Source: a virus. Taken from it: 64,000 nucleotides of DNA. Of the stretch, positions 1 to 64,000 are shown in pieces. The position numbers and the translations under genes were made by a program. Below the pieces are notes generated by a model. It saw only the letters and a list, made by a program, of their open reading frames with translations. It was not told the origin of the DNA and made no database searches. Where the stretch lies: IMG/VR virus record IMGVR_UViG_3300009130_000016, positions 18,902 through 82,901 of that record; one strand, given 5' to 3'. The first letter of the stretch is position 1, and each line of letters starts with the position of its first letter.

Positions 1-1101
1 GAAGAAGAAACTGAAGAAGAACCTGTTGAAGATTTTTCTGACGAAGGAGAAACTGAAGATGAAATTGAAGCTGAAGAAGAAACGGAAGACGAAGCATCTG
101 AAGAAGAAGATGAGGAAGAAACTGAAGAAGAAACTTTATTTGAAGTTGTTCAGTTCGAAGAAGAAGAAATTGAATTAGAAGAGCCTGCTGCTGCTGCTGA
201 AGAACCTGCTATTGAGGAACCTGCATTAGAGGAACCTGCAATGGAAGAGCCAGCTGTTGAAACTCCAGAAGCAAATGTTACTTTAGATTTATCTCCATTA
301 GTTGACATGATGCAAAAAGTATTAGACAAATTGGAAGGTGGATCTCCAGAAGGAGAAGAAGGTGAAGTTGAAGTGATTGATGACACTACTGCTGAGGAGC
401 CTGCATTAGAGGAGCCTGCAATGGAAGAGCCAGCTGTTGAAGAGGAGCCAGAAGCTATCCAAGAATTTGAACTTTCTGAATTCGAAGAAACTTTCTCTGA
501 AGGGGACTTGGTTGACGAAGGAGAAATTGTTGGTGAAACAGAAGAATTAGAGGAAGAAGACTCAGTTGAAGAACAAATGGGAGTTGGACACCTTGCAAAA
601 AATGACGGAAGATCTGCTGGTAAATTACCAAGAGAAGTAAGTCATAAACTAAAAGAAAACACAGCTCAAAATGAGTCCGATGCGGATGAGCTTATTAAGG
701 AAAACAAAGGTTTAAAGAAAGACATCAGTGAATTTCAAGAAGCATTTATCATGCTTAGAGATCAACTTGATGAGATGCAAAATTTCAATGCGAAATTAGC
801 ATTAGCTAACAAGGTCTTTTTAAATGGTGGTCTTACTACTGATGAGAAGCATGCAATCAGCGAAGAGTTTGATGCTGCTACAACAGTAAAAGAGGCAACA
901 GAAGTGTACCATAGAATTATCAAGGAACATAAGATCTCTTTAAAAGAATCTACAGTTAGCAAAATCAAATCTAAGAACATTAATGTTGGTAAATCTAAAG
1001 AAACTGCTAAGCCACTTTACGAAAGTGCTCAAGCAAAAGTTCTTAAAGAATCCACTTTAAGACAACAAAGATTAGCTGGTATTATAAAAAACGAAGATTA
1101 A
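1..1101 (+). CDS. Prohead core scaffold protein, 5' partial
   Basis: The reading frame is open from the first base, so the start lies outside the window. The first 190 or so visible residues are almost all Glu, Pro, Ala and Asp (E/P/A low complexity). The last 170 residues are helical, with the conserved stretch LRDQLDEMQNFNAKLALANK followed by an EEFDAATTVKEATEVYH-type segment, as in the C-terminal part of T4 gp22-like scaffold proteins. It lies directly upstream of the major capsid gene, the usual position of the scaffold. An acidic protein that fills the prohead and is degraded by the prohead protease fits. The first in-window Met (base 241) is not the start, because the acidic frame continues upstream of it. 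Scaffold role is inferred from position and C-terminal similarity. Confidence 0.75.
   Translation, partial: EEETEEEPVEDFSDEGETEDEIEAEEETEDEASEEEDEEETEEETLFEVVQFEEEEIELEEPAAAAEEPAIEEPALEEPAMEEPAVETPEANVTLDLSPLVDMMQKVLDKLEGGSPEGEEGEVEVIDDTTAEEPALEEPAMEEPAVEEEPEAIQEFELSEFEETFSEGDLVDEGEIVGETEELEEEDSVEEQMGVGHLAKNDGRSAGKLPREVSHKLKENTAQNESDADELIKENKGLKKDISEFQEAFIMLRDQLDEMQNFNAKLALANKVFLNGGLTTDEKHAISEEFDAATTVKEATEVYHRIIKEHKISLKESTVSKIKSKNINVGKSKETAKPLYESAQAKVLKESTLRQQRLAGIIKNED
214..441 (+). repeat. 48-bp direct repeat inside the scaffold gene
   Basis: Bases 214-261 and 394-441 are the same 48-bp sequence apart from two silent A/G changes. Both encode EEPALEEPAMEEPAVE. This points to recent in-frame duplication in the acidic spacer region. 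Confidence 0.9.
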
Positions 1102-1146
1102 TTCATAAAAAAAAGAACGAATTAATCAGTTTTTGAAAAACTTAGA

Positions 1147-1163
1147 CTATTTAAATTAAACAA
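1147..1163 (+). promoter_or_regulatory. Variant late-promoter motif before the capsid gene
   Basis: CTATTTAAATTAAAC resembles the phage-wide CTATTTATAAGTAAAA motif but has TTTAAA in place of TTTATA. It lies 36 bases before the capsid start. A similar variant precedes the portal gene. Weaker than the canonical sites. Confidence 0.4.
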
Positions 1164-1182
1164 AACTTTAAACTTAAAAAAA

Positions 1183-2838
1183 ATGAGCGGAATTTTAAAC
1201 TCAGGTAACGTAGGTTTGACTAACATCAAAACTCTTGCCGAACAAAGAAAAGCTATCGTTTCTAACTGGGATAACTCAGGATTGTTAGAAGGATTGAAAG
1301 GTATGAAAAAGTCCAACATTGCTCAGTTGCTTGAAAACCAAGCTGCTAACATGTTGAACGAGGTTACTTTAGATTCATCTGCTGGTAGATTCGACACAGT
1401 AGCGTTCCCAATCGTGAGAAGAGTATTCTCTAGATTATTGGCTAACGAATTAGTTTCAGTACAACCATTAGCACTTCCTTCAGGATTGTTATTCTATTTA
1501 GATGCGAAAGTTTCTTTCAATGGAGCTGACAACACTTTTGATAACCAAATTGGAAGAGCTGCTGAACTTGCTGGACAACAAAAAGTATCTCCAAAAAATG
1601 ATGCAAACGGACAAGCTGGTCCTCAATTCGCAGACACTACTGCATACGAAAGATTCTACAACAACAAAGGATTTGACCTTTCTTTTGGACAAGGTACAAC
1701 AAACTTAGCTGGTGTTGTTAACAATACAGCTACTGCTGCTGATGCTGCAAACGGACTTCTTCCATTGACTATGGATTTAGGTGCTGGATATGACGTTTCT
1801 AAATCTCAGTCTTCTTCTACTTTAAGATTTACTGCTTCTACGGATCTTTATTATTCTTCAGGATCAGAAAACATCTTATTAGTTGCTGCTGGTGAAGAGC
1901 TTCCTTTCTATCACGGAATCCAAGATTACTCTTTAGATTTATTTGATTCTCAAATGGCTAAAGTTGTTTTTGATCTTAGACCTGCGTCTGTAGAAGGATC
2001 TAACTTTAACTCATCAATGGTTAATGATGAAACAAACTTCGGTGCTGCTTTAACATTGGAAATTAAGCCTTTATACGAGGTATTTAATGACCTTGAAGCG
2101 AGTTCTGAAATGGCTGAATTGACTATTCAATTCTCATCTGTTACTGTATTTACTGTAACTAGAAAATTAAGAGCTCACTGGACTCCAGAATTAGCTCAAG
2201 ATTTAGAGGCTTACCACTCTATCGATGCTGAAGCAGAATTAACTGCACTTCTTTCTGAGCACATTGCTGCTGAGGTTGACAGAGAAATCATCATCGACTT
2301 GATTAACGAAGCTCCATTCAGAGCTAGATGGGATTATAACGGTTTACAAAACAATGCTAACTTCTTCGGAACGCAAAAGGATTGGAACCAAACTTTAATC
2401 ACAAGAATCAACGAAATATCTGCACAAATTCACAAAGCAACATTGAGAGGTGGAGCTAACTGGGTAGTTTGTTCTGCAGAAGCTGGTGCGATTTTTGATG
2501 ATTTAGAATACTTCCACGTTGCTGGTTCTGCATCTCCAGAGCAAGAAAAATACAACTTGGGTGTTGAGAAAATCGGAAATTTAGGAAACAGATACACAAT
2601 CTTCAAAGATCCTTATTTACCTGCTGAGATCGTATTAATCGGTCACAAAGGAAATACTTTCTTAGAAGCTGGTTACATCTACGCTCCTTACATTCCTTTA
2701 CAATTAACGCAAACTATTTATGATCCAAACGACTTCACACCTCGTAAAGGTATCATGACTAGATACGCTAAGAAAATGGTTAATAACAGATTCTATGGTG
2801 TAATTGTAGTTGATAATATCAGAACTTACGCTGTATAA
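1183..2838 (+). CDS. gp23: Major capsid protein, gp23-like
   Basis: At 551 residues it is close to the length of T4 gp23. The N-terminal third carries the family pattern LLENQAANMLNEV, then FPIVRRVFSRLLANELVSVQPL and PSGLLFYLDAK, equivalent to the N-arm and start of the HK97-type fold in gp23. Near residue 405 there is an HKATLRGGANWVVCS segment, also typical. The gene follows the scaffold gene and ends at a strong terminator, consistent with high late expression. It should form the hexameric shell of the head. A separate gp24-like vertex protein was not seen in the window. Start chosen at the ATG after an A-rich leader (base 1183), which is usual in this genome, where Shine-Dalgarno sites are rare. 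Confidence 0.93.
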   Translation: MSGILNSGNVGLTNIKTLAEQRKAIVSNWDNSGLLEGLKGMKKSNIAQLLENQAANMLNEVTLDSSAGRFDTVAFPIVRRVFSRLLANELVSVQPLALPSGLLFYLDAKVSFNGADNTFDNQIGRAAELAGQQKVSPKNDANGQAGPQFADTTAYERFYNNKGFDLSFGQGTTNLAGVVNNTATAADAANGLLPLTMDLGAGYDVSKSQSSSTLRFTASTDLYYSSGSENILLVAAGEELPFYHGIQDYSLDLFDSQMAKVVFDLRPASVEGSNFNSSMVNDETNFGAALTLEIKPLYEVFNDLEASSEMAELTIQFSSVTVFTVTRKLRAHWTPELAQDLEAYHSIDAEAELTALLSEHIAAEVDREIIIDLINEAPFRARWDYNGLQNNANFFGTQKDWNQTLITRINEISAQIHKATLRGGANWVVCSAEAGAIFDDLEYFHVAGSASPEQEKYNLGVEKIGNLGNRYTIFKDPYLPAEIVLIGHKGNTFLEAGYIYAPYIPLQLTQTIYDPNDFTPRKGIMTRYAKKMVNNRFYGVIVVDNIRTYAV

Positions 2839-2864
2839 TCTTAGGATTAACGGTTAAGGCATAT

Positions 2865-2898
2865 AAAAGGAAGAAACTTAGTTTCTTCCTTTTTTTTG
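2865..2898. terminator. Bidirectional terminator between capsid and HD genes
   Basis: A 13-bp perfect stem (AAAAGGAAGAAAC and its complement) with a 3-base TTA loop is followed by a long T run on the plus strand and a shorter one on the minus strand. The loop is the stop codon (TAA) of the minus-strand HD gene, so one hairpin serves both convergent genes. Confidence 0.88.
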
Positions 2899-3417
2899 TT
2901 TAACACTTTTTTTAGGGTCTGTCAATTGATTAAACCTATCTAAAAACGCAGACTCAGCTTCTTTTGGAGTTAATGTTGCAACATTGCCGTCCTCTCCTTT
3001 ATAGTTCTCGAATTCAGTAATAAGCATCTGTTTATCAGCTTTTTTTACCTCAAGACTCATAGGAAACTCCAAATCGAAAAACTTATAAATAAATTCCATT
3101 AAAGCATCCTCTTTCTCCATGTAAACAGGAAGCCTGTTTTTAATTGGTGTAGGCATATCGACCATGTAAGCTTCAGTTGCATCATGCAACAAGGCAGATA
3201 GTGCATGTTCTTCTGGTACCAATTTAGAACATGCAACAGAGTGTTCTGCAACCGAGTAAAAATTGTTGCAATGTCCTGCAAATCTACATAAATTAGACAA
3301 TGCATGTGCAATATCTTCGATCTTTATTTGACCTTCTTTTGGGTCAAAAGGATCAATTAAAACACCTGTAAAAGTTTCAATTACACCATTTTTTTCACCT
3401 TCTGTTCTGTGTTCCAT
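2878..3417 (-). CDS. HD-domain phosphohydrolase (YfbR-like)
   Basis: 179 residues with the metal-binding HD pattern: a His in CRFAGH, a second in VAEHS, then LLHDATEAY, the order found in YfbR-type deoxynucleoside 5'-monophosphatases and related phage HD hydrolases. Such enzymes dephosphorylate dNMPs or related nucleotides and would fit with the ribonucleotide reductase genes farther along in nucleotide metabolism. The gene is antisense to the flanking head genes and looks like an inserted single-gene cassette. The closing residues are Lys-rich. Substrate cannot be told from the sequence. Confidence 0.8.
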   Translation of the reverse strand: MEHRTEGEKNGVIETFTGVLIDPFDPKEGQIKIEDIAHALSNLCRFAGHCNNFYSVAEHSVACSKLVPEEHALSALLHDATEAYMVDMPTPIKNRLPVYMEKEDALMEFIYKFFDLEFPMSLEVKKADKQMLITEFENYKGEDGNVATLTPKEAESAFLDRFNQLTDPKKSVKQKKGRN

Positions 3418-3473
3418 AATTAAGTTTATTTATCAAAGTTAACAATAAACATGTAAACAAAGAAATATTTGAA

Positions 3474-3490
3474 CTATTTATAAGTAAAAG
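3474..3490 (+). promoter_or_regulatory. Late-promoter motif
   Basis: CTATTTATAAGTAAAAG, 19 bases before the start at 3493. Identical over 16 bases to the site before the tape-measure gene. Confidence 0.7.
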
Positions 3491-3492
3491 AT

Positions 3493-3753
3493 ATGAATTT
3501 TAAAGCAAATTACGAAATTGTAAACCTTGTATCTGGATTAAATGAGTTTCCTACGTCTGGAAACACATCAGAAATACACCAAGTTTATTGCATTGCACCA
3601 GGAAGTGTTACAATTAAAGCTGTTGGTGGAGGTGAAGCAGATTTTGCACTTACAGCAAACGATAAAGTTGATGTTCTTACAAGAAGCGTAGATGTATCAA
3701 GTGGTACATTTATAGGTTTTAGGACAAAAAACGACTCTCAAAGATATTTATAA
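3493..3753 (+). CDS. Small virion-associated protein, unknown
   Basis: 86 residues, no recognised family. The sequence alternates short hydrophobic strands and Gly/Ser turns (VTIKAVGGGEADFALTANDK), suggesting a small beta-rich domain such as a decoration or head-fibre protein. It has its own late-promoter motif and sits between the capsid and neck genes, so a virion role is likely. Function is not assigned. Confidence 0.7.
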   Translation: MNFKANYEIVNLVSGLNEFPTSGNTSEIHQVYCIAPGSVTIKAVGGGEADFALTANDKVDVLTRSVDVSSGTFIGFRTKNDSQRYL

Positions 3754-3769
3754 TATAAATTAACTAATT

Positions 3770-4945
3770 ATGTCATTTTGTACAGATGGATGTCTTACAG
3801 GTGTAACATCAGTTGATAAAACTAGGATGTTTAACCGTATTAGACGAAAACTTGGTGCACCAGTTATGGGTGTTGAACTTGTTGACGAACAAATAGAGGA
3901 ATGTATTTGTGAGGCAATAGAAGAATACTCTTACCAAATTAACACTTGGGCAATGGAAAACAAAATGGCAGAAATGCTAGGTCTTCCAACTACTGTTGAT
4001 TTTACCTTAAAATATGTTACACACTCATTATATTTCGAAAAGTCTTTTGCTAAAAGTGCATCAGAGATGATAGGTGGTGGTGTAAACACTACAAGAGAAT
4101 TGAAAACAGCCTCAATACCATTAACTTCTGGAACTCAAAATTATGAAATTTCGGATAAACATGAGATTGAAGAATTGATGTGGTATACGCCTTCTTATAT
4201 TAACATGTTTGGGCTTGACCCGTTTGCAAACTCAAATATTGCATTTTCAGAATTTGGTGCCAGTTTTGCTGGACAAACACTTTACCATGTAATGCCTGTT
4301 TTTGATACAATTTTAACTGCTCAGGCAGCTGAATTAAGAAATAAAGTAAGAGGGTCGGAATATTCGTTTTCTATACACAAGGGGCCTGCAGATAAGAGGG
4401 TCATAAGGTTATATCCAATACCAAATGCTAATAATGGAGGCTCTAGTGGATCTATGGGTATAGGCGGTGGTGCTGGTACACCAGGGACAGTTTTTTATCA
4501 ATACTATGATAAGATTAGTGATTTTGGTAATCCAGAATATTCTGGAAACACATCAGGTGGGTACACGGCTCAAACTGGCGACCAAGGAAACGGTGTTGTA
4601 TCAGGTCCTGCAGATGCACCTCTTTACAATCTAAATTGGAGTCAACTAAATGACTTGGCTAAATCTTGGATTAAAAAATATGCACAAGCATTGGCGAAAG
4701 AATTATTGGGTATCGGTATTAGAGGGAAATTCAGCGGAGAACTTCCAATACCAGATGCATCACTAACATTGAATAGTGGCGATTTAATTTCAACAGGTAG
4801 AGCCGATCAAGAAAGGTATCTTGAACAACTTAGAACCGATCTTGAAAAACTAAACCTTAAAAAACTATTGGAAGAAAGGGCTGAAATGTCCGAATCAATT
4901 AATAAAGCATTACAGGCTATTCCTTTGGGAATATACTGGGGATAA
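3770..4945 (+). CDS. gp13: Neck protein, gp13-like
   Basis: 391 residues. The N-terminus has RIRRKLGAPVMGVELVDEQIEECICEAIEEY, which matches the start of T4 gp13-type neck proteins (a helical segment with LGAPV...EL...Q...). The middle contains a Gly-rich loop near residues 220-235. The C-terminal helix (residues about 345-385) is charged. gp13 binds under the portal and, with gp14, forms the head completion complex that receives the tail. The next gene is a gp14-like protein 11 bases downstream, as in T4 relatives. Confidence 0.75.
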   Translation: MSFCTDGCLTGVTSVDKTRMFNRIRRKLGAPVMGVELVDEQIEECICEAIEEYSYQINTWAMENKMAEMLGLPTTVDFTLKYVTHSLYFEKSFAKSASEMIGGGVNTTRELKTASIPLTSGTQNYEISDKHEIEELMWYTPSYINMFGLDPFANSNIAFSEFGASFAGQTLYHVMPVFDTILTAQAAELRNKVRGSEYSFSIHKGPADKRVIRLYPIPNANNGGSSGSMGIGGGAGTPGTVFYQYYDKISDFGNPEYSGNTSGGYTAQTGDQGNGVVSGPADAPLYNLNWSQLNDLAKSWIKKYAQALAKELLGIGIRGKFSGELPIPDASLTLNSGDLISTGRADQERYLEQLRTDLEKLNLKKLLEERAEMSESINKALQAIPLGIYWG

Positions 4946-4956
4946 ATTAAACACGT

Positions 4957-5526
4957 ATGTCAAACCACAAAGACTTATATGGGTCTCAAAGACCAGATGA
5001 AGCAGAAAAGAATTTATCAGAAAACAAAGGTATCGATCTTTTTTTCGGAGACCTAGAAGCCTCTTTTTTTGACCAAGTAGGTAAAGAGATGACAATCAAT
5101 ATCTTAAAAGAGAGTTTTATCCTTTATAGAGTTGATTTGAACAAGACTTCTTCTCATGCTTTATACGGGGAATCCATTCAAAAAGAATATAGAGATCCAG
5201 TTGAAGTTTTTGGAAGAATAAATGTCGAGGTTGATGATCCGACAATGAGGACCAAAAATGGTATAACCAAACAAGGTATGGGTCAACTTACAGCCAGCTT
5301 ACATCTTTCTCACTTAGAGGAAATTGGAATACTGGAAATGGATGAAAATGATCCTGTAATCGATATGAAGAAAGGTGACTTTATCGGATATAAAGGCCAG
5401 TTCTATGAAGTGTGGGATGATGGTTATGCACAAATTGCTAACCAATTCTCTTATGCAGGAGATAGAAGAGCTTTCTTAAGAGTTCGTGCAAAAGAAGTTG
5501 ATAGAGACGTATTTAACGGAATATAA
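4957..5526 (+). CDS. gp14: Neck protein, gp14-like
   Basis: 189 residues. Two blocks resemble T4 gp14: YRVDLNKTSSHALYGESI (gp14 has a YYVPRE...LIFGEDL pattern) and GDFIGYKGQFYEVWDDGYAQ (gp14: GDLIY...LFEINWVEPY). The order gp13-gp14 matches T4. It should complete the neck after packaging. The similarity is by eye and over short blocks, so confidence is moderate. A hairpin terminator follows the stop. Confidence 0.65.
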   Translation: MSNHKDLYGSQRPDEAEKNLSENKGIDLFFGDLEASFFDQVGKEMTINILKESFILYRVDLNKTSSHALYGESIQKEYRDPVEVFGRINVEVDDPTMRTKNGITKQGMGQLTASLHLSHLEEIGILEMDENDPVIDMKKGDFIGYKGQFYEVWDDGYAQIANQFSYAGDRRAFLRVRAKEVDRDVFNGI

Positions 5527-5532
5527 ATAGAA

Positions 5533-5560
5533 AAGATGACTCTTAGGTCATCTTGTTTTG
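5533..5560 (+). terminator. Terminator after the neck operon
   Basis: AAGATGAC (5533-5540) pairs perfectly with GTCATCTT (5547-5554), followed by GTTTTG. Modest U tract. It separates rightward neck genes from the leftward accessory cassette. Confidence 0.6.
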
Positions 5561-5687
5561 TATAAACTTTTCTCTTCGAAATACCATAAAACTCTGTATA
5601 GAATATACTTAGAAGGTAATAGTGCAATTGTGAATATTTTAAAAACAACAACATAACTAATAATTGCGTTTTCTGTGTATTGGGTTT

Positions 5688-5942
5688 TTACAATTCCCTT
5701 TGTGATCCAACATTCCCTTTAATACTTTTTATAAAAGACTTAAATCTTGTCTTCAGTTTTCTCTCGTGAATAGCAACTCGATAGGCACCATTCATTTGCT
5801 TCACAAGTAAATCGGCAAACTTATTTCTTTCGACTTGACTCATGTCACTACAATAAATTCTAATCATTGTTTTGAATCCACGGTGCATTTTATCACTTAG
5901 CATTCTGTTTACTATCTTGTCACTAACTTTGAGGTTATCCAT
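5688..5942 (-). CDS. Hypothetical basic protein
   Basis: 84 residues, Lys/Arg-rich, predicted helical (KIVNRMLSDKMHRGFKTMIRIY, then KLKTRFKSFIKSIKG). No family recognised. It is the last gene of the leftward accessory cassette. Confidence 0.55.
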   Translation of the reverse strand: MDNLKVSDKIVNRMLSDKMHRGFKTMIRIYCSDMSQVERNKFADLLVKQMNGAYRVAIHERKLKTRFKSFIKSIKGNVGSQREL

Positions 5943-5989
5943 ATGATCTAATTATTGTTTCAATAGTTCTAACGAGAAAACTACTCAGT

Positions 5990-6322
5990 TTATTCCTCAC
6001 CTAAAGCTCTTTTTACAGCTTTTCTTGCTTTATCTACGTTGAAGTCTAGTAACTGCCCTTTTTCATCATAGGTATTAAGAAGATCAGTTAAAGCCTCTAG
6101 CATATCTGGAGCAGATTGAATAAGCTTTGCATTTGCCTGTCTTTCTCGAACAGTAACAGTTTCACACATAGATTCATAATTTCCAGTTTCATCATCAGGG
6201 TCATTTGAATTCATTGCACAAACTGTGGCATATCCAGAGCCAGCAAAAACGTAATGAGATTTCTTTCCCTCACTTGTACAACAGGCTTCCCAAGGCCCTT
6301 TCGTTCCTCCAAAATCTTTCAT
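5990..6322 (-). CDS. Phage accessory protein with ANAKLI..APDMLEAL motif
   Basis: 110 residues. The C-terminal half carries RQANAKLIQSAPDMLEALTDLL, a motif shared by many small phage proteins of unknown function (often RANAKLIAAAPELLEAL). The N-terminal half is Gly/Ser-rich with four Cys. It overlaps the next upstream gene by 4 bases, indicating translational coupling. Confidence 0.7.
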   Translation of the reverse strand: MKDFGGTKGPWEACCTSEGKKSHYVFAGSGYATVCAMNSNDPDDETGNYESMCETVTVRERQANAKLIQSAPDMLEALTDLLNTYDEKGQLLDFNVDKARKAVKRALGEE

Positions 6323-6516
6323 TTTTTCACAATTTCTAATTTACAGTTGACTCCACATCCTTGACAAAATGGATGTGAGACACCTTTTGAATGTGCTATT
6401 CCGTATGCGTAACCAACATGTCCACATGCACCGCATTTACAAAACTCTCCACTTCGTATAACTTCTTCGCCTTTCTTACTAACGATTTTATGAGCATCGT
6501 GATTGAAGATTGACAT
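6319..6516 (-). CDS. Small zinc-ribbon protein
   Basis: 65 residues from the ATG at 6516. It has CKCGACGHVGYAYG and, 20 residues on, FCQGCG, forming a four-Cys zinc ribbon. A longer frame opens at 6600, but its first 28 residues run back into the upstream gene, so the internal Met (MSIFNHDAHK) is preferred. Function unknown; probable nucleic-acid or protein-binding accessory factor. Confidence 0.6.
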   Translation of the reverse strand: MSIFNHDAHKIVSKKGEEVIRSGEFCKCGACGHVGYAYGIAHSKGVSHPFCQGCGVNCKLEIVKK

Positions 6517-6562
6517 AATATAATTTAAGACGAAAGTTCCTCTAAAAAACTCAATGAGCTTC

Positions 6563-6784
6563 TTAATCTTCGTGTCCAAGATATTTTTCAAACCTTTCAA
6601 TTAAAGTGCTAAATGCCTGTGCTTTATTAACCTTCTCTTTCATCGCAAAAAAAGTGGTTTCATCATCTTTTTTCATTTGCTCGATGTGATTAAGAAGAAT
6701 GTCTCTCTCTTTCTTAACTATCGCCAGGCACTCACCGTTATTCAGTGATAGTCCTAAGTCACTTATTGTTTTGTGTGCATCCAT
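6563..6784 (-). CDS. Hypothetical helical protein
   Basis: 73 residues, mostly charged helix (KKERDILLNHIEQMKKDDET). Part of the leftward cassette. No family recognised. Confidence 0.5.
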   Translation of the reverse strand: MDAHKTISDLGLSLNNGECLAIVKKERDILLNHIEQMKKDDETTFFAMKEKVNKAQAFSTLIERFEKYLGHED

Positions 6785-6806
6785 ATTACTTTAGATTTTT
6801 TATAAA

Positions 6807-6983
6807 CTAAAATCCTAACCACTCTTTAAACTCTTTGTCATTATTGACAGTTTCTTTAAAAAACTTTTTACGTTCTTTCTTGAACTTCTTGTAACAGCTT
6901 TTGTGAAAAGCATCTCCATCAGGAGACGTTATTTTGTGAGGCTTACTTTCGTCAATCTTTTTTTTACAGTAAAAACATTTCAT
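6807..6983 (-). CDS. 58-residue Cys-rich zinc-binding protein
   Basis: The protein starts MKCFYCKKKIDESKPHKI and continues with GDAFHKSCYKKFKKERK, giving a CxxC...HxxxC zinc site and a Lys-rich tail. Its ATG overlaps the stop of the upstream gene (ATGA at 6980-6983), strong evidence for coupled translation. Function unknown. Confidence 0.72.
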   Translation of the reverse strand: MKCFYCKKKIDESKPHKITSPDGDAFHKSCYKKFKKERKKFFKETVNNDKEFKEWLGF

Positions 6984-7189
6984 ACAAATTCTTCAAATGT
7001 AACCATTTCTTCATTAGTGTCAGTAAGACAACTTGTGAATTTACTTTTCGGGTACTTGGAATCAAGGCGATCCCATTCCATATTCTTCCCTTTCTTGTTG
7101 AAATGACTAACGTCTACAACAGCAACAGATTTCCCCCTATTATAAGGTGTTTCCCTTACTATTATGTAACTAAATTTGTATTTCGCCAT
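6980..7189 (-). CDS. Hypothetical protein
   Basis: 69 residues beginning MAKYKFSYIIVRETPYNRGK, with a strand-rich first half and an acidic tail (NEEMVTFEEFV). No family recognised. Coupled to the downstream Cys-rich gene through an ATGA overlap. Confidence 0.55.
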   Translation of the reverse strand: MAKYKFSYIIVRETPYNRGKSVAVVDVSHFNKKGKNMEWDRLDSKYPKSKFTSCLTDTNEEMVTFEEFV

Positions 7190-7264
7190 ATTAAATCTTT
7201 TTTATAAATGTAACGAGTTTTGTCGTAATTAAGTTCTATCTAAATTGAAATTTTCTGACCAATA

Positions 7265-7475
7265 CTACAATTCTTGCTTAAGCCTATGTTTGATCAAGGT
7301 TTCATTTCTGTACTTCTTATAGGTTCTAAACTCATGTTCCTGCCTTTATCATGGTTGTAAGGTGGAATTTTCCACAATACTCACATTTGTAGCCTCTCAT
7401 CATACACTTTTTGTAATCCTTTTTGACACCAGATGCGTTGATCTCCTTTTCAGTTTTAAATGTAGTTTTTACAAA
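7265..7475 (-). pseudogene. Decayed small zinc-finger gene
   Basis: Two minus-strand frames look coding but are broken. The first (7475 to 7332) encodes KKCMMRGYKCEYCGKFHLTT then stops; it has no ATG except an internal pair at 7403. The second (to a stop at 7265) encodes EFRTYKKYRNETLIKHRLKQ. A single frameshift near 7345 would join them into a protein of the YKCxxCGxxHLT type common in phages. The first frame is also in phase with the upstream membrane gene, right after its stop. Best read as a remnant; a 23-residue peptide from 7403 is possible. Confidence 0.45.
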
Positions 7476-7700
7476 TTACCTTTCCAGCCATTTCTTGAAT
7501 ATTTTGCCTAAAATAGGCAGACAAACATAAGACATTAATAAAACTAGAGCAGTTGTCACAATAAGCTCCTTGAGTACATAACCAACTCCGAGTGATATTA
7601 GTGTCTCACTCAAATACGGAAGAACAGTGAACACTAGGGGTACAATAGACACCCAAACAAGAATTGTTGTCTTCCATATTTTTGGTTGTTGATTATCCAT
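7476..7700 (-). CDS. Small two-helix membrane protein
   Basis: 74 residues from the ATG at 7700 (MDNQQPKIWK); an earlier Met at 7718 adds only six residues. Two hydrophobic segments follow: TTILVWVSIVPLVFTVLPYL and ELIVTTALVLLMSYVCLPIL, ending in a basic tail (KIFKKWLER). Size and topology would fit a holin or membrane accessory protein, but there is no direct evidence. First gene of the leftward cassette. Confidence 0.6.
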   Translation of the reverse strand: MDNQQPKIWKTTILVWVSIVPLVFTVLPYLSETLISLGVGYVLKELIVTTALVLLMSYVCLPILGKIFKKWLER

Positions 7701-7718
7701 ATTAAAAATCAGAAACAA

Positions 7719-8164
7719 GATTGTTAAATAAACAAGTTTTTAAAACTCTATTCCTATTTAATATTTTTTTCAATTTATTCATATACTTTTTGTTTTAAGA
7801 ATTTATCATTCTGAGGTTATAACGAATTTTTAAGAATCAAATGTTTCATTATTTATTTTTAACTCTTAGGGATGATCTTAGAACCCTTATTATATATTAT
7901 ACTATATAATATTCTGTTTTTAGGGTAAACGGTAATAAATCAACCCCCTCCCCTTACCCCAGTTAATAAAAACTGAAGCCCTCTAAAAAGAGGAAAAAGA
8001 AAAGAAAATAGGTAATTTATTACCGAGTAAAGAGTGTAATTCATTCTCCCTCCAGTGCCAAACAGTCCGTTGTCAAAATTACAACCCCTAGAAGAAAAGA
8101 CATTGCGGACCTAAAACCAAGGCAAATATAAGAAACAAAAAACCCATTTTCCAAATAAACTTAG
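7719..8164. other. Structured intergenic region between divergent units
   Basis: No credible gene. It contains several inverted repeats: 7888-7896 with 7903-7911 (TATTATATA), 7930-7940 with 8015-8025 (11 bp, CGGTAATAAAT), a CCTCT/AGAGG hairpin at 7980-7993, and a nested set at 8057-8125 (TGCC, GTCCG, TGTC pairing with GACA, CGGAC, GGCA). A C-rich tract (7943-7960) stands out in this AT-rich genome. Likely regulatory DNA and/or a structured RNA; strand unknown. Confidence 0.55.
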
Positions 8165-8181
8165 ATATTTATTTTAAAAAG
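8165..8181 (+). promoter_or_regulatory. Late-promoter motif
   Basis: ATATTTATTTTAAAAAG, 23 bases before the start at 8188. Matches the core TATTTAT and the A-rich tail of the phage motif. Confidence 0.55.
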
Positions 8182-8187
8182 AGTCTT

Positions 8188-8931
8188 ATGGGAACTATAA
8201 AAAATCAATCAGATGGTTTAGATAAAAGCTTCGAAAACCACAACTACTTGCCACAAAAGCTACTTTTGGAAGATATTGACATGGGACTTTTTAATTATAT
8301 AAAAAGTCAAGGAATTTCTATGACCAATGAAAAAAAAGAGAATAGAAGAGTTCCAGTAATTTGGGCAACTCAAGAACTTTGGGCTGAAAGAAAGCAAAAC
8401 TTTCAATTCATGGAAAATGAAAATGGCGAAGAAATCGGAAGGCCATTTATTGCAATTTATAAAACAGGTGTAAGCGAAGGTACATCACCATTGAAATATA
8501 GCATTCCAGCTTTTAATAGATCGACTTTATCTGCAGGAGTTCATAAATTTAAATATGTAAAAGTGCCTGTTTTTGATGGAACGCTAAAGGGTTATACACT
8601 TTGGAAAGTTCCGCAGCCAGTTTACGTAGATGTTGACTATGAAATGATATTCGAAACAAGGTATCAAACACAAGTTAACCAGTTCATTGAAATGCTTAAC
8701 ATTGAGGCGTTTCCGTCTAGACAAGGTTACATGAGAGTGAATGGATATAGCATTCCTTCTATGATGGAGAATCCTAGTGAAACTAGTACGTTTGGAGACA
8801 TAAGTTCAGAGCAAATTTTTCAAATAACAGTACCATTAAAGGTATACGGAAAATTGGTTGATCCAAGTAAGTTTGAGGAAGTTCAAACAATAAATAAAAT
8901 TTCAATTAACATTTGTGAGAAAAAGGATTAG
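8188..8931 (+). CDS. gp15: Tail completion / sheath stabiliser, gp15-like
   Basis: 247 residues. Three blocks fit T4 gp15 in order: RRVPVIWATQELWAER (gp15: RVPITYASKEHF), PQPVYVDVDYEMIFETRYQTQVNQ (gp15: IKMIYELSIFTRYEDDMFQI), and IFQITVPLKVYGKLVDP (gp15: WSLTFEVNGWMYPP). gp15 caps the tail and joins it to the neck. The gene is the first of the rightward tail block leading to the sheath, an expected position. Confidence 0.75.
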   Translation: MGTIKNQSDGLDKSFENHNYLPQKLLLEDIDMGLFNYIKSQGISMTNEKKENRRVPVIWATQELWAERKQNFQFMENENGEEIGRPFIAIYKTGVSEGTSPLKYSIPAFNRSTLSAGVHKFKYVKVPVFDGTLKGYTLWKVPQPVYVDVDYEMIFETRYQTQVNQFIEMLNIEAFPSRQGYMRVNGYSIPSMMENPSETSTFGDISSEQIFQITVPLKVYGKLVDPSKFEEVQTINKISINICEKKD

Positions 8932-8947
8932 TTTTCAAAAAATTTAT

Positions 8948-8965
8948 CTATTTATTAGAAAACAA
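8948..8965 (+). promoter_or_regulatory. Late-promoter motif
   Basis: CTATTTATTAGAAAACAA, 25 bases before the start at 8973, the gene preceding the sheath gene. Confidence 0.6.
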
Positions 8966-8972
8966 GCAAGAA

Positions 8973-9356
8973 ATGAAGATAAAGAATAACAGAAACAACT
9001 TTGTTGTATTGCAAATAAAAGATGGAAGTAGAAAGATGATCCAAAAGTTTAATCCTTTGGAAGTTATCGAAATACCTTATTTATTTGACATGAAGCAAGT
9101 TGCTAATAAATTTCTTTTTAGTATTGGGAATTTATCTGTTGTAAAATCAAATGATGTTGCTTTAGAAAAAAAGGAATCAAAGACAAAAAAAACGACTGCA
9201 AAGAAAACTACTTCTAAGAAGAAAGTTGCTAAAAAGTCAAAAGTTGAGAAGGCTATTGAGAAAGCGGATGATTTTATGAATGGAGACGTTGAAGAGTCAG
9301 AAAAAGTTCAAAAAGCTAAATCAAACAAAAACAAAACAAAAAAAGAGGAAAAGTAA
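8973..9356 (+). CDS. Lys-rich protein preceding the sheath gene
   Basis: 127 residues. Residues 1-60 form a small folded part (NNFVVLQIKDGSRKMIQKFNPLEVIEIPY). The rest is a Lys/Thr/Glu-rich disordered tail (KKTTAKKTTSKKKVAKK). No family recognised. It has its own late-promoter motif and lies 13 bases upstream of the sheath gene, so it is probably a tail protein made with it. Confidence 0.65.
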   Translation: MKIKNNRNNFVVLQIKDGSRKMIQKFNPLEVIEIPYLFDMKQVANKFLFSIGNLSVVKSNDVALEKKESKTKKTTAKKTTSKKKVAKKSKVEKAIEKADDFMNGDVEESEKVQKAKSNKNKTKKEEK

Positions 9357-9369
9357 AAATTATTAAACT

Positions 9370-11751
9370 ATGGCAAGTAAATTTCTTTCACCTGGTGTGT
9401 TCACAAGAGAGCAAGATTTCACTATCTTTGCTTCTAGAGTAGGATTAACAAGACTAGGATTAGTTGGTTTAACTCAAAAGGGACCAGCATTTGAAACTGT
9501 AAAAATTGAATCAACAGACGATTACCTCTTAAGATTTGGTGGTACTGACACAGATATGGCATTACCATATGTGGCTCAAGCGTTTTTAGGTCAATCAAAC
9601 GAACTTAGTGTTACAAGAATATTAGGTGAAACTGGTTTCCAAAACTCTGGAGCTTGGTTGGTTGTTGCAGGGTCTGGTTCTGCACAGTCAGGAGCAACTT
9701 TAGCAGTATTGAGATCTAAGAGAAATCAGGTTTCTGGTGACTTCTATTTCAATCAAGAATCAGATGTAACTATTGGTGGTATAACATCTGCTTCTACAGC
9801 ATTAGATTCTTTCGTATTAAGTGCAACAACAGGACCACTTACAGCGGTTACAAATTCAGGGGTAACAGTTTCTTTAGATGAAACAAGTGTTGATTATATT
9901 GTAAAAAAATTAACTAAAAATCCAGAGATTGTAACTGGAGATTTAGATCTTTATGTTGAGAAGATTTATCCTCATTATTTGAGAGAAGCTTTCGCTAGAG
10001 GTGAAGTTTCTGATCTTGACCCACAATTAGTTTATGCAACTGATGCATCTTATACAGATTATAACGATAAATATTCAAACGCTGTAACTCCTTGGATTGT
10101 ATCAAGAGTTGTTGGTTCTGACGTAAAAAATTTATTCAGAATTCAAACTATTTCTGATGGTGATTCTGCAAACACTGAATTGAAATTCTCAATTCAAAAC
10201 ATTGATATTGTAAACCACAAGTTCGACCTTGTTGTTAGAAGGTTTAGTGACACAGATGCTACTGCAAATTCTACTGCTGTAGAAATATTTGCTAATTTGA
10301 GCATGGATGAAACTGATCAAAACTTTATCGGTAAAGCTATTGGTACAACAGATGAGTCTTATCCAAGAAGATCAAGATTTATTACAGTTGATATTTCTGA
10401 GTCTTACCCAGATGGTTCTGTTCCTGCAGGATTCAGAGGATATGATTTAAGAGACAATGGTGTGTCTGGGACTACTGCTCCAGGTGTTTATTATAAAACA
10501 ACTTATTTATCAGGTGATTCTTCTTTCAGAACTTACTTGGGTATTTCTGAATTAGCATACACAAGCTTAACTTCTGACCAAATTTCTTTCAGAAATGCGG
10601 TAAAAACTGTTGAGTCTGACATATTTGCTTACAATGGTGGTGTTTCTACTGGAACAACTACTACTAAAGGATTCCATATGGAGAACACAGCTGATTCTAA
10701 CTTGTTTGATTCAGGTGATAAAGACTCTTTAACAGGATATACAAATGCAGCAGGGACTCTTATCGACAGAGGGTTGCTTAAATTCACACTTGCACCAGCT
10801 GGCGGATTTGACGGATTTGATAAATACGCAACATTCGCTGATCCATACGAAATGTTCACTGATGCATATGTTGATAACGTATCTCAATTTAAGAAAGCTA
10901 TTTATACTTTCGAAAATAGAGAAGAAGTAGATATTAATTTATTTGCAACTCCAGGTATTAATTTTAGGAACAACTTATCAATTGTTAAATATGCATTGGA
11001 ATTAGTTGAAACTAGAGCGGATTCACTTTATGTGATTGATGCACCGAGAATTACAGTTGGTACTAACAAAGGTACTCCTGAGGAAGTTGTTTCTATTTTA
11101 GAATCTACTGGACTTGATTCAAGTTATGCTTGTACATACTGGCCATGGATCCAAATGGAAGATGTAAGTAACTCTAAGTATACTTGGCAATCACCGACTG
11201 TTATGGCTGTTGAAGCAATGGCGTTTACTGATAATGTAAGTAACCCATGGTATGCACCAGCAGGTATAAATAGAGGTAAAGCTAACACTACAATTAAGAG
11301 AGCTGATATTAAATTAAAAGAATCTCATAGAGATACTCTTTATCAAGGTAGAATTAACCCAATTGCCACATTCATACAAGAAGGTGTTGTAATTTGGGGA
11401 CAAAAAACTTTACAAGTTGATGCATCTGCACTTGATAGAATTAATGTTAGAAGATTGTTACTACAAGTAAGAAGGTTAATCGCAGCAGCTTCGTTGACAT
11501 TGTTATTCGAACAAAACGATCAAACTCTTAGAGATCAATTCTTATCAAGAGTTGAACCGATCTTATTGAACATTCAAAACAGAAGAGGCCTTACGGCATT
11601 TAAAGTTGTAATGGATGACAGTAACAACAATGAAACTGTGGATAGAAATACATTAGTTGGTAAGATTCAATTGAAGCCTACACCGACTGCTGAATATGTT
11701 GATTTAGAATTCCAAGTATTACCTGCAGGTGCTAACTTCGAGGATTTTTAA
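9370..11751 (+). CDS. gp18: Contractile tail sheath, gp18-like
   Basis: 793 residues, somewhat longer than T4 gp18 (659). The N-terminus LSPGVFTREQDFT plus GLVGLTQKGPAFETV is the sheath signature. The C-terminal region (about residues 600-793) has KTLQVDASALDRINVRRLL, LLFEQND and PTAEYVDLEFQVLPAG, matching the conserved domain that links sheath subunits and ends in the swapped strand. The central 150-500 insertion is variable, as in other sheaths. The product polymerises around the tube and contracts on infection. A strong terminator follows. Confidence 0.95.
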   Translation: MASKFLSPGVFTREQDFTIFASRVGLTRLGLVGLTQKGPAFETVKIESTDDYLLRFGGTDTDMALPYVAQAFLGQSNELSVTRILGETGFQNSGAWLVVAGSGSAQSGATLAVLRSKRNQVSGDFYFNQESDVTIGGITSASTALDSFVLSATTGPLTAVTNSGVTVSLDETSVDYIVKKLTKNPEIVTGDLDLYVEKIYPHYLREAFARGEVSDLDPQLVYATDASYTDYNDKYSNAVTPWIVSRVVGSDVKNLFRIQTISDGDSANTELKFSIQNIDIVNHKFDLVVRRFSDTDATANSTAVEIFANLSMDETDQNFIGKAIGTTDESYPRRSRFITVDISESYPDGSVPAGFRGYDLRDNGVSGTTAPGVYYKTTYLSGDSSFRTYLGISELAYTSLTSDQISFRNAVKTVESDIFAYNGGVSTGTTTTKGFHMENTADSNLFDSGDKDSLTGYTNAAGTLIDRGLLKFTLAPAGGFDGFDKYATFADPYEMFTDAYVDNVSQFKKAIYTFENREEVDINLFATPGINFRNNLSIVKYALELVETRADSLYVIDAPRITVGTNKGTPEEVVSILESTGLDSSYACTYWPWIQMEDVSNSKYTWQSPTVMAVEAMAFTDNVSNPWYAPAGINRGKANTTIKRADIKLKESHRDTLYQGRINPIATFIQEGVVIWGQKTLQVDASALDRINVRRLLLQVRRLIAAASLTLLFEQNDQTLRDQFLSRVEPILLNIQNRRGLTAFKVVMDDSNNNETVDRNTLVGKIQLKPTPTAEYVDLEFQVLPAGANFEDF

Positions 11752-11770
11752 CAGATCCTAATAAAAGATA

Positions 11771-11807
11771 AAAAAGAGAGCTTAAAAAAGCTCTCTTTTT
11801 TTTTTGC
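11771..11807 (+). terminator. Strong terminator after sheath gene
   Basis: AAAAAGAGAGCTT (11771-11783), loop AAAA, then the exact complement (11788-11800), followed by about 10 T in all. Confidence 0.92.
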
Positions 11808-11954
11808 CCTAATAAATTTACGGCAACTATACTACAATTAGGTAGTGGGTTTGTTGATGAAAATATTTTTGTTTGTCAGGAGATGTAATTAATTCTGGAA
11901 GTTATTAAAAACATATGTTTATATAAAAAGGAATAGTTTTTTATGTTTGTTTGT

Positions 11955-11971
11955 ATATTTATAAATAAAGA
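11955..11971 (+). promoter_or_regulatory. Late-promoter motif
   Basis: ATATTTATAAATAAAGA, 26 bases before the start at 11981. Confidence 0.65.
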
Positions 11972-11980
11972 AGTAAAGCT

Positions 11981-12343
11981 ATGCCTTTAGATAAAAAGAA
12001 AGTTACAATAAAAAGAAATGATACGTTGCCATCTTTGATGGTTAACGTAATAGATAGGGGTTGTCTTTATGAAAAAAAGCCATTTCATTTAAGTGGTGTT
12101 ACGGCAGTTACTTTTTCAATGTTGAATACAGATTGCGATTATCATAAAATATCACAAAAGACAGCGTTTGTTTTTTGTTACTCTGGTGGGACATTGCAAT
12201 ATAATTGGTCGTCAGAAGACACAAATGAATCAGGTAATTACCTTGGTGAATTTGAATTAAATTTCATAGGTGGAGGAAAAATGTCTGTTCCGCAAATTGG
12301 GGGAATAAATATACAAATTGTAGATGATATTAATGTGGGTTAA
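11981..12343 (+). CDS. Small beta-rich protein, possible baseplate/fibre component
   Basis: 120 residues. The layout (TIKRNDTLPSLMVNVIDRG, then GVTAVTFSMLNTD, then SGNYLGEFEL) resembles N-terminal domains of baseplate upper/fibre-attachment proteins (BppU-like) that begin with a short Ig-like beta sandwich. A protein of similar style is encoded at 15009. The match is to general pattern only. Its stop overlaps the stop of the convergent minus-strand gene within a TTAA. Confidence 0.5.
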   Translation: MPLDKKKVTIKRNDTLPSLMVNVIDRGCLYEKKPFHLSGVTAVTFSMLNTDCDYHKISQKTAFVFCYSGGTLQYNWSSEDTNESGNYLGEFELNFIGGGKMSVPQIGGINIQIVDDINVG

Positions 12344-12705
12344 CCAATTTCTATATCTATATTGTTATTGAGTATTTCAATTTCTATTTGTTCTCCTATT
12401 ACATTTGGGTTTACCATAAATCTTGTAGGCAATCTTTTTTCTGGGGCACCAGGCACATATGAAACAAACCAGTTTAGTTCATATGTTATGTCTGCTGCAT
12501 ATAAAGTTGGGTCTAAGTTAACATAGTATATTCCTAAAGATTCTGGGATAGGTTGTAAAAAATTTTCTACAAAAGCAGATCCTGTTCCTGCAATAGTTTT
12601 TGTCGAAGCACTTATAGTGTTTGCACTTATAAGTGCTTGAGTAGTGCTTCCGCTTCCATTGGAGCTAAAGCAATGAATTTGTCTATATAATCTTATTTCT
12701 CCCAT
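12340..12705 (-). CDS. Hypothetical virion protein
   Basis: 121 residues from the ATG at 12705 (MGEIRLYRQIHCF). A Met at 12726 is in frame but lies within the terminator of the upstream tube gene, so the later start is preferred. Ser/Thr/Ala-rich N-terminal part, strand-rich C-terminal part (YELNWFVSYVPG). No family recognised. It is on the same strand as the tail tube gene and downstream of it. Confidence 0.55.
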   Translation of the reverse strand: MGEIRLYRQIHCFSSNGSGSTTQALISANTISASTKTIAGTGSAFVENFLQPIPESLGIYYVNLDPTLYAADITYELNWFVSYVPGAPEKRLPTRFMVNPNVIGEQIEIEILNNNIDIEIG

Positions 12706-12711
12706 AATAAA

Positions 12712-12755
12712 AAAAGGTTTTCCCAAAAGAATAAATTCAGATGGGAAAACCTTTT
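12712..12755 (-). terminator. Terminator after tail tube gene
   Basis: A perfect 14-bp stem (AAAAGGTTTTCCCA with its complement, 12712-12725 and 12742-12755) with a 16-base loop. On the minus strand a run of seven T follows the stem. Confidence 0.85.
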
Positions 12756-12771
12756 AAATTTTAAACAATAA

Positions 12772-13260
12772 TTAAGCTGCTAATAAGCACTTGTCCATTT
12801 GAACATTGATTGTAATATCAGCTAACGCATCATCACTGTGATCAAATCCACCGAAGTCGATGTTTGTGATCATAGATCCAACAAGAGTCCATTTTTCAAC
12901 TTCAATACCAGTTGGGTCTAAAGCTTTAAGTACAAGGTTTTTCTTGTATCCAACTGCGTATCCCATACGTCCAGTAGCTGTTTCGAAATGAAGTCTTACC
13001 CATTCCATAAGTTTTTGTGTACCTGATGGCCCGATGACATCGATAAATGAGATATCGATTGCTTGCCACACAGATCTACCTGCAACCCAAGTGCTTGAGT
13101 TCATATATGGAATTTCTGTAGCGTTAATAGCTAATTTAGGTTTACCTGAAGTTTGAACAATGAAAGAATCTATTCCTAATTCCGTTGGGAATTCAAGAAC
13201 AAATCTATTCTTTCTTTTCGGTTCCTGCTCAATCGGAACTGGTCTATACATATCTGCCAT
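12772..13260 (-). CDS. gp19: Tail tube protein, gp19-like
   Basis: 162 residues, the same size as T4 gp19 (163). Family features: start with NRFVLEFP, a central WQAIDISFIDVIGPSGTQKLMEWVRLHFE, then YKKNLVLKALDPTGIEVEKW and a closing FGGFDHSDDALADITINVQMD, the pattern of gp19/Hcp-type tube rings. It should stack into hexameric rings inside the sheath. It is transcribed opposite to the sheath gene, unusual among T4 relatives. A late-promoter motif lies upstream on the minus strand and a terminator downstream, so it is a self-contained unit. Confidence 0.9.
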   Translation of the reverse strand: MADMYRPVPIEQEPKRKNRFVLEFPTELGIDSFIVQTSGKPKLAINATEIPYMNSSTWVAGRSVWQAIDISFIDVIGPSGTQKLMEWVRLHFETATGRMGYAVGYKKNLVLKALDPTGIEVEKWTLVGSMITNIDFGGFDHSDDALADITINVQMDKCLLAA

Positions 13261-13294
13261 AGTTCTCCGTTTTTTGTTGTTTGTATTACTTTTA

Positions 13295-13311
13295 GTTTTG
13301 TTTATAAATAT
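13295..13311 (-). promoter_or_regulatory. Late-promoter motif (minus strand)
   Basis: Read on the minus strand: ATATTTATAAACAAAAC, 51 bases before the tube start at 13260. It shows that the motif follows gene direction. Confidence 0.65.
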
Positions 13312-13418
13312 GAGAAAAAAATTTTTATAAACATTTTTTAATAATATTTATATGAAGAGATATATATCTTAATTCATCTATTTTTAGAGTGAATTTGTTA
13401 TAACTAAAGTTTTGTTTC

Positions 13419-13847
13419 ATGAGTGGTAAATATATATTCCCAAGTTTTTTTGGTAATTTTCTTCCTTTGTCTGGTGGTACAGTAACTGGCGATTCTGTTT
13501 TTACAGAAAAATTAAGTGCAGATACGATAACTACTGAAAACTTGACTGTTAAGTCAGGAACTGTATCTTCCTCAAATGTATATGAAACGAATGAGCTTAC
13601 TTTTGTTAATACAACAGGTGATTATTTTGGCAAGCTATCAACACCAAGGACAGGAACTCTAACTTTAGATATATCAAGTGCCGTAACAGGTGGTAATGTT
13701 ATTGTATATTATCAAAATGAAACTTTAGATTTACCTTTTACACCTATAAATGTGCCTGATTTTTCACCAAATCAATTATGTAAATTGTACATAGAAAGAG
13801 ATGTAGACAACAATTATACTGTAAACGTAATAGCGGTTACTGTTTAA
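13419..13847 (+). CDS. Short tail-fibre-like protein
   Basis: 142 residues. The N-terminal part has NFLPLSGGTVTGDSVFTEKL, the PLSGGTxTG motif found in many tail fibre and tip proteins, followed by Thr/Ser-rich repeats (ADTITTENLTVKSGTVSS) typical of beta-helical fibre shafts. The C-terminal part is beta-rich. Probable fibre or tip accessory. It is short, so it may be a fragment of a longer ancestral fibre or a separate attachment subunit. Confidence 0.55.
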   Translation: MSGKYIFPSFFGNFLPLSGGTVTGDSVFTEKLSADTITTENLTVKSGTVSSSNVYETNELTFVNTTGDYFGKLSTPRTGTLTLDISSAVTGGNVIVYYQNETLDLPFTPINVPDFSPNQLCKLYIERDVDNNYTVNVIAVTV

Positions 13848-14029
13848 TATATAAAATTTAGATAATATAATTAGTTATTATCTGTCGTTGTATAGAGGTG
13901 TATTTACAGATGGGGTATGTGTACTAACAGTGTATGTAGAAACAAAATGATCAAGGTTATTAGATATACAGAAAGTGTTTGTAATAACGGGTACACTATA
14001 ATTGGGTTAGTTTTTTAATAAGTTTTAGG
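13848..14029 (+). other. Non-coding spacer before patatin gene
   Basis: No gene seen. One weak hairpin (AGATAATA at 13860-13867 with TATTATCT at 13876-13883) without a clear T run. Otherwise AT-rich. Confidence 0.4.
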
Positions 14030-14046
14030 ATATTTATAAATAAAAC
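14030..14046 (+). promoter_or_regulatory. Late-promoter motif
   Basis: ATATTTATAAATAAAAC, 21 bases before the patatin-like gene start at 14051. Confidence 0.7.
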
Positions 14047-14050
14047 CAAA

Positions 14051-15007
14051 ATGAATAAGAAAAAAGCTTTAGTAATATCAGGTGGAGGTGCCTTTGGGGC
14101 TTGGGGAGGAGGAACTATACAAGGTATAACAGAATGTACTGGAAAAGAGTATGATATGGTAGTAGGTGCATCTACTGGAAGCCTTTTATCGCCACTTGTA
14201 GCTATTGGTAAGTTTGAAAAACTTAAAGAAGCTTATACAAGTGTTAATCAAGATAGTATTTTTGATGTTAACCCATTTAATAAAAAAGGTGAAATAAAAT
14301 TAACCAATGCAATTTGGAGAGTTTTAGTAGCTAATCCAATAAGTGGTATTTTTAAAAAGAAACACAAACCAACTTTTGGAGAGTCAAATGAATTGAGAAA
14401 AACAATAAAAAGTTTTTTCACAATTGAAGATTTCGAAAAATTAAAAAACAGTGGGAAAGAAATTATAGCTGCTGTTGTAAACTTAAACACAGAGTTAGCT
14501 GAAATGAAGTCTTCAGATGATTTTGGATACGAAGATTTCGTGGATTGGATTTGGATCTCTGCAAATGCACCATTATTCATGTCTCTTGTAACTAAAAATG
14601 GATGTGAGTATGTTGATGGAGGCATTGTTGAGCATGTGCCGATTCAAGAGGCTATCAATAAAGGGGCGACTGAAATTGATGTCATAATTCACAGAACTGA
14701 ATTTTCAACTCCAAACAAAAACTATGTATCTAAAAACATTCTTGATATGTTTATGAAAATAGTAAACGTAATGCACAAAGAGGTTTCAAATGATGATGTA
14801 GCAATTTCTAAATTAATGGCTTTTGATGAAGATGTTACAATTACATATCATTACACACCATATAAGTTATCGGATAACTCATTAATGTTTGACAAGCAAA
14901 CAATGACTGAGTGGTGGGATCTTGGATATAAAGGTATCAAAGAAAGCATTTGTAAGAAAAAGGTTGTAAAGTTATCAAAAGACGGTTCAACTAAAAAAAT
15001 AAAATAA
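14051..15007 (+). CDS. Patatin-like phospholipase
   Basis: 318 residues. The three hallmarks of patatin lipases are present: an oxyanion loop GGGAFGAWGGG (residues 11-21), the nucleophile elbow GASTG (about residues 39-43, Ser as nucleophile), and the dyad motif DGG (about residue 190, VDGGIVEHVP). Such enzymes hydrolyse acyl chains of membrane lipids. There is no signal peptide, so it would act in the cytoplasm or be carried in the virion. It has its own late-promoter motif and lies among tail genes, which favours late synthesis. Possible roles are membrane breach on entry or host membrane damage at lysis; neither is shown. Confidence 0.88.
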   Translation: MNKKKALVISGGGAFGAWGGGTIQGITECTGKEYDMVVGASTGSLLSPLVAIGKFEKLKEAYTSVNQDSIFDVNPFNKKGEIKLTNAIWRVLVANPISGIFKKKHKPTFGESNELRKTIKSFFTIEDFEKLKNSGKEIIAAVVNLNTELAEMKSSDDFGYEDFVDWIWISANAPLFMSLVTKNGCEYVDGGIVEHVPIQEAINKGATEIDVIIHRTEFSTPNKNYVSKNILDMFMKIVNVMHKEVSNDDVAISKLMAFDEDVTITYHYTPYKLSDNSLMFDKQTMTEWWDLGYKGIKESICKKKVVKLSKDGSTKKIK

Positions 15008-15008
15008 T

Positions 15009-15323
15009 ATGTCAATAAGAATAGGTACAGGTCAAACAGTGTATGATATTATCATGTCTGTTGACAGTAATAACATACCAGTTACAGGGGTAACCTTTTC
15101 TTCTGTAGTTCATAAAGATGGTTCGGTTTATACAGGTGTTACAGCAAGCACAGTTATAGCGGATAATGTTACAGGTGCCTATACAGGCAGTTGGTCTGCA
15201 GATACGACAGGTGTATATCAAATATTGTATACAAACAATGTTACTAACGTATTATTTATAACTGATTCATACCAAGTATTGAGTGATGATGAACTTAGTA
15301 CAAACGTTTACATAGGGCTATAA
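15009..15323 (+). CDS. Small beta-rich baseplate/fibre-like protein
   Basis: 104 residues, starting one base after the patatin stop. GQTVYDIIMSVDSNNIPVTGVTF, SVVHKDGS, then GAYTGSWSADTTGVYQILY: an Ig-like domain pattern common in phage baseplate and fibre proteins (a change described over time or property, with G.Y...W). Comparable in style to the product at 11981. Close spacing suggests co-expression with patatin. Confidence 0.5.
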   Translation: MSIRIGTGQTVYDIIMSVDSNNIPVTGVTFSSVVHKDGSVYTGVTASTVIADNVTGAYTGSWSADTTGVYQILYTNNVTNVLFITDSYQVLSDDELSTNVYIGL

Positions 15324-15356
15324 TACACTTATGGCTTTTTTTTCATAAAAAACGCA

Positions 15357-15373
15357 CTATTTATCTATATAAC
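15357..15373 (+). promoter_or_regulatory. Late-promoter motif
   Basis: CTATTTATCTATATAAC, 31 bases before the terminase start at 15388. Confidence 0.5.
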
Positions 15374-15387
15374 AAACATTTATAGAT

Positions 15388-17157
15388 ATGACTGTTGCAG
15401 AGAAAAAAGAAGAGTTAATTAAATGTATGGTTAATCCACAATACTATTTGGATCACTATGCACACGCATTTAATGCTAAGACTCAAAAAGTGTCTCAGCT
15501 AGAATGCTTTGACTACCAAGTCGATGCTATAAAGAATTTCCACAAGCACATGAATAACATTGTGCTTAAATCTAGGCAAACAGGTTTTTCGGTAATAACA
15601 GCAGCTTACATAGCTTGGAGGTTATTATTTATGTCTGATGAAAAAATACTAATCATTGCCAATGATTTTAACGGAGCAAAAAGACTCCTTAAAACGGTTA
15701 AAGACTATGTTGATAATACTCCGAAATGGCTTCTTCCAGAAAGTGTTGTAAAAAACAACGAGAGTTATTTGGAATTTTCTAACAACTCATTTGTAAAAGC
15801 TTTGGCATGTTCTGCTCAAGCAGGTCGTGGGGAATCTTTGACATTGTTGGTTTTGGATGAGGTTGCATTTATCGAGAATGCAGATGATATTAAGGCTGGT
15901 GCATTAATGGCTGTGTCTCAAACGAAAGGTAAGACGATTATGATTTCCACTCCAAATGGTACAAACAATTTGTATTATGAGACTTGGAAAAATGCAGTTA
16001 AGGGAGAGAATAACTTTAATAAGCAAATTGTTCATTGGAAAGATAATCCGTTGTCGAACCCAGGCTTGGAAGTTAGAGTTGATCCAGAAAATGGGCAAGA
16101 TTATTTTTGGTCACCATGGTATCAAGAGCAATGTGATAGACTTGCACAAGACAAAGTTAAGATTGCACAGGAGTTAGACCTTTCATTCGAATCTTCTAAA
16201 TACCTTGCTGTTGATGTAAATATTGTCAACAAGTACAAGAAGGATGTTGAAGAAGCTAGGGTTGATTGCTACTTCGATTACACCAAATATAACAATAAGG
16301 AATTAGAATTTAAGTCAGATCCATTTGTAAAAGAGAAGACGGCCTTCTGGGTTTACGAGAAACCGATTGAGGGTAACAAATATATATTGGCTGCGGATGT
16401 TGCTCGTGGAGATGGTAAGGATTATTCTACCATACAAATTATAGATGCAGTGAATTTGAGACAAGTTGCAGAGTTTCAATCTAAGATAACATCTGATAAG
16501 TTTGCTGAGGTAATACTTCCAGCTGCAATTCTTTACAACAATGCTTATGTAGCAATCGAGGCCAACAATATGGGCCTAACAACATGTTATTATTTGCACA
16601 AGACACACAAATACAAGAATGTGCATAAATCTAAAACTATTCAACAGATGCAAGGAGGTCCTCGTGACAAAAGGTGGTCGGTTGATGAAGGAGATGAAAT
16701 ACCAGGATTCCAAACAACAAGTAAAACAAGGCCTTTCTTGGTGGATTCACTTAGAAAGTACATGAGAGAAAAAGAGGTTGTGATCAGGTCTCCAAGGATC
16801 ATGTCTGAGTTTGAAACTTTTGTAATAAAGCCAAATGGTAAAGCTGAACATGAGAAAGGTGCTAACGATGACCTTATTATTGCTTTTGCGATTGCTTTGT
16901 TTATTAGGGATTCAGAATGGGAGAGAGTAAATAGAGGGCTTAATATGTATAAGTCGATGTTAGGAGCGTGGTCATCTAGTAAAGTTGAATACAGAGGTAA
17001 GGAGAGTGTTATTCAAAAGGCTTCTGATATGAATAAAATAAAAAAATTCGAAGAAACAGAAAGGGCAGGGTACATGCCCATTATACACGGTAATGATTTA
17101 AAGCCAGGCCAGAGCGACACAAGTGGTGATGACGATTTAAGTTGGCTTTATGATTAA
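15388..17157 (+). CDS. gp17: Terminase large subunit, gp17-like
   Basis: 589 residues, close to T4 gp17 (610). ATPase domain: Walker A-like KSRQTGFS (residues 61-68) and Walker B LLVLDEVAF (about 151-159) with coupling motif ISTPNG (about 188). Nuclease domain with the RNase H-like acidic residues: ADVARGDGKD (about 336), AIEANN (about 389) and NDDLIIAFA (about 492). It should cut concatemers and power DNA packaging through the portal, whose gene follows. No separate small terminase was recognised in the window. Confidence 0.95.
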   Translation: MTVAEKKEELIKCMVNPQYYLDHYAHAFNAKTQKVSQLECFDYQVDAIKNFHKHMNNIVLKSRQTGFSVITAAYIAWRLLFMSDEKILIIANDFNGAKRLLKTVKDYVDNTPKWLLPESVVKNNESYLEFSNNSFVKALACSAQAGRGESLTLLVLDEVAFIENADDIKAGALMAVSQTKGKTIMISTPNGTNNLYYETWKNAVKGENNFNKQIVHWKDNPLSNPGLEVRVDPENGQDYFWSPWYQEQCDRLAQDKVKIAQELDLSFESSKYLAVDVNIVNKYKKDVEEARVDCYFDYTKYNNKELEFKSDPFVKEKTAFWVYEKPIEGNKYILAADVARGDGKDYSTIQIIDAVNLRQVAEFQSKITSDKFAEVILPAAILYNNAYVAIEANNMGLTTCYYLHKTHKYKNVHKSKTIQQMQGGPRDKRWSVDEGDEIPGFQTTSKTRPFLVDSLRKYMREKEVVIRSPRIMSEFETFVIKPNGKAEHEKGANDDLIIAFAIALFIRDSEWERVNRGLNMYKSMLGAWSSSKVEYRGKESVIQKASDMNKIKKFEETERAGYMPIIHGNDLKPGQSDTSGDDDLSWLYD

Positions 17158-17164
17158 GTATTTA

Positions 17165-17181
17165 CTATTTAAAATAGATTA
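17165..17181 (+). promoter_or_regulatory. Variant late-promoter motif before portal gene
   Basis: CTATTTAAAATAGATTA resembles the phage motif with TTTAAA in place of TTTATA, like the capsid site. 58 bases before the start at 17223. Confidence 0.35.
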
Positions 17182-17222
17182 ATTACATTTTAAAAATAAG
17201 GTTTTTGGACCAAGATAAATAA

Positions 17223-20200
17223 ATGGCAGAAAATAATAAAGGTACAATTTTTCAGAGAGCTTTACATGCTTTCAGAAAGGATCCTAGATCGGGAATAAAT
17301 CAAGCACCAATGGGTCACACCCCAATGGCAAGCACACAAAATATGGATGGATACCCAACGAGGGTAAACCCATCAAGTCCAGTAAATTCGCTTGAACATC
17401 AACAACAACAATATCTTGACTGGCAAATGGATGCTATTGCTCAAGATATTTACACTAGAACTGTATATTATGATACAGATAGGGTTGGTGCATATCAAGA
17501 CTACAATGCAATGGATCATTCACCAGAGATTGCTGCAGCACTTGATATAATCAGAGATGAATGTTTAGTAAGAAACGAAAGGGGTAATATTCTTGAGATA
17601 TATTCTGAAAATGATCGTGTAAAGGAAGTTCTTAAAGACCTGTTTAATAACAAGCTTAATGTTGAATATAACATGAGGTTATGGATTCGTGAATTGGTGA
17701 AAAAGGGAGATTTCTTTTTACATTTACACATTGACGGAGAAGGTCGTAAAGGTGTTTATGACGTAATGGCTTTGCCTGCTGAAGAGATTCATCGTGAAGA
17801 CGGTGTTGATGGAATGATTGATAACACAAGGTTCCGTTGGGATAGTAAAAACATGTATTTCGAGGAATGGCAAATTGCACATTTCAGATTAATAGAAGAC
17901 ACAAAAAGATTACCATACGGTAGATCGATGTTGGATCCAGCTAGAAAGCTTTGGAAACAATTACAGCTATCAGAAGATGCAATGCTAGTTTACAGATTAG
18001 CAAGAGCTCCTGAGAGAAGAGTTTTTTACATTGATGTTGGGAATATTGATGATGCCGATGTAAAACAATATATCGATCAAGTTAAATTGTCTGTTAAGGG
18101 GCAACCAGTGGTTAATTCGAAAACTGGAGACATTAGTAGAAAGTTTAATCCAGCTCATGTTGAGGAAGATTTCTTTATTCCAATTAGAGGTGATAAGTCT
18201 TCGAAGATTGAAACATTGCCTGGAGCGTGTCTTGCATTGGATACAGAAATATGTTTACTTGATGGTCGAAATTTGGAACTTAATGAAATAATTGAAGAAT
18301 TTAAAGTAAATAAAAATCTTTGGTCATACTCTATTAATCCAGAAACAGGAGAAATTGTTCCTGGTAAAATCACTTGGGCTGGTGTAACTAGAAAAGATAC
18401 AGAAGTTGTGAAAATCACTCTTGATAACGGTGAAACGATAACTACAACTCCAGATCACAAATTTCCTACTAGATTTAATGGAATTAAGGAAGCAAAAGAT
18501 TTGCAACCAAACGAGTCTCTTTGGTCATTTAATAAGAAACTTGCTCCTGTGTCAAAAGACACAAGGAAGAAAAGAAATGATTATGAAATGGTTTTTGATC
18601 ATTCTAGTAATGATTGGGTTTACACTCATAGATTGGTAGCAAATTATTTTAAATCTTTAGGTGAGCATAATGAATTGGTGTTTAATGAAAGTAGTTCTGA
18701 TAAATCAAAGCAAACTATTCATCACCAGGATTATGATAGATTTAATAATAATCCAAGTAATCTTCACTTTATGAACAATAAAGATCATAGAGATTTGCAT
18801 GCTGACAATATTTATGAATGGTCTAAACTTGGCGTTGAAGCTTGGATGAAAAAGTTTGATAATGATGAAGAATTTAAGCAAGAGGTTTTATTAAGGTTAG
18901 AAAAAAGTAGAACTGAATATTATGCCAATAGAGATGGGGAGACAACTCAAAAACACAATGAATCAATCTCGAAAGGTATAAAAGAATATTTTAACAATAT
19001 AAGTAAAGAAGAGGCAGAGAGAAGAAAGGGAATAAATATTAAAAATATTTCTGGTGCAAATGCAAGACTTAAAGAGTTAATGCAAGATGAGTGTTTTAAA
19101 CAAGAAATGTATGAGAAATCTTCAAAAAATCTTAAGATAGTTAAAAACACTCCTGAGTATAAGGAGATACAAAGTGGTATTTCTAAAAATTTGTGGAAAG
19201 ATGAGTCTTATAGAAATGCAATAGCAGAGAAGCAAACAATTAAGTATGCAGACTCAATGTTGCAATTTGTAGTTAATCTTTATAAAAAAGGATTTTCTGC
19301 AAAAGATATTGTAATTGCAATAAATGAAGAGGGGTCTACTTTTATGGAGGCTTTCAATTCATTAAACGAAGGAAACAAGCAGCTTAAGAAGATGGAAAAC
19401 GGGTTTACCCATAATAACCTTGTTAAGTTAATGTCTCATTTCGGGTATGACAATTGGAGAGATTTCAAAAACAAAGCAGAGTTATTTAATCACAGGATTG
19501 TATCTATTGAGTTCTTGGAAGAGAAAGTTGACACTGGTACAATCACCATCGATGGAGGTGAGAAATATCACGATCACCATAACTTCGCATTGGCATCTGG
19601 TGTGTTTACACAGAATTCAAATATGGGAGACATTGCTGATATCGAATATCTTGAAAACAAATTGTTTGCAGCATTAAAAGTTCCAAAGCCTTATTTGAAC
19701 TATGCTGAATCAATGCCAGGTGGATCAATGTTATCGCAGGCTGATTTACGTTTTGCAAGAACAATTAACTCTATACAAGAATCTGTTTTGATGGAATTAA
19801 GAAGAATAGCTAATATTCACTTAATGTTCACAGGGTTCGAAGATGATATTGATAACTTCACTTTGACGTTAACAAATCCTTCGTCTCAACAAGAGTTGTT
19901 AAACTTGGAAACATGGAGAACAAGACTTGAGATATTTAAGGAAATGTTTAATACAGAGCCAGGATCACCAACGTCATACACTTGGGCTATGGAGAATATT
20001 TTAGGGTTTTCTCAAGCAGAAATTAAATTAATGTTTAAGCAGAAGAAAGTTGAGAAGAAATTATTCACCGAAATTGAAGCTGCTGCTGAAACATATAAGA
20101 AAATCGGATTGTTTAAGGATCTAGATAAGAGGTATGAAGATCCAGAAAAGGCTGCTGCTGCCGAAGGAGGTGGAGCTGAAGGTGGTGGAGAAGACGAATT

Positions 20201-20768
20201 CGGGGGAGATCTCGGAGGAGGAGGAGGCCTTGGCGGTGGTCTAGGCGGAGACTTAGGTGGTCTCGGTGGTGATCTTGAAGGAGACCTTGATGATGAAGAA
20301 CTTGGTGGTGAAGAATTAGGTGATGAAGAAGGGTTGGAAGGAACTGAAGAAGCACCAGAAGAAGAGTCAGAGGCATTATCGGAGTCTAAGAAGGCTAAAT
20401 ATATCAAAAGAGAGCTTAAAGAGTCTGACAAAAGGTATGGTGAGTATTTTAATGAACTATTTCAAGAAGAGAAAAAGCCTGCAAACAGTCTTTTAAATAA
20501 CTATGAAAAATCTAACACAAAATCATTGAAACTTAAATCTTCGATGAAAAGTGTTGAGAAGATTATTAAGGAAAGAGGCGAAGAGAGAAGAAGGGAGTCT
20601 GAGTTATTGATTAATGAAATAGCTGAGAACGAAATGGAAACTCTTCAAGAATCTGTTGAGTTTAAATCAAATAAGTTGCATGAATCAAATGATGAATTAA
20701 ACAAAAGAGCAAGGGAGGCAATAGAAAGAGTTAATGAAAGGATGAAAAAACCTGGAAATGAGCAATAA
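17223..20768 (+). CDS. gp20: Portal protein, gp20-like, containing an intein
   Basis: 1181 residues in one frame: N-extein (1-335), intein (336-798), C-extein (799-1181). Removing the intein joins IETLPGA to SNMGDIADIEYL, which restores the conserved ETLPG...NMxDIxDxxYxxxKL pattern of T4 portals. The mature protein would be 718 residues versus 524 in T4 gp20; the extra length is a C-terminal extension with a Gly/Glu-rich linker (about residues 980-1055) and a charged helical tail. The portal forms the dodecameric DNA channel. The terminase gene lies upstream. Its last 11 bases overlap the next gene. Confidence 0.93.
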   Translation: MAENNKGTIFQRALHAFRKDPRSGINQAPMGHTPMASTQNMDGYPTRVNPSSPVNSLEHQQQQYLDWQMDAIAQDIYTRTVYYDTDRVGAYQDYNAMDHSPEIAAALDIIRDECLVRNERGNILEIYSENDRVKEVLKDLFNNKLNVEYNMRLWIRELVKKGDFFLHLHIDGEGRKGVYDVMALPAEEIHREDGVDGMIDNTRFRWDSKNMYFEEWQIAHFRLIEDTKRLPYGRSMLDPARKLWKQLQLSEDAMLVYRLARAPERRVFYIDVGNIDDADVKQYIDQVKLSVKGQPVVNSKTGDISRKFNPAHVEEDFFIPIRGDKSSKIETLPGACLALDTEICLLDGRNLELNEIIEEFKVNKNLWSYSINPETGEIVPGKITWAGVTRKDTEVVKITLDNGETITTTPDHKFPTRFNGIKEAKDLQPNESLWSFNKKLAPVSKDTRKKRNDYEMVFDHSSNDWVYTHRLVANYFKSLGEHNELVFNESSSDKSKQTIHHQDYDRFNNNPSNLHFMNNKDHRDLHADNIYEWSKLGVEAWMKKFDNDEEFKQEVLLRLEKSRTEYYANRDGETTQKHNESISKGIKEYFNNISKEEAERRKGINIKNISGANARLKELMQDECFKQEMYEKSSKNLKIVKNTPEYKEIQSGISKNLWKDESYRNAIAEKQTIKYADSMLQFVVNLYKKGFSAKDIVIAINEEGSTFMEAFNSLNEGNKQLKKMENGFTHNNLVKLMSHFGYDNWRDFKNKAELFNHRIVSIEFLEEKVDTGTITIDGGEKYHDHHNFALASGVFTQNSNMGDIADIEYLENKLFAALKVPKPYLNYAESMPGGSMLSQADLRFARTINSIQESVLMELRRIANIHLMFTGFEDDIDNFTLTLTNPSSQQELLNLETWRTRLEIFKEMFNTEPGSPTSYTWAMENILGFSQAEIKLMFKQKKVEKKLFTEIEAAAETYKKIGLFKDLDKRYEDPEKAAAAEGGGAEGGGEDEFGGDLGGGGGLGGGLGGDLGGLGGDLEGDLDDEELGGEELGDEEGLEGTEEAPEEESEALSESKKAKYIKRELKESDKRYGEYFNELFQEEKKPANSLLNNYEKSNTKSLKLKSSMKSVEKIIKERGEERRRESELLINEIAENEMETLQESVEFKSNKLHESNDELNKRAREAIERVNERMKKPGNEQ
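18228..19616 (+). other. HNH-endonuclease intein in the portal
   Basis: 463 residues, inserted between Ala335 and Ser799 of the precursor. Block A starts with Cys (CLALDTEICLLDG), block B has TTTPDHKFPT, and the end is YHDHHNFALASGVFTQN followed by Ser as the +1 nucleophile. The penultimate residue is Gln, not the usual His. The middle contains an HNH homing nuclease: IHHQDYDRFNNNPSNLHFM then KDHRDLH. Helical repeats (about residues 200-400 of the intein) may bind DNA. Splicing competence looks intact. Confidence 0.92.
20160..20335 (+). repeat. Gly-rich low-complexity segment in portal C-terminus
   Basis: Coding for runs such as GGGGGLGGGLGGDLGGLGG then acidic DDEELGGEELGDEEG. Short GGT/GGA/GGC repeats in DNA. 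Looks like a flexible linker; prone to slippage. Confidence 0.8.
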
Positions 20769-21150
20769 AACAAAAAAGGCCTTAAGAAAGATAGAGATAC
20801 AAAAAAAGAGAAATCTTGCTGAAATAAGGTCTGCAATTCTCCAACTCCACAAAATGAGAGATGAAATCGGAAATGGTGAAGAATGGGATATACAAATCGT
20901 AGAGGTGGATGATGAAGAGGAATCTGGAGAGGAATTTGTCGATTACGATAATCATGACATTCGACAAGATTGGAATGATATAAAAGAAATGATGGAAGAA
21001 ATCGAGCCTGACATAGAAAAGGTTCTTACCAAGAAAGGGGTGAGGGCCAGTGTTAGAGCAAGGAATGGTTTGAGTAGCATCAGGCATTTGTGCATAAGGC
21101 TAAGAGAAGGGATTTTATTCCAAAGGCAAGACAATCGAAGTGGATATTAG
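20758..21150 (+). CDS. Hypothetical helical protein
   Basis: 130 residues: basic helix at the N-terminus (SNKTKKALRKIEIQKKRN), acidic middle (VDDEEESGEEFVDYDN), basic end (VRASVRARNGLSSIRHLCIRLREG). Starts within the last codons of the portal gene (11-base overlap), suggesting coupled translation. No family recognised. Confidence 0.65.
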   Translation: MSNKTKKALRKIEIQKKRNLAEIRSAILQLHKMRDEIGNGEEWDIQIVEVDDEEESGEEFVDYDNHDIRQDWNDIKEMMEEIEPDIEKVLTKKGVRASVRARNGLSSIRHLCIRLREGILFQRQDNRSGY

Positions 21151-21212
21151 AAATATTTGAAACTTTTTTATAAGCTCATCCGTTAATAGTGTAGGAACTA
21201 AATTATACTATT

Positions 21213-21476
21213 ATGATGAGCTTATTTTATTTTATTACACTATTTTCTTCATTTTGCGGTTTGTTTGCTTTTTTAACATCGTTTCTTGAGGTTTATCAGA
21301 ATGGTTTAACGAAAGTTGTTTTTGATCGATTAATTCTTGGGAGCAGTGCGTTTGTATTATCAGGTGCTTTGTTGCTTGTTGTTTTCCAAAAAGGAGTAGG
21401 TCTACACATATCAATACCAATGGTGGTTATCACTGCCTGTTTCATTTATTTTAAAGCTAAATTAACACATGAATAA
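21213..21476 (+). CDS. Small membrane protein
   Basis: 87 residues with two or three hydrophobic segments: LFYFITLFSSFCGLFAFL, ILGSSAFVLSGALLLVVF and ISIPMVVITACFIYF. No recognised family. Topology would suit a holin or membrane accessory role but nothing proves it. Overlaps the next gene by 8 bases. Confidence 0.6.
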   Translation: MMSLFYFITLFSSFCGLFAFLTSFLEVYQNGLTKVVFDRLILGSSAFVLSGALLLVVFQKGVGLHISIPMVVITACFIYFKAKLTHE

Positions 21477-21795
21477 AAAGTACATTATTTACGACAATGA
21501 ACTGAGAATGGGTCATGTCGATTATCACAAAGAATTATTCTCTAAACTAAGAGGTGACGAGTCTAAAGTTAAAGGTGGAGGATGGTGGCACATGAATAGG
21601 GAGAAAGGTGTTATCTATTTGTATTCAAGTAGCGAAGATTTTGGTAAGGCTCAATTAGAAGATGTCAAGAGAGCTATTGAGACAGGGTATTTAAAAGGGT
21701 TTGATAAGCTTTTTAAGTATGCTTATAGCACAAGTGATAGCTTGGGTGAAGCGATGGAAAATCACATTCTTTTAGAAAGAATTGAAGAATCGTAA
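21469..21795 (+). CDS. Hypothetical protein
   Basis: 108 residues. Contains KGGGWWHMNREKGVIYLYSSSEDFG, a compact strand-turn segment, and a helical C-terminus. No family recognised. Translationally coupled to the membrane protein gene. Confidence 0.6.
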   Translation: MNKKYIIYDNELRMGHVDYHKELFSKLRGDESKVKGGGWWHMNREKGVIYLYSSSEDFGKAQLEDVKRAIETGYLKGFDKLFKYAYSTSDSLGEAMENHILLERIEES

Positions 21796-21816
21796 TAGGT
21801 AATAATAAAAAATGTG

Positions 21817-21839
21817 TATATTTGTCGATACACGACAAA
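21817..21839 (+). promoter_or_regulatory. Promoter -7 box with overlapping operator-like palindrome
   Basis: TATATTTG (21817-21824) fits the Bacteroidota -7 element TAnnTTTG. A perfect 7-bp inverted repeat, TTTGTCG (21821-21827) ATACA CGACAAA (21833-21839), overlaps its end and the expected start of transcription, 10 bases before the polymerase ATG. No good -33 TTG was found. Confidence 0.5.
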
Positions 21840-21848
21840 ATAGGTTAG

Positions 21849-24800
21849 ATGTATATTATATTTGATACGGAGACTACAGGTCTTCCAAAAAATTATAACG
21901 CACCATACACTGATGTTCGTAACTGGCCTAGAATGGTTCAGTTAGCATGGCAAGTGTATGATAGGGATGGGAAGTTGTTAGATGAGAAGGATCTTATAAT
22001 CAAACCTGATGGATTTATTATTCCGCCAGAATCTACAAAGATTCACAGGATCGGAAACGAAAGAGCAAATAGAGAAGGTATTCCTTTAGAAGATGCTTTG
22101 GAGCAGTTTGATAAAGCTATTGCTGAAAACAAGGTTCTTGTTGCACACAACATTAAATTCGATGAGAAGATAATCGCTTGTGAGCAATACAGAGGTAGTA
22201 GAAAGATAACTATCTACGACTGTCAGCATATTGATACCATGAAAGGTACGATTAACTTTTGTGCCGTTCCTGCAAAGAGAGGTAAAGGTTTTAAGTTCCC
22301 CTCCCTTGCCGAGTTACATTATAAATTGTTTAAGCAATATTTCGAAGATGCCCATGATGCATTAATTGATGTTCAGGCGTTAGCGAAGTGCTTTTTCGAA
22401 TTACAAAAGGTCGGTGTAGTAGGTAAAGCTCCAGAAGAATCTCAGCAAAGTGCTGCAGAGATGCTTAGTGGACTTTCAGTTTCTTATTCTGCAAACACAA
22501 GTAATGGTGATGAAGAAAAGCCGTTTGTGAATTTATCAATTCACACGTATCACTCCATACTTGAAGGTGCTGGTTCTGTAAAGGAGTATTTGGAGTTAGC
22601 AAAAGCTAATAACCAACCTGCGTTAGCAATAACGGATATCTCAACAATGTCTGGGACATTTGAATTGTTTCAGAAAGCAGATGGGATTAAGCCTGTTTAC
22701 GGCATCGAATTCTATGTTAATGACAAACTGCTAAAGTTCGATGAATTAAGAGCTCAAGGGGGTTGTTATAAGCTTAGAATGTATGCTAAGAATGAAACTG
22801 GGTATCACAATCTTTCTAGGTTATTGTATTTAGCCAACACGGAAGGGTTTGGTGACTTTGGGCGTATTTGTCCAGAGTGGATTCAAGAAAATTCAGAAGG
22901 AATCATTGTAACAACAACTTCAATAGAAGGTAAGGTTGCCGAGTTGTTACAAATGGGTAAGATTACAAAAGCAGAAGAGCATATTCAATGGCTATTGACT
23001 ACTTTCGGAAAGGAAAATGTGTATGCTGAATTTCAGTTGACGAAAGACGCAGATCAAAGAACATATAATACGTTTATGGTAAAGGCTGCTACCACTTATG
23101 GTATCAAAAGTATTTTATCAAACAACACATATTTTCCAAGACCAGAAGACTGGGAGTTGCAACATGTTGTTTCAGCAATGAAGCAAAAGGCTCCTATTGA
23201 AACTGCAAGGTTGAAAGAGAATTCTGAGATGTTTTTCTTTAACAGAGGTGATTTCTACAGAGCAAACAAAGAGAATGGCTACAACTACCCAGAGTGGTTT
23301 ATTGACAAGTGTCTTGATAGAACATTGGAGATTGCAGAACGTTGTAACTTTGAGTTTGAGACAGGTGTTGAGAAATACCCAGAGTATGAGCCTACACAAG
23401 AAGTTCTTGATTGGTGTAAGAGTGATGATGTTGAACACATTGTTGCTAAGATTGCACATGCAAAGCTTAAGGTGAAACTTAAAAAGAATGCAGACCTTGG
23501 TTATATTGAATTAGATGATGAAAAATATCAAGCTTATGTTGATAGATTAAATTATGAAATCGGTGTAATTCGAGATAAGAAAATGCTTGATTACTTTTTG
23601 GTGTGTTGGGAACTTGTTCGTGATTATGAGAAGACAGAGTATGAAGGCAAACCTTTATCTGTAGGGCCAGGTCGTGGAAGTGCTGGAGGAAGTTTATTGT
23701 CTTGGTGCCTTGACTTAATTAAGGTTGACCCTGTAAGATTTGATCTTTGTTTTGAGAGATTCTTGAATCCAACAAGGAATTCCCCTCCCGATCTCGACAT
23801 TGACTTTGAGACAGGTACTGACCACATCTCAAATGAGTTTCTTTACAATAAGTATGGGAGAGATAGGGTTGTTAGTGTTGGTACGTTCTACACATTTAAC
23901 GAAAAAGGTTGTCTTAAAGATGTTGCTAGATCAATCATTGGTAGAGAGGCCACTTCAAGTGGATCTCCTGTGTGGAAAGTTACCGATGAAATGCCAATTA
24001 ACAAAGCTGGTAAGTGGACAAATAAAGAGATGCCATTCGAAAAGTGGCTTATTGAATATCCAAAAGATCCAGAATGTTCTCAAATAACTCGTGAGTTCTT
24101 ACAAGACCCTGCTAACGCAAGAGTTTTAAAGTACACAGTTAGATTACAAGGTGAGATTAGGGGTATTGGACAACACGCAGCAGGTGTGGCTATTACTCCA
24201 GATAAGTGTTGGAAATATTTCCCAACAAACGTTATCCCAAAGAAAGGTGAAGCTCCTGCGTTGGTAACAGCATTCCAAGAGGCCGATGGTTCTGGTAAGG
24301 ATTTGTCTGCTCTTGGTATTCTTAAATTGGATAGGTTGAAATTGGAGACAATTAATGTTGTTGAAGATTGTGTACACTTGATTAAGGAGACACAAGGTAT
24401 TGACATTAGAGATACTTTGTATCATTTAGATCTTAGTGATCCTAATTTGTACGAAGAAGTTAGGTTGGGTCTTAATCATGGTGTATTCCAGTTTGAATCT
24501 GCAGGGATGGGGTCTTTGATTAAGTCTATGAAAGTAGATAACTTCATGGAGTTGGTTGCATGTAACGCATTGTATCGTCCAGGTCCGATGGGTATTGGAG
24601 CCCATGATGAATTTGTTCGTAATAAGTTCAACCCAGAGGGTATTCAGTACATTCACCCATCTTTGGAGCCAATATTGTCTAAAACAAATGGTGTATTGGT
24701 TTTCCAAGAGCAGTTAATGTTTATTGCCGAGTCAATTGGTGGTATGACATTGGGGGATGGTGATTACTTGCGTAGGTTTATGGGTAACTCTGGAGATCTT

Positions 24801-25958
24801 ATTCAAAAAGAATTAGATGGTATTCCTTTAACAAAAGAAGAGGTTGAAAGTTATAATTTTCAAAGTTTTAAGAAGTACTGGGGAATGTTTATTGATGGTG
24901 CAAAGAGGCAAGGTTTCTCTGAAGTAGATGTTGAGCGTTTGAAAAAGTACTTGATGAAATATTTAGGTTACTCATTTAACTTATCTCACTCACTTTGTTA
25001 TTCATACGTTGCTTGTCAAACATTATATTTGAAGCATTATTATCCAACAGAGTATTATACTTGTTTGTTGAATCACCCTAAAACTTCTGGTAAGCCAGAG
25101 GAAATTCAAGCATGGATTTCAGCAGCTATATCTAGTGCAATATCAAAAGGTATTAAGGTTAATTCTCCAACTAGAGAATCAAACTGGGATTGGAAAGCTA
25201 CAGGTAAAGGTGAAATCACAATGGGTTACTCTGGTATCAAAGGATTCGGAGATGTTGCTTATGAAGAGTTGAAATCTAACTTAGCAGCAAAGGAAACAAC
25301 TTTTGACCAAGTGGATAAGTTTACATTCTTCGATACAGTGTATTCTAAGTTTAACAAGTCTGCATTTACATCTTTATTGAAAGCAGGGGTTTTTGATGAT
25401 TGGTCACATTCAAGAGAAGAATTAACTGATTTGTTCTTGAAGGCTACTAAGACTAAGAAGAAGAGAAAGGCAGATCCTAAGCAATTAGGGTTGTTTGGTG
25501 CAACATTTAAACCTCAGCTTAAGCCTAATGAAGATTTGTATAAGCCAACAACAGATTTGCACAAGTCAGTTGACTTTGTTGATGTTTGTAACTGTGACCT
25601 TCAATACATTGAGCAAGCAACTAAGGTTAAGAGTAGGATTTCAGAAAAAGCAGGTAGAGATATCGAAAGTATAAGTGATTATGTTAACGAGGATTTCTAT
25701 TACTTCATCATGGAGAAAAAAGAGATCAGAAAAAACATTAGAGGTAACGATTACTTAATATTAACGGTAAGTAACGGATTCTCTCAAAGTAAGCTTAGAA
25801 TATTCGGTGGAGATGTTAAGAAAGTTGATCCATTGATGGAAGAGAAAGGAGTTTATGTTGGAAGGTTTGTAAAGAATGATAAAGGGTTTATCAACTTTGC
25901 TAAGATGAGCATAAAAGGTAAAAAACAAATTTATTTAAAGAAAGTTGATCAAATTTAA
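21849..25958 (+). CDS. DNA polymerase III alpha-type polymerase with fused DnaQ exonuclease
   Basis: 1369 residues. Residues 1-190 are a DEDDh proofreading exonuclease: FDTETTGLP at the start, HNIKFDEK near 98 and HDALID near 168. Residues 225-420 are a PHP domain, with FVNLSIHTYHSILEG in place of the usual FVHLxxHSxYSxLDG, so at least one metal ligand has changed. The C-family catalytic region has GPGRGSAGGSLLSW (about 603) and PPDLDIDFE (about 644-652). An OB-fold segment lies near residue 1300 (GNDYLILTVSNGFSQSKLRIF). This is a cellular-type replicase on one chain, unlike the family B gp43 of T4. Likely the main phage replicase. Confidence 0.93.
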   Translation: MYIIFDTETTGLPKNYNAPYTDVRNWPRMVQLAWQVYDRDGKLLDEKDLIIKPDGFIIPPESTKIHRIGNERANREGIPLEDALEQFDKAIAENKVLVAHNIKFDEKIIACEQYRGSRKITIYDCQHIDTMKGTINFCAVPAKRGKGFKFPSLAELHYKLFKQYFEDAHDALIDVQALAKCFFELQKVGVVGKAPEESQQSAAEMLSGLSVSYSANTSNGDEEKPFVNLSIHTYHSILEGAGSVKEYLELAKANNQPALAITDISTMSGTFELFQKADGIKPVYGIEFYVNDKLLKFDELRAQGGCYKLRMYAKNETGYHNLSRLLYLANTEGFGDFGRICPEWIQENSEGIIVTTTSIEGKVAELLQMGKITKAEEHIQWLLTTFGKENVYAEFQLTKDADQRTYNTFMVKAATTYGIKSILSNNTYFPRPEDWELQHVVSAMKQKAPIETARLKENSEMFFFNRGDFYRANKENGYNYPEWFIDKCLDRTLEIAERCNFEFETGVEKYPEYEPTQEVLDWCKSDDVEHIVAKIAHAKLKVKLKKNADLGYIELDDEKYQAYVDRLNYEIGVIRDKKMLDYFLVCWELVRDYEKTEYEGKPLSVGPGRGSAGGSLLSWCLDLIKVDPVRFDLCFERFLNPTRNSPPDLDIDFETGTDHISNEFLYNKYGRDRVVSVGTFYTFNEKGCLKDVARSIIGREATSSGSPVWKVTDEMPINKAGKWTNKEMPFEKWLIEYPKDPECSQITREFLQDPANARVLKYTVRLQGEIRGIGQHAAGVAITPDKCWKYFPTNVIPKKGEAPALVTAFQEADGSGKDLSALGILKLDRLKLETINVVEDCVHLIKETQGIDIRDTLYHLDLSDPNLYEEVRLGLNHGVFQFESAGMGSLIKSMKVDNFMELVACNALYRPGPMGIGAHDEFVRNKFNPEGIQYIHPSLEPILSKTNGVLVFQEQLMFIAESIGGMTLGDGDYLRRFMGNSGDLIQKELDGIPLTKEEVESYNFQSFKKYWGMFIDGAKRQGFSEVDVERLKKYLMKYLGYSFNLSHSLCYSYVACQTLYLKHYYPTEYYTCLLNHPKTSGKPEEIQAWISAAISSAISKGIKVNSPTRESNWDWKATGKGEITMGYSGIKGFGDVAYEELKSNLAAKETTFDQVDKFTFFDTVYSKFNKSAFTSLLKAGVFDDWSHSREELTDLFLKATKTKKKRKADPKQLGLFGATFKPQLKPNEDLYKPTTDLHKSVDFVDVCNCDLQYIEQATKVKSRISEKAGRDIESISDYVNEDFYYFIMEKKEIRKNIRGNDYLILTVSNGFSQSKLRIFGGDVKKVDPLMEEKGVYVGRFVKNDKGFINFAKMSIKGKKQIYLKKVDQI

Positions 25959-25969
25959 TAACAATTAAT

Positions 25970-26419
25970 ATGAAAAAGATTTACACAGATGGAGCATGTA
26001 AAGGAAACCCTGGAAAGGGTGCATGGGCATTTCTTATCTTGGAAAATGGTGAAAAGATAGAAGATGGTTTTGGGCCTGATAAGATGACAACGAATAACCA
26101 AATGGAAATGAAGGCTGTCATCGAAGGTTTAAAGAAAACGGAAAAAGGTGAAATTTTGGAAGTGTATTCTGATAGTGCTTATGTTGTAAACTGCTTTAAG
26201 CAAAATTGGATTGCTGGATGGAAAAAGAAAGGTTGGAAAAATAGCCAAAGAAAGCCAGTAAAGAATAAAGAACTTTGGGAAGAAATGGATGCATTAGTAT
26301 CTGCAAGAACTGTTGATTTCTTTAAGGTTGTTGCCCACTTACCAAAAGGGCATAAAGACTATGATGAACATAATGATTACGTTGATGAATTGGCTAGTAA
26401 TACAGCTTACAACGCTTAA
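25970..26419 (+). CDS. rnhA: Ribonuclease HI
   Basis: 149 residues, the usual length. Catalytic acidic residues in family context: YTDGACKGNPG (Asp7), NNQMEMKAV (Glu47), VYSDSAYVVN (Asp68) and YVDELA near the end. It would remove RNA primers in RNA-DNA hybrids, fitting its place 11 bases behind the replicase gene. Confidence 0.95.
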   Translation: MKKIYTDGACKGNPGKGAWAFLILENGEKIEDGFGPDKMTTNNQMEMKAVIEGLKKTEKGEILEVYSDSAYVVNCFKQNWIAGWKKKGWKNSQRKPVKNKELWEEMDALVSARTVDFFKVVAHLPKGHKDYDEHNDYVDELASNTAYNA

Positions 26420-26547
26420 ATTTTTGTAACTGTTTTAAAGGTATTGGTGATGTTGGTTTTATTTTTGTTATCTAAAAGTTTATCAACATCACCACATTTC
26501 TTAGAAAGCTTACTTCTAACCTCTTTGAGTTTGCTTTTATTTTCCAT
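26416..26547 (-). CDS. Small basic protein (43 residues)
   Basis: The frame starts at an ATG that overlaps the last 11 bases of the upstream minus-strand gene, and encodes MENKSKLKEVRSKLSKKCGD followed by a Lys/Thr-rich tail. Its stop meets the rnhA stop (convergent). Overlap suggests coupled translation. Could be a partner of the membrane/coiled-coil protein. No family recognised. Confidence 0.45.
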   Translation of the reverse strand: MENKSKLKEVRSKLSKKCGDVDKLLDNKNKTNITNTFKTVTKI

Positions 26548-27001
26548 CGATCTTACTAGTTATGTTATCAATTTTAACCTCAATTAACTCTTTGAGGTTT
26601 CTAACTTCTTGACCTAAGGACTCTGTGTTATTTTTTTGATTGTCAATAGTCTTGTCGCTCAGTGTTTTTTGAGTTTCAATAAGCTTGTCAATTGTTTGGT
26701 TAAGATCAGATAATACTTGAAGGTTTTCTTTATCGTTTTCACGAATATATTCATTTAACTCTTCTAGTTTTTCATCTTTTTGTTTAATTGCTTTTTCTAA
26801 AAACACATCTTTTTCTTTAATTGTTTTCTCAATTAAAATGTCTTTAGCTTTAATTATCTTATCTTTCAGTTTCAGTTGTTTCACTAACCAAACTATAGAC
26901 ATACCCATTAGTACAGCTGTTATCCCAAGCTTTGCTAATTCTCCCCAAACATCAACTGATGAAGGTGTGGATGTGACTTCTAATAAAAGGATTGATAACA
27001 T
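26537..27001 (-). CDS. Membrane-anchored coiled-coil protein, possible spanin-like
   Basis: 154 residues. One N-terminal hydrophobic helix (LAKLGITAVLMGMSIVWLV), then a long charged coiled coil with KDKIIKAKDILIEKTIKEKD-type heptads to the C-terminus. One membrane anchor plus a coiled coil is the layout of inner-membrane spanins, but also of other phage membrane proteins. It stands alone on the minus strand together with a tiny overlapping gene. Confidence 0.6.
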   Translation of the reverse strand: MLSILLLEVTSTPSSVDVWGELAKLGITAVLMGMSIVWLVKQLKLKDKIIKAKDILIEKTIKEKDVFLEKAIKQKDEKLEELNEYIRENDKENLQVLSDLNQTIDKLIETQKTLSDKTIDNQKNNTESLGQEVRNLKELIEVKIDNITSKIDGK

Positions 27002-27067
27002 TTTTTAAGTGTTTAATTATATTTATTCGCAAATATTGTAAAACTTGCTAAGAAACAGAAAAAATAG

Positions 27068-27084
27068 ATATTTATAATTAAAAT
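27068..27084 (+). promoter_or_regulatory. Late-promoter motif
   Basis: ATATTTATAATTAAAAT, 47 bases before the start at 27115. A small hairpin (TAGGT/ACCTA) lies in the leader. Confidence 0.6.
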
Positions 27085-27114
27085 AGGTGGAACTACCTAC
27101 AAACAAAAAAATAT

Positions 27115-28674
27115 ATGGGTTTACTTAATGAGAATCAAGTTAAAATGCAATTAATGGCAGGTGTCATTAGTGAAAACCGTTTTGACGAATTAATGAAGCA
27201 AATTAAATCAGAAAAAGAAGCTTCTGATCAATACGAAGAAGATAAAGAAGAGCTTTATGGTCTTAATGAAAATGAAATAGATCCAATAGCAAGAGCTAAG
27301 ACGGATGCAGCAGAATCTTACAATTGGTTAGAAGATGCTATTGAGTATGTTGGTGGAAAAAAAGAATGGGAGGCATTAAGTGTTTCAGACAAAGAAGAGG
27401 TAAAATCATTTATGAAAAATGGTCAACGTTCTGATTTGAACGAATCGGTTAATCCAGAGGTCATGAAAAACCTTGTGACTCATTTAAGTACAGAGAAAAA
27501 TGCTGCTGATGAGTATGAAAGAGAAAAGGAAGAGATATACGGTCTTCATGAAGGGGTTGACATAAGTGCTATGAACAAGCTTATGAGTCAGATTAAAAAC
27601 GAGAAAGAAGCTTTTGATGAGTACGAGAAAGAGAGAGATGATATGTACCTGCAAGAAGGTCATGTTTTCAAATCAACTATTTTGAGAGAAAGTGTAGAAG
27701 AACAAGTTGTAGAAGGTGATAAGTTTTCTGATTTTCTTAGAACAGAATATGGTGATACACCAGCTCCACAAGAAGTTGCCGAGGCAATTGTTAATTGGGC
27801 TAATAACTATATGACAAGTGATCAAGACGCAGATTTCGAAGGTGTTTCTGAATATATGAATGATGATATCTGGGCTCTTATGAAAGATGATGTTTCTGAA
27901 AACTATATGTCTGAGCTTAGAGCTTTTGTTAGTCAACAACAAAATGGTGTTGATGAGCAAATAGGAATTAAGCCAAAAGATGACATTGACACAGAAATGG
28001 GTGGAATCGAACCTTCTTTAAAAGAAGATGAGGTAAACGAGAGTCAAGGTGACCAAATTTTAAAAAAAAAATTAGACAACGTTTTTGCAGCAGCAATTCA
28101 AAGTCTTCCAGGAATGCTTAAAAAAGCTGACAAGGATAGAGACGGTAAATTAGAATTAACAGGAGAGCCACAATTAAATGAGCAATATCTTAATGAGGTG
28201 TTGGGCCTTGGGTTGGTGGCTGCTAACTTAGCATTATCGGCTCCTGGAATTGTAGGTCTTGCAGGTAAGTTGATTAAAGGAATGGGTAGTATACCAGGAA
28301 TGAATATCAATGCATTAAAAACTGCTGGTGATGCTGTTTCTAAATTCGGAAAGGATTGGCAAGCGAAACACATGAAGGCTATTGAGGTTATTCTTAGAAA
28401 GTTCATGCCAAACGCTGACGAGAAAACAATTGAAAGAGGATCAAAAGCTGTTTTTATTGTTATTATGGCTTCATTGGCTATATCAGGAGGTGTTGTAGCA
28501 GGGACAGGTTCTGAAGCTGAAGCGGTTAATTCTGCTGTTGGTGTTGGTAAAACTGCAGGAGGCATAAACAAGACTAAAGATTTAGGTCTTCAATTAGCTA
28601 AAGCAGATACTTCTGATTGGAAAAGTAAACTTTCAGGATTGTTACCTTTCGCAATAGGTAAAGTTTTCGGTTAA
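27115..28674 (+). CDS. Virion protein with three internal repeats and hydrophobic C-terminus
   Basis: 519 residues. Residues near 29-50, 122-143 and 157-178 carry the same segment: IKSEKEASDQYEEDKEELYG, LSTEKNAADEYEREKEEIYG, IKNEKEAFDEYEKERDDMY. The C-terminal third has two hydrophobic segments (LGLVAANLALSAPGIVGLAG and VFIVIMASLAISGGVVAG). An EF-hand-like DKDRDGKLEL sits near residue 340. The late-promoter motif upstream and neighbouring baseplate genes suggest a virion protein, perhaps membrane-active on injection. No known family. Confidence 0.65.
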   Translation: MGLLNENQVKMQLMAGVISENRFDELMKQIKSEKEASDQYEEDKEELYGLNENEIDPIARAKTDAAESYNWLEDAIEYVGGKKEWEALSVSDKEEVKSFMKNGQRSDLNESVNPEVMKNLVTHLSTEKNAADEYEREKEEIYGLHEGVDISAMNKLMSQIKNEKEAFDEYEKERDDMYLQEGHVFKSTILRESVEEQVVEGDKFSDFLRTEYGDTPAPQEVAEAIVNWANNYMTSDQDADFEGVSEYMNDDIWALMKDDVSENYMSELRAFVSQQQNGVDEQIGIKPKDDIDTEMGGIEPSLKEDEVNESQGDQILKKKLDNVFAAAIQSLPGMLKKADKDRDGKLELTGEPQLNEQYLNEVLGLGLVAANLALSAPGIVGLAGKLIKGMGSIPGMNINALKTAGDAVSKFGKDWQAKHMKAIEVILRKFMPNADEKTIERGSKAVFIVIMASLAISGGVVAGTGSEAEAVNSAVGVGKTAGGINKTKDLGLQLAKADTSDWKSKLSGLLPFAIGKVFG

Positions 28675-29120
28675 TGGCAAAAAGAAGAGTAAGGAAATAT
28701 AAACCTAGAGCTCCAAGGAAAAGAAGAACACCTGAAGAGAAAGAAGCTTTTTTAAAAGCCAAAGCTCTTGAGATGTCCGAGAAAAAGACTTGGCCAGAAT
28801 TGGAGTTTGAAAAAATGTTGAATGAATTAGGAGTTGAGTTTAGGACTCAAGAGATAGTTGGAGGGAAGATATTTGATTTTTATATTCCCTCTGAAAATTT
28901 GCTTGTTGAAATAGATGGAGATTATTGGCATGGGAATCCTAGTGTTTACAAGAGGCCAAATAAGATGCAGAATACCAACAGGAAGAACGATAGAAGGAAA
29001 ACTCTTATCGCAGAAAATGAAGGGTACAAAATATCAAGAGTTTGGGAATCTGATTTAAAAGATAATTACGGAGTACAAAAAGGAAGGTTTAAGAGAATAT
29101 TAAAATGGAAGAAAGATTAG
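28674..29120 (+). CDS. Vsr/DUF559-type endonuclease
   Basis: 148 residues. The first 25 residues are very basic (DNA contact). The nuclease core is TWPELEFEKMLNELGVEFRTQEIVGGKIFDFYIP then LLVEIDGDYWHGN, and KTLIAENEGYKISRVWESD, as in Vsr-like and DUF559 PD-(D/E)XK nucleases. Starts at TAATG, overlapping the stop of the structural gene before it. A free-standing homing endonuclease or a repair/packaging nuclease are both possible. Confidence 0.8.
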   Translation: MAKRRVRKYKPRAPRKRRTPEEKEAFLKAKALEMSEKKTWPELEFEKMLNELGVEFRTQEIVGGKIFDFYIPSENLLVEIDGDYWHGNPSVYKRPNKMQNTNRKNDRRKTLIAENEGYKISRVWESDLKDNYGVQKGRFKRILKWKKD

Positions 29121-29458
29121 TTCAAATAATTAGGGAAGAAGTTGCCGATTTTATTAACACATTGGATTCTCACTTGGAAGACTCTGAGGAAAGGCTTAAC
29201 AACAAAATTGATTTCATCAAGAAAACTTATGGTTCTATTCCAAAGGATAGGCCAGAAGAGAAAAAGATGAGAGATGCTGAAAGAAAGGATGCAGAAGCAG
29301 AATTGAAAGACGTTAAGGATATGGAGAAAGAGATGGAAGATAAAGCTGCTGAGTTGGAGAAAGCTGAAAAAGAAGCTGGATCTGAAATAACAAATTCTAA
29401 CATTCTAAATTCTCCGAGCACACAAACTACAACAACTGCAATAACAGGCAGTATATAA
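29105..29458 (+). CDS. Coiled-coil protein
   Basis: 117 residues. Overlaps the nuclease gene by 16 bases. Residues 1-90 are highly charged coiled coil (DMEKEMEDKAAELEKAEKEAG); the tail is Ser/Thr/Asn-rich (PSTQTTTTAITG). No family recognised. Likely a small structural or chaperone protein. Confidence 0.6.
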   Translation: MEERLVQIIREEVADFINTLDSHLEDSEERLNNKIDFIKKTYGSIPKDRPEEKKMRDAERKDAEAELKDVKDMEKEMEDKAAELEKAEKEAGSEITNSNILNSPSTQTTTTAITGSI

Positions 29459-29494
29459 TAATTACTTTTGTTTACTTTAATTTTTTTTGTAAGT

Positions 29495-29511
29495 ATATTT
29501 ATTTACGAACA
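29495..29511 (+). promoter_or_regulatory. Late-promoter motif
   Basis: ATATTTATTTACGAACA, 38 bases before the start at 29533. Only the core is conserved. Confidence 0.45.
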
Positions 29512-29532
29512 GAAATTATTAAAGTATAAATT

Positions 29533-30573
29533 ATGAACGACAGAAAAATCGTTGTGGGTGGTAATAAAGACATTAACACACACGAACCTAAAGCACCGAT
29601 GTTTTCAGCTGAAGAAATTGCAGCAATGAAAGCAGCAGCTTCAGCATCTGGACAAGACACATCAGGTCTTGATAACATGGCGGTTGCACCTACAGTTAAT
29701 ACTGCTGATCCAATTGTTCAGCAACCAGCACCACAGCCTGTGCAACAAATACAACAGCCAATTCAGCAACAAATTCAGCAAGAGGCTAAAAGTGCACAAG
29801 TTCCAAATGAATTCTTAGAAACTGAATTTGAAATTCCAACAGAAACTGTTGTTTTACCATCAGGAGGTATTTTCTACCCAGGTGGACAAACACAGGTTGT
29901 TATCAAGTATCTTACTGCAGAAGCAGAGGATATTATCTTTTCTCCAGAGTTAATTAACTCAGGAAAAGTATTGGATGTTCTTCTTAGTGAGGGAATTGTT
30001 AATAGCTATGGGCTTAAGACAGAAGACATGTTGGTTGCAGACAGGAATGCGATTATACTTGAACTTCGTAAAACTGGTTTTGGTTCTGACTATGAAGTCG
30101 GAGATCAATCTTGTCCAAGTTGTAGTAAAAAATTTACTCCAACAATTGATTTAGATGAGGTTCAGTACAAAGCTGCATCAGAGGCACCAGATTCAATGGG
30201 AGAGTACACAGTTGTATTGCCTGTTTTGAAAAAAACTATCAAATTCAGATTACTTAATGGAGCAGATGAGAAATTGCTATCTAAAACTGTTTCTACAACT
30301 GGTAAGAGTAAATTGAAGTACAACAAAATGGTTACGCAAAGATATTTACGTCAAATCATGGAAGTTGAGGGGAATCGAGACAAGACTTACATCAATAAAC
30401 TTATCGGTTTTATGCCTCTTAAAGACTCTGCATTCCTTAGAGAATATATCAAGAGGGTTGAGCCAGGTTTTGATTTAAACGTAACTCTAGAATGTCCTCA
30501 CTGTGGACACATTCACGATGAAGAGATTGTATTAAATCCAGTAAAATTGTTTTATCCAGATGCTAATTTTTAA
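29533..30573 (+). CDS. Baseplate protein of the T4 gp26/gp51 family, with zinc ribbon
   Basis: 346 residues. The first 100 are disordered and Gln/Pro/Ala-rich (QPAPQPVQQIQQPIQQQIQQ). The folded part begins LETEFEIPTETVVLPSGGIFYPGG and has LTAEAEDIIFSPELINSGKVLDVLL, typical of T4-type baseplate assembly proteins. Two Cys pairs (CPSC near 198 and CPHCGH near 329) look like a zinc site. The next gene is a diverged paralogue. Probably needed for baseplate hub assembly. Confidence 0.78.
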   Translation: MNDRKIVVGGNKDINTHEPKAPMFSAEEIAAMKAAASASGQDTSGLDNMAVAPTVNTADPIVQQPAPQPVQQIQQPIQQQIQQEAKSAQVPNEFLETEFEIPTETVVLPSGGIFYPGGQTQVVIKYLTAEAEDIIFSPELINSGKVLDVLLSEGIVNSYGLKTEDMLVADRNAIILELRKTGFGSDYEVGDQSCPSCSKKFTPTIDLDEVQYKAASEAPDSMGEYTVVLPVLKKTIKFRLLNGADEKLLSKTVSTTGKSKLKYNKMVTQRYLRQIMEVEGNRDKTYINKLIGFMPLKDSAFLREYIKRVEPGFDLNVTLECPHCGHIHDEEIVLNPVKLFYPDANF

Positions 30574-30594
30574 TTGGCCAATAAATTAAATAGA

Positions 30595-30619
30595 AAGCAG
30601 GCTTAGGTCTGCTTTTTTT
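30595..30619 (+). terminator. Hairpin just before the second gp26/gp51-like gene
   Basis: AAGCAG (30595-30600) pairs with CTGCTT (30609-30614), followed by T7. It ends four bases before the ATG at 30624, so it may act as a terminator/attenuator and could also affect initiation at the next gene. Confidence 0.7.
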
Positions 30620-30623
30620 CGTT

Positions 30624-31610
30624 ATGGGGAAATTAGATTTAAATGAAATATTTAGTAGGACTTTTGATAAAATCAACCTACCGTCTAAGGGTGAGTTTTA
30701 CAAAGATAATTTGTCCTCTTTTAAAATAAGGTATTTAAGTGGTATCGAGGAAAAGGTTCTAACAAGTGATTTTTTAACCAAGAGTGGAGAGGCGTTAGAA
30801 ATGGTTCTTAGTAATGTTATCTTGGATGATTTTGATGTTAGAGATTTGGTTATATCCGATATGCAGGGTATAATGATATTCCTTTATTCAACAGCGTATG
30901 GCGATATCATCCCTTATCAAATGAAATGCCCAAGCTGTAGCTATGAAGATGAATTAAGTGTTAGGTTGTCTGACATAGACTTTAAGAAGTCGGAGTACAA
31001 GCCTATGAGTGGGAAGTTTATGTATTATGCTCCAATGAAGCAAAATTTCCTGTCTAGCGTTCACACTCCAAAAGTGTTGACTCAAGAGAATGGTGAAAAG
31101 TTTGTTGAGTTTGTTCTGTCACCGATCACTTTCGGTAAAGAACTAGACATGAAAAAGAAAGGTGTTGACAATAAAGGGATTAACAAAATAATAAGTTCAA
31201 TAAAGAGTATCGGAGGTGTGACAGATGTTGAGTATATTGAAAATTCTGTAAAAAGAATGAATATGCAAGACTTTAAGAGGCTTCGTGAGTTCTCTGATAG
31301 AAATGAAATGGCATTGGAAGATAAAATTTCTGTTGTTTGCCCTGCTTGTGGACATGAACATAAATTTCAAGTAAACTTTGGATATGACTTTTTGAAATTG
31401 CCAGAGAAACACAGGGAGAACATTATGGAAGAATGTTTTCTGATCTCTCATTATTCAGAATCAGGTATGGACTTCCAACAAGCAATGAACCTCCCTATCA
31501 CAGAGAGAAGGTGGTATTTGCAAAGGATAAGTGAAGAACTTGAGAAGAAAAGAGAAGCTGAGAAAAAGGCTGCAGATGCAGCGAAATCAGGAGGCGGTGG
31601 TAGAAGATAG
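30624..31610 (+). CDS. Second gp26/gp51-family baseplate protein (paralogue)
   Basis: 328 residues. Same plan as the protein before it: INLPSKGEFYKDN near the start (compare VVLPSGGIFYPGG), YLSGIEEKVLTSDFLTKSG, then CPSC near 107 and CPACGHEH near 242, and an LKLPEK C-terminal segment. The C-terminus has LPITERRWYLQRISEELEKKREAEKK. A tandem duplication that diverged; T4 has two related baseplate assembly proteins (gp26, gp51) of the same family. Confidence 0.75.
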   Translation: MGKLDLNEIFSRTFDKINLPSKGEFYKDNLSSFKIRYLSGIEEKVLTSDFLTKSGEALEMVLSNVILDDFDVRDLVISDMQGIMIFLYSTAYGDIIPYQMKCPSCSYEDELSVRLSDIDFKKSEYKPMSGKFMYYAPMKQNFLSSVHTPKVLTQENGEKFVEFVLSPITFGKELDMKKKGVDNKGINKIISSIKSIGGVTDVEYIENSVKRMNMQDFKRLREFSDRNEMALEDKISVVCPACGHEHKFQVNFGYDFLKLPEKHRENIMEECFLISHYSESGMDFQQAMNLPITERRWYLQRISEELEKKREAEKKAADAAKSGGGGRR

Positions 31611-31659
31611 AACTTTTAATTGGACTTTCTCGTTATAACACTAGAATCAAAATTGCCAA

Positions 31660-31676
31660 CTATTTATCTAAAATAA
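31660..31676 (+). promoter_or_regulatory. Late-promoter motif
   Basis: CTATTTATCTAAAATAA, 22 bases before the start at 31682. Confidence 0.6.
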
Positions 31677-31681
31677 ATATT

Positions 31682-33400
31682 ATGTCAGATAAAATAGAAA
31701 AATCAGAGGAATTAAGAAATAAAATCAATGAGTCTTTGAAGAGGATTGAGGAAGTTAGTTTCATTAAGAAAATAAAAAATGGCATCAAAGATATTGTATC
31801 TTCTTTTGATAGCCATGAGAAGATAGTTTTCGATAAATTGAAGAATAAGGATTCTGCTGCTACTAAGAAGTATCTTGACTTTAACAGGGGTGGGATGGAT
31901 GACAAAACCATTAAGGTGGTTGAGAAGGTTATTAAGTTGAAACAGCAAGAAGAAAAGGTTAATAAAGCTGAAAAACAATCAAGGGGAGACACTAGCAAAT
32001 CAAATAAATCTAGTGTAATGGTTTATCTGGGTGGAGATTCATGGAAACTAAACGGAAACCACATTGAAAACCTTATTATTTATAAACCTGGAGTAAATCC
32101 GAAAGAGACTCTTGAAAACTATGATTGGTCAAATGGTGCAATGTCTTGGTTGGCAAAAGCTAAATTTAGTGCAAAGTATTTGTCAATTGATTTATCACAA
32201 GAAATGGTTGACGTGTTTGTAGGAGAGTGGAATGGTGGTGCATTTAGAGGAAATATATTCACTGATTACGGAATCGGTAGAATACAAGCCAAAGAAGGTG
32301 ATTCTAAATTTAGAGCAGGAATTTTTAGTGGGAAGACTCTTAGAATTAATTACACTAATTGGATGACAAGTCCATATAATTTTGCTGGTAGAAAAATAGA
32401 TCACACAGAAGAAGGGATTCTTGGTTTACCAAATACAACAAGTACTCAAGAAGTTGATCACAATGGTATTCATTTAATACAAGTTCCAAACGGTTATACA
32501 ATCGAATTCAAAACAGAAGATGATGAGTTCATAAATGCTGTGAGGGTTGTTAAGAGAATGGATGCAAGAAACACGGACTTTGTGTTTTCTGATGTGAACA
32601 CTGGAAATCAAGTCACTGTTCTTTGGGATGACATGAGAAAGAGTTTTAATAAATTTTATCTTAAGCCAGGGAAGGTGTTTAACATTCCTGGGTTGTTTGA
32701 AACTAGAGAGCCGATAGGTACAATAGAAATAAAGAAATCATCTGCTGTAAGCAGAAAGTCAATTGGTCAAGCATATCAAAAACAAAAAGGCGGAGGATTA
32801 ACTAAAATTAAGTTTGGTAGTAAATTCCCCGTTTTAGGAAAAGTGGGATTAAAAGGAGAGTTTAATATTTTGAACTTCAACAAGATTCTATCTAAAGATC
32901 CTGAGGCATTACATTTCATTAAGATGTTTCAAAAAGACCTTGAAGGTGGTGGTGGTATTTTCACTTCTCATATGAACAAGGTGAAAGATGCAATTGTTAA
33001 TCGAGATAAATACAAAAGAGAAGTTGGTTACGGTAAATATCCATATCTTAAAAGGTTAACCGATAAACAAGGGAGTAAGATAACGGATCCTGATTTAGAT
33101 AAGTCATTAAAATTTATTAGTGACTTCATAGAAAATATTGTTGGAAACGTTGGGAAGGTGAGTAGGAAAACTGGGAATTTTGCAAAAGATGACAAGTCTC
33201 AAGGCGTTTTGTTAAATGCAATGAAAAAGGCATTACACATCACTAAGGAGAAAGAAACTAAAGCTTCTGCTACATCTAAAAGTGCTCCAAAAAGAAATAC
33301 GGTGAGTAACATCATGAAAAATTTAGAGGAATCAGATGTTAGGAGATCTGTCCGTAAAATAATCCAAGAAGAGGATGATGAAACTTTTTTCGGTAAATAG
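31682..33400 (+). CDS. Large virion protein, unknown
   Basis: 572 residues. N-terminal coiled coil (residues 1-110), then a beta-rich domain of about 250 residues with repeated aromatic/Gly strands (WNGGAFRGNIFTDYGIGRIQ, FRAGIFSGKTLRINYTNW), then a Lys-rich helical C-terminus ending in NLEESDVRRSVRKIIQEEDD. No family recognised. Between baseplate and tape-measure genes with its own late motif, so probably a baseplate or tail component. Confidence 0.65.
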   Translation: MSDKIEKSEELRNKINESLKRIEEVSFIKKIKNGIKDIVSSFDSHEKIVFDKLKNKDSAATKKYLDFNRGGMDDKTIKVVEKVIKLKQQEEKVNKAEKQSRGDTSKSNKSSVMVYLGGDSWKLNGNHIENLIIYKPGVNPKETLENYDWSNGAMSWLAKAKFSAKYLSIDLSQEMVDVFVGEWNGGAFRGNIFTDYGIGRIQAKEGDSKFRAGIFSGKTLRINYTNWMTSPYNFAGRKIDHTEEGILGLPNTTSTQEVDHNGIHLIQVPNGYTIEFKTEDDEFINAVRVVKRMDARNTDFVFSDVNTGNQVTVLWDDMRKSFNKFYLKPGKVFNIPGLFETREPIGTIEIKKSSAVSRKSIGQAYQKQKGGGLTKIKFGSKFPVLGKVGLKGEFNILNFNKILSKDPEALHFIKMFQKDLEGGGGIFTSHMNKVKDAIVNRDKYKREVGYGKYPYLKRLTDKQGSKITDPDLDKSLKFISDFIENIVGNVGKVSRKTGNFAKDDKSQGVLLNAMKKALHITKEKETKASATSKSAPKRNTVSNIMKNLEESDVRRSVRKIIQEEDDETFFGK

Positions 33401-33434
33401 TCGTTAGATATAATAAGGACCAAAATTTACTGAT

Positions 33435-34052
33435 ATGAAAAAGTTATATAGGAAAATGTTATACATACCAATAACTAGAATATTGATTGGTTTATGTCAG
33501 ATATCTTGGTTTTTTTTCATATTGATTAAAGGTAAATCTTTGGTAGATATTTCACAACATTTGTTCGGTTTACCTTGGGCAACAGGATCTTTAGAATTTG
33601 ATGGAACTTTACATTTGGTTGACAAGAGTTTGCTATATGATGAAACAGGCCATTTGACAGCAGCTGCAACCCTTGGGTTCTTTTTATATGTAGCAATATT
33701 GTTTGTTTCTTTGATTTATATGGTTAGGGGTGGATACAAAGTGTTAACATGGCAAACAGGTCCAATTGCGAAATTTAATTCAGATCATGCATGGGAAGAA
33801 ATTAAGGATGGAAGCGTATTTGAATATGTTGCATCTGGAGAGAAATCGTCCGATTATAAAAACATTGATTCCACTCTTAAATATATTAAGAATAAAAATG
33901 TGGGATTGACAAGAGAGAAAGCCACAGATAACCTGATTTCAATAACAGGGGGTTTATCTTTAGCTTCCCATAGTGAGTTGTCTTACATTGATGGAAAGTT
34001 GTCAAGAATGTCTATATCAAATGGTTCAAAATATTTGATGAACAGGAAATAA
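33435..34052 (+). CDS. Membrane protein, two predicted helices
   Basis: 205 residues. A basic N-terminus (MKKLYRKMLYIPITR) precedes IGLCQISWFFFILI; a second helix lies at AATLGFFLYVAILFVSLIYMV. The C-terminal 95 residues are soluble and charged. No recognised family. Terminator immediately after. Position between tail genes suggests it may be incorporated in the virion or act at the membrane in late infection. Confidence 0.6.
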   Translation: MKKLYRKMLYIPITRILIGLCQISWFFFILIKGKSLVDISQHLFGLPWATGSLEFDGTLHLVDKSLLYDETGHLTAAATLGFFLYVAILFVSLIYMVRGGYKVLTWQTGPIAKFNSDHAWEEIKDGSVFEYVASGEKSSDYKNIDSTLKYIKNKNVGLTREKATDNLISITGGLSLASHSELSYIDGKLSRMSISNGSKYLMNRK

Positions 34053-34077
34053 AATAAACTTAAAAATTAATACAGAT

Positions 34078-34110
34078 AAAGCTCCTTTAGATTAGAGGGG
34101 CTTTTTTTTA
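34078..34110 (+). terminator. Terminator before tape-measure gene
   Basis: AAAGCTCCTTT pairs (with one G-U) with AGAGGGGCTTT, loop AGATT, followed by T7. Confidence 0.8.
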
Positions 34111-34114
34111 TGAT

Positions 34115-34131
34115 CTATTTATAAGTAAAAC
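34115..34131 (+). promoter_or_regulatory. Late-promoter motif
   Basis: CTATTTATAAGTAAAAC, 26 bases before the tape-measure start at 34141. One of the best matches; directly after a terminator. Confidence 0.72.
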
Positions 34132-34140
34132 TGTAGATAG

Positions 34141-37100
34141 ATGGCTGACGATTTCAGTAAACAGAATAAAAATTACCAAGAGGCTTTAAAAGCAGCTGAA
34201 AAACTGGTACAAACACATGAATCAATGGAAAAAAGTTCCCAAAAGGTTAATGAGGTTTTGGGTAGTATTTCTAGTTCTCTTTTAGGTTTGTCGGAATCCG
34301 TTTTTTTTAAGAAGATACCAAAGAGTAATGAAGATCTTGCGGAATCAGCAAGGCAAATACAACAAATAAAAGATAAGGTCGGAACTGCAGGAGATGCTCT
34401 TAATCAAGGTTTTGATAAAAGACTAGAGAGTATTAAGAAAAAATTTAAAGGTCTAGAGAACACAAGTCTTTCAATGAACGTTAAATTCAACGAAGAGGAT
34501 GTGAAAAAATTCCATGAATATAATAGAGGTCAGTTAACGGATCTTTCTGCTGACGAAAAAATTAGGATGAAAGAAATTTCTGAGTTTAACAAAGAATTGT
34601 TAAAGAATCAGGAAGACATCAATGAATTAATGGTAGAAGAGTATGGGAAAGAATGGGATTCTATTATAGATGGTCACAGCGATTTCCTTGTTGGTAAATT
34701 TAAGGAAGCAGCCGTCCAAGGAGATATAGCCAAATTTGTAAAAGAAGAAGGTCAAGATGCGAGGGATTTACTTATGTCTCTCGAAGGTCACACATCTGAA
34801 CTTAGTAAACAAGTGCAATCATATGATCAGTTAACAAAAAATAGTAAAGAGCTTATTGGTAATCTGAAAAATTCTAATAAAGAAGTGTTTACTATGAGGA
34901 AGGCTATTGAAGAAATTGGGGATAGGTTTGCTAAAAAAATAATAGGCACATTGATGAAGTTTGATCAAGCTTTATCTACCGCACAAAAAAACACTGGTGT
35001 AATGTTCAAAGAGAACTCTGTTCAAATGAGTCATTTAACTAGTGAGACTGCAGCTTTTGGTATGAGTATTGAAGATACTACTGCTATGATGGGAGATCTT
35101 GGTGATGAGCTAAGAACAACTGATTTTGGCGTATTGTCTCAAGCTGCAAAGGATTTCGCAGCAATACAATTGGCAACAGGTGTGTCTTCAAAAGAAATTA
35201 CAACGATTGCTGGTGAACTTATGAGGGCAGGTGTTTCATCTGGAGACATGAGTGAAGCAATTCAAAATACTGTTAAGGATTCTAAGATGCTTGGAGTTAA
35301 CAGTAAAAGAGTTATCCAACAGATGGAGAAGAACATTGACAAAATGCGTAAGTTTGGATTCACTGGTGGTATTGAATCTCTTAGAAAAATGGCTGTTGAG
35401 GCAGAGAGGTTGAGAATAAATGTTGACTCTATATTTAATGTTGCAGAGAGAGCTCGTAGTATTGAGGGTGCAATGGAAATGGCAGCTGAATTACAGTTGG
35501 CAGGTGGTTCATTTGCAGCAATCAATCCAATGGATTTATTATCTGCTGCAAGGAAAGGTCCAAAAGAGATGCAAAACATCTTAAAGACAATGGGTAAAGA
35601 CATCGGTTCGTTCAACAAGAAAGGTGAATTTATTATTGATCCAGTTGATTCCGATAGATTAAGAATGGTTGCAGAGTCAACAGGAATGGCTTATGAAGAC
35701 CTTTCTAATATGATTCAGAAAACTGCAGATGATGCAAGGAAGATGGAAAAATTTCAAGGTGGAAGTTTTATGAGTTTTTCTGATGAAGATAAGGCTTTTG
35801 TTACAGAAATGACTAAAATCGGGGAAGGTGGTACACTTAAGGTGAAGACAGAGTCAAAAGATCTTCTTAAAGACGCTGGTATAGATGATATTACGATGAT
35901 CACACCAGATCAGCTTAAGAAGTTAAAAGATTTGAGAGAGAAGCAGGCAGGTGATTTGAAATCACAAGCAGCAGCAAATGCTTCATTTCAAGAAGCAATG
36001 ACAGGGCTTGCCAATTCGTTTATGCATATGTTTACAATGTTTGAGCCAGCAATTATTTTATTATCAGAAGCAATAGGTAGTATAGCTCAATTTATTGGTG
36101 AGTTGCCAGATTGGGGCAAAAACTCTATTGTAGCAGGTAGTTTGTTCCTTCTTGCAGTTACCAAGATGGGTGGAATGATAGGTTTGTTCCAAAAAACTGT
36201 TGGTTTATTTACTGGTGGCATTAAGGATATGGCTAAAAATGTTGTAAGTAAAGTTATGGGTAGCAAAGGCGGTGGAGCTAAAGATATGGCAAGTAAAGTT
36301 TTATCAAATGATGAATCTGGTGCTATGGATAAGGCTAATAAGGTGAAAAGCGGTGGAGGAATAGCAGGTTTTGTTAAATCTCTTAAGCAAGCATCTAAAG
36401 AAGCTGCGAAGATAAGTATGAAAGGTGTCCTTAAGTTTGCTAGTTCTATGGCAATAATAGGAAGTGTTCTCGTTGGATTTGGTGCTGCTATGGCAGCTTT
36501 TGGTGGAGAAGCATCAATGGATCAATTAATCACTATGGGTGCTTCCCTTGTGTTACTAGGAGGGTCAATGATATTGTTCTCTAAATTAGCAGGAGCTATT
36601 GATATTAAAAACCTTGTTAAGTTCTCATTAGCCATGGCGTTAGTCGGTGGTGGTCTGTTGTTGTTTGGAATGGCAGCTGACACATTAACAAATGTTGACT
36701 TGGTTAAAGTGCTTGCATCTATTGGGTTGTTAACACTTGTTATTGTTGGTCTTGCCTTATTGGGTGCAATGATGACGGGTCCACAAATACTTGGTTTACT
36801 TGTTGGTGTTGGTATACTTGTTTCAGTTTCTGCAGGTTTGTTGCTATTTGCATCATCCTTGCTTGTTGCTGGGATTGCATTTGATAAAATGGCAGGAATT
36901 AATTGGAGTGGATTCGCAGAGATGGGTCCAGCACTTATGAGTGTTATTCCAGGATTGCTTGGATTCTCGGTGGCAGCAATGTCTTTCTTAAATCCTCTTA
37001 CATTACTAGGGTTTATTACAATGACTGCAACACTTGGTACATTCGCAGCTATTATGATACCACTTGCTGATGCTTTGGCAAAAGGTGCTGATGGTTTTGA

Positions 37101-37374
37101 TAGATTTGCTGAGGGGGTTAATTCTCTTAAAGAAGCAACTGCAGACTTAGATTTTGAGAAATTAGAAAAGCTGTCTGAGCTATCACAAGGGCTTGCAGGA
37201 GCGTCTGTTATGGCAAACATAGCATCATCGTTATCTGACATGGTTAAAGGCTCTGGAGGAAGCGGAAGTAGCGGAGGCGGAGGAAGCCAAACGGTTAAGC
37301 ATGAGGTTACACTTAAGCTTAACGGTAGGGATCTCCAAAGGTTTATTATTGAAGATACAGATTTACAATCATAA
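34141..37374 (+). CDS. Tail tape measure protein
   Basis: 1077 residues. Long helical N-terminal half with heptad-like segments (QIQQIKDKVGTAGDALNQGF), then QATG/TMP-type stretches around residues 270-480 (LSTAQKNTGVMFKENSVQ, IQLATGVSSKEITTIAGELM). From about 640 to 1000 there are many hydrophobic segments (SLFLLAVTKMGGMIGLF, ILGLLVGVGILVSVSAGLLL), as in tape-measure proteins that insert into the host membrane. C-terminus Gly/Ser-rich then beta. At about 1.5 angstrom per helical residue it would specify a tail near 160 nm. Terminator follows. Confidence 0.9.
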   Translation: MADDFSKQNKNYQEALKAAEKLVQTHESMEKSSQKVNEVLGSISSSLLGLSESVFFKKIPKSNEDLAESARQIQQIKDKVGTAGDALNQGFDKRLESIKKKFKGLENTSLSMNVKFNEEDVKKFHEYNRGQLTDLSADEKIRMKEISEFNKELLKNQEDINELMVEEYGKEWDSIIDGHSDFLVGKFKEAAVQGDIAKFVKEEGQDARDLLMSLEGHTSELSKQVQSYDQLTKNSKELIGNLKNSNKEVFTMRKAIEEIGDRFAKKIIGTLMKFDQALSTAQKNTGVMFKENSVQMSHLTSETAAFGMSIEDTTAMMGDLGDELRTTDFGVLSQAAKDFAAIQLATGVSSKEITTIAGELMRAGVSSGDMSEAIQNTVKDSKMLGVNSKRVIQQMEKNIDKMRKFGFTGGIESLRKMAVEAERLRINVDSIFNVAERARSIEGAMEMAAELQLAGGSFAAINPMDLLSAARKGPKEMQNILKTMGKDIGSFNKKGEFIIDPVDSDRLRMVAESTGMAYEDLSNMIQKTADDARKMEKFQGGSFMSFSDEDKAFVTEMTKIGEGGTLKVKTESKDLLKDAGIDDITMITPDQLKKLKDLREKQAGDLKSQAAANASFQEAMTGLANSFMHMFTMFEPAIILLSEAIGSIAQFIGELPDWGKNSIVAGSLFLLAVTKMGGMIGLFQKTVGLFTGGIKDMAKNVVSKVMGSKGGGAKDMASKVLSNDESGAMDKANKVKSGGGIAGFVKSLKQASKEAAKISMKGVLKFASSMAIIGSVLVGFGAAMAAFGGEASMDQLITMGASLVLLGGSMILFSKLAGAIDIKNLVKFSLAMALVGGGLLLFGMAADTLTNVDLVKVLASIGLLTLVIVGLALLGAMMTGPQILGLLVGVGILVSVSAGLLLFASSLLVAGIAFDKMAGINWSGFAEMGPALMSVIPGLLGFSVAAMSFLNPLTLLGFITMTATLGTFAAIMIPLADALAKGADGFDRFAEGVNSLKEATADLDFEKLEKLSELSQGLAGASVMANIASSLSDMVKGSGGSGSSGGGGSQTVKHEVTLKLNGRDLQRFIIEDTDLQS

Positions 37375-37378
37375 TGAA

Positions 37379-37410
37379 AAATCCCCTTTAAAAACAAAGG
37401 GGATTTTTTT
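37379..37410 (+). terminator. Terminator after tape-measure gene
   Basis: AAATCCCCTTT (37379-37389) and its complement AAAGGGGATTT (37396-37406) with a 6-base loop, followed by T run. Perfect stem. Confidence 0.9.
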
Positions 37411-37416
37411 ATCTTA

Positions 37417-37433
37417 TTATTTATAAGAAAAAC
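37417..37433 (+). promoter_or_regulatory. Late-promoter motif
   Basis: TTATTTATAAGAAAAAC, 23 bases before the start at 37440, directly after the terminator. Confidence 0.68.
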
Positions 37434-37439
37434 TAATTT

Positions 37440-40400
37440 ATGGAATTTCTTTTTGATCCAAATGACGAAGAAGAAAAGCTAAGGAAAAAAATTGAAGAGT
37501 ACTACGGAGACTTTTCAGATAACACCAGAAATAAGCTTTTTGCAAAAAACATAGAGAAACCAACTAGTGTATATGATCTAATGTACCCTAAACAAAGGGA
37601 ATATTTATTATCGAAAAATATTAGCATATTCGATAAAGAGTTAGATGAAACTAGTATGGCTATTAGAGATATGCTATTGTCTAAGAATAATGGCGAACAA
37701 GGAGACTTGTTGTCAGGGTCAGAAGGGTTTAGGAAATCTTTAGAGGCAAGAAACAGTATGTCTGAAAGAAGAGATGTTCTTGCTGAGCAATCCAATGAAA
37801 TGAGAAAGATCCTTATTTCAAAAGGAATTGTTAGAGATGCAGACTTGTTGGCTGATTCAGAAGGCATCAGAAGAGACAGTGTTGCCAAAAATAAAACAAT
37901 AGAAGTTTCAGAAGACAAACTTTCCGATAACTCAGAAGGTTATAGAGAAGGTTTAATATCTAAAAATGTAACCAAAGAGGGTGACTTACTTTCTAGGTCT
38001 GAAGAAACTAGAAATGCGAACATTTCAAAAATAACAACAAAAGAAGGTGATTTAAAAGCTGAGTCTGAGGATTTCAGAAAAATGAATATCCATAAAAATG
38101 AAAAGGATATTTCACTAGATCAAGTTTCTGACATAGAGACACAATCTGTTTCTTTCAGAGATGACTTGATAGCTAAAAATCTTGTTGGAAAAGACAAGAT
38201 TCCTTTAGACGAATTATTTGAAAGTGCAAGAAATGTTCTTTTAACAAAAGGTGTGTCTAATGGTGTGGATTTACTTGACATATCTGATGCGTTTAGAAAT
38301 GCATTGGTTTCAAAGAATGTTGGTGAACCTAGGGACATTGAGGAAGTGTTCGAAAGTATTAGAGAGGATCTTTTAAGTAAAAACAAACCGTTAAACAGCG
38401 AAGGGTTATTGGAGTCTTCGGAGCATTATAAAGATGATTTATTAAAAAGTAATGTAGTTAATGAAACTTCTCTTGAAGAATTATCGAAATCAATAAGAGA
38501 GGGTTTAATTTCTGCCAACGTAACTGTAAACAGTGAAGACATTGTTGGTTTATATGATTCTGTTAGAAATGGTTTATTAAGTAAAAACAAGTCAGAGGAT
38601 TTGAACTTGCTTGAGATTTTTAACAGTGAGAGAGAAAGGTTGTTATCTGCCAACAAAGGTAAGATTACAGACTTGTCTGTTGATTCAGAATCTTTCAGAG
38701 AAGGTCAAGTATCTAAGAACTCTACAAATGAAACAGATCTTGCAGCAGGTTCAGAACAATTTAGAACAGACTCGCTTTCATTAAATTCTCCAAAGGAGAG
38801 TGATATTGAATCCGATTCAGTTTTATTTAGAGATGGACTTCTTTCTAACAATAAACCTAACTCAAGTGATATTGAAACTGATTCGGTTTCGTTTAGAGAT
38901 GGACTTCTTTCTAATAACGTCCCTAAGTTTAGTGATATTGAAACTGATTCGGTTTCGTTTAGGGATGGGCTTCTTTCTAATAACGTCCCTAAGTTTAGTG
39001 ATTTAGAAGTTGACTCGATAACATTTAGAGATGGTTTGCTTGCCAACAATGTTACTAACTTTAGTGATATTGAAACAGACTCTATAACATTTAGAGATGA
39101 CTTACTTGCAGCGAATGTTCCTAACCCAAGTGACATTAAGACGGATTCTGTTCCGTTTAGAGATGGGCTACTTGCAGCAAACGTTCCCAATACAAGTGAC
39201 ATTGAGTCTGACTCAATAGGTTTTAGAGATGATTTGCTTGCAGCCAATATTCCAAACTTAAATGATATTGAAACTGATTCGGTTCCATTTAGAGATGGCT
39301 TGCTTTCAGCAAACATACCAAACCTAAGTGATATTGAAACTGATTCGGTTTCGTTTAGAGATGGACTTCTTTCTAATAACGTATCTACTCCTAGTGATTT
39401 ATTAGCTGATTCACAAAATTATTATGGAAACAACATATTAAACAACGTTCCAGTAAACACAGACCTGTTGATTGATTCCTTTGAGGCTAGAGAGGCATTG
39501 TTGTCATCGAACATTGGAAGTAATTCTGATTTATTGGCAAACTCAACAGAGCTTAGAAATCAATTACTTGCTAGAAACACTGGTGGATTAATTGGATTAA
39601 ATATTAGTGCAGCTGGTACGAGCACTTTCTTAGGTGTATCTAGGGTTTTAACTCAAGGTGTTCTTTATAGAGCATTATTACTTCCAAGAAGTAAATACAG
39701 AATAAGAAGAGATGAGTATCAAGACGGTGACGGAACGGTTATAGATGGTAATGTAACAACAAAAGAAGGTGCAACTACATCATTTGAAGAAGAAAGAGGT
39801 TTCTTGTTAGGAGGTAATGCATTCGAAATGGATTACAGTTTAACAACTTCTGATGCTGGTGCGTTATCGTTATTTGGTGCTGGTACAAGATTGGCTGATC
39901 AGACATATAGTCAAACCAGAGATGGTATCTTCTATGGAGATAAGCATACAGTTAGTCATCCAGAAGGAGATCAGTTACAAAACTCAACTGTTTTAGGTTC
40001 TGTAACCGAGGCAATCAGATCATTCAACATCTCTAGAAACACTTATGCAGTAGATAAGTCTTATGGAGTAAATAATTTAGAAGGTTTTTCTTACTTAAGC
40101 AATCTTTCTATAAATCCTAGAGTAGGATCAACAGGGGCTCTTATGCCAGACTTATTCCAAGACTTAATTCAAAAGAGTGTTGGTTCATTAAAACCTAATG
40201 TTAATGATTCTGCAGGAACTCCTACAACCCCGTCTTCAGTTATAATTGATAATGGAGGTGGTTATTTCAATAGTGATCCTGTTGATATTTTATCGAACAA
40301 CAATAAGGGTGGTACGATAGAATCAAATCCTGCTAAGTTAGCTGCAAACCAAGTTGTAGGGAACCCGTTTGACACGCCTGATTTCAGAAGTGGAACAAGA

Positions 40401-41528
40401 GGTGTTAAGAGAGTTATTAATTTGATTAAGAATTCTGATTTAGAATTTGCTTCTAACTATGATCCACAAAGAACTAAATCATATGTTACAGGGTTAAAGG
40501 CGGATAGTTCTACAAGGACAAATGCCCAAAGATACACAATAGCAAACCCTTACGCTCCAGGAAAGGCACAGAAGCTTAACTTTATGTTGCAAAATTACTC
40601 GAATGGAGAAAAGTTGTATTTACCACCTTACATCACTTCTATGCAACATAATAGTAGTGCAAGTTGGAACGAGGTAAATTTCCTTGGTAGACCAGAGGCG
40701 TTATACACGTACAACAACTCAAAGAGGGCTGGTAGTATATCTTTCTTTGTGTTGACCGATTATGCTTCACAAGTTGACATAGGTCTTGCAGATGGATTGG
40801 ATGGACCAACAACATTAACAGAGGCTTTTGACAAAAGCTTCTCTAGCGTAGCTATGGCAGATGCACTTGAGGCACAGCTTAAAGATGTAAATCAAAAGAT
40901 TTCTGAAAATGCAGAGATTCAACAAAGTACAGCTGCAGGAGAAACAGCTAAATTGAAAAAGGAGGAATCTGATTTGAAGAAGTTGAAAACGAAAATAGAG
41001 AAAGAGAAAAGAGAAGCGGATAAAAACAAATCTGTTGGGCCTCCTAATTATGCTGAGTCTAGTAAGGATAGTTACAACATATACAGAGATATTATTGGTA
41101 GCAACTCTAGTGCAGATGGTGAGATTGTTAGTACGATTGAAGACACTGAAACTAGGTTGGGTGAAATGAAGAATAAATTAAAGTTCCAGCCATCGTTCTT
41201 CTCTGGTGACAAAGTTGACTTTGTACATAGAATTGAATTCCTTGAGAAAATGACAAGACCATCAAGAAATAATGGTCCTGGGTTTTCATTCCTTAGACCG
41301 CCAGTGTGTCACATACATCTTGGAGATTGGCTTAATCATGATATAATTATTGAGAGTATAGATTATGATTATACTGATGCACCATGGACGTTAGACGGAT
41401 TGGGTAGAGTACAACCTATGTGGACTCAAGTAACAATGAGCTTTAACATTATTGGTAGATATAAACATGGTGCAGGAGACGCACTTACATCTACAGATAG
41501 AGGTGGTTTCTTCCGTCATCAAATATAA
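37440..41528 (+). CDS. Giant repeat protein with baseplate/tube-adaptor-like C-terminus
   Basis: 1362 residues. Residues about 28-720 are roughly 31 imperfect copies of a 20-25 residue unit, consensus SDIETDSVSFRDGLLSNNVP. The remaining part is a folded virion domain: GVLYRALLLPRSKYRIRRDE, then SSASWNEVNFLGRPEALYTY NNSKRAGSISFFVLTD (split here by a space), and PPVCHIHLGDWLNHDIIIESIDYDY...PWTLDG. That plan (Gly-Arg-Pro, Tyr-Tyr, R..SISF, then PP..H..G) resembles tube-initiator or hub adaptor proteins of contractile tails. A coiled coil lies at about 1150-1200. Late promoter upstream. Role of repeats unknown. Confidence 0.7.
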   Translation: MEFLFDPNDEEEKLRKKIEEYYGDFSDNTRNKLFAKNIEKPTSVYDLMYPKQREYLLSKNISIFDKELDETSMAIRDMLLSKNNGEQGDLLSGSEGFRKSLEARNSMSERRDVLAEQSNEMRKILISKGIVRDADLLADSEGIRRDSVAKNKTIEVSEDKLSDNSEGYREGLISKNVTKEGDLLSRSEETRNANISKITTKEGDLKAESEDFRKMNIHKNEKDISLDQVSDIETQSVSFRDDLIAKNLVGKDKIPLDELFESARNVLLTKGVSNGVDLLDISDAFRNALVSKNVGEPRDIEEVFESIREDLLSKNKPLNSEGLLESSEHYKDDLLKSNVVNETSLEELSKSIREGLISANVTVNSEDIVGLYDSVRNGLLSKNKSEDLNLLEIFNSERERLLSANKGKITDLSVDSESFREGQVSKNSTNETDLAAGSEQFRTDSLSLNSPKESDIESDSVLFRDGLLSNNKPNSSDIETDSVSFRDGLLSNNVPKFSDIETDSVSFRDGLLSNNVPKFSDLEVDSITFRDGLLANNVTNFSDIETDSITFRDDLLAANVPNPSDIKTDSVPFRDGLLAANVPNTSDIESDSIGFRDDLLAANIPNLNDIETDSVPFRDGLLSANIPNLSDIETDSVSFRDGLLSNNVSTPSDLLADSQNYYGNNILNNVPVNTDLLIDSFEAREALLSSNIGSNSDLLANSTELRNQLLARNTGGLIGLNISAAGTSTFLGVSRVLTQGVLYRALLLPRSKYRIRRDEYQDGDGTVIDGNVTTKEGATTSFEEERGFLLGGNAFEMDYSLTTSDAGALSLFGAGTRLADQTYSQTRDGIFYGDKHTVSHPEGDQLQNSTVLGSVTEAIRSFNISRNTYAVDKSYGVNNLEGFSYLSNLSINPRVGSTGALMPDLFQDLIQKSVGSLKPNVNDSAGTPTTPSSVIIDNGGGYFNSDPVDILSNNNKGGTIESNPAKLAANQVVGNPFDTPDFRSGTRGVKRVINLIKNSDLEFASNYDPQRTKSYVTGLKADSSTRTNAQRYTIANPYAPGKAQKLNFMLQNYSNGEKLYLPPYITSMQHNSSASWNEVNFLGRPEALYTYNNSKRAGSISFFVLTDYASQVDIGLADGLDGPTTLTEAFDKSFSSVAMADALEAQLKDVNQKISENAEIQQSTAAGETAKLKKEESDLKKLKTKIEKEKREADKNKSVGPPNYAESSKDSYNIYRDIIGSNSSADGEIVSTIEDTETRLGEMKNKLKFQPSFFSGDKVDFVHRIEFLEKMTRPSRNNGPGFSFLRPPVCHIHLGDWLNHDIIIESIDYDYTDAPWTLDGLGRVQPMWTQVTMSFNIIGRYKHGAGDALTSTDRGGFFRHQI
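37520..39590 (+). repeat. About 31 tandem 60-75 bp coding repeats
   Basis: Units end in a conserved FR(D/E)xLLSxN pattern. The copies at 38869-38934 and 38935-39000 are almost identical 66-bp tandem units, and 39327-39380 repeats the same DNA, so expansion is recent at this end; copies at the 5' end have diverged. Confidence 0.9.
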
Positions 41529-41567
41529 CTTTGTTTTTTAATAAAATAAGAATTAGATTATAACAAT

Positions 41568-41876
41568 ATGATAGATTTTGCAGCAATACTAAGAGATGGT
41601 CAAGAACTAAGGGCAATGCCTCCTTTTATTATAACAGATAGATCGACAGATGTTTTTGTGACATATAATAAGGAAAAAACTAGATTGGATAGGATTGCAG
41701 GTGATGTTTATTCAGATGCTACCAATTGGAGAATTATACTTTGGGCTAACCCAGAGTATTTTATAGAATTTGATATACCAGACAACACTCAAATCAGAGT
41801 TCCTTACCCATTGAGTGAAGTGCAGTTTGAGATAATATCAAAATTACAAAAAGGAAGAAACAGAGAAACAGTATAA
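41568..41876 (+). CDS. LysM/gp53-like baseplate wedge protein
   Basis: 102 residues. VTYNKEKTRLDRIAGDVYSDATNWRIILWANPEYFIEFDIPDNTQIRVPYPL shows the LysM-like pattern (hydrophobic, L..IA...Y.D...W..I..AN) of tail protein X and T4 gp53-type wedge proteins. Typical place: next to hub and tube-initiator genes. Its last base overlaps the next start (TAATG type). Confidence 0.78.
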   Translation: MIDFAAILRDGQELRAMPPFIITDRSTDVFVTYNKEKTRLDRIAGDVYSDATNWRIILWANPEYFIEFDIPDNTQIRVPYPLSEVQFEIISKLQKGRNRETV

Positions 41877-44800
41877 TGGGAGTAATAGGTATAGAAACTT
41901 TTGATGAAAGTGAATTGAATCTACAGGTAAGATTAGATACTTGTGTAGATGGTGATGTTGCCATTGATTATACTGGTAAAAAATCTTATACCTTTGGGTT
42001 AATGAGAGAAGGGATTGGGTTTGGCATTACAGGCATAGACATTGATATCAATGCATCTCTACAGCCTGTAATAGAAATTACTTTTAAAGATCTTTATGGA
42101 AACACTTTGTTTGGAACTCAAAGAGTTGGTGGTCAACTTAGAGGTGATAACGAAGGTGCTTTTAACAAGCCCACAGAGATTGATTACTCAGTTTTATTTA
42201 ACTGGCCACCACCAAAGTTTTATTTCACATTTAAAGGATTTCTTGGTGAATCTGTAACTTGGATTTTAAACTTAAAAAAGACAAGTACGACATTTGACTC
42301 AAGTGATCAGTCATTTGTTTTGAAAGCTTCTTTTGTGCCAAATCAGTGGGGCTTCTTTGCAGACATGCCGTTTTTGTTCTTGTTGGCCGTTAAGTCTTTA
42401 AAAACAAAATTTGGAGATGGGACTGTAGAACCTGGATCTTTTACGACATTATATGATTTAATTAAGATTGGGAAAAAAGTAGAGGTTCAAAAAAATGAAA
42501 CCTCAAAAAAGTTCGATGCACTATTGAATCAGATATCTTCATATCAAAGCAACTTAGCTGGAGCTATTGAGATTTCGAAGGTTATAAAATATGACACAGA
42601 AATAACGGGTATTGTTGATGGTCTAAAAATAGATGGTTTTCAACCTTTTCAGGTGGTAAAGCCTGCTTCACATTCAACTGTTACAGATAAACTTGATGAT
42701 CAAGTTAAGTTTTTTTTAAACGATGCATCTAAGTTTGAAAAGTTTACAAAATTTTTGGCAACGGAAGCCACAATATTCGGAGATCAAAATTCAGAGGCAA
42801 ATAAGAAAAAAGCTGATGAGATAAGGAAGAAAACTATTGCTGATATAGATGCTTATGATACAGATGCAAAGAAGGCTGTGTTTGAAAATGTTATGCAAAA
42901 GATTGCAAATAACAGGAGGGCGATTGAGTTAAAAATACAAGAAACCACAATAACAACAACTGGTTCAGAGTTGGGTAAGTTAACTATATCCAATGTTTTG
43001 TCTAAAATAGCTGGTGATAGTGGATATATTTTAGGTAGGATTTTAGAAGCTGGATATGGCATCTTTAATGAAACACCGAACAAAACAGTATCAACAACTT
43101 CTGTTGGTGACACTGGGCCATCTTTACCAAGGGATATATCTGTGGGTGAAGCAAGAGGTGCTAGAAATTCACCAAACCTAATAGGTAAACACTTTCCTAT
43201 GATGATTAAGGAATCGAAAGAGGTTCCTGCAACGACTGAAAATTATGGTCAAGACATTGGTGTCGATAAATACGAGATGAAATTTGTGAAAGATTTTTTC
43301 ACAGCTATTTCAGATGGTATTGTAGAAAACAGGTTAAGTCTTGATGAGGCAAGTTTGAATGCAAGTCAAGATTCGAAAGTGATAAAGAGAGTTTCTAATG
43401 CAGAGATAACTCAAGAAAACCCTTATAAAGCAACATATGAAAGTATTACTACAAACATACTAGAGAGATCAGGTATCATTTCGTTTATAACGAGATCTTA
43501 TGATCCAAATAGGCCTGGAAACTACGGTAACACTACTAATTTTCAAAATGACAATAAACAGAATATTTTAAAACTTGCAAATGCAGATACTCAAAACATT
43601 ACTGAAGATTTGCTTAAGTCGGTTTTTGATGAAGATATTTTAAAACTAAAAAGGTTTTGTCTTTTCTTTAAGAATTTTTTTGATTCAAACGGAGGGGTTA
43701 AAACAACAAATGAAAGTGGTGTAACCGTTCCTTTACATAACCCTGACAGTGATGAGTTTAATGACCCAGCTGAAGAGGTTAAAGAATCTATGAACGCAAG
43801 AGTAAAAACAAGTGATTCTGGTGGGGAAACTGAGGTTGTTAATGCTTTTGATTTTTTTAGGGAAATAGAAACGTTATTGGTTGGAAGTCAAAGTACAGAT
43901 GCTATAAATGAAGTAGGTAGATTCACTAGTTTTTATCAGCTTAGAAGAATGGTGAATAACAACGTTCCTTATTCAGTTGAATCAGATAACGAAGCATCAG
44001 ATTCGAATGAAAATAGCAGAAATGGTTCCCACTATTATATGATTAGGTTTGAAGGTAGTGATGTTGCCACGGCTACTTCTGCTAACAGTAGCGACACTGA
44101 TGGTACTAAAGATAGTGAACATGATGATCCAAATGGTGTGTGGGATGCAGAGGAACCCATAGGACTTGTTAAAGTTAATTCTACAACAGGTGAGGGAGGA
44201 GAAGTTCTAGGTAGAGTTGAGTATTATGATTTTGATTATGCACAAAATAATAAAGTGTATGATTTTGAGAAAATGAAATCTGCAGGTCGTAATTACATAT
44301 CTAAAGGACATAACTCAACACCAACCACGTATCAGGCTAATCAAGTAACAGAGTTAGATGGTAGATATTTTGTTGATGAAACTGGTGGTGAAGCGTATCC
44401 AACGAATGCATCTAACACAGAATTTGTTTCATATGTAGTATCTGGTGGATATATATCAAATGATTTATTAAATTCTGAAGAGTTAGCAGAAAACCTCCCA
44501 AATGGTGGGATGGCTTTCACTATTTATTATCAAGCAGATAGATCTGATAATGATGATAATATTATCTGGGGTCCATTCTTAAACACTACTGAAGGTGTAA
44601 ACCAAAGAAGAGTTCTTTGGGCTTTGTGTAATAATTTGTACGAAAAATTACAAACTGAAGATCAGAGAAGAAGGGAATTGGTTGGTACCATTTTAGGAAA
44701 TGCATCTGAACAACAAGACGTTTTATATAAGCAGTTTCACTTATTGTTTAACCAATGGAATTTATTAGCATATAAGAATCAAGATTTTCTTGACACATCT

Positions 44801-45754
44801 AAAAAACGTCCTAATATATGTCTAAAACAACTTGGTGGTACTAATATTGCAAATTACTTAGAAAAACTTTTCGGTGATAAAGAAAAGCATTTAGATGTTT
44901 CAGGGGTTAGAGATCCTTCTTTGCCAAGTGATACTACTTTTAGATATGACTATCCAATGAACTCTATTGGTGAAAATGGGAATGTGAAAGTTTCTGAGGC
45001 ACTTATTAATATTGATCCTCTTTATAGCCCAAAAGCTAACACAACTGTTTTAAATGCTATTCAGCAGATATGTCAAAAGAATAATTTCATATTCATACCA
45101 ATACCTGGGAATGCGGATTATAGAAATGTTGGTAACATCTATAAGCCAAACCCTGCTGTTGCAGACATTAACATAAGAAATTATTTTCATGTGATGTTTG
45201 CTCCAACCCCAGAAAGGAGAGTGCAAGGAAACGAAGGGTCAACTACTCCAAATAATAGTGGAGATGATTTAAATATACAAGTAGATGCAATACAGTTTGA
45301 GTTTGGTAGTATTAGAAATAAGGTTGTGAAAAGTCTGAACGTTAGTACTGATGAAAACAAGATGACAGCTGAGAGTATTGTCAATCTACAAAGGTTGGTT
45401 GATAATGAAAATAGGAATAAAAAAGTTACAACAGATTGTTCTATGATCCCTGTATTAGAGGGTAGGAGTTATAAGGCAACAGCAGAAGTATTGGGTAATG
45501 CACAAATATACCCTATGCAGTATTTTTTTGTTCCAAAAATGCCTTTGTTTGGAGGCCTGTATCAAATTATGAAGGTTAAGCATAAAATAGAGCCTAATAA
45601 CATGACTACAACAGTAGAAGGTCTTAAAATTCTTTCTGCTGGAGGTAAATATGGAGGTCAGCCACCTGTTACATTAAAATCACTACAAGCAGAAATAGAT
45701 CAAGTTAATGTTGTAGACAATTCAAACACGAATACAAATACGAATAATACATAA
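41876..45754 (+). CDS. Large baseplate/hub-like protein
   Basis: 1292 residues, large for a hub. The N-terminal 200 residues are beta-rich (FKDLYGNTLFGTQRVGG, PPPKFYFTFKGFLGESVTWILNL). The last 170 residues, with RSYKATAEVLGNAQIYPMQY, MPLFGGLYQIMKVKHKIEP and TTTVEGLKIL, match the closing part of gp27/gpD-type hub proteins (a position-type statement of ...PLF.GLY.I..V.H.I...). The middle contains a coiled coil and Ser/Asp-rich loops. Starts at the last base of the wedge gene. Confidence 0.65.
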   Translation: MGVIGIETFDESELNLQVRLDTCVDGDVAIDYTGKKSYTFGLMREGIGFGITGIDIDINASLQPVIEITFKDLYGNTLFGTQRVGGQLRGDNEGAFNKPTEIDYSVLFNWPPPKFYFTFKGFLGESVTWILNLKKTSTTFDSSDQSFVLKASFVPNQWGFFADMPFLFLLAVKSLKTKFGDGTVEPGSFTTLYDLIKIGKKVEVQKNETSKKFDALLNQISSYQSNLAGAIEISKVIKYDTEITGIVDGLKIDGFQPFQVVKPASHSTVTDKLDDQVKFFLNDASKFEKFTKFLATEATIFGDQNSEANKKKADEIRKKTIADIDAYDTDAKKAVFENVMQKIANNRRAIELKIQETTITTTGSELGKLTISNVLSKIAGDSGYILGRILEAGYGIFNETPNKTVSTTSVGDTGPSLPRDISVGEARGARNSPNLIGKHFPMMIKESKEVPATTENYGQDIGVDKYEMKFVKDFFTAISDGIVENRLSLDEASLNASQDSKVIKRVSNAEITQENPYKATYESITTNILERSGIISFITRSYDPNRPGNYGNTTNFQNDNKQNILKLANADTQNITEDLLKSVFDEDILKLKRFCLFFKNFFDSNGGVKTTNESGVTVPLHNPDSDEFNDPAEEVKESMNARVKTSDSGGETEVVNAFDFFREIETLLVGSQSTDAINEVGRFTSFYQLRRMVNNNVPYSVESDNEASDSNENSRNGSHYYMIRFEGSDVATATSANSSDTDGTKDSEHDDPNGVWDAEEPIGLVKVNSTTGEGGEVLGRVEYYDFDYAQNNKVYDFEKMKSAGRNYISKGHNSTPTTYQANQVTELDGRYFVDETGGEAYPTNASNTEFVSYVVSGGYISNDLLNSEELAENLPNGGMAFTIYYQADRSDNDDNIIWGPFLNTTEGVNQRRVLWALCNNLYEKLQTEDQRRRELVGTILGNASEQQDVLYKQFHLLFNQWNLLAYKNQDFLDTSKKRPNICLKQLGGTNIANYLEKLFGDKEKHLDVSGVRDPSLPSDTTFRYDYPMNSIGENGNVKVSEALINIDPLYSPKANTTVLNAIQQICQKNNFIFIPIPGNADYRNVGNIYKPNPAVADINIRNYFHVMFAPTPERRVQGNEGSTTPNNSGDDLNIQVDAIQFEFGSIRNKVVKSLNVSTDENKMTAESIVNLQRLVDNENRNKKVTTDCSMIPVLEGRSYKATAEVLGNAQIYPMQYFFVPKMPLFGGLYQIMKVKHKIEPNNMTTTVEGLKILSAGGKYGGQPPVTLKSLQAEIDQVNVVDNSNTNTNTNNT

Positions 45755-45756
45755 TA

Positions 45757-46299
45757 ATGGCGATAGACACAAGTTTAGTATGGGATCAGGATGTAACTGT
45801 TCCATCTGTTAATAAATTAAACGATACTATTAAGGATAAAGTGTTTCAGTTTATCCTTATGGCTCAAAGAGAAAGCATATTCCTTAGAGTTCCTACTAAT
45901 GGTGGATACATTTCATTCGATGACCAAGAGGCAAAATTTAACGGTGGGTTTTCTAAGGTTTTGCCTGGAGGAACATTTCATAATTTCGGATTAGCATTCG
46001 ATGTTTTACCTTTAACTAAGACCAAATACACTTTAGACCAAAGGTTGAGTGATGGAAAGAGGACGTTGACAGATGAGAAGTGGCAAAGAGTTGGTCAAAT
46101 TGGAAGGCTGTTAGGATTCGAGTGGGGTGGAGATTGGTTGACCAATGATGATCCTCATCCAAAGTTTGATAGTGCACATTTTCAATTGCCAAGAGATATT
46201 ATTACAACAGAAGAATTGAGAGGTTTAAGAACAACTCAAGGGGTTGATGTTGTAGTATTACCAGATGAAATTAAAGAGGATTTCAATTCTCAAGATTGA
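45757..46299 (+). CDS. M15/VanY-type peptidoglycan peptidase
   Basis: 180 residues. Zinc peptidase motifs: FHNFGLAFDVLP (HxxxxxxD, near residue 76) and GGDWLTNDDPHPKFDSAHFQLP (DxxHF, near 145), as in L-Ala-D-Glu or D-Ala-D-Ala peptidases. Start 3 bases after the hub-like gene, so it may be a tail-associated lysozyme (virion entry) or an endolysin; both are used by phages. No signal peptide. Confidence 0.88.
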   Translation: MAIDTSLVWDQDVTVPSVNKLNDTIKDKVFQFILMAQRESIFLRVPTNGGYISFDDQEAKFNGGFSKVLPGGTFHNFGLAFDVLPLTKTKYTLDQRLSDGKRTLTDEKWQRVGQIGRLLGFEWGGDWLTNDDPHPKFDSAHFQLPRDIITTEELRGLRTTQGVDVVVLPDEIKEDFNSQD

Positions 46300-46325
46300 T
46301 AATTGAAACTTTTTACTTATATTTG
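46296..46325 (+). promoter_or_regulatory. Host-type promoter (TTG-N19-TATATTTG)
   Basis: TTG at 46296-46298 and TATATTTG at 46318-46325, spacer 19, matching the Bacteroidota -33/-7 promoter. It lies just upstream of the family A polymerase start at 46344. Confidence 0.6.
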
Positions 46326-46343
46326 CTGTTATTATAAGCAAGT

Positions 46344-47981
46344 ATGAGAGTTCTAAAGGTATGTAACATATTCTGTACAGAAGAAATAGACTTTGAGATG
46401 TTGAAAACATATCTCAAGGATTTCCCTGTGTACCTTAGTCAAGAAGACAGTGTTTTGGAAGAAGATGTTCCTTCTATTATTGTTGGTTGGAACTATATTA
46501 AGGAGAAATACCCAGACCAAAACATATACGACAAGAAGATTGCTGATACAAACTTGTCTTGGACGTTCTCTCACAATGAAGAGAAAGAAAGTTTCCTCGA
46601 AGATATAAAGTTATTTGTTAATACTGAGATAAAAAGGTGGTTGCCGAAGGATTTTATCATATATGATCCATTTTTTAACGGAGGCCCAAAGGCTTTTATT
46701 GATAAATACATAGATTTCGACAATCCTACGTTCACTTATTACCATAAGGGTGCTTTATATGTGTCAAATAACGATAATAACTACTCATTTAACATGAATT
46801 CGTTATTGTATGCAGATGAACGGTACGGTGAACAGATAATCGATTTCTTAAACGAAAGAAACGTTGTTGTATTTTCTTATTCCAATGTAGATGAGCTTGT
46901 TGATTGTAATAAGTTGAAGAATCCATCATTCGATTCTATTATATGGGCCAAGTTTGGTGTTGAAATAGATGATGAAAAGCAATTTAACATCATACCGAAC
47001 TTTAATTACCAAAAATATGCACCATTCTTCATGAGTTTTATGGGGATCCCTGATTTAGACAAGGAAGACAGAAAGTTTGCTGAACGAATGGTAAAAAGGG
47101 ACAAGGTTACAAGATATTGCTCTACAAGAAAGATTGCTATAAGCAAGACGTTGAAAATACCAGGGAAGAAAGTAATTGAATCAGATGATTGTAACTTTGT
47201 AAACGTAAACTTCTCCAACAAAAGAACTCTTACAAACAGAGTTGTGTGTAAGGATAAGTGGAACGTTCAAAATGAGCCAAAAGATTCTCCTAGAAGAAAA
47301 GAAATGGTGAGTAGGTTCAAAGGTGGGCAGTTACTTGTTTGTGATTATCAATCTTTTGAGACATGGATTTCAATTTACCTTACTAAGAACGAGAATTTCA
47401 TAAACTATTTCAAAGGTAAGGATGTTCATGCAGAAGTAGGTAGGTCTTTATACGGAAAACGTGAGTTGGCTAGTGAAGAGAGGAAGTTTGCCAAGATATT
47501 GAACCATTCAATGTTGTATGGTGCCTCTTATAATAAGCTTGTGGCAATGATTGGTGAAAAGGATATACAAGAGCCACAAGAGAAGCTTTATTATGTACAA
47601 AGGCTTCTTAGGCCCATTGTTGAAAACTCCAAGTTAATCAATGAAGAGGTTAAGAAGAAAGGTTATTCAGTAACATCTTGGGGATCTATTGTAAAGCCTG
47701 ATAAGAGTTATGCAGCTTACAACAATCTGGTTCAAACAACGGCATCGGAAATGTTGATTGATAAAATTGAAACCATAAGGAATTGTTTGTCTAACAAGAG
47801 AAGTGATTTTGTGTTCCAGGTTCATGATTCTCTTATTTTTGATATTTCACCACAGGATAAGGGTGTGATACCTGAGATCCTAAACATTCTATCCATCTTT
47901 GGGAAACGGAATTTCCCAATTACTTATAAAACAGGTAGTAACTATGCTGAACTCTCCGAAGAGTTAGTTTTTTCAGAATAA
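46344..47981 (+). CDS. Family A DNA polymerase
   Basis: 545 residues. The C-terminal half has the three motifs of family A: motif A LLVCDYQSFETW (about 331), motif B RKFAKILNHSMLYGAS (about 379), motif C FQVHDSLIFDI (about 491). N-terminal 250 residues are unrecognised; the DEDD exonuclease motifs are not seen, so proofreading may be absent. It is a second DNA polymerase in this phage besides the polymerase III type; it might act in primer replacement, repair, or initiation. Ends at a strong terminator. Confidence 0.88.
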   Translation: MRVLKVCNIFCTEEIDFEMLKTYLKDFPVYLSQEDSVLEEDVPSIIVGWNYIKEKYPDQNIYDKKIADTNLSWTFSHNEEKESFLEDIKLFVNTEIKRWLPKDFIIYDPFFNGGPKAFIDKYIDFDNPTFTYYHKGALYVSNNDNNYSFNMNSLLYADERYGEQIIDFLNERNVVVFSYSNVDELVDCNKLKNPSFDSIIWAKFGVEIDDEKQFNIIPNFNYQKYAPFFMSFMGIPDLDKEDRKFAERMVKRDKVTRYCSTRKIAISKTLKIPGKKVIESDDCNFVNVNFSNKRTLTNRVVCKDKWNVQNEPKDSPRRKEMVSRFKGGQLLVCDYQSFETWISIYLTKNENFINYFKGKDVHAEVGRSLYGKRELASEERKFAKILNHSMLYGASYNKLVAMIGEKDIQEPQEKLYYVQRLLRPIVENSKLINEEVKKKGYSVTSWGSIVKPDKSYAAYNNLVQTTASEMLIDKIETIRNCLSNKRSDFVFQVHDSLIFDISPQDKGVIPEILNILSIFGKRNFPITYKTGSNYAELSEELVFSE

Positions 47982-47984
47982 TTA

Positions 47985-48016
47985 AAAAAAGTTGTCAATT
48001 TTGGCAACTTTTTTTG
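47985..48016 (+). terminator. Terminator after family A polymerase
   Basis: AAAAAAGTTGTCA pairs with TGGCAACTTTTT (one G-U), loop ATTT, T-rich tail. Confidence 0.88.
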
Positions 48017-48094
48017 TTTTTGCTATTGATTTTACTTTGCTAATTTTTTAAATTCTCTTATAAGAACATTAGTAAAATATAAATAATAGTAATA

Positions 48095-48430
48095 ATGCAA
48101 AAATCAATCAGAAAAAAAATCGGAAAGGAAGTTCACACATTTTTAGTCGAAGGTGAAACTTTGTTCGATGTCCTTAAGGAAGCAGGGAAATTATCATTTG
48201 GTGATGTACACAAATGTGGAGTTTGTGGAGGTGACCACTTAGCGTTAGGGTGTCACACTGCTCAAGATTTTGATTACACAACAATCAAATGTCTTAACCC
48301 AAGTTGTAAAGCTTCACTTAACTTCGGTAAACAAAAGAAAGACGATTCTGTCTACTACTTAAGAACTAGAGATGAGGACGGAAAGAAAGTCTTAGACTGG
48401 AAACCATTCACTCCAAAAGACGGTCAATAA
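48095..48430 (+). CDS. Zinc-finger protein, unknown
   Basis: 111 residues. Four Cys and His: CGVCGGDHLALGCH and KCLNPSCKASLNFGKQK. The tail YYLRTRDEDGKK is conserved-looking. Many replication-region phage genes contain such small zinc domains, possibly DNA-binding. Its stop is inside the terminator loop. Sits between the polymerase and uvsX. Confidence 0.7.
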   Translation: MQKSIRKKIGKEVHTFLVEGETLFDVLKEAGKLSFGDVHKCGVCGGDHLALGCHTAQDFDYTTIKCLNPSCKASLNFGKQKKDDSVYYLRTRDEDGKKVLDWKPFTPKDGQ

Positions 48431-48441
48431 GCCGTCTTTTT
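48417..48441 (+). terminator. Terminator overlapping the stop codon
   Basis: AAGACGG (48417-48423) pairs with CCGTCTT (48432-48438); the stop codon TAA (48428-48430) lies in the loop. T tail. Confidence 0.82.
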
Positions 48442-48500
48442 GCCCTCATTTAACCACAAAAAATATTTAAAGTTTAACCAAAAAAACACATTTGTTAATT

Positions 48501-49610
48501 ATGGCAAAGAAAAAAGCGAAAGAAGAAGAAAATTTAAACCCAGAAGGTTTGAATGTTGATGAGTCAACAGGAGAAATTAAGCACATTAAGAAGAAGAAGT
48601 TTAATCTTGCTTCTTATAGAGCGAAAGCAAACATTGTTGAGGTAGAATATAAATCTCAAGAATGGATCAATATGAGTGCAGGGTTTAAGAATGTAACTAA
48701 ATTGCCTGGTTTACCAATTGGTCACTTGATCATGAATTACGGTAAATCTGATGTTGGTAAAACAACAATGCTTGTTGAAGCTGGAGCTCATGCAATTGAG
48801 CAAGGTATTGTTCCAATCTTAATTATTACTGAGAGTAAATTCTCTTGGGATAGAGCTGCAACAATGGGGTTAGACCCTGACAACTGTATCATTCACAATG
48901 GCGTTAAAACTATTGAGGAAGGTTGGGAAATTGCAAGAGATCACATGGCAGCATTGGAAGATGGTACTTTCCAAAAAGAAACAGAGTGTAGTGATGTTAT
49001 TTTCTTGTGGGATTCTATAGGAGCAACACCATCAAAAGCAGAGTTGGCTAATTCAGATCAAAACGCAGAAGCTCTTAAAAAAGTAAGAGAGTCTATGGTT
49101 GCAGGTGGTAAGCCAATAAAAGATGCTTCTAAGCATGGTGGAATGATGGTAACAGCAAAGGTTTTGAGAGAGAAATTTGCCAGGGACCTTGTTCACAAAA
49201 TTAACAGATCAAGAGAGGTAACGTGTCCTTACAATATTACGATGTTAGTTGTAAATCACGCTTATACTGCACCTCCAGCAATGCCAGGAGGCGTTAGTAC
49301 ATTAAAGCCTTACGGTGGAGATAGTATTTGGTTACCGTCTACTCTTGTGTTCAGGATGGGTGGTGTGATGAGTAATTCATCTCAAGTAACAGCAACAAAA
49401 AATGGAACAACAGTTTCTTTTGCAATTAAATCTGCACTTGTTGTTGAGAAAAACCATATTTCTGATGTATCTGCAAAAGGAAAGATTCTTTGTACTGATC
49501 ATGGGTTTATCGAGGATGACACCAAAGTAATAAATGCATACAAAGATATGTATAAAGGTGACTGGGACTTGGAATTCGACAAGTATTGGGATAACGTCTC
49601 AGACAGCTAA
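48501..49610 (+). CDS. uvsX: RecA/UvsX recombinase
   Basis: 369 residues from the ATG at 48501. An upstream in-frame TTG at 48492 was not chosen, since the ATG has a normal A-rich leader. Walker A GKSDVGKTT (about residues 81-89), Walker B-like FLWDSIG (about 169), and ITMLVVNHAYTAPP loop region as in T4 UvsX/RecA filaments. It catalyses strand exchange in recombination-dependent replication. Basic N-terminus. Strong terminator after. Confidence 0.92.
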   Translation: MAKKKAKEEENLNPEGLNVDESTGEIKHIKKKKFNLASYRAKANIVEVEYKSQEWINMSAGFKNVTKLPGLPIGHLIMNYGKSDVGKTTMLVEAGAHAIEQGIVPILIITESKFSWDRAATMGLDPDNCIIHNGVKTIEEGWEIARDHMAALEDGTFQKETECSDVIFLWDSIGATPSKAELANSDQNAEALKKVRESMVAGGKPIKDASKHGGMMVTAKVLREKFARDLVHKINRSREVTCPYNITMLVVNHAYTAPPAMPGGVSTLKPYGGDSIWLPSTLVFRMGGVMSNSSQVTATKNGTTVSFAIKSALVVEKNHISDVSAKGKILCTDHGFIEDDTKVINAYKDMYKGDWDLEFDKYWDNVSDS

Positions 49611-49634
49611 ATATAAGTTTTGTTATTTTTTTTG

Positions 49635-49671
49635 TTGCCTCATCCCTTAACTGGGGTGGGGCAATTTTTTT
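49635..49671 (+). terminator. Long G-U-containing terminator after uvsX
   Basis: TTGCCTCATCCC pairs over 12 bp with GGGGTGGGGCAA (two G-U), loop TTAACT, then T7. The reverse strand would not pair equally, so it acts mainly rightward. Confidence 0.85.
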
Positions 49672-49700
49672 GACTTCTTTTTTTATACAGTTTTAAATCG

Positions 49701-49708
49701 TACATTTG
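49701..49708 (+). promoter_or_regulatory. Host-type -7 promoter element
   Basis: TACATTTG fits TAnnTTTG, but no TTG at the right distance (19-21). It lies between the uvsX terminator and the exonuclease gene, where a promoter is needed. Confidence 0.45.
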
Positions 49709-49771
49709 CACTCATGGACAACAAATGTTTAAGAGGATGACGGTTGATACACATAACAAAATAATAAATTT

Positions 49772-50815
49772 ATGACTATGCGTACTTTAATATGTGACGG
49801 AAATTGGAACCTGAAAAGGAACTTTCATAGTATGAGAGTTGAAGACGCTTATAAAAATAGGTGTGGTGGTTCATACGGTTTCTTAATGAGTTTGCAGGCC
49901 ATCATGAGAAAAGTTCTTCCTGATCGAGTTATTATCATGTGGGATGGTTTTCAGTCTGGAAGGTACAGGTATGACATCTACAAGCCGTATAAGGCAGGTA
50001 GGGAAGGGAAGTGGTTAAAGGAGCGTGACGTTCTCTCAATGAGAGTTAGAAACGAGAATGATCAAAACGAATTGGATTTGTATAAGCAAAAGCTGGTTAT
50101 ACAAAATTTGATGGAAGAGTTTTCTGTTAGGCAATTAATGTATGATTATATTGAGGGTGACGATTTGATTGCTGGTTACATAAATCAAAGTGAAGAGGAA
50201 GATAGAGATGAAGAAATAATTATTTACAGCAGAGACAAAGATTTTAGACAACTCGTGTCTGATAAGGTTTCTTTGATTACTCCAGATATTAGAGTTCCTG
50301 TTACAATCGACACATTTCAAGAAAAGGTTGGCCATGTTATTGACAATGAGTTATTGTTCAAATGTTTCGAGGGAGATACTTCTGATGAGATATATGGAGT
50401 AAAAGGGGTAACAGTTAACACTTTGGAGAAATACATACCAGACATTCGAGACAGAAAATACACTTACAAAGAAATTGTTGATGAGTGTAAATTGCTCAAA
50501 GAAGAAAAGAAGTACAAGAAAAACAAGTCTCTAGATAAGATTATCAATGCTGGTGATGTTTTGTACAGAAATGCAAGGCTTATGAATTTAAAAAAGCCTT
50601 TCTTAGACGAGGAATCGGAGCAAGGTCTACGAGACATAGCTCATTTAGTTTTAGATTCAGACAGGAGCATTAAAAGAGCTGTGAAGTCACTTACAGATGA
50701 TGGGTATATAAAACTCATGAGAGAATTCAATATTAATGTAAGTGATTTCTTTGCACCTTTTCACAGAATTGCAGGTAAAGAAAAAGAATTTTCAGAAAAA
50801 AAAAGTAAAAAATGA
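49772..50815 (+). CDS. 5'-3' exonuclease / RNase H (FEN family)
   Basis: 347 residues. FEN-type acidic motifs: DGNWNLKRNFHS at the start, MWDGFQSGRYRYDIYKPYKAGR near 57-77, YIEGDDLIAGY near 127, SRDKDFRQL near 152 and FEGDTSDEIYGVKG near 197 (helix-hairpin-helix region). Similar to T4 RNase H, which removes RNA primers and short DNA flaps. Upstream of the replicative helicase. Confidence 0.9.
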   Translation: MTMRTLICDGNWNLKRNFHSMRVEDAYKNRCGGSYGFLMSLQAIMRKVLPDRVIIMWDGFQSGRYRYDIYKPYKAGREGKWLKERDVLSMRVRNENDQNELDLYKQKLVIQNLMEEFSVRQLMYDYIEGDDLIAGYINQSEEEDRDEEIIIYSRDKDFRQLVSDKVSLITPDIRVPVTIDTFQEKVGHVIDNELLFKCFEGDTSDEIYGVKGVTVNTLEKYIPDIRDRKYTYKEIVDECKLLKEEKKYKKNKSLDKIINAGDVLYRNARLMNLKKPFLDEESEQGLRDIAHLVLDSDRSIKRAVKSLTDDGYIKLMREFNINVSDFFAPFHRIAGKEKEFSEKKSKK

Positions 50816-50851
50816 TACGAATAAATATGAAAAATTGTTAGCTTTGTGAGT

Positions 50852-52378
50852 ATGGCGGAAGAAAAAGATGTTGGATTAAACGTTGATGTCCTAAGTAACA
50901 TTGATGAAAACAAGGTTAAAGAAATATTTGACGATGATTATCAAAACAAATTCATCAAGGTCTTCATGGAAGATGTTGAGTTCTATGATCAGGTTGCAGA
51001 TATTATTGTTCCAGATTATTTCGGGAAATACCAAAAGCAAGTTGTTAATAAGATTATAAAGTACATTAGTAAGAATAATGGAAAGCCTGATTATAACGAT
51101 TTGCAACGTCAAATTAAAAAGGATGAAAAAATTGAACAACAAAAAACTTACTTGACTCATTTGGTTGATAAAATCAGAGAGACAGAAGTTAGGAGTTCTA
51201 GTGATATAAAGGATACTGCTCTTTTCTATTTTAAGAAAAAGGGGTTAGCAAATGCTTTGTACAAAATGGCTGAAGCTTGGCATAAAGATGATTTTGATGC
51301 AATGGTAGCCCCACTTACTAAGGCTATGACCGCAGGAGAGGCGAATGACAGTGGTTTGGATTACGATGAAGACATTATGTCAACATTAACAGATGATGTT
51401 CGTAACCCTGTTGCAACAATACCAGAATTAGATGCATTAATCGGTGGTGGTTTATCTTACGGTGAACTTGGTGTTGTAATGGCACCGACTGGTGGTGGTA
51501 AGTCAATGATGTTGGTTATACTTGCTTGTTTTGCTTATTTGAACGGTAGTAACGTTGTTTACTATTCTTTAGAGTTAGGGCAAAAGTATGTTGCAAGAAG
51601 ATTTCATGCTTGTCTTAATGACATTCACCAAGCGTTCTTAAAGTTCTACCCAGATGTAATTAAAGAAAGGGCTGAAGAGGTGAAGTCGAGAGGTGGCAAA
51701 TTGATCATCAAGAAATTCAAAGGCCAAGCTAGTATTCAGAGTATTAAAGGAGATCTTGCAAAGAAGGAGAGGGATAGTAATTTCAAACCAGACATTGTAA
51801 TGATTGATTACGCTGATTTATTGAAACCAGAGGAAATTCACAAAGAACACACTCATACGCTACAGGCTCTTTACAGAGCAATTAGATACATGGGTGATGA
51901 ACTTGGATTTCCAATTTGGTCAGCAACTCAAACCAACAGGAGTGGTGCTAAAACTGAAAATGTTGGTATTGACACAATCTCTGATGCATACGCAAAAGCA
52001 GCAGAATTAGACTTACTTGTTAGTATTGGTAAGAATGATGAAGAGAAAAATGTTTCTTTTGACCCGAATAATATTGAAGATGTTGTTAAGCCTAATTCAA
52101 GGTTTGGGATGCTTAAAAACAGATTTGGTCCTGATGGGTTTTTCATGGATGCAATCCTAGATCCATCTAGAGTTTACTTTGAATTATTCGATCAGAAGAA
52201 ACAAGATAAAAAGGAGAACAAAAGAAGTTCTGCAAATAGTGTGATGGAGAATTTAGATAAAGTTAAAGTTGATGTTAAATCTTCGAGCTCTAAAAAAAGT
52301 TCAGAAGATTTTGAGAAAGAAAGGCTTGAAAATTTATCAGAAGAAGGGATAAGTGATTTAATGAAACAAATGCAGTAA
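50852..52378 (+). CDS. Replicative DNA helicase, DnaB/gp41 type
   Basis: 508 residues from the ATG at 50852; a GTG at 50846 is also in frame. N-terminal helical domain (residues 1-180). The RecA-like motor has PELDALIGGGLSYGELGVV, Walker A APTGGGKS (about 211-218), YYSLELGQKYVARRF (motif H1a), and VMIDYADLLKP (Walker B, about 312). It should unwind DNA at the fork as a hexamer. No separate DnaG-type primase was identified in the window. Confidence 0.92.
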   Translation: MAEEKDVGLNVDVLSNIDENKVKEIFDDDYQNKFIKVFMEDVEFYDQVADIIVPDYFGKYQKQVVNKIIKYISKNNGKPDYNDLQRQIKKDEKIEQQKTYLTHLVDKIRETEVRSSSDIKDTALFYFKKKGLANALYKMAEAWHKDDFDAMVAPLTKAMTAGEANDSGLDYDEDIMSTLTDDVRNPVATIPELDALIGGGLSYGELGVVMAPTGGGKSMMLVILACFAYLNGSNVVYYSLELGQKYVARRFHACLNDIHQAFLKFYPDVIKERAEEVKSRGGKLIIKKFKGQASIQSIKGDLAKKERDSNFKPDIVMIDYADLLKPEEIHKEHTHTLQALYRAIRYMGDELGFPIWSATQTNRSGAKTENVGIDTISDAYAKAAELDLLVSIGKNDEEKNVSFDPNNIEDVVKPNSRFGMLKNRFGPDGFFMDAILDPSRVYFELFDQKKQDKKENKRSSANSVMENLDKVKVDVKSSSSKKSSEDFEKERLENLSEEGISDLMKQMQ

Positions 52379-52432
52379 TTTCTGCGTTAAAAAATTTAAA
52401 AAAGTTATTATTTATTATAGAATGTTTAAAAT

Positions 52433-53416
52433 ATGAGTGAGAAAGAAACAGAACCTATACTAATAGACAACCCTGACAGGTTTGTTATTTTTCCGATAAA
52501 GCATGATGATATCTGGAAAGCATACAAGAAAGCTGAGGCCAGTTTCTGGACTGCTGAGGAATTAGATCTTAGTGCCGATCCAAAGGATTGGGAAAACAAA
52601 CTTAATGACAACGAAAGGTTTTTTATTGAGAATGTATTAGCGTTTTTTGCTGCAAGTGATGGTATTGTTAATGAAAATTTGGCTATAAACTTTACGAATG
52701 AAGTACAATTTCCAGAAGCAAAGTTTTTCTATGGATTCCAAATTATGATGGAAAACATCCATTCAGAGACTTATTCTTTGTTAATTGATACATACATTAC
52801 AGACAAAGAAAAGAAAGCAAAGTTATTAAGAGCTATTGAAACAATGCCTCCTGTTAAGAAAAAAGCGGAATGGGCATTAAAATGGATTGAGAGCGAATCT
52901 TTCGTTGAGAGATTAATTTCTTTCTGTGTAGTTGAGGGAATTTTCTTTAGTGGTAGTTTCTGTGCTTTATTCTGGCTGAAAAAGAGAGGTTTAATGCCTG
53001 GGTTGACATTCTCTAATGAGCTGATCTCAAGAGATGAGGGGATGCACTGTGATTTTGCAGCTTTGTTATACAACAAGTATATCAAAAACAGATTGTCTAG
53101 AGAGAGATTGTTGGAAATCATTCTTGATGCTGTGAAAATCGAAAAAGAGTTTATTACAGAAGCATTACCAGTTAGTTTAATTGGAATGAATGATGAGTTA
53201 ATGTCTCAGTACATCGAATTTGTTGCTGATGGTTTGTTAATTGATCTAGGAGAAGAAAAGCACTTTGGAACAGAAAACCCATTTGACTTCATGGTAAATA
53301 TTGCCCTTGAAGGTAAAACGAATTTCTTTGAGAAGAGAGTTGGGGAATACCAAAAGTCTGGTATTGCAAATGAAAATATTGATGCTTTTGATTCTGATGC
53401 TGACGAGGATTTTTAA
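52433..53416 (+). CDS. nrdB: Ribonucleotide reductase class I beta subunit
   Basis: 327 residues, close in sequence to eukaryote-type R2. Iron ligands in [15 protein letters not shown] (Asp), [15 protein letters not shown] (Glu, His, and the radical Tyr at MENIHSETY) and [16 protein letters not shown] (Glu, His). The radical Tyr is present, so a standard tyrosyl-radical enzyme. Acidic C-terminus ([11 protein letters not shown]) could bind NrdA. Followed by terminator and nrdA. Confidence 0.95.
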
Positions 53417-53433
53417 ACTTTATTAAATTACAT

Positions 53434-53473
53434 AATGCCTTTGTGCGAGATTATTGCACAAAGGCATTTTTAT
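53434..53473 (+). terminator. Terminator between nrdB and nrdA
   Basis: AATGCCTTTGTGC and its exact complement (13 bp) with a 9-base loop (GAGATTATT), followed by TTTTAT. Confidence 0.9.
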
Positions 53474-53489
53474 CTAAAAAACAAAATTT

Positions 53490-54677
53490 ATGAGAATTAT
53501 TAAAAGAAACGGGAAGGAAGAAAGCCTCCGACTGGAAAAAATCACTAAAAGAATTGAGTCAGCGACTTCTTCTTTATCAGGTGTTTTAGATCCAGATTTG
53601 GTTTCCCAAAAGGTTATCTCTGGTTGCTACGATGGAATTACAACAGATGAGATTGATACTTTGGCTTGTGAGACTGCTGCTCAATTAATTATTGAACACC
53701 CAGATTACTCAATGCTTGCATCAAGACTTGCAATTACTGCATTAGAAAAAGTTACTCCTAAGAGTTTCTCTAAAGTTGTGGACAATCTTTATAATTTTAT
53801 TGATCCAATGACTGGTGATCGTGCAGGTATGATTTCTGATGAAGTTTATGACATCATCATGAAAAACAAAGACAGATTGAATTCACATATTATCCACAAG
53901 AGAGATTGGAATATCGATTTCTTCGGGTTTAGAACATTGGAGAGAGCTTATTTGTTAAGAATTAACAATAAGCCTGCAGAGAGAATTCAACATATGTGGA
54001 TGCGTGTTGCAGTTGGTATCTGGGGAGAAAATATCGATAAAGCTATTGATACTTATGATTTAATGTCAGAGAAGTATGCTACTCATGCCACACCTACATT
54101 GTTTAACTCTGGTACAAAGAGACCTCAAATGAGTTCTTGTTTCCTTATTGCAATGAAAGAAGACAGTATCGAAGGTATTTATGATACTTTGAAGCAGTCA
54201 GCTTTGATTTCTCAATCGGCTGGTGGAATTGGGCTTCACATTCACAATGTGAGAGCAACAGGTTCTTATATTAAAGGAACTAATGGTTATTCTAATGGTA
54301 TTGTTCCAATGCTTAGAAACTTCGATATGACTGCTCGTTATGTAGATCAGTGTTTTGATCCAAAAACTAATGTTAAAACAGATTCTGGTCTTGTTCCAAT
54401 TTCAGAGATCAAAGAGGGAGATAAAGTTCTTACATCTGATGGTAATTACAATACTGTAAAGAATAATAAGAAATTCCCTTTTGAAGAACGTAACTTTGTT
54501 AGATTGGATACTAAGGATGGCCATAACATAGTTACTGATGAACATTTATTTTTAGTTATTAAAAATGGAAAGGGAGTAGATAGTATTAAGGAAAAGGTGA
54601 AAAATGGACAATATTCACCTGAATGGGTAAAATCTAATGAAATAACTACTAATGATTTGTTGATTAATATGAAGTAA
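53490..54677 (+). CDS. nrdA: NrdA N-terminal half fused to N-terminal split intein
   Basis: 395 residues. Residues 1-287 are class I NrdA: an ATP-cone at the start ([21 protein letters not shown]) and the catalytic barrel up to MTARYVDQ. Residue 288 is Cys, and 288-395 ([18 protein letters not shown], block [10 protein letters not shown]) is the N-terminal part of a Hint/intein domain, after which the frame stops. The other half is encoded downstream. Protein splicing in trans is needed to rebuild a full-length NrdA of about 830 residues. Confidence 0.9.
54351..54674 (+). other. N-terminal split-intein segment
   Basis: 108 residues from Cys288 of the first NrdA piece to its stop. Starts [13 protein letters not shown] (block A) and contains [13 protein letters not shown] (block B, TxxH). 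The endonuclease region normally found after block B is missing and is replaced by the separate gene. Confidence 0.88.
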
Positions 54678-54680
54678 GAA

Positions 54681-54722
54681 TTTTCTTCCGCCTATTTATA
54701 AAAAAACAAGGCGGAAGAAAAT
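54681..54722 (+). promoter_or_regulatory. Hairpin with late-promoter motif in its loop
   Basis: ATTTTCTTCCGCC-type arm (54680-54692) pairs perfectly with GGCGGAAGAAAAT (54710-54722), 13 bp, covering the A and U of the endonuclease start codon. The loop holds CTATTTATAAAAAAAC (54692-54707), the late motif. A transcript starting from it would lack the 5' arm and leave the start codon free. Confidence 0.7.
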
Positions 54723-55611
54723 GAAAGACTTTTATAAAAACGATAAGTCAGGAAATAAGAAAAAGTACTCTTTTATGAGGGATAATTATCCAGGTATTAC
54801 AAATGAAATTATTAAATGGGGAGAAAGCAATGGTTTATTGCAATTGCCGTTTGATGAATTATCATATTTAAAATTTAATGGATTAAATAAAGTTCCTTCA
54901 GATGAAACAGGATTTAAGAAATTTAAGAGCTGGTCTAAAGGGTATAACAAGAACGGGTCGATAAAATCGATTGAAGATAAATTTATAAACAATAATTTGA
55001 TTGACTTCAAAAAAGGATTGACAGAAGACGATTATGAAATGCAAAAGAAAGGGGGTTATTTAACTCAGTTGATTAGCAACAATTACTTTTTGTATAATGA
55101 ATTAATGGGAATGTTTGACAAAGAAATTCCATTACGTCAGAAAGTTGATATGTTTTTGAATGATATCACAAAGGTTCCTAAATGTAAAGTGTGTGGAAAT
55201 AATGTTAAAGTGAGATTGACACATGGAGGATTTAGAGAAACATGCTCAGAAAAGTGCAGAAGAGAGTTAGAGGGGTCATATAAATCTTATTATATTGATG
55301 TTGATGGTGAAACCATCAAAGTTCAAGGTTATGAAAGGTTTGTGGTTCCTGTTTTGATTGAAAAATATGGACGAGATGATGTTTTGGTTGGTTTTGAAAT
55401 AAAACCTATAGAATATGAACTTAATGGTGAATTAAAAAAGTATTATCCTGACATATACATAAAAAGTGAAAACAAAATTGTAGAAGTTAAATCTACTTAT
55501 ACATTTGACTATGATAAGGAGAAAAACTTAGCAAAAAGAGAAGGGTGCATAAAGAGAGGTTTTGGGTTTGAATTTTACATTTGGGACAAAAAAGGAATGA
55601 AAATAAAATAG
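54721..55611 (+). CDS. Free-standing endonuclease gene in the intein break
   Basis: 296 residues. A four-Cys zinc finger lies in CKVCGNN...TCSEKCRRE (about 155-180). The C-terminal part has [19 protein letters not shown], the PD-(D/E)XK core (Asp, Glu, Lys), then [13 protein letters not shown]. Many free-standing homing nucleases show this plan. It lies between the two half-inteins, where an endonuclease domain would be in an intact intein. It likely cleaves intein-free nrdA alleles; the target site is not shown by the sequence. Confidence 0.85.
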
Positions 55612-55613
55612 AT

Positions 55614-55805
55614 ATGATTAACATAAAATTAGATCATCCTAACATGGATGGAGAGATAACTGAAGAGGTTGTCAAATTAGACATAGACAATGTAGAGTTT
55701 GTTGAGATAGAAAATGTCCAAAGTTTTTTAAAAACTACATCTGTTCATGATTTGGAAGTAGAAAATACACCAAACTATGTAACTGATATATCGATAGTGC
55801 ATAAT
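55614..55805 (+). other. C-terminal split-intein segment
   Basis: 64 residues before the NrdA C-extein. Contains block [19 protein letters not shown] and ends SIVHN. The +1 residue is Gly (GGC at 55806). Confidence 0.88.
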
Positions 55806-57437
55806 GGCGGTGGAAAAAGAAAAGGTTCTATTGCTATTTATTTAGAGCCATGGCATGCTGACATCTTCGAATTCTTGGATTTAAAGAAAAACCACGGTAA
55901 AGAAGAAGGTAGAGCAAGAGATTTATTCTACGCACTTTGGAATTGTGATTTATTCATGAAGAGATCTAACGAGGGCGGTACTTGGACATTATTCTCACCT
56001 GATTCAGCTCCTGGTTTATCAGACTGTTACGGTGACGAGTTCGAAGCTTTATACACAAAGTATGAGGAAGAAGGTAAAGGTATTAAAACTGTTGATGCTA
56101 GAAAACTTTGGACTAAAATCATTGAATCTCAACAAGAGACAGGCACTCCGTATATGCTTTATAAGGATGCTGCAAACAAGAAGTCTAACCAAAAGAATAT
56201 TGGTGTAATTAAGTCTTCAAATCTTTGTACAGAGATCATGGAATTTTCTAATTCAGAAGAGACTGCTGTATGTAACTTAGCATCGATAGCATTGCCAATG
56301 TTTGTGTCTTCTTCTTATAAGAGAAAGCCGAAGAAAATTGATAAATCTAAATTGTTCTTTGATCACGACAAATTGTATGAAGTTGCCTACAAGATGACTG
56401 AAAACTTAAATCAAGTTATCGACAGAAACTTCTATCCAACACCAGAGACTAAAAACTCTAACATGAAGCATAGGCCAATTGGTTTAGGTGTTCAAGGCTT
56501 AGCTGATGCGTTTGCTGTTTTAGGATTACCTTTTGATTCTCCAGAGGCAAAACAATTAAACAAGGATATATTCGAAACTATCTATTTCGCAGCTGTAACG
56601 GCTTCTGCTGACTTAGCTGAGAGAGATGGTGCCTATTCTTCATTTGAAGGTTCTCCAATGTCAGAAGGTATTTTCCAATTCGACATGTGGGAAGATAGAA
56701 AAGTTGAGAAGAATAAAGAAACAAAAGAATGGGAGATCACAGAGAGAAAGCCAGTTGAATTATCTGGAAGATGGGATTGGGATTCTTTAAAAGAGAAAGT
56801 TAAGAAAACAGGAGTTAGAAACTCATTGTTGCTTGCACCGATGCCAACAGCTTCTACTTCTCAAATTTTAGGAAACAATGAATGTTTCGAACCGTTCACT
56901 TCAAACATGTATTTGAGAAGAGTATTGTCTGGAGAGTTCCCCGTAATCAACAAACACTTGGTTAATGACTTAGTTGAGTTGGATTTGTGGGATAAGGAAA
57001 TGAGTAAGAAGATTATTTCTGAAAACGGATCTGTTCAAAACATTCCAGATATTCCTACTGATATCAAAGAAAGATACAAGACAGTTTGGGAAATGTCAAT
57101 GAAAACAATTATTGATATGGCTGCAGACAGAGGGTACTTCATTGATCAGTCACAGTCTATGAACTTATTCATCAGAGATGTAAATGCTGCTAAATTAACA
57201 GGAGCTCACTTCTACGGATGGTTAAAAGGTCTTAAGACAGGAATGTACTATTTGAGATCAAATGCTGCTCAAGCTGCCAAAGCAAGTCTTGGAGGTATAA
57301 GTAAGAAGGGGGAAGTGGTTGAAGAAGAAAAGCTTTTTAATGGTAAACGTCTTGAAGACATGACTATTGCAGAGAAACGTCAGTATCAACTAGACAACCC
57401 ATCAGATGAGGAAGGTTGTCTTGCATGCGGATCCTAG
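55614..57437 (+). CDS. nrdA: C-terminal split intein fused to NrdA C-terminal half
   Basis: 607 residues from the ATG at 55614 (a TTG 33 bases upstream is in frame but lies in the endonuclease gene). Residues 1-64 are the intein C-terminal part, ending [18 protein letters not shown] then SIVHN. The rest, [24 protein letters not shown]..., is the catalytic half of NrdA, ending with the redox CLACGS. Joining RYVDQ to GGGKRKG matches class I NrdA. The residue after the intein is Gly, not Cys/Ser/Thr. Confidence 0.9.
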
Positions 57438-57482
57438 CTTGTTAGGGTAACTGCTTAATCTATTAAGGTTATTTTGAAAATT

Positions 57483-57528
57483 CCATGCTATTTATGATTG
57501 TAACAAATCATGGGTAGTGTGGTTTTTT
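57483..57528 (+). terminator. Long terminator after nrdA
   Basis: 17-bp stem with several G-U pairs (CCATGCTATTTATGATT with AATCATGGGTAGTGTGG), loop GTAACA, then T6. Confidence 0.85.
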
Positions 57529-57556
57529 GCGTTTATATATTTAAAACTAATTAATT

Positions 57557-57901
57557 ATGAAAAAAAGAAGAGTATATTTTACAACTCTACCGTTTAAGTT
57601 TAGGTTTTTGTTTAAAAAATTCTTAAAACACTTATTTCATGGTTCGGAAATAATGTCAAAAGAAGCCTTAAATGAGGCAGTTGAGATAGTCGTTCAATCG
57701 GATCCTGAATCATGGGATGGGCCAGTTTTTAAAGATTTCACTTTACTAGATTTTTTGGAAAAAGGGAGAATACACATGGCTTCTGTTTATTGTGCACCTA
57801 TTTTATCTGACAGTAGTTTTACTGATAAGCTTGTTGCATACTATGAAGGCCTAGGTGATGCAGAAGATATTGCCACCATAAACGAGCAGTTAAATAAGTG
57901 A
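57557..57901 (+). CDS. Hypothetical protein
   Basis: 114 residues; a start at 57653 (MSKEALNEAVEI) would remove a very basic N-terminal segment (KKRRVYFTTLPFKFRFLFKKFLKHLFHG) and give 82 residues. The acidic C-terminal part is helical. No recognised family. Followed by a terminator with a GAAA tetraloop. Confidence 0.55.
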   Translation: MKKRRVYFTTLPFKFRFLFKKFLKHLFHGSEIMSKEALNEAVEIVVQSDPESWDGPVFKDFTLLDFLEKGRIHMASVYCAPILSDSSFTDKLVAYYEGLGDAEDIATINEQLNK

Positions 57902-57933
57902 TTTTTAAACCATGTATACACAATGTTTAAATG

Positions 57934-57964
57934 AGCCAACTAGAAATAGTTGGCTTTTTTTTTG
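57934..57964 (+). terminator. Terminator with GAAA tetraloop
   Basis: AGCCAACTA pairs with TAGTTGGCT around GAAA, followed by T9. Confidence 0.93.
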
Positions 57965-57995
57965 ATATTATAAAAATTTTTTAATAAGTTTTTTC

Positions 57996-58301
57996 ATGAA
58001 AGATAAATTGATACTTAGTTTTTATATCGACATAAGAGAGGTGGAAGATCATAGCGTTCAAAATTACCTTAATCAGGTTAAGGAGGTTATGTCAAACCAA
58101 ATAGCTTCTCAGGGTGATGACGGTGTTATGGCCTTCTTTATTCCAATTAAAGGAGAGTCGAGAATTGATTGTGTAAACCCAGTGTTGGTTACAGAAGAAG
58201 AAGCGATTAGCAGATTCAACAAAGCAATGGAAGAGTTGCAGAAATTAAATTTTAAACTTCAAGAAAAAACAATAGAAAAAGATGAAAAAGCCGAAGAGTA
58301 A
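57996..58301 (+). CDS. Hypothetical protein
   Basis: 101 residues: strand-rich start (LILSFYIDIREVED), later VMAFFIPIKGESRIDCVNP, helical Glu/Lys-rich C-terminus. No recognised family. Overlaps the next gene by 20 bases. Confidence 0.55.
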   Translation: MKDKLILSFYIDIREVEDHSVQNYLNQVKEVMSNQIASQGDDGVMAFFIPIKGESRIDCVNPVLVTEEEAISRFNKAMEELQKLNFKLQEKTIEKDEKAEE

Positions 58302-58482
58302 AGCGAAACAGCTTGCAGCACAAAAAAGAGCTGCAAAAAGAAACAGAAGAGATATCAGAGTTAGAAATGAAGCTCATCTCAGAAGACAAAGGTTAGAACA
58401 AGATCTACATAAACAAAAGAAATTTTTAGAGGAACTTGAAAAAGCTCAAGAGAAATTCCAAGAATCTAACGGTATTGGATAA
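58282..58482 (+). CDS. Small very basic protein
   Basis: 66 residues, Lys/Arg-rich (KSKAKQLAAQKRAAKRNRRDIR) then coiled coil. Likely nucleic-acid binding by charge. Start overlaps the previous gene, so it is coupled. No recognised family. Confidence 0.55.
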   Translation: MKKPKSKAKQLAAQKRAAKRNRRDIRVRNEAHLRRQRLEQDLHKQKKFLEELEKAQEKFQESNGIG

Positions 58483-58502
58483 CTAAAATTTTATCATAAC
58501 AG

Positions 58503-58535
58503 AAAGCCTTTTTTTATTGAAAAGGCTTTTTTTTT
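58503..58535 (+). terminator. Terminator before late-type gene
   Basis: AAAGCCTTTT (58503-58512) pairs with AAAAGGCTTT (58520-58529), T tail. A late-promoter motif starts 3 bases after. Confidence 0.85.
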
Positions 58536-58537
58536 GA

Positions 58538-58554
58538 CTATTTATAAGTATGAA
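58538..58554 (+). promoter_or_regulatory. Late-promoter motif overlapping the start codon
   Basis: CTATTTATAAGTATGAA: the motif begins only 12 bases before the ATG (58550). If transcription starts just downstream, the mRNA may be almost leaderless. Confidence 0.55.
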
Positions 58555-58975
58555 CAAGAGAGTTATATCTGAGGATAGAGTTAAAGAATTAGTTAATGAA
58601 GTAGTAGAAAGATTCATTAAAGAGCAACAACCTGTGCTTCCTCAAAAAAAAGTAGCTGCAGTGTCAAGACCTGATAATGTAGCGGTGGCAAAGAAAACAC
58701 CAACACAAAAAAGTGCAACAGTGGCTTCCTCTGAAGTCCCAATGGCTAAACCTAAACCAAAGGCAACAGTTGTCAAATTTGACACCAACACCGAAGATTC
58801 TTACACTGTAAAGTTTTCAGAAAGAGGTTTTTCAATCGGTGGTACAAGGTTAAGTTTTGAAACATTGAAAAATGCATTATCTAAAGGGTACAACATAGTT
58901 CTTGACAGTGGTCAAGGATTAGAGTTAACACCTGTTAGAATGCAACAAATCTTAAAGTACGAAGACAAGTACTAG
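58550..58975 (+). CDS. Hypothetical protein, Ala/Lys/Pro linker
   Basis: 141 residues. Helical N-terminus (RVKELVNEVVERFIKEQQP), central disordered Lys/Ala/Pro/Thr linker, and a compact C-terminal domain (TEDSYTVKFSERGFSIGGTRLSF...). Late-motif control suggests it is a virion or assembly factor although it is among early-type genes. No recognised family. Confidence 0.6.
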   Translation: MNKRVISEDRVKELVNEVVERFIKEQQPVLPQKKVAAVSRPDNVAVAKKTPTQKSATVASSEVPMAKPKPKATVVKFDTNTEDSYTVKFSERGFSIGGTRLSFETLKNALSKGYNIVLDSGQGLELTPVRMQQILKYEDKY

Positions 58976-59046
58976 TTTTTAAAATACCGTTAAACGTAAT
59001 AAATCAAACTTTTGTTTCATATTTTATGTGAAATAAGGCATTTTAT

Positions 59047-59090
59047 GCTCTATTTTTATAATATATTTGGAATAGAGCCTGGTTTTTTGT
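59047..59090 (+). terminator. Terminator
   Basis: GCTCTATT (59047-59054) pairs with AATAGAGC (59071-59078), then CTGGTTTTTTG. The 16-base loop contains TATATTTG, resembling a -7 element, but no partner TTG is seen. Confidence 0.65.
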
Positions 59091-59118
59091 AATTTAGTGG
59101 TAATAACTGCGAATAAAT

Positions 59119-59436
59119 ATGGTAGAAATAAAAGAAACAAATCCAGAACAAGGAGTGGCCACAGTGAACACTACAACAAAAAGTACTCAAGAGGTAGCAA
59201 AAGAGGGTAAAGACACTTATCTTCGAGTGAAAGATGAACAAGATGGAACTGTGTTAGAGTTAGATCTTATGTTTGTTAGACAAAAGGGGGAATCGTATCA
59301 GTCGTTAGACATAGCTTTCACAAGCAAAGAGGGTGTCAACAATCAGCAAGTAGAAGTTGTTCATAGAAAATCTATTAACTCTAAAAAAGACTTTGAGGCT
59401 TTGAAAGAATTTTTTTCTAAATTATCTTGGGATTAA
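59119..59436 (+). CDS. Hypothetical protein upstream of sigma factor
   Basis: 105 residues. Thr-rich start, then LRVKDEQDGTVLELDLMFVRQKGESYQSLDIAFTSK, a beta-rich stretch, and a helical end (FEALKEFFSKLSWD). The stop overlaps the sigma-factor start (TAATG), so they are translationally coupled. No recognised family; a regulator or partner of the sigma factor is possible. Confidence 0.6.
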   Translation: MVEIKETNPEQGVATVNTTTKSTQEVAKEGKDTYLRVKDEQDGTVLELDLMFVRQKGESYQSLDIAFTSKEGVNNQQVEVVHRKSINSKKDFEALKEFFSKLSWD

Positions 59437-60305
59437 TGGAGGTGGAAAGAGAACAAACTAACATGGGTGATGATGCAAAATCATTGTCGGCCTTTCAGAA
59501 AGATTTAAGAAAATTTGAACCCCTTAGTGGTGAGGAACAGGTTAGGTTAGCTGTACTAGCTAAGAACGGAGACATGAAAGCTCAAGATCTGTTGGTAACA
59601 TCGAATCAGAGGTTTATCGTAAAGATCACAAGTGAGTATCAAAACTCTACAATGAGTGTTCTTGATCTGGTAAACGAGGGAACAATTGGATTGATAAGAT
59701 CAATCTCAAAGTTTGACGAAACAAAAGGCATTAAATTTTTATCTTATGCAGTTTGGTGGATTAGACAAGCAATGTTCCAAGCGTGTTATGAGAATGGGGA
59801 TACAGTAAGACTTCCAGTTAACAGAATCAACGCTATCAACAAGGTTACGAAAGTAAGAGAGATGTTATCTCAACAATTACAAAGAGAACCGACACTCGAA
59901 GAAATTTGTGAACATTCAGGAATTGATGAAGGAGATGTGTTTGGTACATTGAATGGAAACATATCAATGTCATTAGATACAAAGGTTACTGGAGACAGCG
60001 AAATGTCTTTAATTGATGTCATGGAAGGTAGTAATCATAACGAGATTGAGAATGGGCTTAACAAAGAGTCTTTGATCGATGAAATTAATGATGTATTATC
60101 TGCATTGCCACAAAGAGAAAACGAGATCATGAATATGTATTTCGGTCTTAATGGGCATCAACATAAAACCCTAAAGGAAATTGGGGAAGACTTAGGTCTA
60201 ACTAATGAGAGGGTTAGACAAATAAAAGAGTCGGTAATTAAAAAATTAAGAAGTCACAGCAAAAGCTCCAGGTTAAGAGAATTTTTAAATGTTAAAGTTA
60301 ATTGA
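59436..60305 (+). CDS. Sigma-70 family RNA polymerase sigma factor
   Basis: 289 residues from the ATG at 59436. Region 2: NQRFIVKITSEYQNSTMSVLDLVNEGTIGLIRSISKF then FLSYAVWWIRQAM (-10 recognition and core binding). Region 3: EICEHSGIDEGDVFG. Region 4: LPQRENEIMNMYFGLNG then LKEIGEDLGLTNERVRQIKESVIKKL, a full HTH. Related to RpoD-type sigma, with a short region 1. It is the likely partner of the late motif. Its 3' end overlaps the next gene by 17 bases. Confidence 0.93.
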   Translation: MEVEREQTNMGDDAKSLSAFQKDLRKFEPLSGEEQVRLAVLAKNGDMKAQDLLVTSNQRFIVKITSEYQNSTMSVLDLVNEGTIGLIRSISKFDETKGIKFLSYAVWWIRQAMFQACYENGDTVRLPVNRINAINKVTKVREMLSQQLQREPTLEEICEHSGIDEGDVFGTLNGNISMSLDTKVTGDSEMSLIDVMEGSNHNEIENGLNKESLIDEINDVLSALPQRENEIMNMYFGLNGHQHKTLKEIGEDLGLTNERVRQIKESVIKKLRSHSKSSRLREFLNVKVN

Positions 60306-60594
60306 TTTAAATTACGACAATATAGACGATGGTCTATATGAATTAGAAGTGTCGTATTACGAGCTTTTATTTAATAAAGAAATGGGGGATGGTGTGGTTT
60401 TTGAATCTGGCACCAGACTCCGAATGCTAAGTGGCGTTGAAGACAAACAGTTTTTCGTAGAAACAGTTAATGGTGATAAAAGTCTCTTCTGGGCGTGTGA
60501 ACATGAGGTGAAATTTTTGGAAAGCAAAATTGAAAATTGGAATAGCGATAACGTCAAACTTTTAAAGAAATATATCCATAACGATTTTTTGTAG
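60289..60594 (+). CDS. Hypothetical protein
   Basis: 101 residues, starting in the sigma-factor tail. Acidic/hydrophobic, YELEVSYYELLFNKEMGDG then SGTRLRML and a C-terminal helix. No family recognised. Overlap suggests coupling to sigma factor. Confidence 0.55.
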   Translation: MLKLIDLNYDNIDDGLYELEVSYYELLFNKEMGDGVVFESGTRLRMLSGVEDKQFFVETVNGDKSLFWACEHEVKFLESKIENWNSDNVKLLKKYIHNDFL

Positions 60595-60618
60595 AGTCAT
60601 TAATTTTACTTAATTTTG
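60589..60618 (+). promoter_or_regulatory. Host-type promoter (TTG-N19-TAATTTTG)
   Basis: TTG at 60589-60591 and TAATTTTG at 60611-60618 with 19-base spacer, the Bacteroidota promoter form, 6 bases upstream of the start at 60624. Confidence 0.6.
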
Positions 60619-60623
60619 TTCAC

Positions 60624-61445
60624 ATGGAATTGAGTATTAAAAATAACAAGCCTATTGTGTTTATTAAGGTACAAACCACAGGCTTAAAGTCCGAAGAGGA
60701 CAGGATTGTAGAATTGGCTCTTGTTAAGTTCGAAAAGGAGAAGACCCCAGTGAAAGTCGTCAGGAGATTCAATCCTGGAATCGACATACCAGAAGAATCT
60801 AGTAAATACAGTGGTATCACAGACAAAGATGTTCAAGACGAACCATCTTTCGAAGAAAAGGCAGGAGGAATCCTTGGTTTTATTGAAGGGTGTGATTTCA
60901 TCGGATTCAACATTAGAAATTTCGACATCCCTTTTCTAAGTGCAGAATTTGTACGTTCAGGAGAAAATTTCTCTACTTATGGGAGAAAGTTTATTGACCT
61001 AAAGAGCTTTTATCAAAGAATTGAAGCACGTAACTTTAAAAATGCTGTTAAGAGATTTATTGGCTTGGACATTGAAGACCAGATTAGTTCAGAAGATTTC
61101 TTAAAGCACTCTATTAATCTTTTCAACAGTATGTTGGATAATTCTGAGAATCAAGAGTTAGAAACTGGAGAGGTTGTTATTTCAGATTTTAATACTCTTT
61201 CTCAACTGTTTGACCCTTACTACGGTTCATTAGATGTTGATGGTAAGATAGTTTTAAACAAAGACCGAAGGCCAGTTTTTTCTTTTGGTAAACACAAGAA
61301 TAAATTGTTAGCAGACGTTTTCTTAAAAGAAGATCAAGGGTACTTCAACTGGATTGTGGATGTAAGCGATTTTTCTCATGACACAAAAAATGTGGTAAAG
61401 GAAATTTACAAGAAAGCAAAGAAACACGCAGAACAAATGGCTTAA
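60624..61445 (+). CDS. DnaQ-fold protein lacking catalytic residues
   Basis: 273 residues. The fold is recognised from VFIKVQTTGLKSEEDRIVELALVKF (usual: FxDxETTG...), FNIRNFDIPFL (exo II), and a C-terminal FGKHKNKLLADVFLKEDQGYFNWIV domain as in ExoX-type proteins. The first motif has Lys and Gln where DEDDh enzymes have Asp and Glu, and the third His/Asp motif is not found. It is probably a binding protein or clamp-like accessory rather than a nuclease. A host-type promoter lies directly upstream. Confidence 0.7.
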   Translation: MELSIKNNKPIVFIKVQTTGLKSEEDRIVELALVKFEKEKTPVKVVRRFNPGIDIPEESSKYSGITDKDVQDEPSFEEKAGGILGFIEGCDFIGFNIRNFDIPFLSAEFVRSGENFSTYGRKFIDLKSFYQRIEARNFKNAVKRFIGLDIEDQISSEDFLKHSINLFNSMLDNSENQELETGEVVISDFNTLSQLFDPYYGSLDVDGKIVLNKDRRPVFSFGKHKNKLLADVFLKEDQGYFNWIVDVSDFSHDTKNVVKEIYKKAKKHAEQMA

Positions 61446-61460
61446 AGCCATTTGTTTTAA
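61432..61460 (+). terminator. Terminator with stop codon in loop
   Basis: AACAAATGGC (61432-61441) and GCCATTTGTT (61447-61456) with the loop TTAAA, which contains the TAA stop (61443-61445) of the DnaQ-like gene. Confidence 0.82.
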
Positions 61461-61476
61461 ACAACAAAATATACGC

Positions 61477-63000
61477 ATGGCAAAAAAGAAACAAGTATCT
61501 GTGGCTTCGAATCAAATAGATTTATTTGCTGAAGCAGAGGCCGAAAAGAATAAGCCTAACTTTACTGATGAGCAAAAAGAGTTTATTCAGTATACTGGGA
61601 AGGATTCAGTGATTCTATCTGCCACTGCAGGTTCTGGAAAAACTTATAGTTGTGTTGAGAGACTTAGGTTTTTGGTGGAAAGCGGTGTTGATCCAACACG
61701 TATTATATTTTTCAGTTTTACAAAAGCTGCAACAGAAGAGCTTAGAAAAAGAATTGGTCGTGATGACATTGAGATTAGGACTATTCACTCTTATTGCGGA
61801 AAAGTTCTTACAAGAATACAAAAAGGTAAGGAGATTGTAGATTACATGAAGTTTATTGCTTGGTTTAAGAAAAAGAATAAACCATCTAAATATGCACCGA
61901 CTGAAGATAAAGTTGAGTTCGAGGACCGAATCTCAAGAATGTACGAAGAATCTCAATACAACAGTTCTCAAATATCTGCATACAAATTGCAAAAGGAGTC
62001 TGGTATAAAATGTAAGCTACCTGACCTTTGGAGGGATTATGTCGATTTCTTAAGAGAGTCTAAGGCAAGGGATATGACAGACTTGTTAATTGATGTTAGT
62101 AAGTTCTTCAAAGATGATTGGTACTTAAGAAAGTTCAAAAACAAATATGATTACATTTTTGTTGATGAGTATCAAGATACTTCTACTATTCAAATGGAAG
62201 TGTTGTTGGCTTTAAATGCTAAGTATTACTATTTGATTGGTGATATCTCTCAATCTATTTTTGGATTCAGTGGAGCTAATTGTAAAGCTATTGAGGAGTT
62301 ACTTAAGAAAAGGCGAAAGGTAAATACTATGAACCTTTCTATGAACTTCCGTAGTGACATTGCTGTCATCCGTAACTCTAATCTGTATACGGAGCTACAG
62401 GCGACTCCTAGTAGTACCGTAGAAGGAAAGGTGGACACAACATTAATGTTTATGTTGGATCAGCTTATAGAGATATTAAAAGGCCCTGGAGAGGTTGCTG
62501 TATTGGCTAGAACAAATGATACAATCAAGAAACTTGAGTATCAATTGCTCAAAAGGCAAATACCTATGAGGTATTCTAATTATATCACCGAGGAAGACAT
62601 TAAAGATTTCAAGAAGGGTGATAAAATGAGGCCTCAAACAAAGGCGAAGTTCTCAAGGCTAAAAGAGTTTTATAACGGTAGTATGACCGCTGTATCTAAC
62701 TTTATAAGAGGGTGTCATGACAGCAAGAAGTTTATTACTTCGATACATAAGAGTAAAGGTCTGGAATGGGACACTTGTGTAGTGGTTAATTCTATATCTC
62801 CAACGGTTCTTGAGACAACTGGTCTTGTTGGTTCACAAGAAGATTTGATTAACGAAGACTACGGAAAGTTAACCAAGAAACAATTTGAGAAAATATCATT
62901 TAAGTTAGATGATGAGAAATACGAGGAAGCTAGAAATATCCACTACGTTGGTGTTTCAAGATCTAAGCATAATTTGTACTTTATGATTTACGGTTTTTAA
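61477..63000 (+). CDS. UvrD/Rep-type superfamily 1 helicase
   Basis: 507 residues. Motif I SATAGSGKTYS (about 48-58), motif Ia FFSFTKAATEELRKR, motif II FVDEYQDTS (about 228), motif III IGDISQSIFGFSGA, motif IV FRSD, motif V IHKSKGLEWD and motif VI HYVGVSRSKH. Shorter than UvrD, without the 2B-domain extension. It may help replication restart, repair, or clear blocks. The next gene starts 2 bases on. Confidence 0.92.
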   Translation: MAKKKQVSVASNQIDLFAEAEAEKNKPNFTDEQKEFIQYTGKDSVILSATAGSGKTYSCVERLRFLVESGVDPTRIIFFSFTKAATEELRKRIGRDDIEIRTIHSYCGKVLTRIQKGKEIVDYMKFIAWFKKKNKPSKYAPTEDKVEFEDRISRMYEESQYNSSQISAYKLQKESGIKCKLPDLWRDYVDFLRESKARDMTDLLIDVSKFFKDDWYLRKFKNKYDYIFVDEYQDTSTIQMEVLLALNAKYYYLIGDISQSIFGFSGANCKAIEELLKKRRKVNTMNLSMNFRSDIAVIRNSNLYTELQATPSSTVEGKVDTTLMFMLDQLIEILKGPGEVAVLARTNDTIKKLEYQLLKRQIPMRYSNYITEEDIKDFKKGDKMRPQTKAKFSRLKEFYNGSMTAVSNFIRGCHDSKKFITSIHKSKGLEWDTCVVVNSISPTVLETTGLVGSQEDLINEDYGKLTKKQFEKISFKLDDEKYEEARNIHYVGVSRSKHNLYFMIYGF

Positions 63001-63002
63001 TT

Positions 63003-63509
63003 ATGAAAAAGTCAAAGGACGAAATAAAAAAGGTGTTGGAAAAATATTCTAACATAGAAGAAAGAATAAAGAAGACAGTTGTTCACACATCTTCAAAAGA
63101 TATTGTGGGAAATGTTGTTAAAAACACTTTTGTTGTATATGTTGGCAGTTATATGTATGCCATAACAGAATATGAGGGAGGATCGTTTTTCGGATTCAAA
63201 GTGTCTCAATGTAGTGGGTCTATGGACGTTGGAGCAATACCACCATTTAACATAATGGAGGCTGCTAAGGAACATGCAGATTCAGGGTTTTCTGGTGGAG
63301 TAGAATCTTTAACTGAATTGTATATGTCAATTGGTATATTACCAATTGATGAGATGAATTTCATCAATGAAAACTACAAGATTCTTTTTAATAGTGCTAA
63401 CAATGAATTGAAGAAAGAAAGGCTTCAGTATGCAATTTCACAAGCTGTTAAGAAAGAAGATTTTAAACAGGCTTCAGAATTAAAAGATAAGTTAGATGAG
63501 CTTGACTAA
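63003..63509 (+). CDS. UVR-motif protein
   Basis: 168 residues. The C-terminus LKKERLQYAISQAVKKEDFKQASELKDKLDEL is the UVR motif found at the end of UvrB and in UvrC, a helical hairpin mediating protein contacts. The N-terminal 110 residues are not recognised. Since a SF1 helicase precedes it and a nuclease-like gene follows with overlap, it may belong to a repair cluster. Confidence 0.7.
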   Translation: MKKSKDEIKKVLEKYSNIEERIKKTVVHTSSKDIVGNVVKNTFVVYVGSYMYAITEYEGGSFFGFKVSQCSGSMDVGAIPPFNIMEAAKEHADSGFSGGVESLTELYMSIGILPIDEMNFINENYKILFNSANNELKKERLQYAISQAVKKEDFKQASELKDKLDELD

Positions 63510-63990
63510 TACTGTTCAGAGTTTCCTAAAGGAAGGAAAGGAAAAGGAAGATGAGTTTGCTAAGTTGCTCGGAGGGGCAACTAAGGCTACTCAGAAAGAA
63601 GATATGTCTGAGCATTGGGATATTAAGATCCAAAAAGAGGTTCGTATTGATGTAAAGGCTATAAAGAGAGATAGGAGAAGTGGGGGATACAATGAAGACA
63701 TTCATTGGGTCGAATTGCAAGCTGTCTCTTCAGGTGGAAAGGTGAGAAAGGGGTGGCTATACGGAAACGCCACCCACTTTGCATTTGAGACTTGTAAATA
63801 TTGGATTATTGTTGAAAAAATGTCTTTACAAGTTCTTATCTCCGACCTATGTAAGAGCAAGGTGAGAACCAGCAATGCTGGTGACGCTCTTTACAAGTTG
63901 TATAGCCGTAGTGGAAGGAAAGATTTAATAACTAAAATTAAGACTATTGATCTGTGTTTTATAGCGGAATCAATGATCAAGAAGTCTTAA
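63496..63990 (+). CDS. PD-(D/E)XK-like nuclease
   Basis: 164 residues. HWDIKIQKEVRIDVKAIKRD resembles the PD...D-V-K nuclease core (Asp, then Asp-x-Lys). Short N-terminal helix (ALFTNTVQSF-type leader, MSLTNTVQSFLKEGKEKEDE). Similar small phage proteins act as resolvase-like or repair nucleases, but the identity is open. Overlaps the preceding gene by 14 bases. Confidence 0.6.
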   Translation: MSLTNTVQSFLKEGKEKEDEFAKLLGGATKATQKEDMSEHWDIKIQKEVRIDVKAIKRDRRSGGYNEDIHWVELQAVSSGGKVRKGWLYGNATHFAFETCKYWIIVEKMSLQVLISDLCKSKVRTSNAGDALYKLYSRSGRKDLITKIKTIDLCFIAESMIKKS

Positions 63991-64000
63991 TTAAGTTATT

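Follow-up and report, generated by a model that had tools for sequence, protein, structure and literature searches.

The analysed DNA (the window) is a 64-kb stretch of an 82.9-kb virus record. In the window, nrdA is divided into two open reading frames (ORFs), each carrying one half of an intein, with an endonuclease ORF between them, which is the arrangement of a split-intein fractured gene. Fractured genes reportedly combine split inteins with free-standing endonucleases. The features of the locus, each with the evidence used to place it, are as follows:

52409–52415, plus strand: TATTTAT upstream of nrdB (leader word count)
53434–53468, plus strand: terminator-like hairpin upstream of nrdA, followed by the one-base motif variant ATTTTTATCTAAAAA (matrix scan)
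53490–54677, plus strand: N-terminal part of nrdA with the split-intein N half; intein Cys at 54351, stop codon TAA at 54675–54677 (Pfam)
54680–54693, plus strand: 5′ arm of the hairpin (stem search, folding, shuffles)
54693–54706, plus strand: promoter-like motif TATTTATAAAAAAA in the loop, core TATTTAT at 54693–54699 (leave-one-out rank 3; top 7-mer)
54704–54708, plus strand: predicted transcription start region, placed from motif anatomy, giving RNA without the 5′ arm (folding)
54709–54722, plus strand: 3′ arm of the hairpin, containing GGCGGAAG and, downstream of it, the A and U of the ATG (folding)
54721–55611, plus strand: free-standing putative homing endonuclease gene, 296 aa, DUF7487 (PF24308, 2e-20; phrog_3339)
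55614–57437, plus strand: split-intein C half and C-terminal part of nrdA (profile matches)

The N-terminal nrdA product matched the Pfam families ATP-cone, Ribonuc_red_lgN, the N-terminal part of lgC, and Hint, and was 50% identical to LR756504 over 99% of its length. An uninterrupted nrdA homologue (pT24) reads straight across the intein site. The closest nrdA sequences are those of Bacteroidetes phages (Tenacibaculum, Cellulophaga), and the tail sheath encoded in the window is T4-like, with Flavobacterium phage immuto among its matches. No DNA-level relatives were found among named phages. The intein (54351 and 55803) is placed between Q and GGGK, and its terminal Asn is followed by Gly, not by Cys, Ser or Thr; the same HNGGG junction occurs in the translated loci with an intein at this site (L003, L006–L041). 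Canonical intein splicing requires a nucleophile at position +1. With Gly at this position, either the splicing chemistry differs or the ribonucleotide reductase works in pieces, as in Aeh1.

The ORF at 54721–55611 matched PF24308 (DUF7487, 2e-20) and the homing endonuclease family phrog_3339 (3e-6), and PD-(D/E)XK-like motifs were spotted by eye. Its homologues at the same site are 47–60% identical; no relatives were found in GTDB genomes. Its product is a putative homing endonuclease. The initial annotation missed that the gene lies in a split intein and that the cassette is mobile. The structure model had a mean pLDDT of 72, and its best, weak matches include PD-(D/E)XK-type nucleases, with no PDB match at E < 0.001, which makes any fold assignment for the endonuclease tentative.

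The leader of the endonuclease gene holds a perfect stem of 14 bp, in which ATTTTCTTCCGCCT (54680–54693) pairs with AGGCGGAAGAAAAT (54709–54722) with zero mismatches around a 15-nt loop; the perfect stem had been placed correctly at 54680–54722 and counted as 13 bp. The minimum free energy of the hairpin was −23.6 kcal/mol (−20 to −24 kcal/mol overall) with a z-score of −7.1, and 0 of 200 shuffles were equally stable. Eight perfect stems of at least 12 bp with loops of 3–30 nt occur in the whole 82.9-kb record, compared to 0.4 in shuffled genomes, and stems of at least 14 bp arose at a rate of 0.1 per shuffled genome. Among the 82 gene leaders of the genome, the endonuclease leader ranked second in stability. 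CTATTTATAAAAAAAC is present in sense orientation, and the C and T at its beginning double as stem-closing bases. As proposed earlier, the A and U of the start codon are paired, with unpaired probabilities of 0.01 and 0.03, respectively, in the long RNA. Folding predicts that the initiation region is sequestered by a stable stem on long transcripts. The predicted accessibility of the region from −15 to +6 rose from 0.32 in the long RNA to 0.91–0.92 in RNAs starting at 54704–54710, in agreement with the suggested lock on the start codon and its release in the shorter RNA.

In an unbiased word count, TATTTAT was the most enriched 7-mer in the gene leaders of the window phage (22 occurrences versus 1.7 expected). 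It was also the top leader word in four other phages, G001, G002, G003 and G009 (observed/expected 11/0.56, 11/0.66, 10/0.58 and 36/5.95). The loop site scored 15 bits and ranked third record-wide with a matrix ([AC]TATTTATnAnnAAA) trained without this site. The distance from an A-rich tract to the motif start was steady at 11–13 nt and that from the motif to the ATG ranged from 4 to 43 nt; steady spacing on one side and variable spacing on the other make the motif promoter-like. A terminator lies just upstream in 6 of the 22 motif leaders, and several sites are a few bases from the terminator T-tract. The predicted motif stands in sense orientation and is positioned so that RNA made from it would lack the 5′ arm. 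The phage's own motif statistics argue for a sense-strand promoter, and TATTTAT appears to be this phage group's own element.

The motif was found at 14 of 39 virion genes versus 2 of 21 replication-module genes in the window phage, with the endonuclease left out. In the annotated genome of Flavobacterium phage immuto, it was found at 14 of 49 virion genes versus 11 of 140. The bias was significant when both phages were pooled (p = 2.6e-6), and because the motif favours virion genes, the loop promoter is likely of the late type. The class is not strictly late, since TATTTAT also lies upstream of nrdB (52409) and of the replicative helicase in G001–G003, and a variant precedes nrdA (53467). The earlier assumption that the nrd message is early is not supported: nrdB has TATTTAT and nrdA has the variant after a terminator-like hairpin, and therefore the nrd and endonuclease messages may use one promoter class.

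Several other promoter types were considered. Read as its reverse complement, TATTTATA gives the T4 late element TATAAATA; this element sits on the opposite strand, so a T4 late promoter in sense orientation was ruled out for the loop. The late promoter claimed for the loop can be retained as a genuine phage promoter-like motif in the right orientation; it is not the T4 late element, and the term "late" is likely to apply by virtue of the virion bias. The Bacteroidetes host promoter TTTG-N17-22-TANNTTTG showed no excess over chance and had no match upstream of nrd, so it was rejected as the driver of the nrd operon. A generic sigma-70 scan gave fewer hits than in shuffles. No useful motif emerged from de novo matrices for G002 or G003 alone or from that for LR756504, and the de novo motif of G005 was near-palindromic and weakly specific. 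Phage-encoded sigma factors were found in the window phage (59427–60305) and in G009, and G004 has three sigma-region matches, two of them above the cut-off. None was found in the records of G001–G003, which are possibly fragments.

Single-protein searches of IMG/VR for relatives found nothing, and a search with a two-sequence alignment of the intein halves gave 36 same-site IntN loci. Many of them have the split intein without an endonuclease, with a stop codon, a short spacer and the start of the C half. Loci L007 and L011 are near-identical on both flanks and differ by ~0.93 kb at the site, where the endonuclease and its leader including TATATTTATTTGTAAAAAGGAGTATG are present in L011 and both absent from L007. 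Because L007 has neither and L011 has both, the promoter motif belongs to the endonuclease cassette. Judged by presence and absence at one site in near-identical phages, the putative endonuclease is a mobile cassette.

The leaders of these relatives vary. The closest homologous leaders (L011/L012, L025) retain the motif and lack the stable stem (z ~0). The L027/L028 leader has a weak hairpin and carries GATATATAA instead; this motif counts as one of the top leader words in the phage concerned, with a rank of 30 of 207. The absence of the strong hairpin in the former and its weakness in the latter count against the interpretation favoured below. In L030/L031, another endonuclease family lies behind a 15-bp AU-rich stem near the ATG. 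The 5′ arm contains TTAATATATATA, which ranks first among the leader motifs there but has weak specificity, and the short RNA is predicted to be modestly more open than the long RNA. Dominant leader motifs differ in related phages, being GATATATAA in G004 and TTAATATATATA in G005.

Other elements were noted during this comparison. A group I intron (RF00028, 70 bits) follows the intein at L034:3062–3359, directly after GGGK in nrdA, so intein and intron share nearly one nrdA site; intron look-alikes in L003 (perhaps 6390–6690), L036 and L041 were below the Rfam cut-off. The window phage has a second endonuclease gene, MTES_1575/DUF559-like with NUMOD3, at L005:13557–14549 (window −5344 to −4352). 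It begins right after a terminator. Because TATTTATAACCAAA is located ~45 nt into the mechanical ORF, translation may in fact start at a later ATG near 13629.

Checking every TATTTAT site for enclosing stems led to phage G009. There (L041:5622–5670), a GIY-YIG endonuclease gene (PF22945) lies between the halves of a different nrdA intein, and its leader reads GTAACTTCCATAATT-ATAAGATATTTATTATTA-AATTATGGAAGTTATG, a 15-bp stem with TATTTAT in the loop. The stem base holds the second ATG of the ORF, the predicted accessibility is 0.18 for the long RNA and 0.63–0.68 for the short RNA, and the leader ranks second of 164 in stability. The two endonucleases differ in both sequence family and insertion site. 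On sequence and predicted folding, G009 is a second, independent instance of the device combining a hairpin with a loop motif, and this strengthens the case for convergence made in the initial annotation. The nrdA of G009 (L041:1913–6458) apparently has three inteins, of which one is large and contiguous and two are split; of the split inteins, one has the GIY-YIG endonuclease and the other has none.

Across 583 leaders of six Bacteroidetes-type phages, six perfect start-spanning stems of at least 14 bp were found versus 0.08 per shuffled set, and four stems of at least 12 bp enclosed TATTTAT versus 0.08 in shuffled sequences. Two of the six stems are those of the endonucleases, and one belongs to an IS200-type transposase that lacks the motif; the others are a palindrome in G003, counted once per strand, and the stem of an antisense TTG-start ORF that is probably no gene. 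In the G003 palindrome (G003:47278–47311, L051:7278–7311), 15 bp of the promoter motif itself pair with the start codon of a 323-aa gene. The transposase is an IS200-type Y1 enzyme of G009 (L059:17972–18382, minus strand) with its start region in an 18-bp stem.

We consider it probable that 54680–54722 is a 5′ control element that restricts synthesis of the cassette endonuclease to transcripts of its own, probably late, promoter. The cassette with this leader would have been inserted between the split-intein halves in nrdA. When nrd transcription reads through, the 14-bp hairpin in the resulting mRNA would hide the start codon and the region upstream of it, and the endonuclease would hardly be translated. 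The dominant, virion-gene-biased motif of the phage, TATTTATAAnnAAA, would act as a promoter in the loop. Initiation at about 54704–54708 would then give a transcript without the 5′ arm and with a short open leader. If the hairpin blocks the long mRNA and the loop promoter supplies an open RNA, endonuclease output would depend solely on this probably late promoter, in the manner of I-TevI and Aeh1 mobE.

The same arrangement could serve insulation instead of timing. The hairpin would block any outside transcript, as in IS elements, while nrd and the endonuclease would share a promoter class and be expressed at the same time. Start-codon stems of IS10, IS50 and IS200 are classical protection against read-through, and the IS200-type transposase of G009 has its 18-bp start-codon stem without a promoter motif. 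Insulation overlaps with control by a late promoter, with timing as the sole difference, and it is a serious alternative because nrdB has TATTTAT and nrdA a close variant. Nevertheless, the nrd sites score lower (8.4 bits for nrdB and 13.6 for nrdA, with T at position 2, versus 16.0 for the endonuclease), and the motif is biased toward virion genes in two phages. We therefore regard insulation without timing as possible, on the less probable side.

The proximity of nrdA-N to the stem raises the matter of translational coupling, which has been discussed for T4 mobE (PMC2988022). Only 2 nt separate the nrdA-N stop codon (54677) from the stem. Ribosomes that terminate there could melt its base and reinitiate at 54721, tying endonuclease output to nrdA-N; in folding, masking the stem up to 54683–54689 frees the endonuclease ATG. 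However, the 43 nt from stop to start are long for reinitiation and the inner stem remains paired, and coupling accounts neither for the promoter motif in the loop nor for its arrival with the cassette, which makes it unlikely. Finally, the hairpin could be a terminator, an RNA-processing element or an mRNA-end element that overlaps the ATG incidentally, given that a stable GC-containing stem stands right after a stop codon in a genome where many stems are terminators. We consider this very improbable, as the stem ends exactly in the start codon and identical geometry occurs at the unrelated endonuclease gene of G009. An intrinsic terminator at 54680–54722 was ruled out because the stem has no U-tract beside it on either strand.

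Control by a start-codon hairpin with a resident promoter has precedents. The same logic is described for I-TevI, I-TevII, I-TevIII, segB and Aeh1 mobE (PMC2988022). In the T4 set (I-TevI, I-TevII, I-TevIII and SegB), a hairpin sequesters the ribosome-binding site on long transcripts and an own late or middle promoter yields RNA unable to form it (PMC2988022); for the window gene, such a hairpin and an own promoter are predicted. The T4 enzymes are mostly intron-encoded GIY-YIG or HNH endonucleases and were studied experimentally, whereas the present case is predicted from sequence. The initial comparison was with I-TevI, but the nearest precedent is mobE of Aeromonas phage Aeh1, also inside nrdA, which has its own late promoter in the hairpin region (PMC2988022).

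Like the window gene, Aeh1 mobE is a free-standing endonuclease gene between two nrdA parts. When refolded, its leader (L097) formed a perfect 13–14 bp stem abutting the AUG (−20.9 versus −20.3 kcal/mol here over comparable spans), and the distance from nrdA stop to endonuclease start is 46 nt versus 43 nt here. The differences lie in the components. MobE is an HNH enzyme, in contrast to DUF7487 here, with no protein sequence similarity between them, which bears out the earlier statement that the endonuclease is unrelated. Its promoter is of the T4 late type rather than TATTTAT, no Hint domain was found in the Aeh1 nrdA parts in contrast to the split intein here, and Aeh1 belongs to Straboviridae, whereas the window phage is of the Bacteroidetes type. 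Because Aeh1 mobE is almost superimposable, the mechanism is already known and the window case is a convergent addition; within the reach of sequence comparison, convergence and not inheritance accounts for the device. The locus resembles fractured genes as reportedly described (Dassa et al. 2009) in that a split intein interrupts the host gene and an endonuclease ORF separates the two intein halves. It also resembles IS200-type transposase genes, in which stems occlude initiation on outside transcripts, although the loop of the one such stem in G009 has no promoter motif.

The unexpected part is that the device recurs in Bacteroidetes-type phages, which have another type of promoter, and that the endonucleases involved are unrelated. 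This indicates that a device of T4-like proteobacterial phages arose again at least two times in phages whose promoter system differs, for unrelated endonucleases and once more in nrdA as the kind of host gene. A further product of the analysis is a de novo promoter motif for a Bacteroidetes-type phage group that has received little study. The promoter part is possibly fitted to each host phage, being TATTTAT in the window phage and G009 and possibly GATATATAA in G004; for L030/L031 the candidate is TTAATATATATA, located in the 5′ arm. With slightly less than even confidence, we propose that split-intein endonuclease cassettes have repeatedly and independently built a resident promoter into a start-codon hairpin, rewritten for each host phage, as a general silencing solution. 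If this is true, a hairpin with a resident promoter would be a general way to silence an invader on the message of a host operon, and its recurrence in nrdA makes it testable as a general rule for selfish endonucleases in essential operons.
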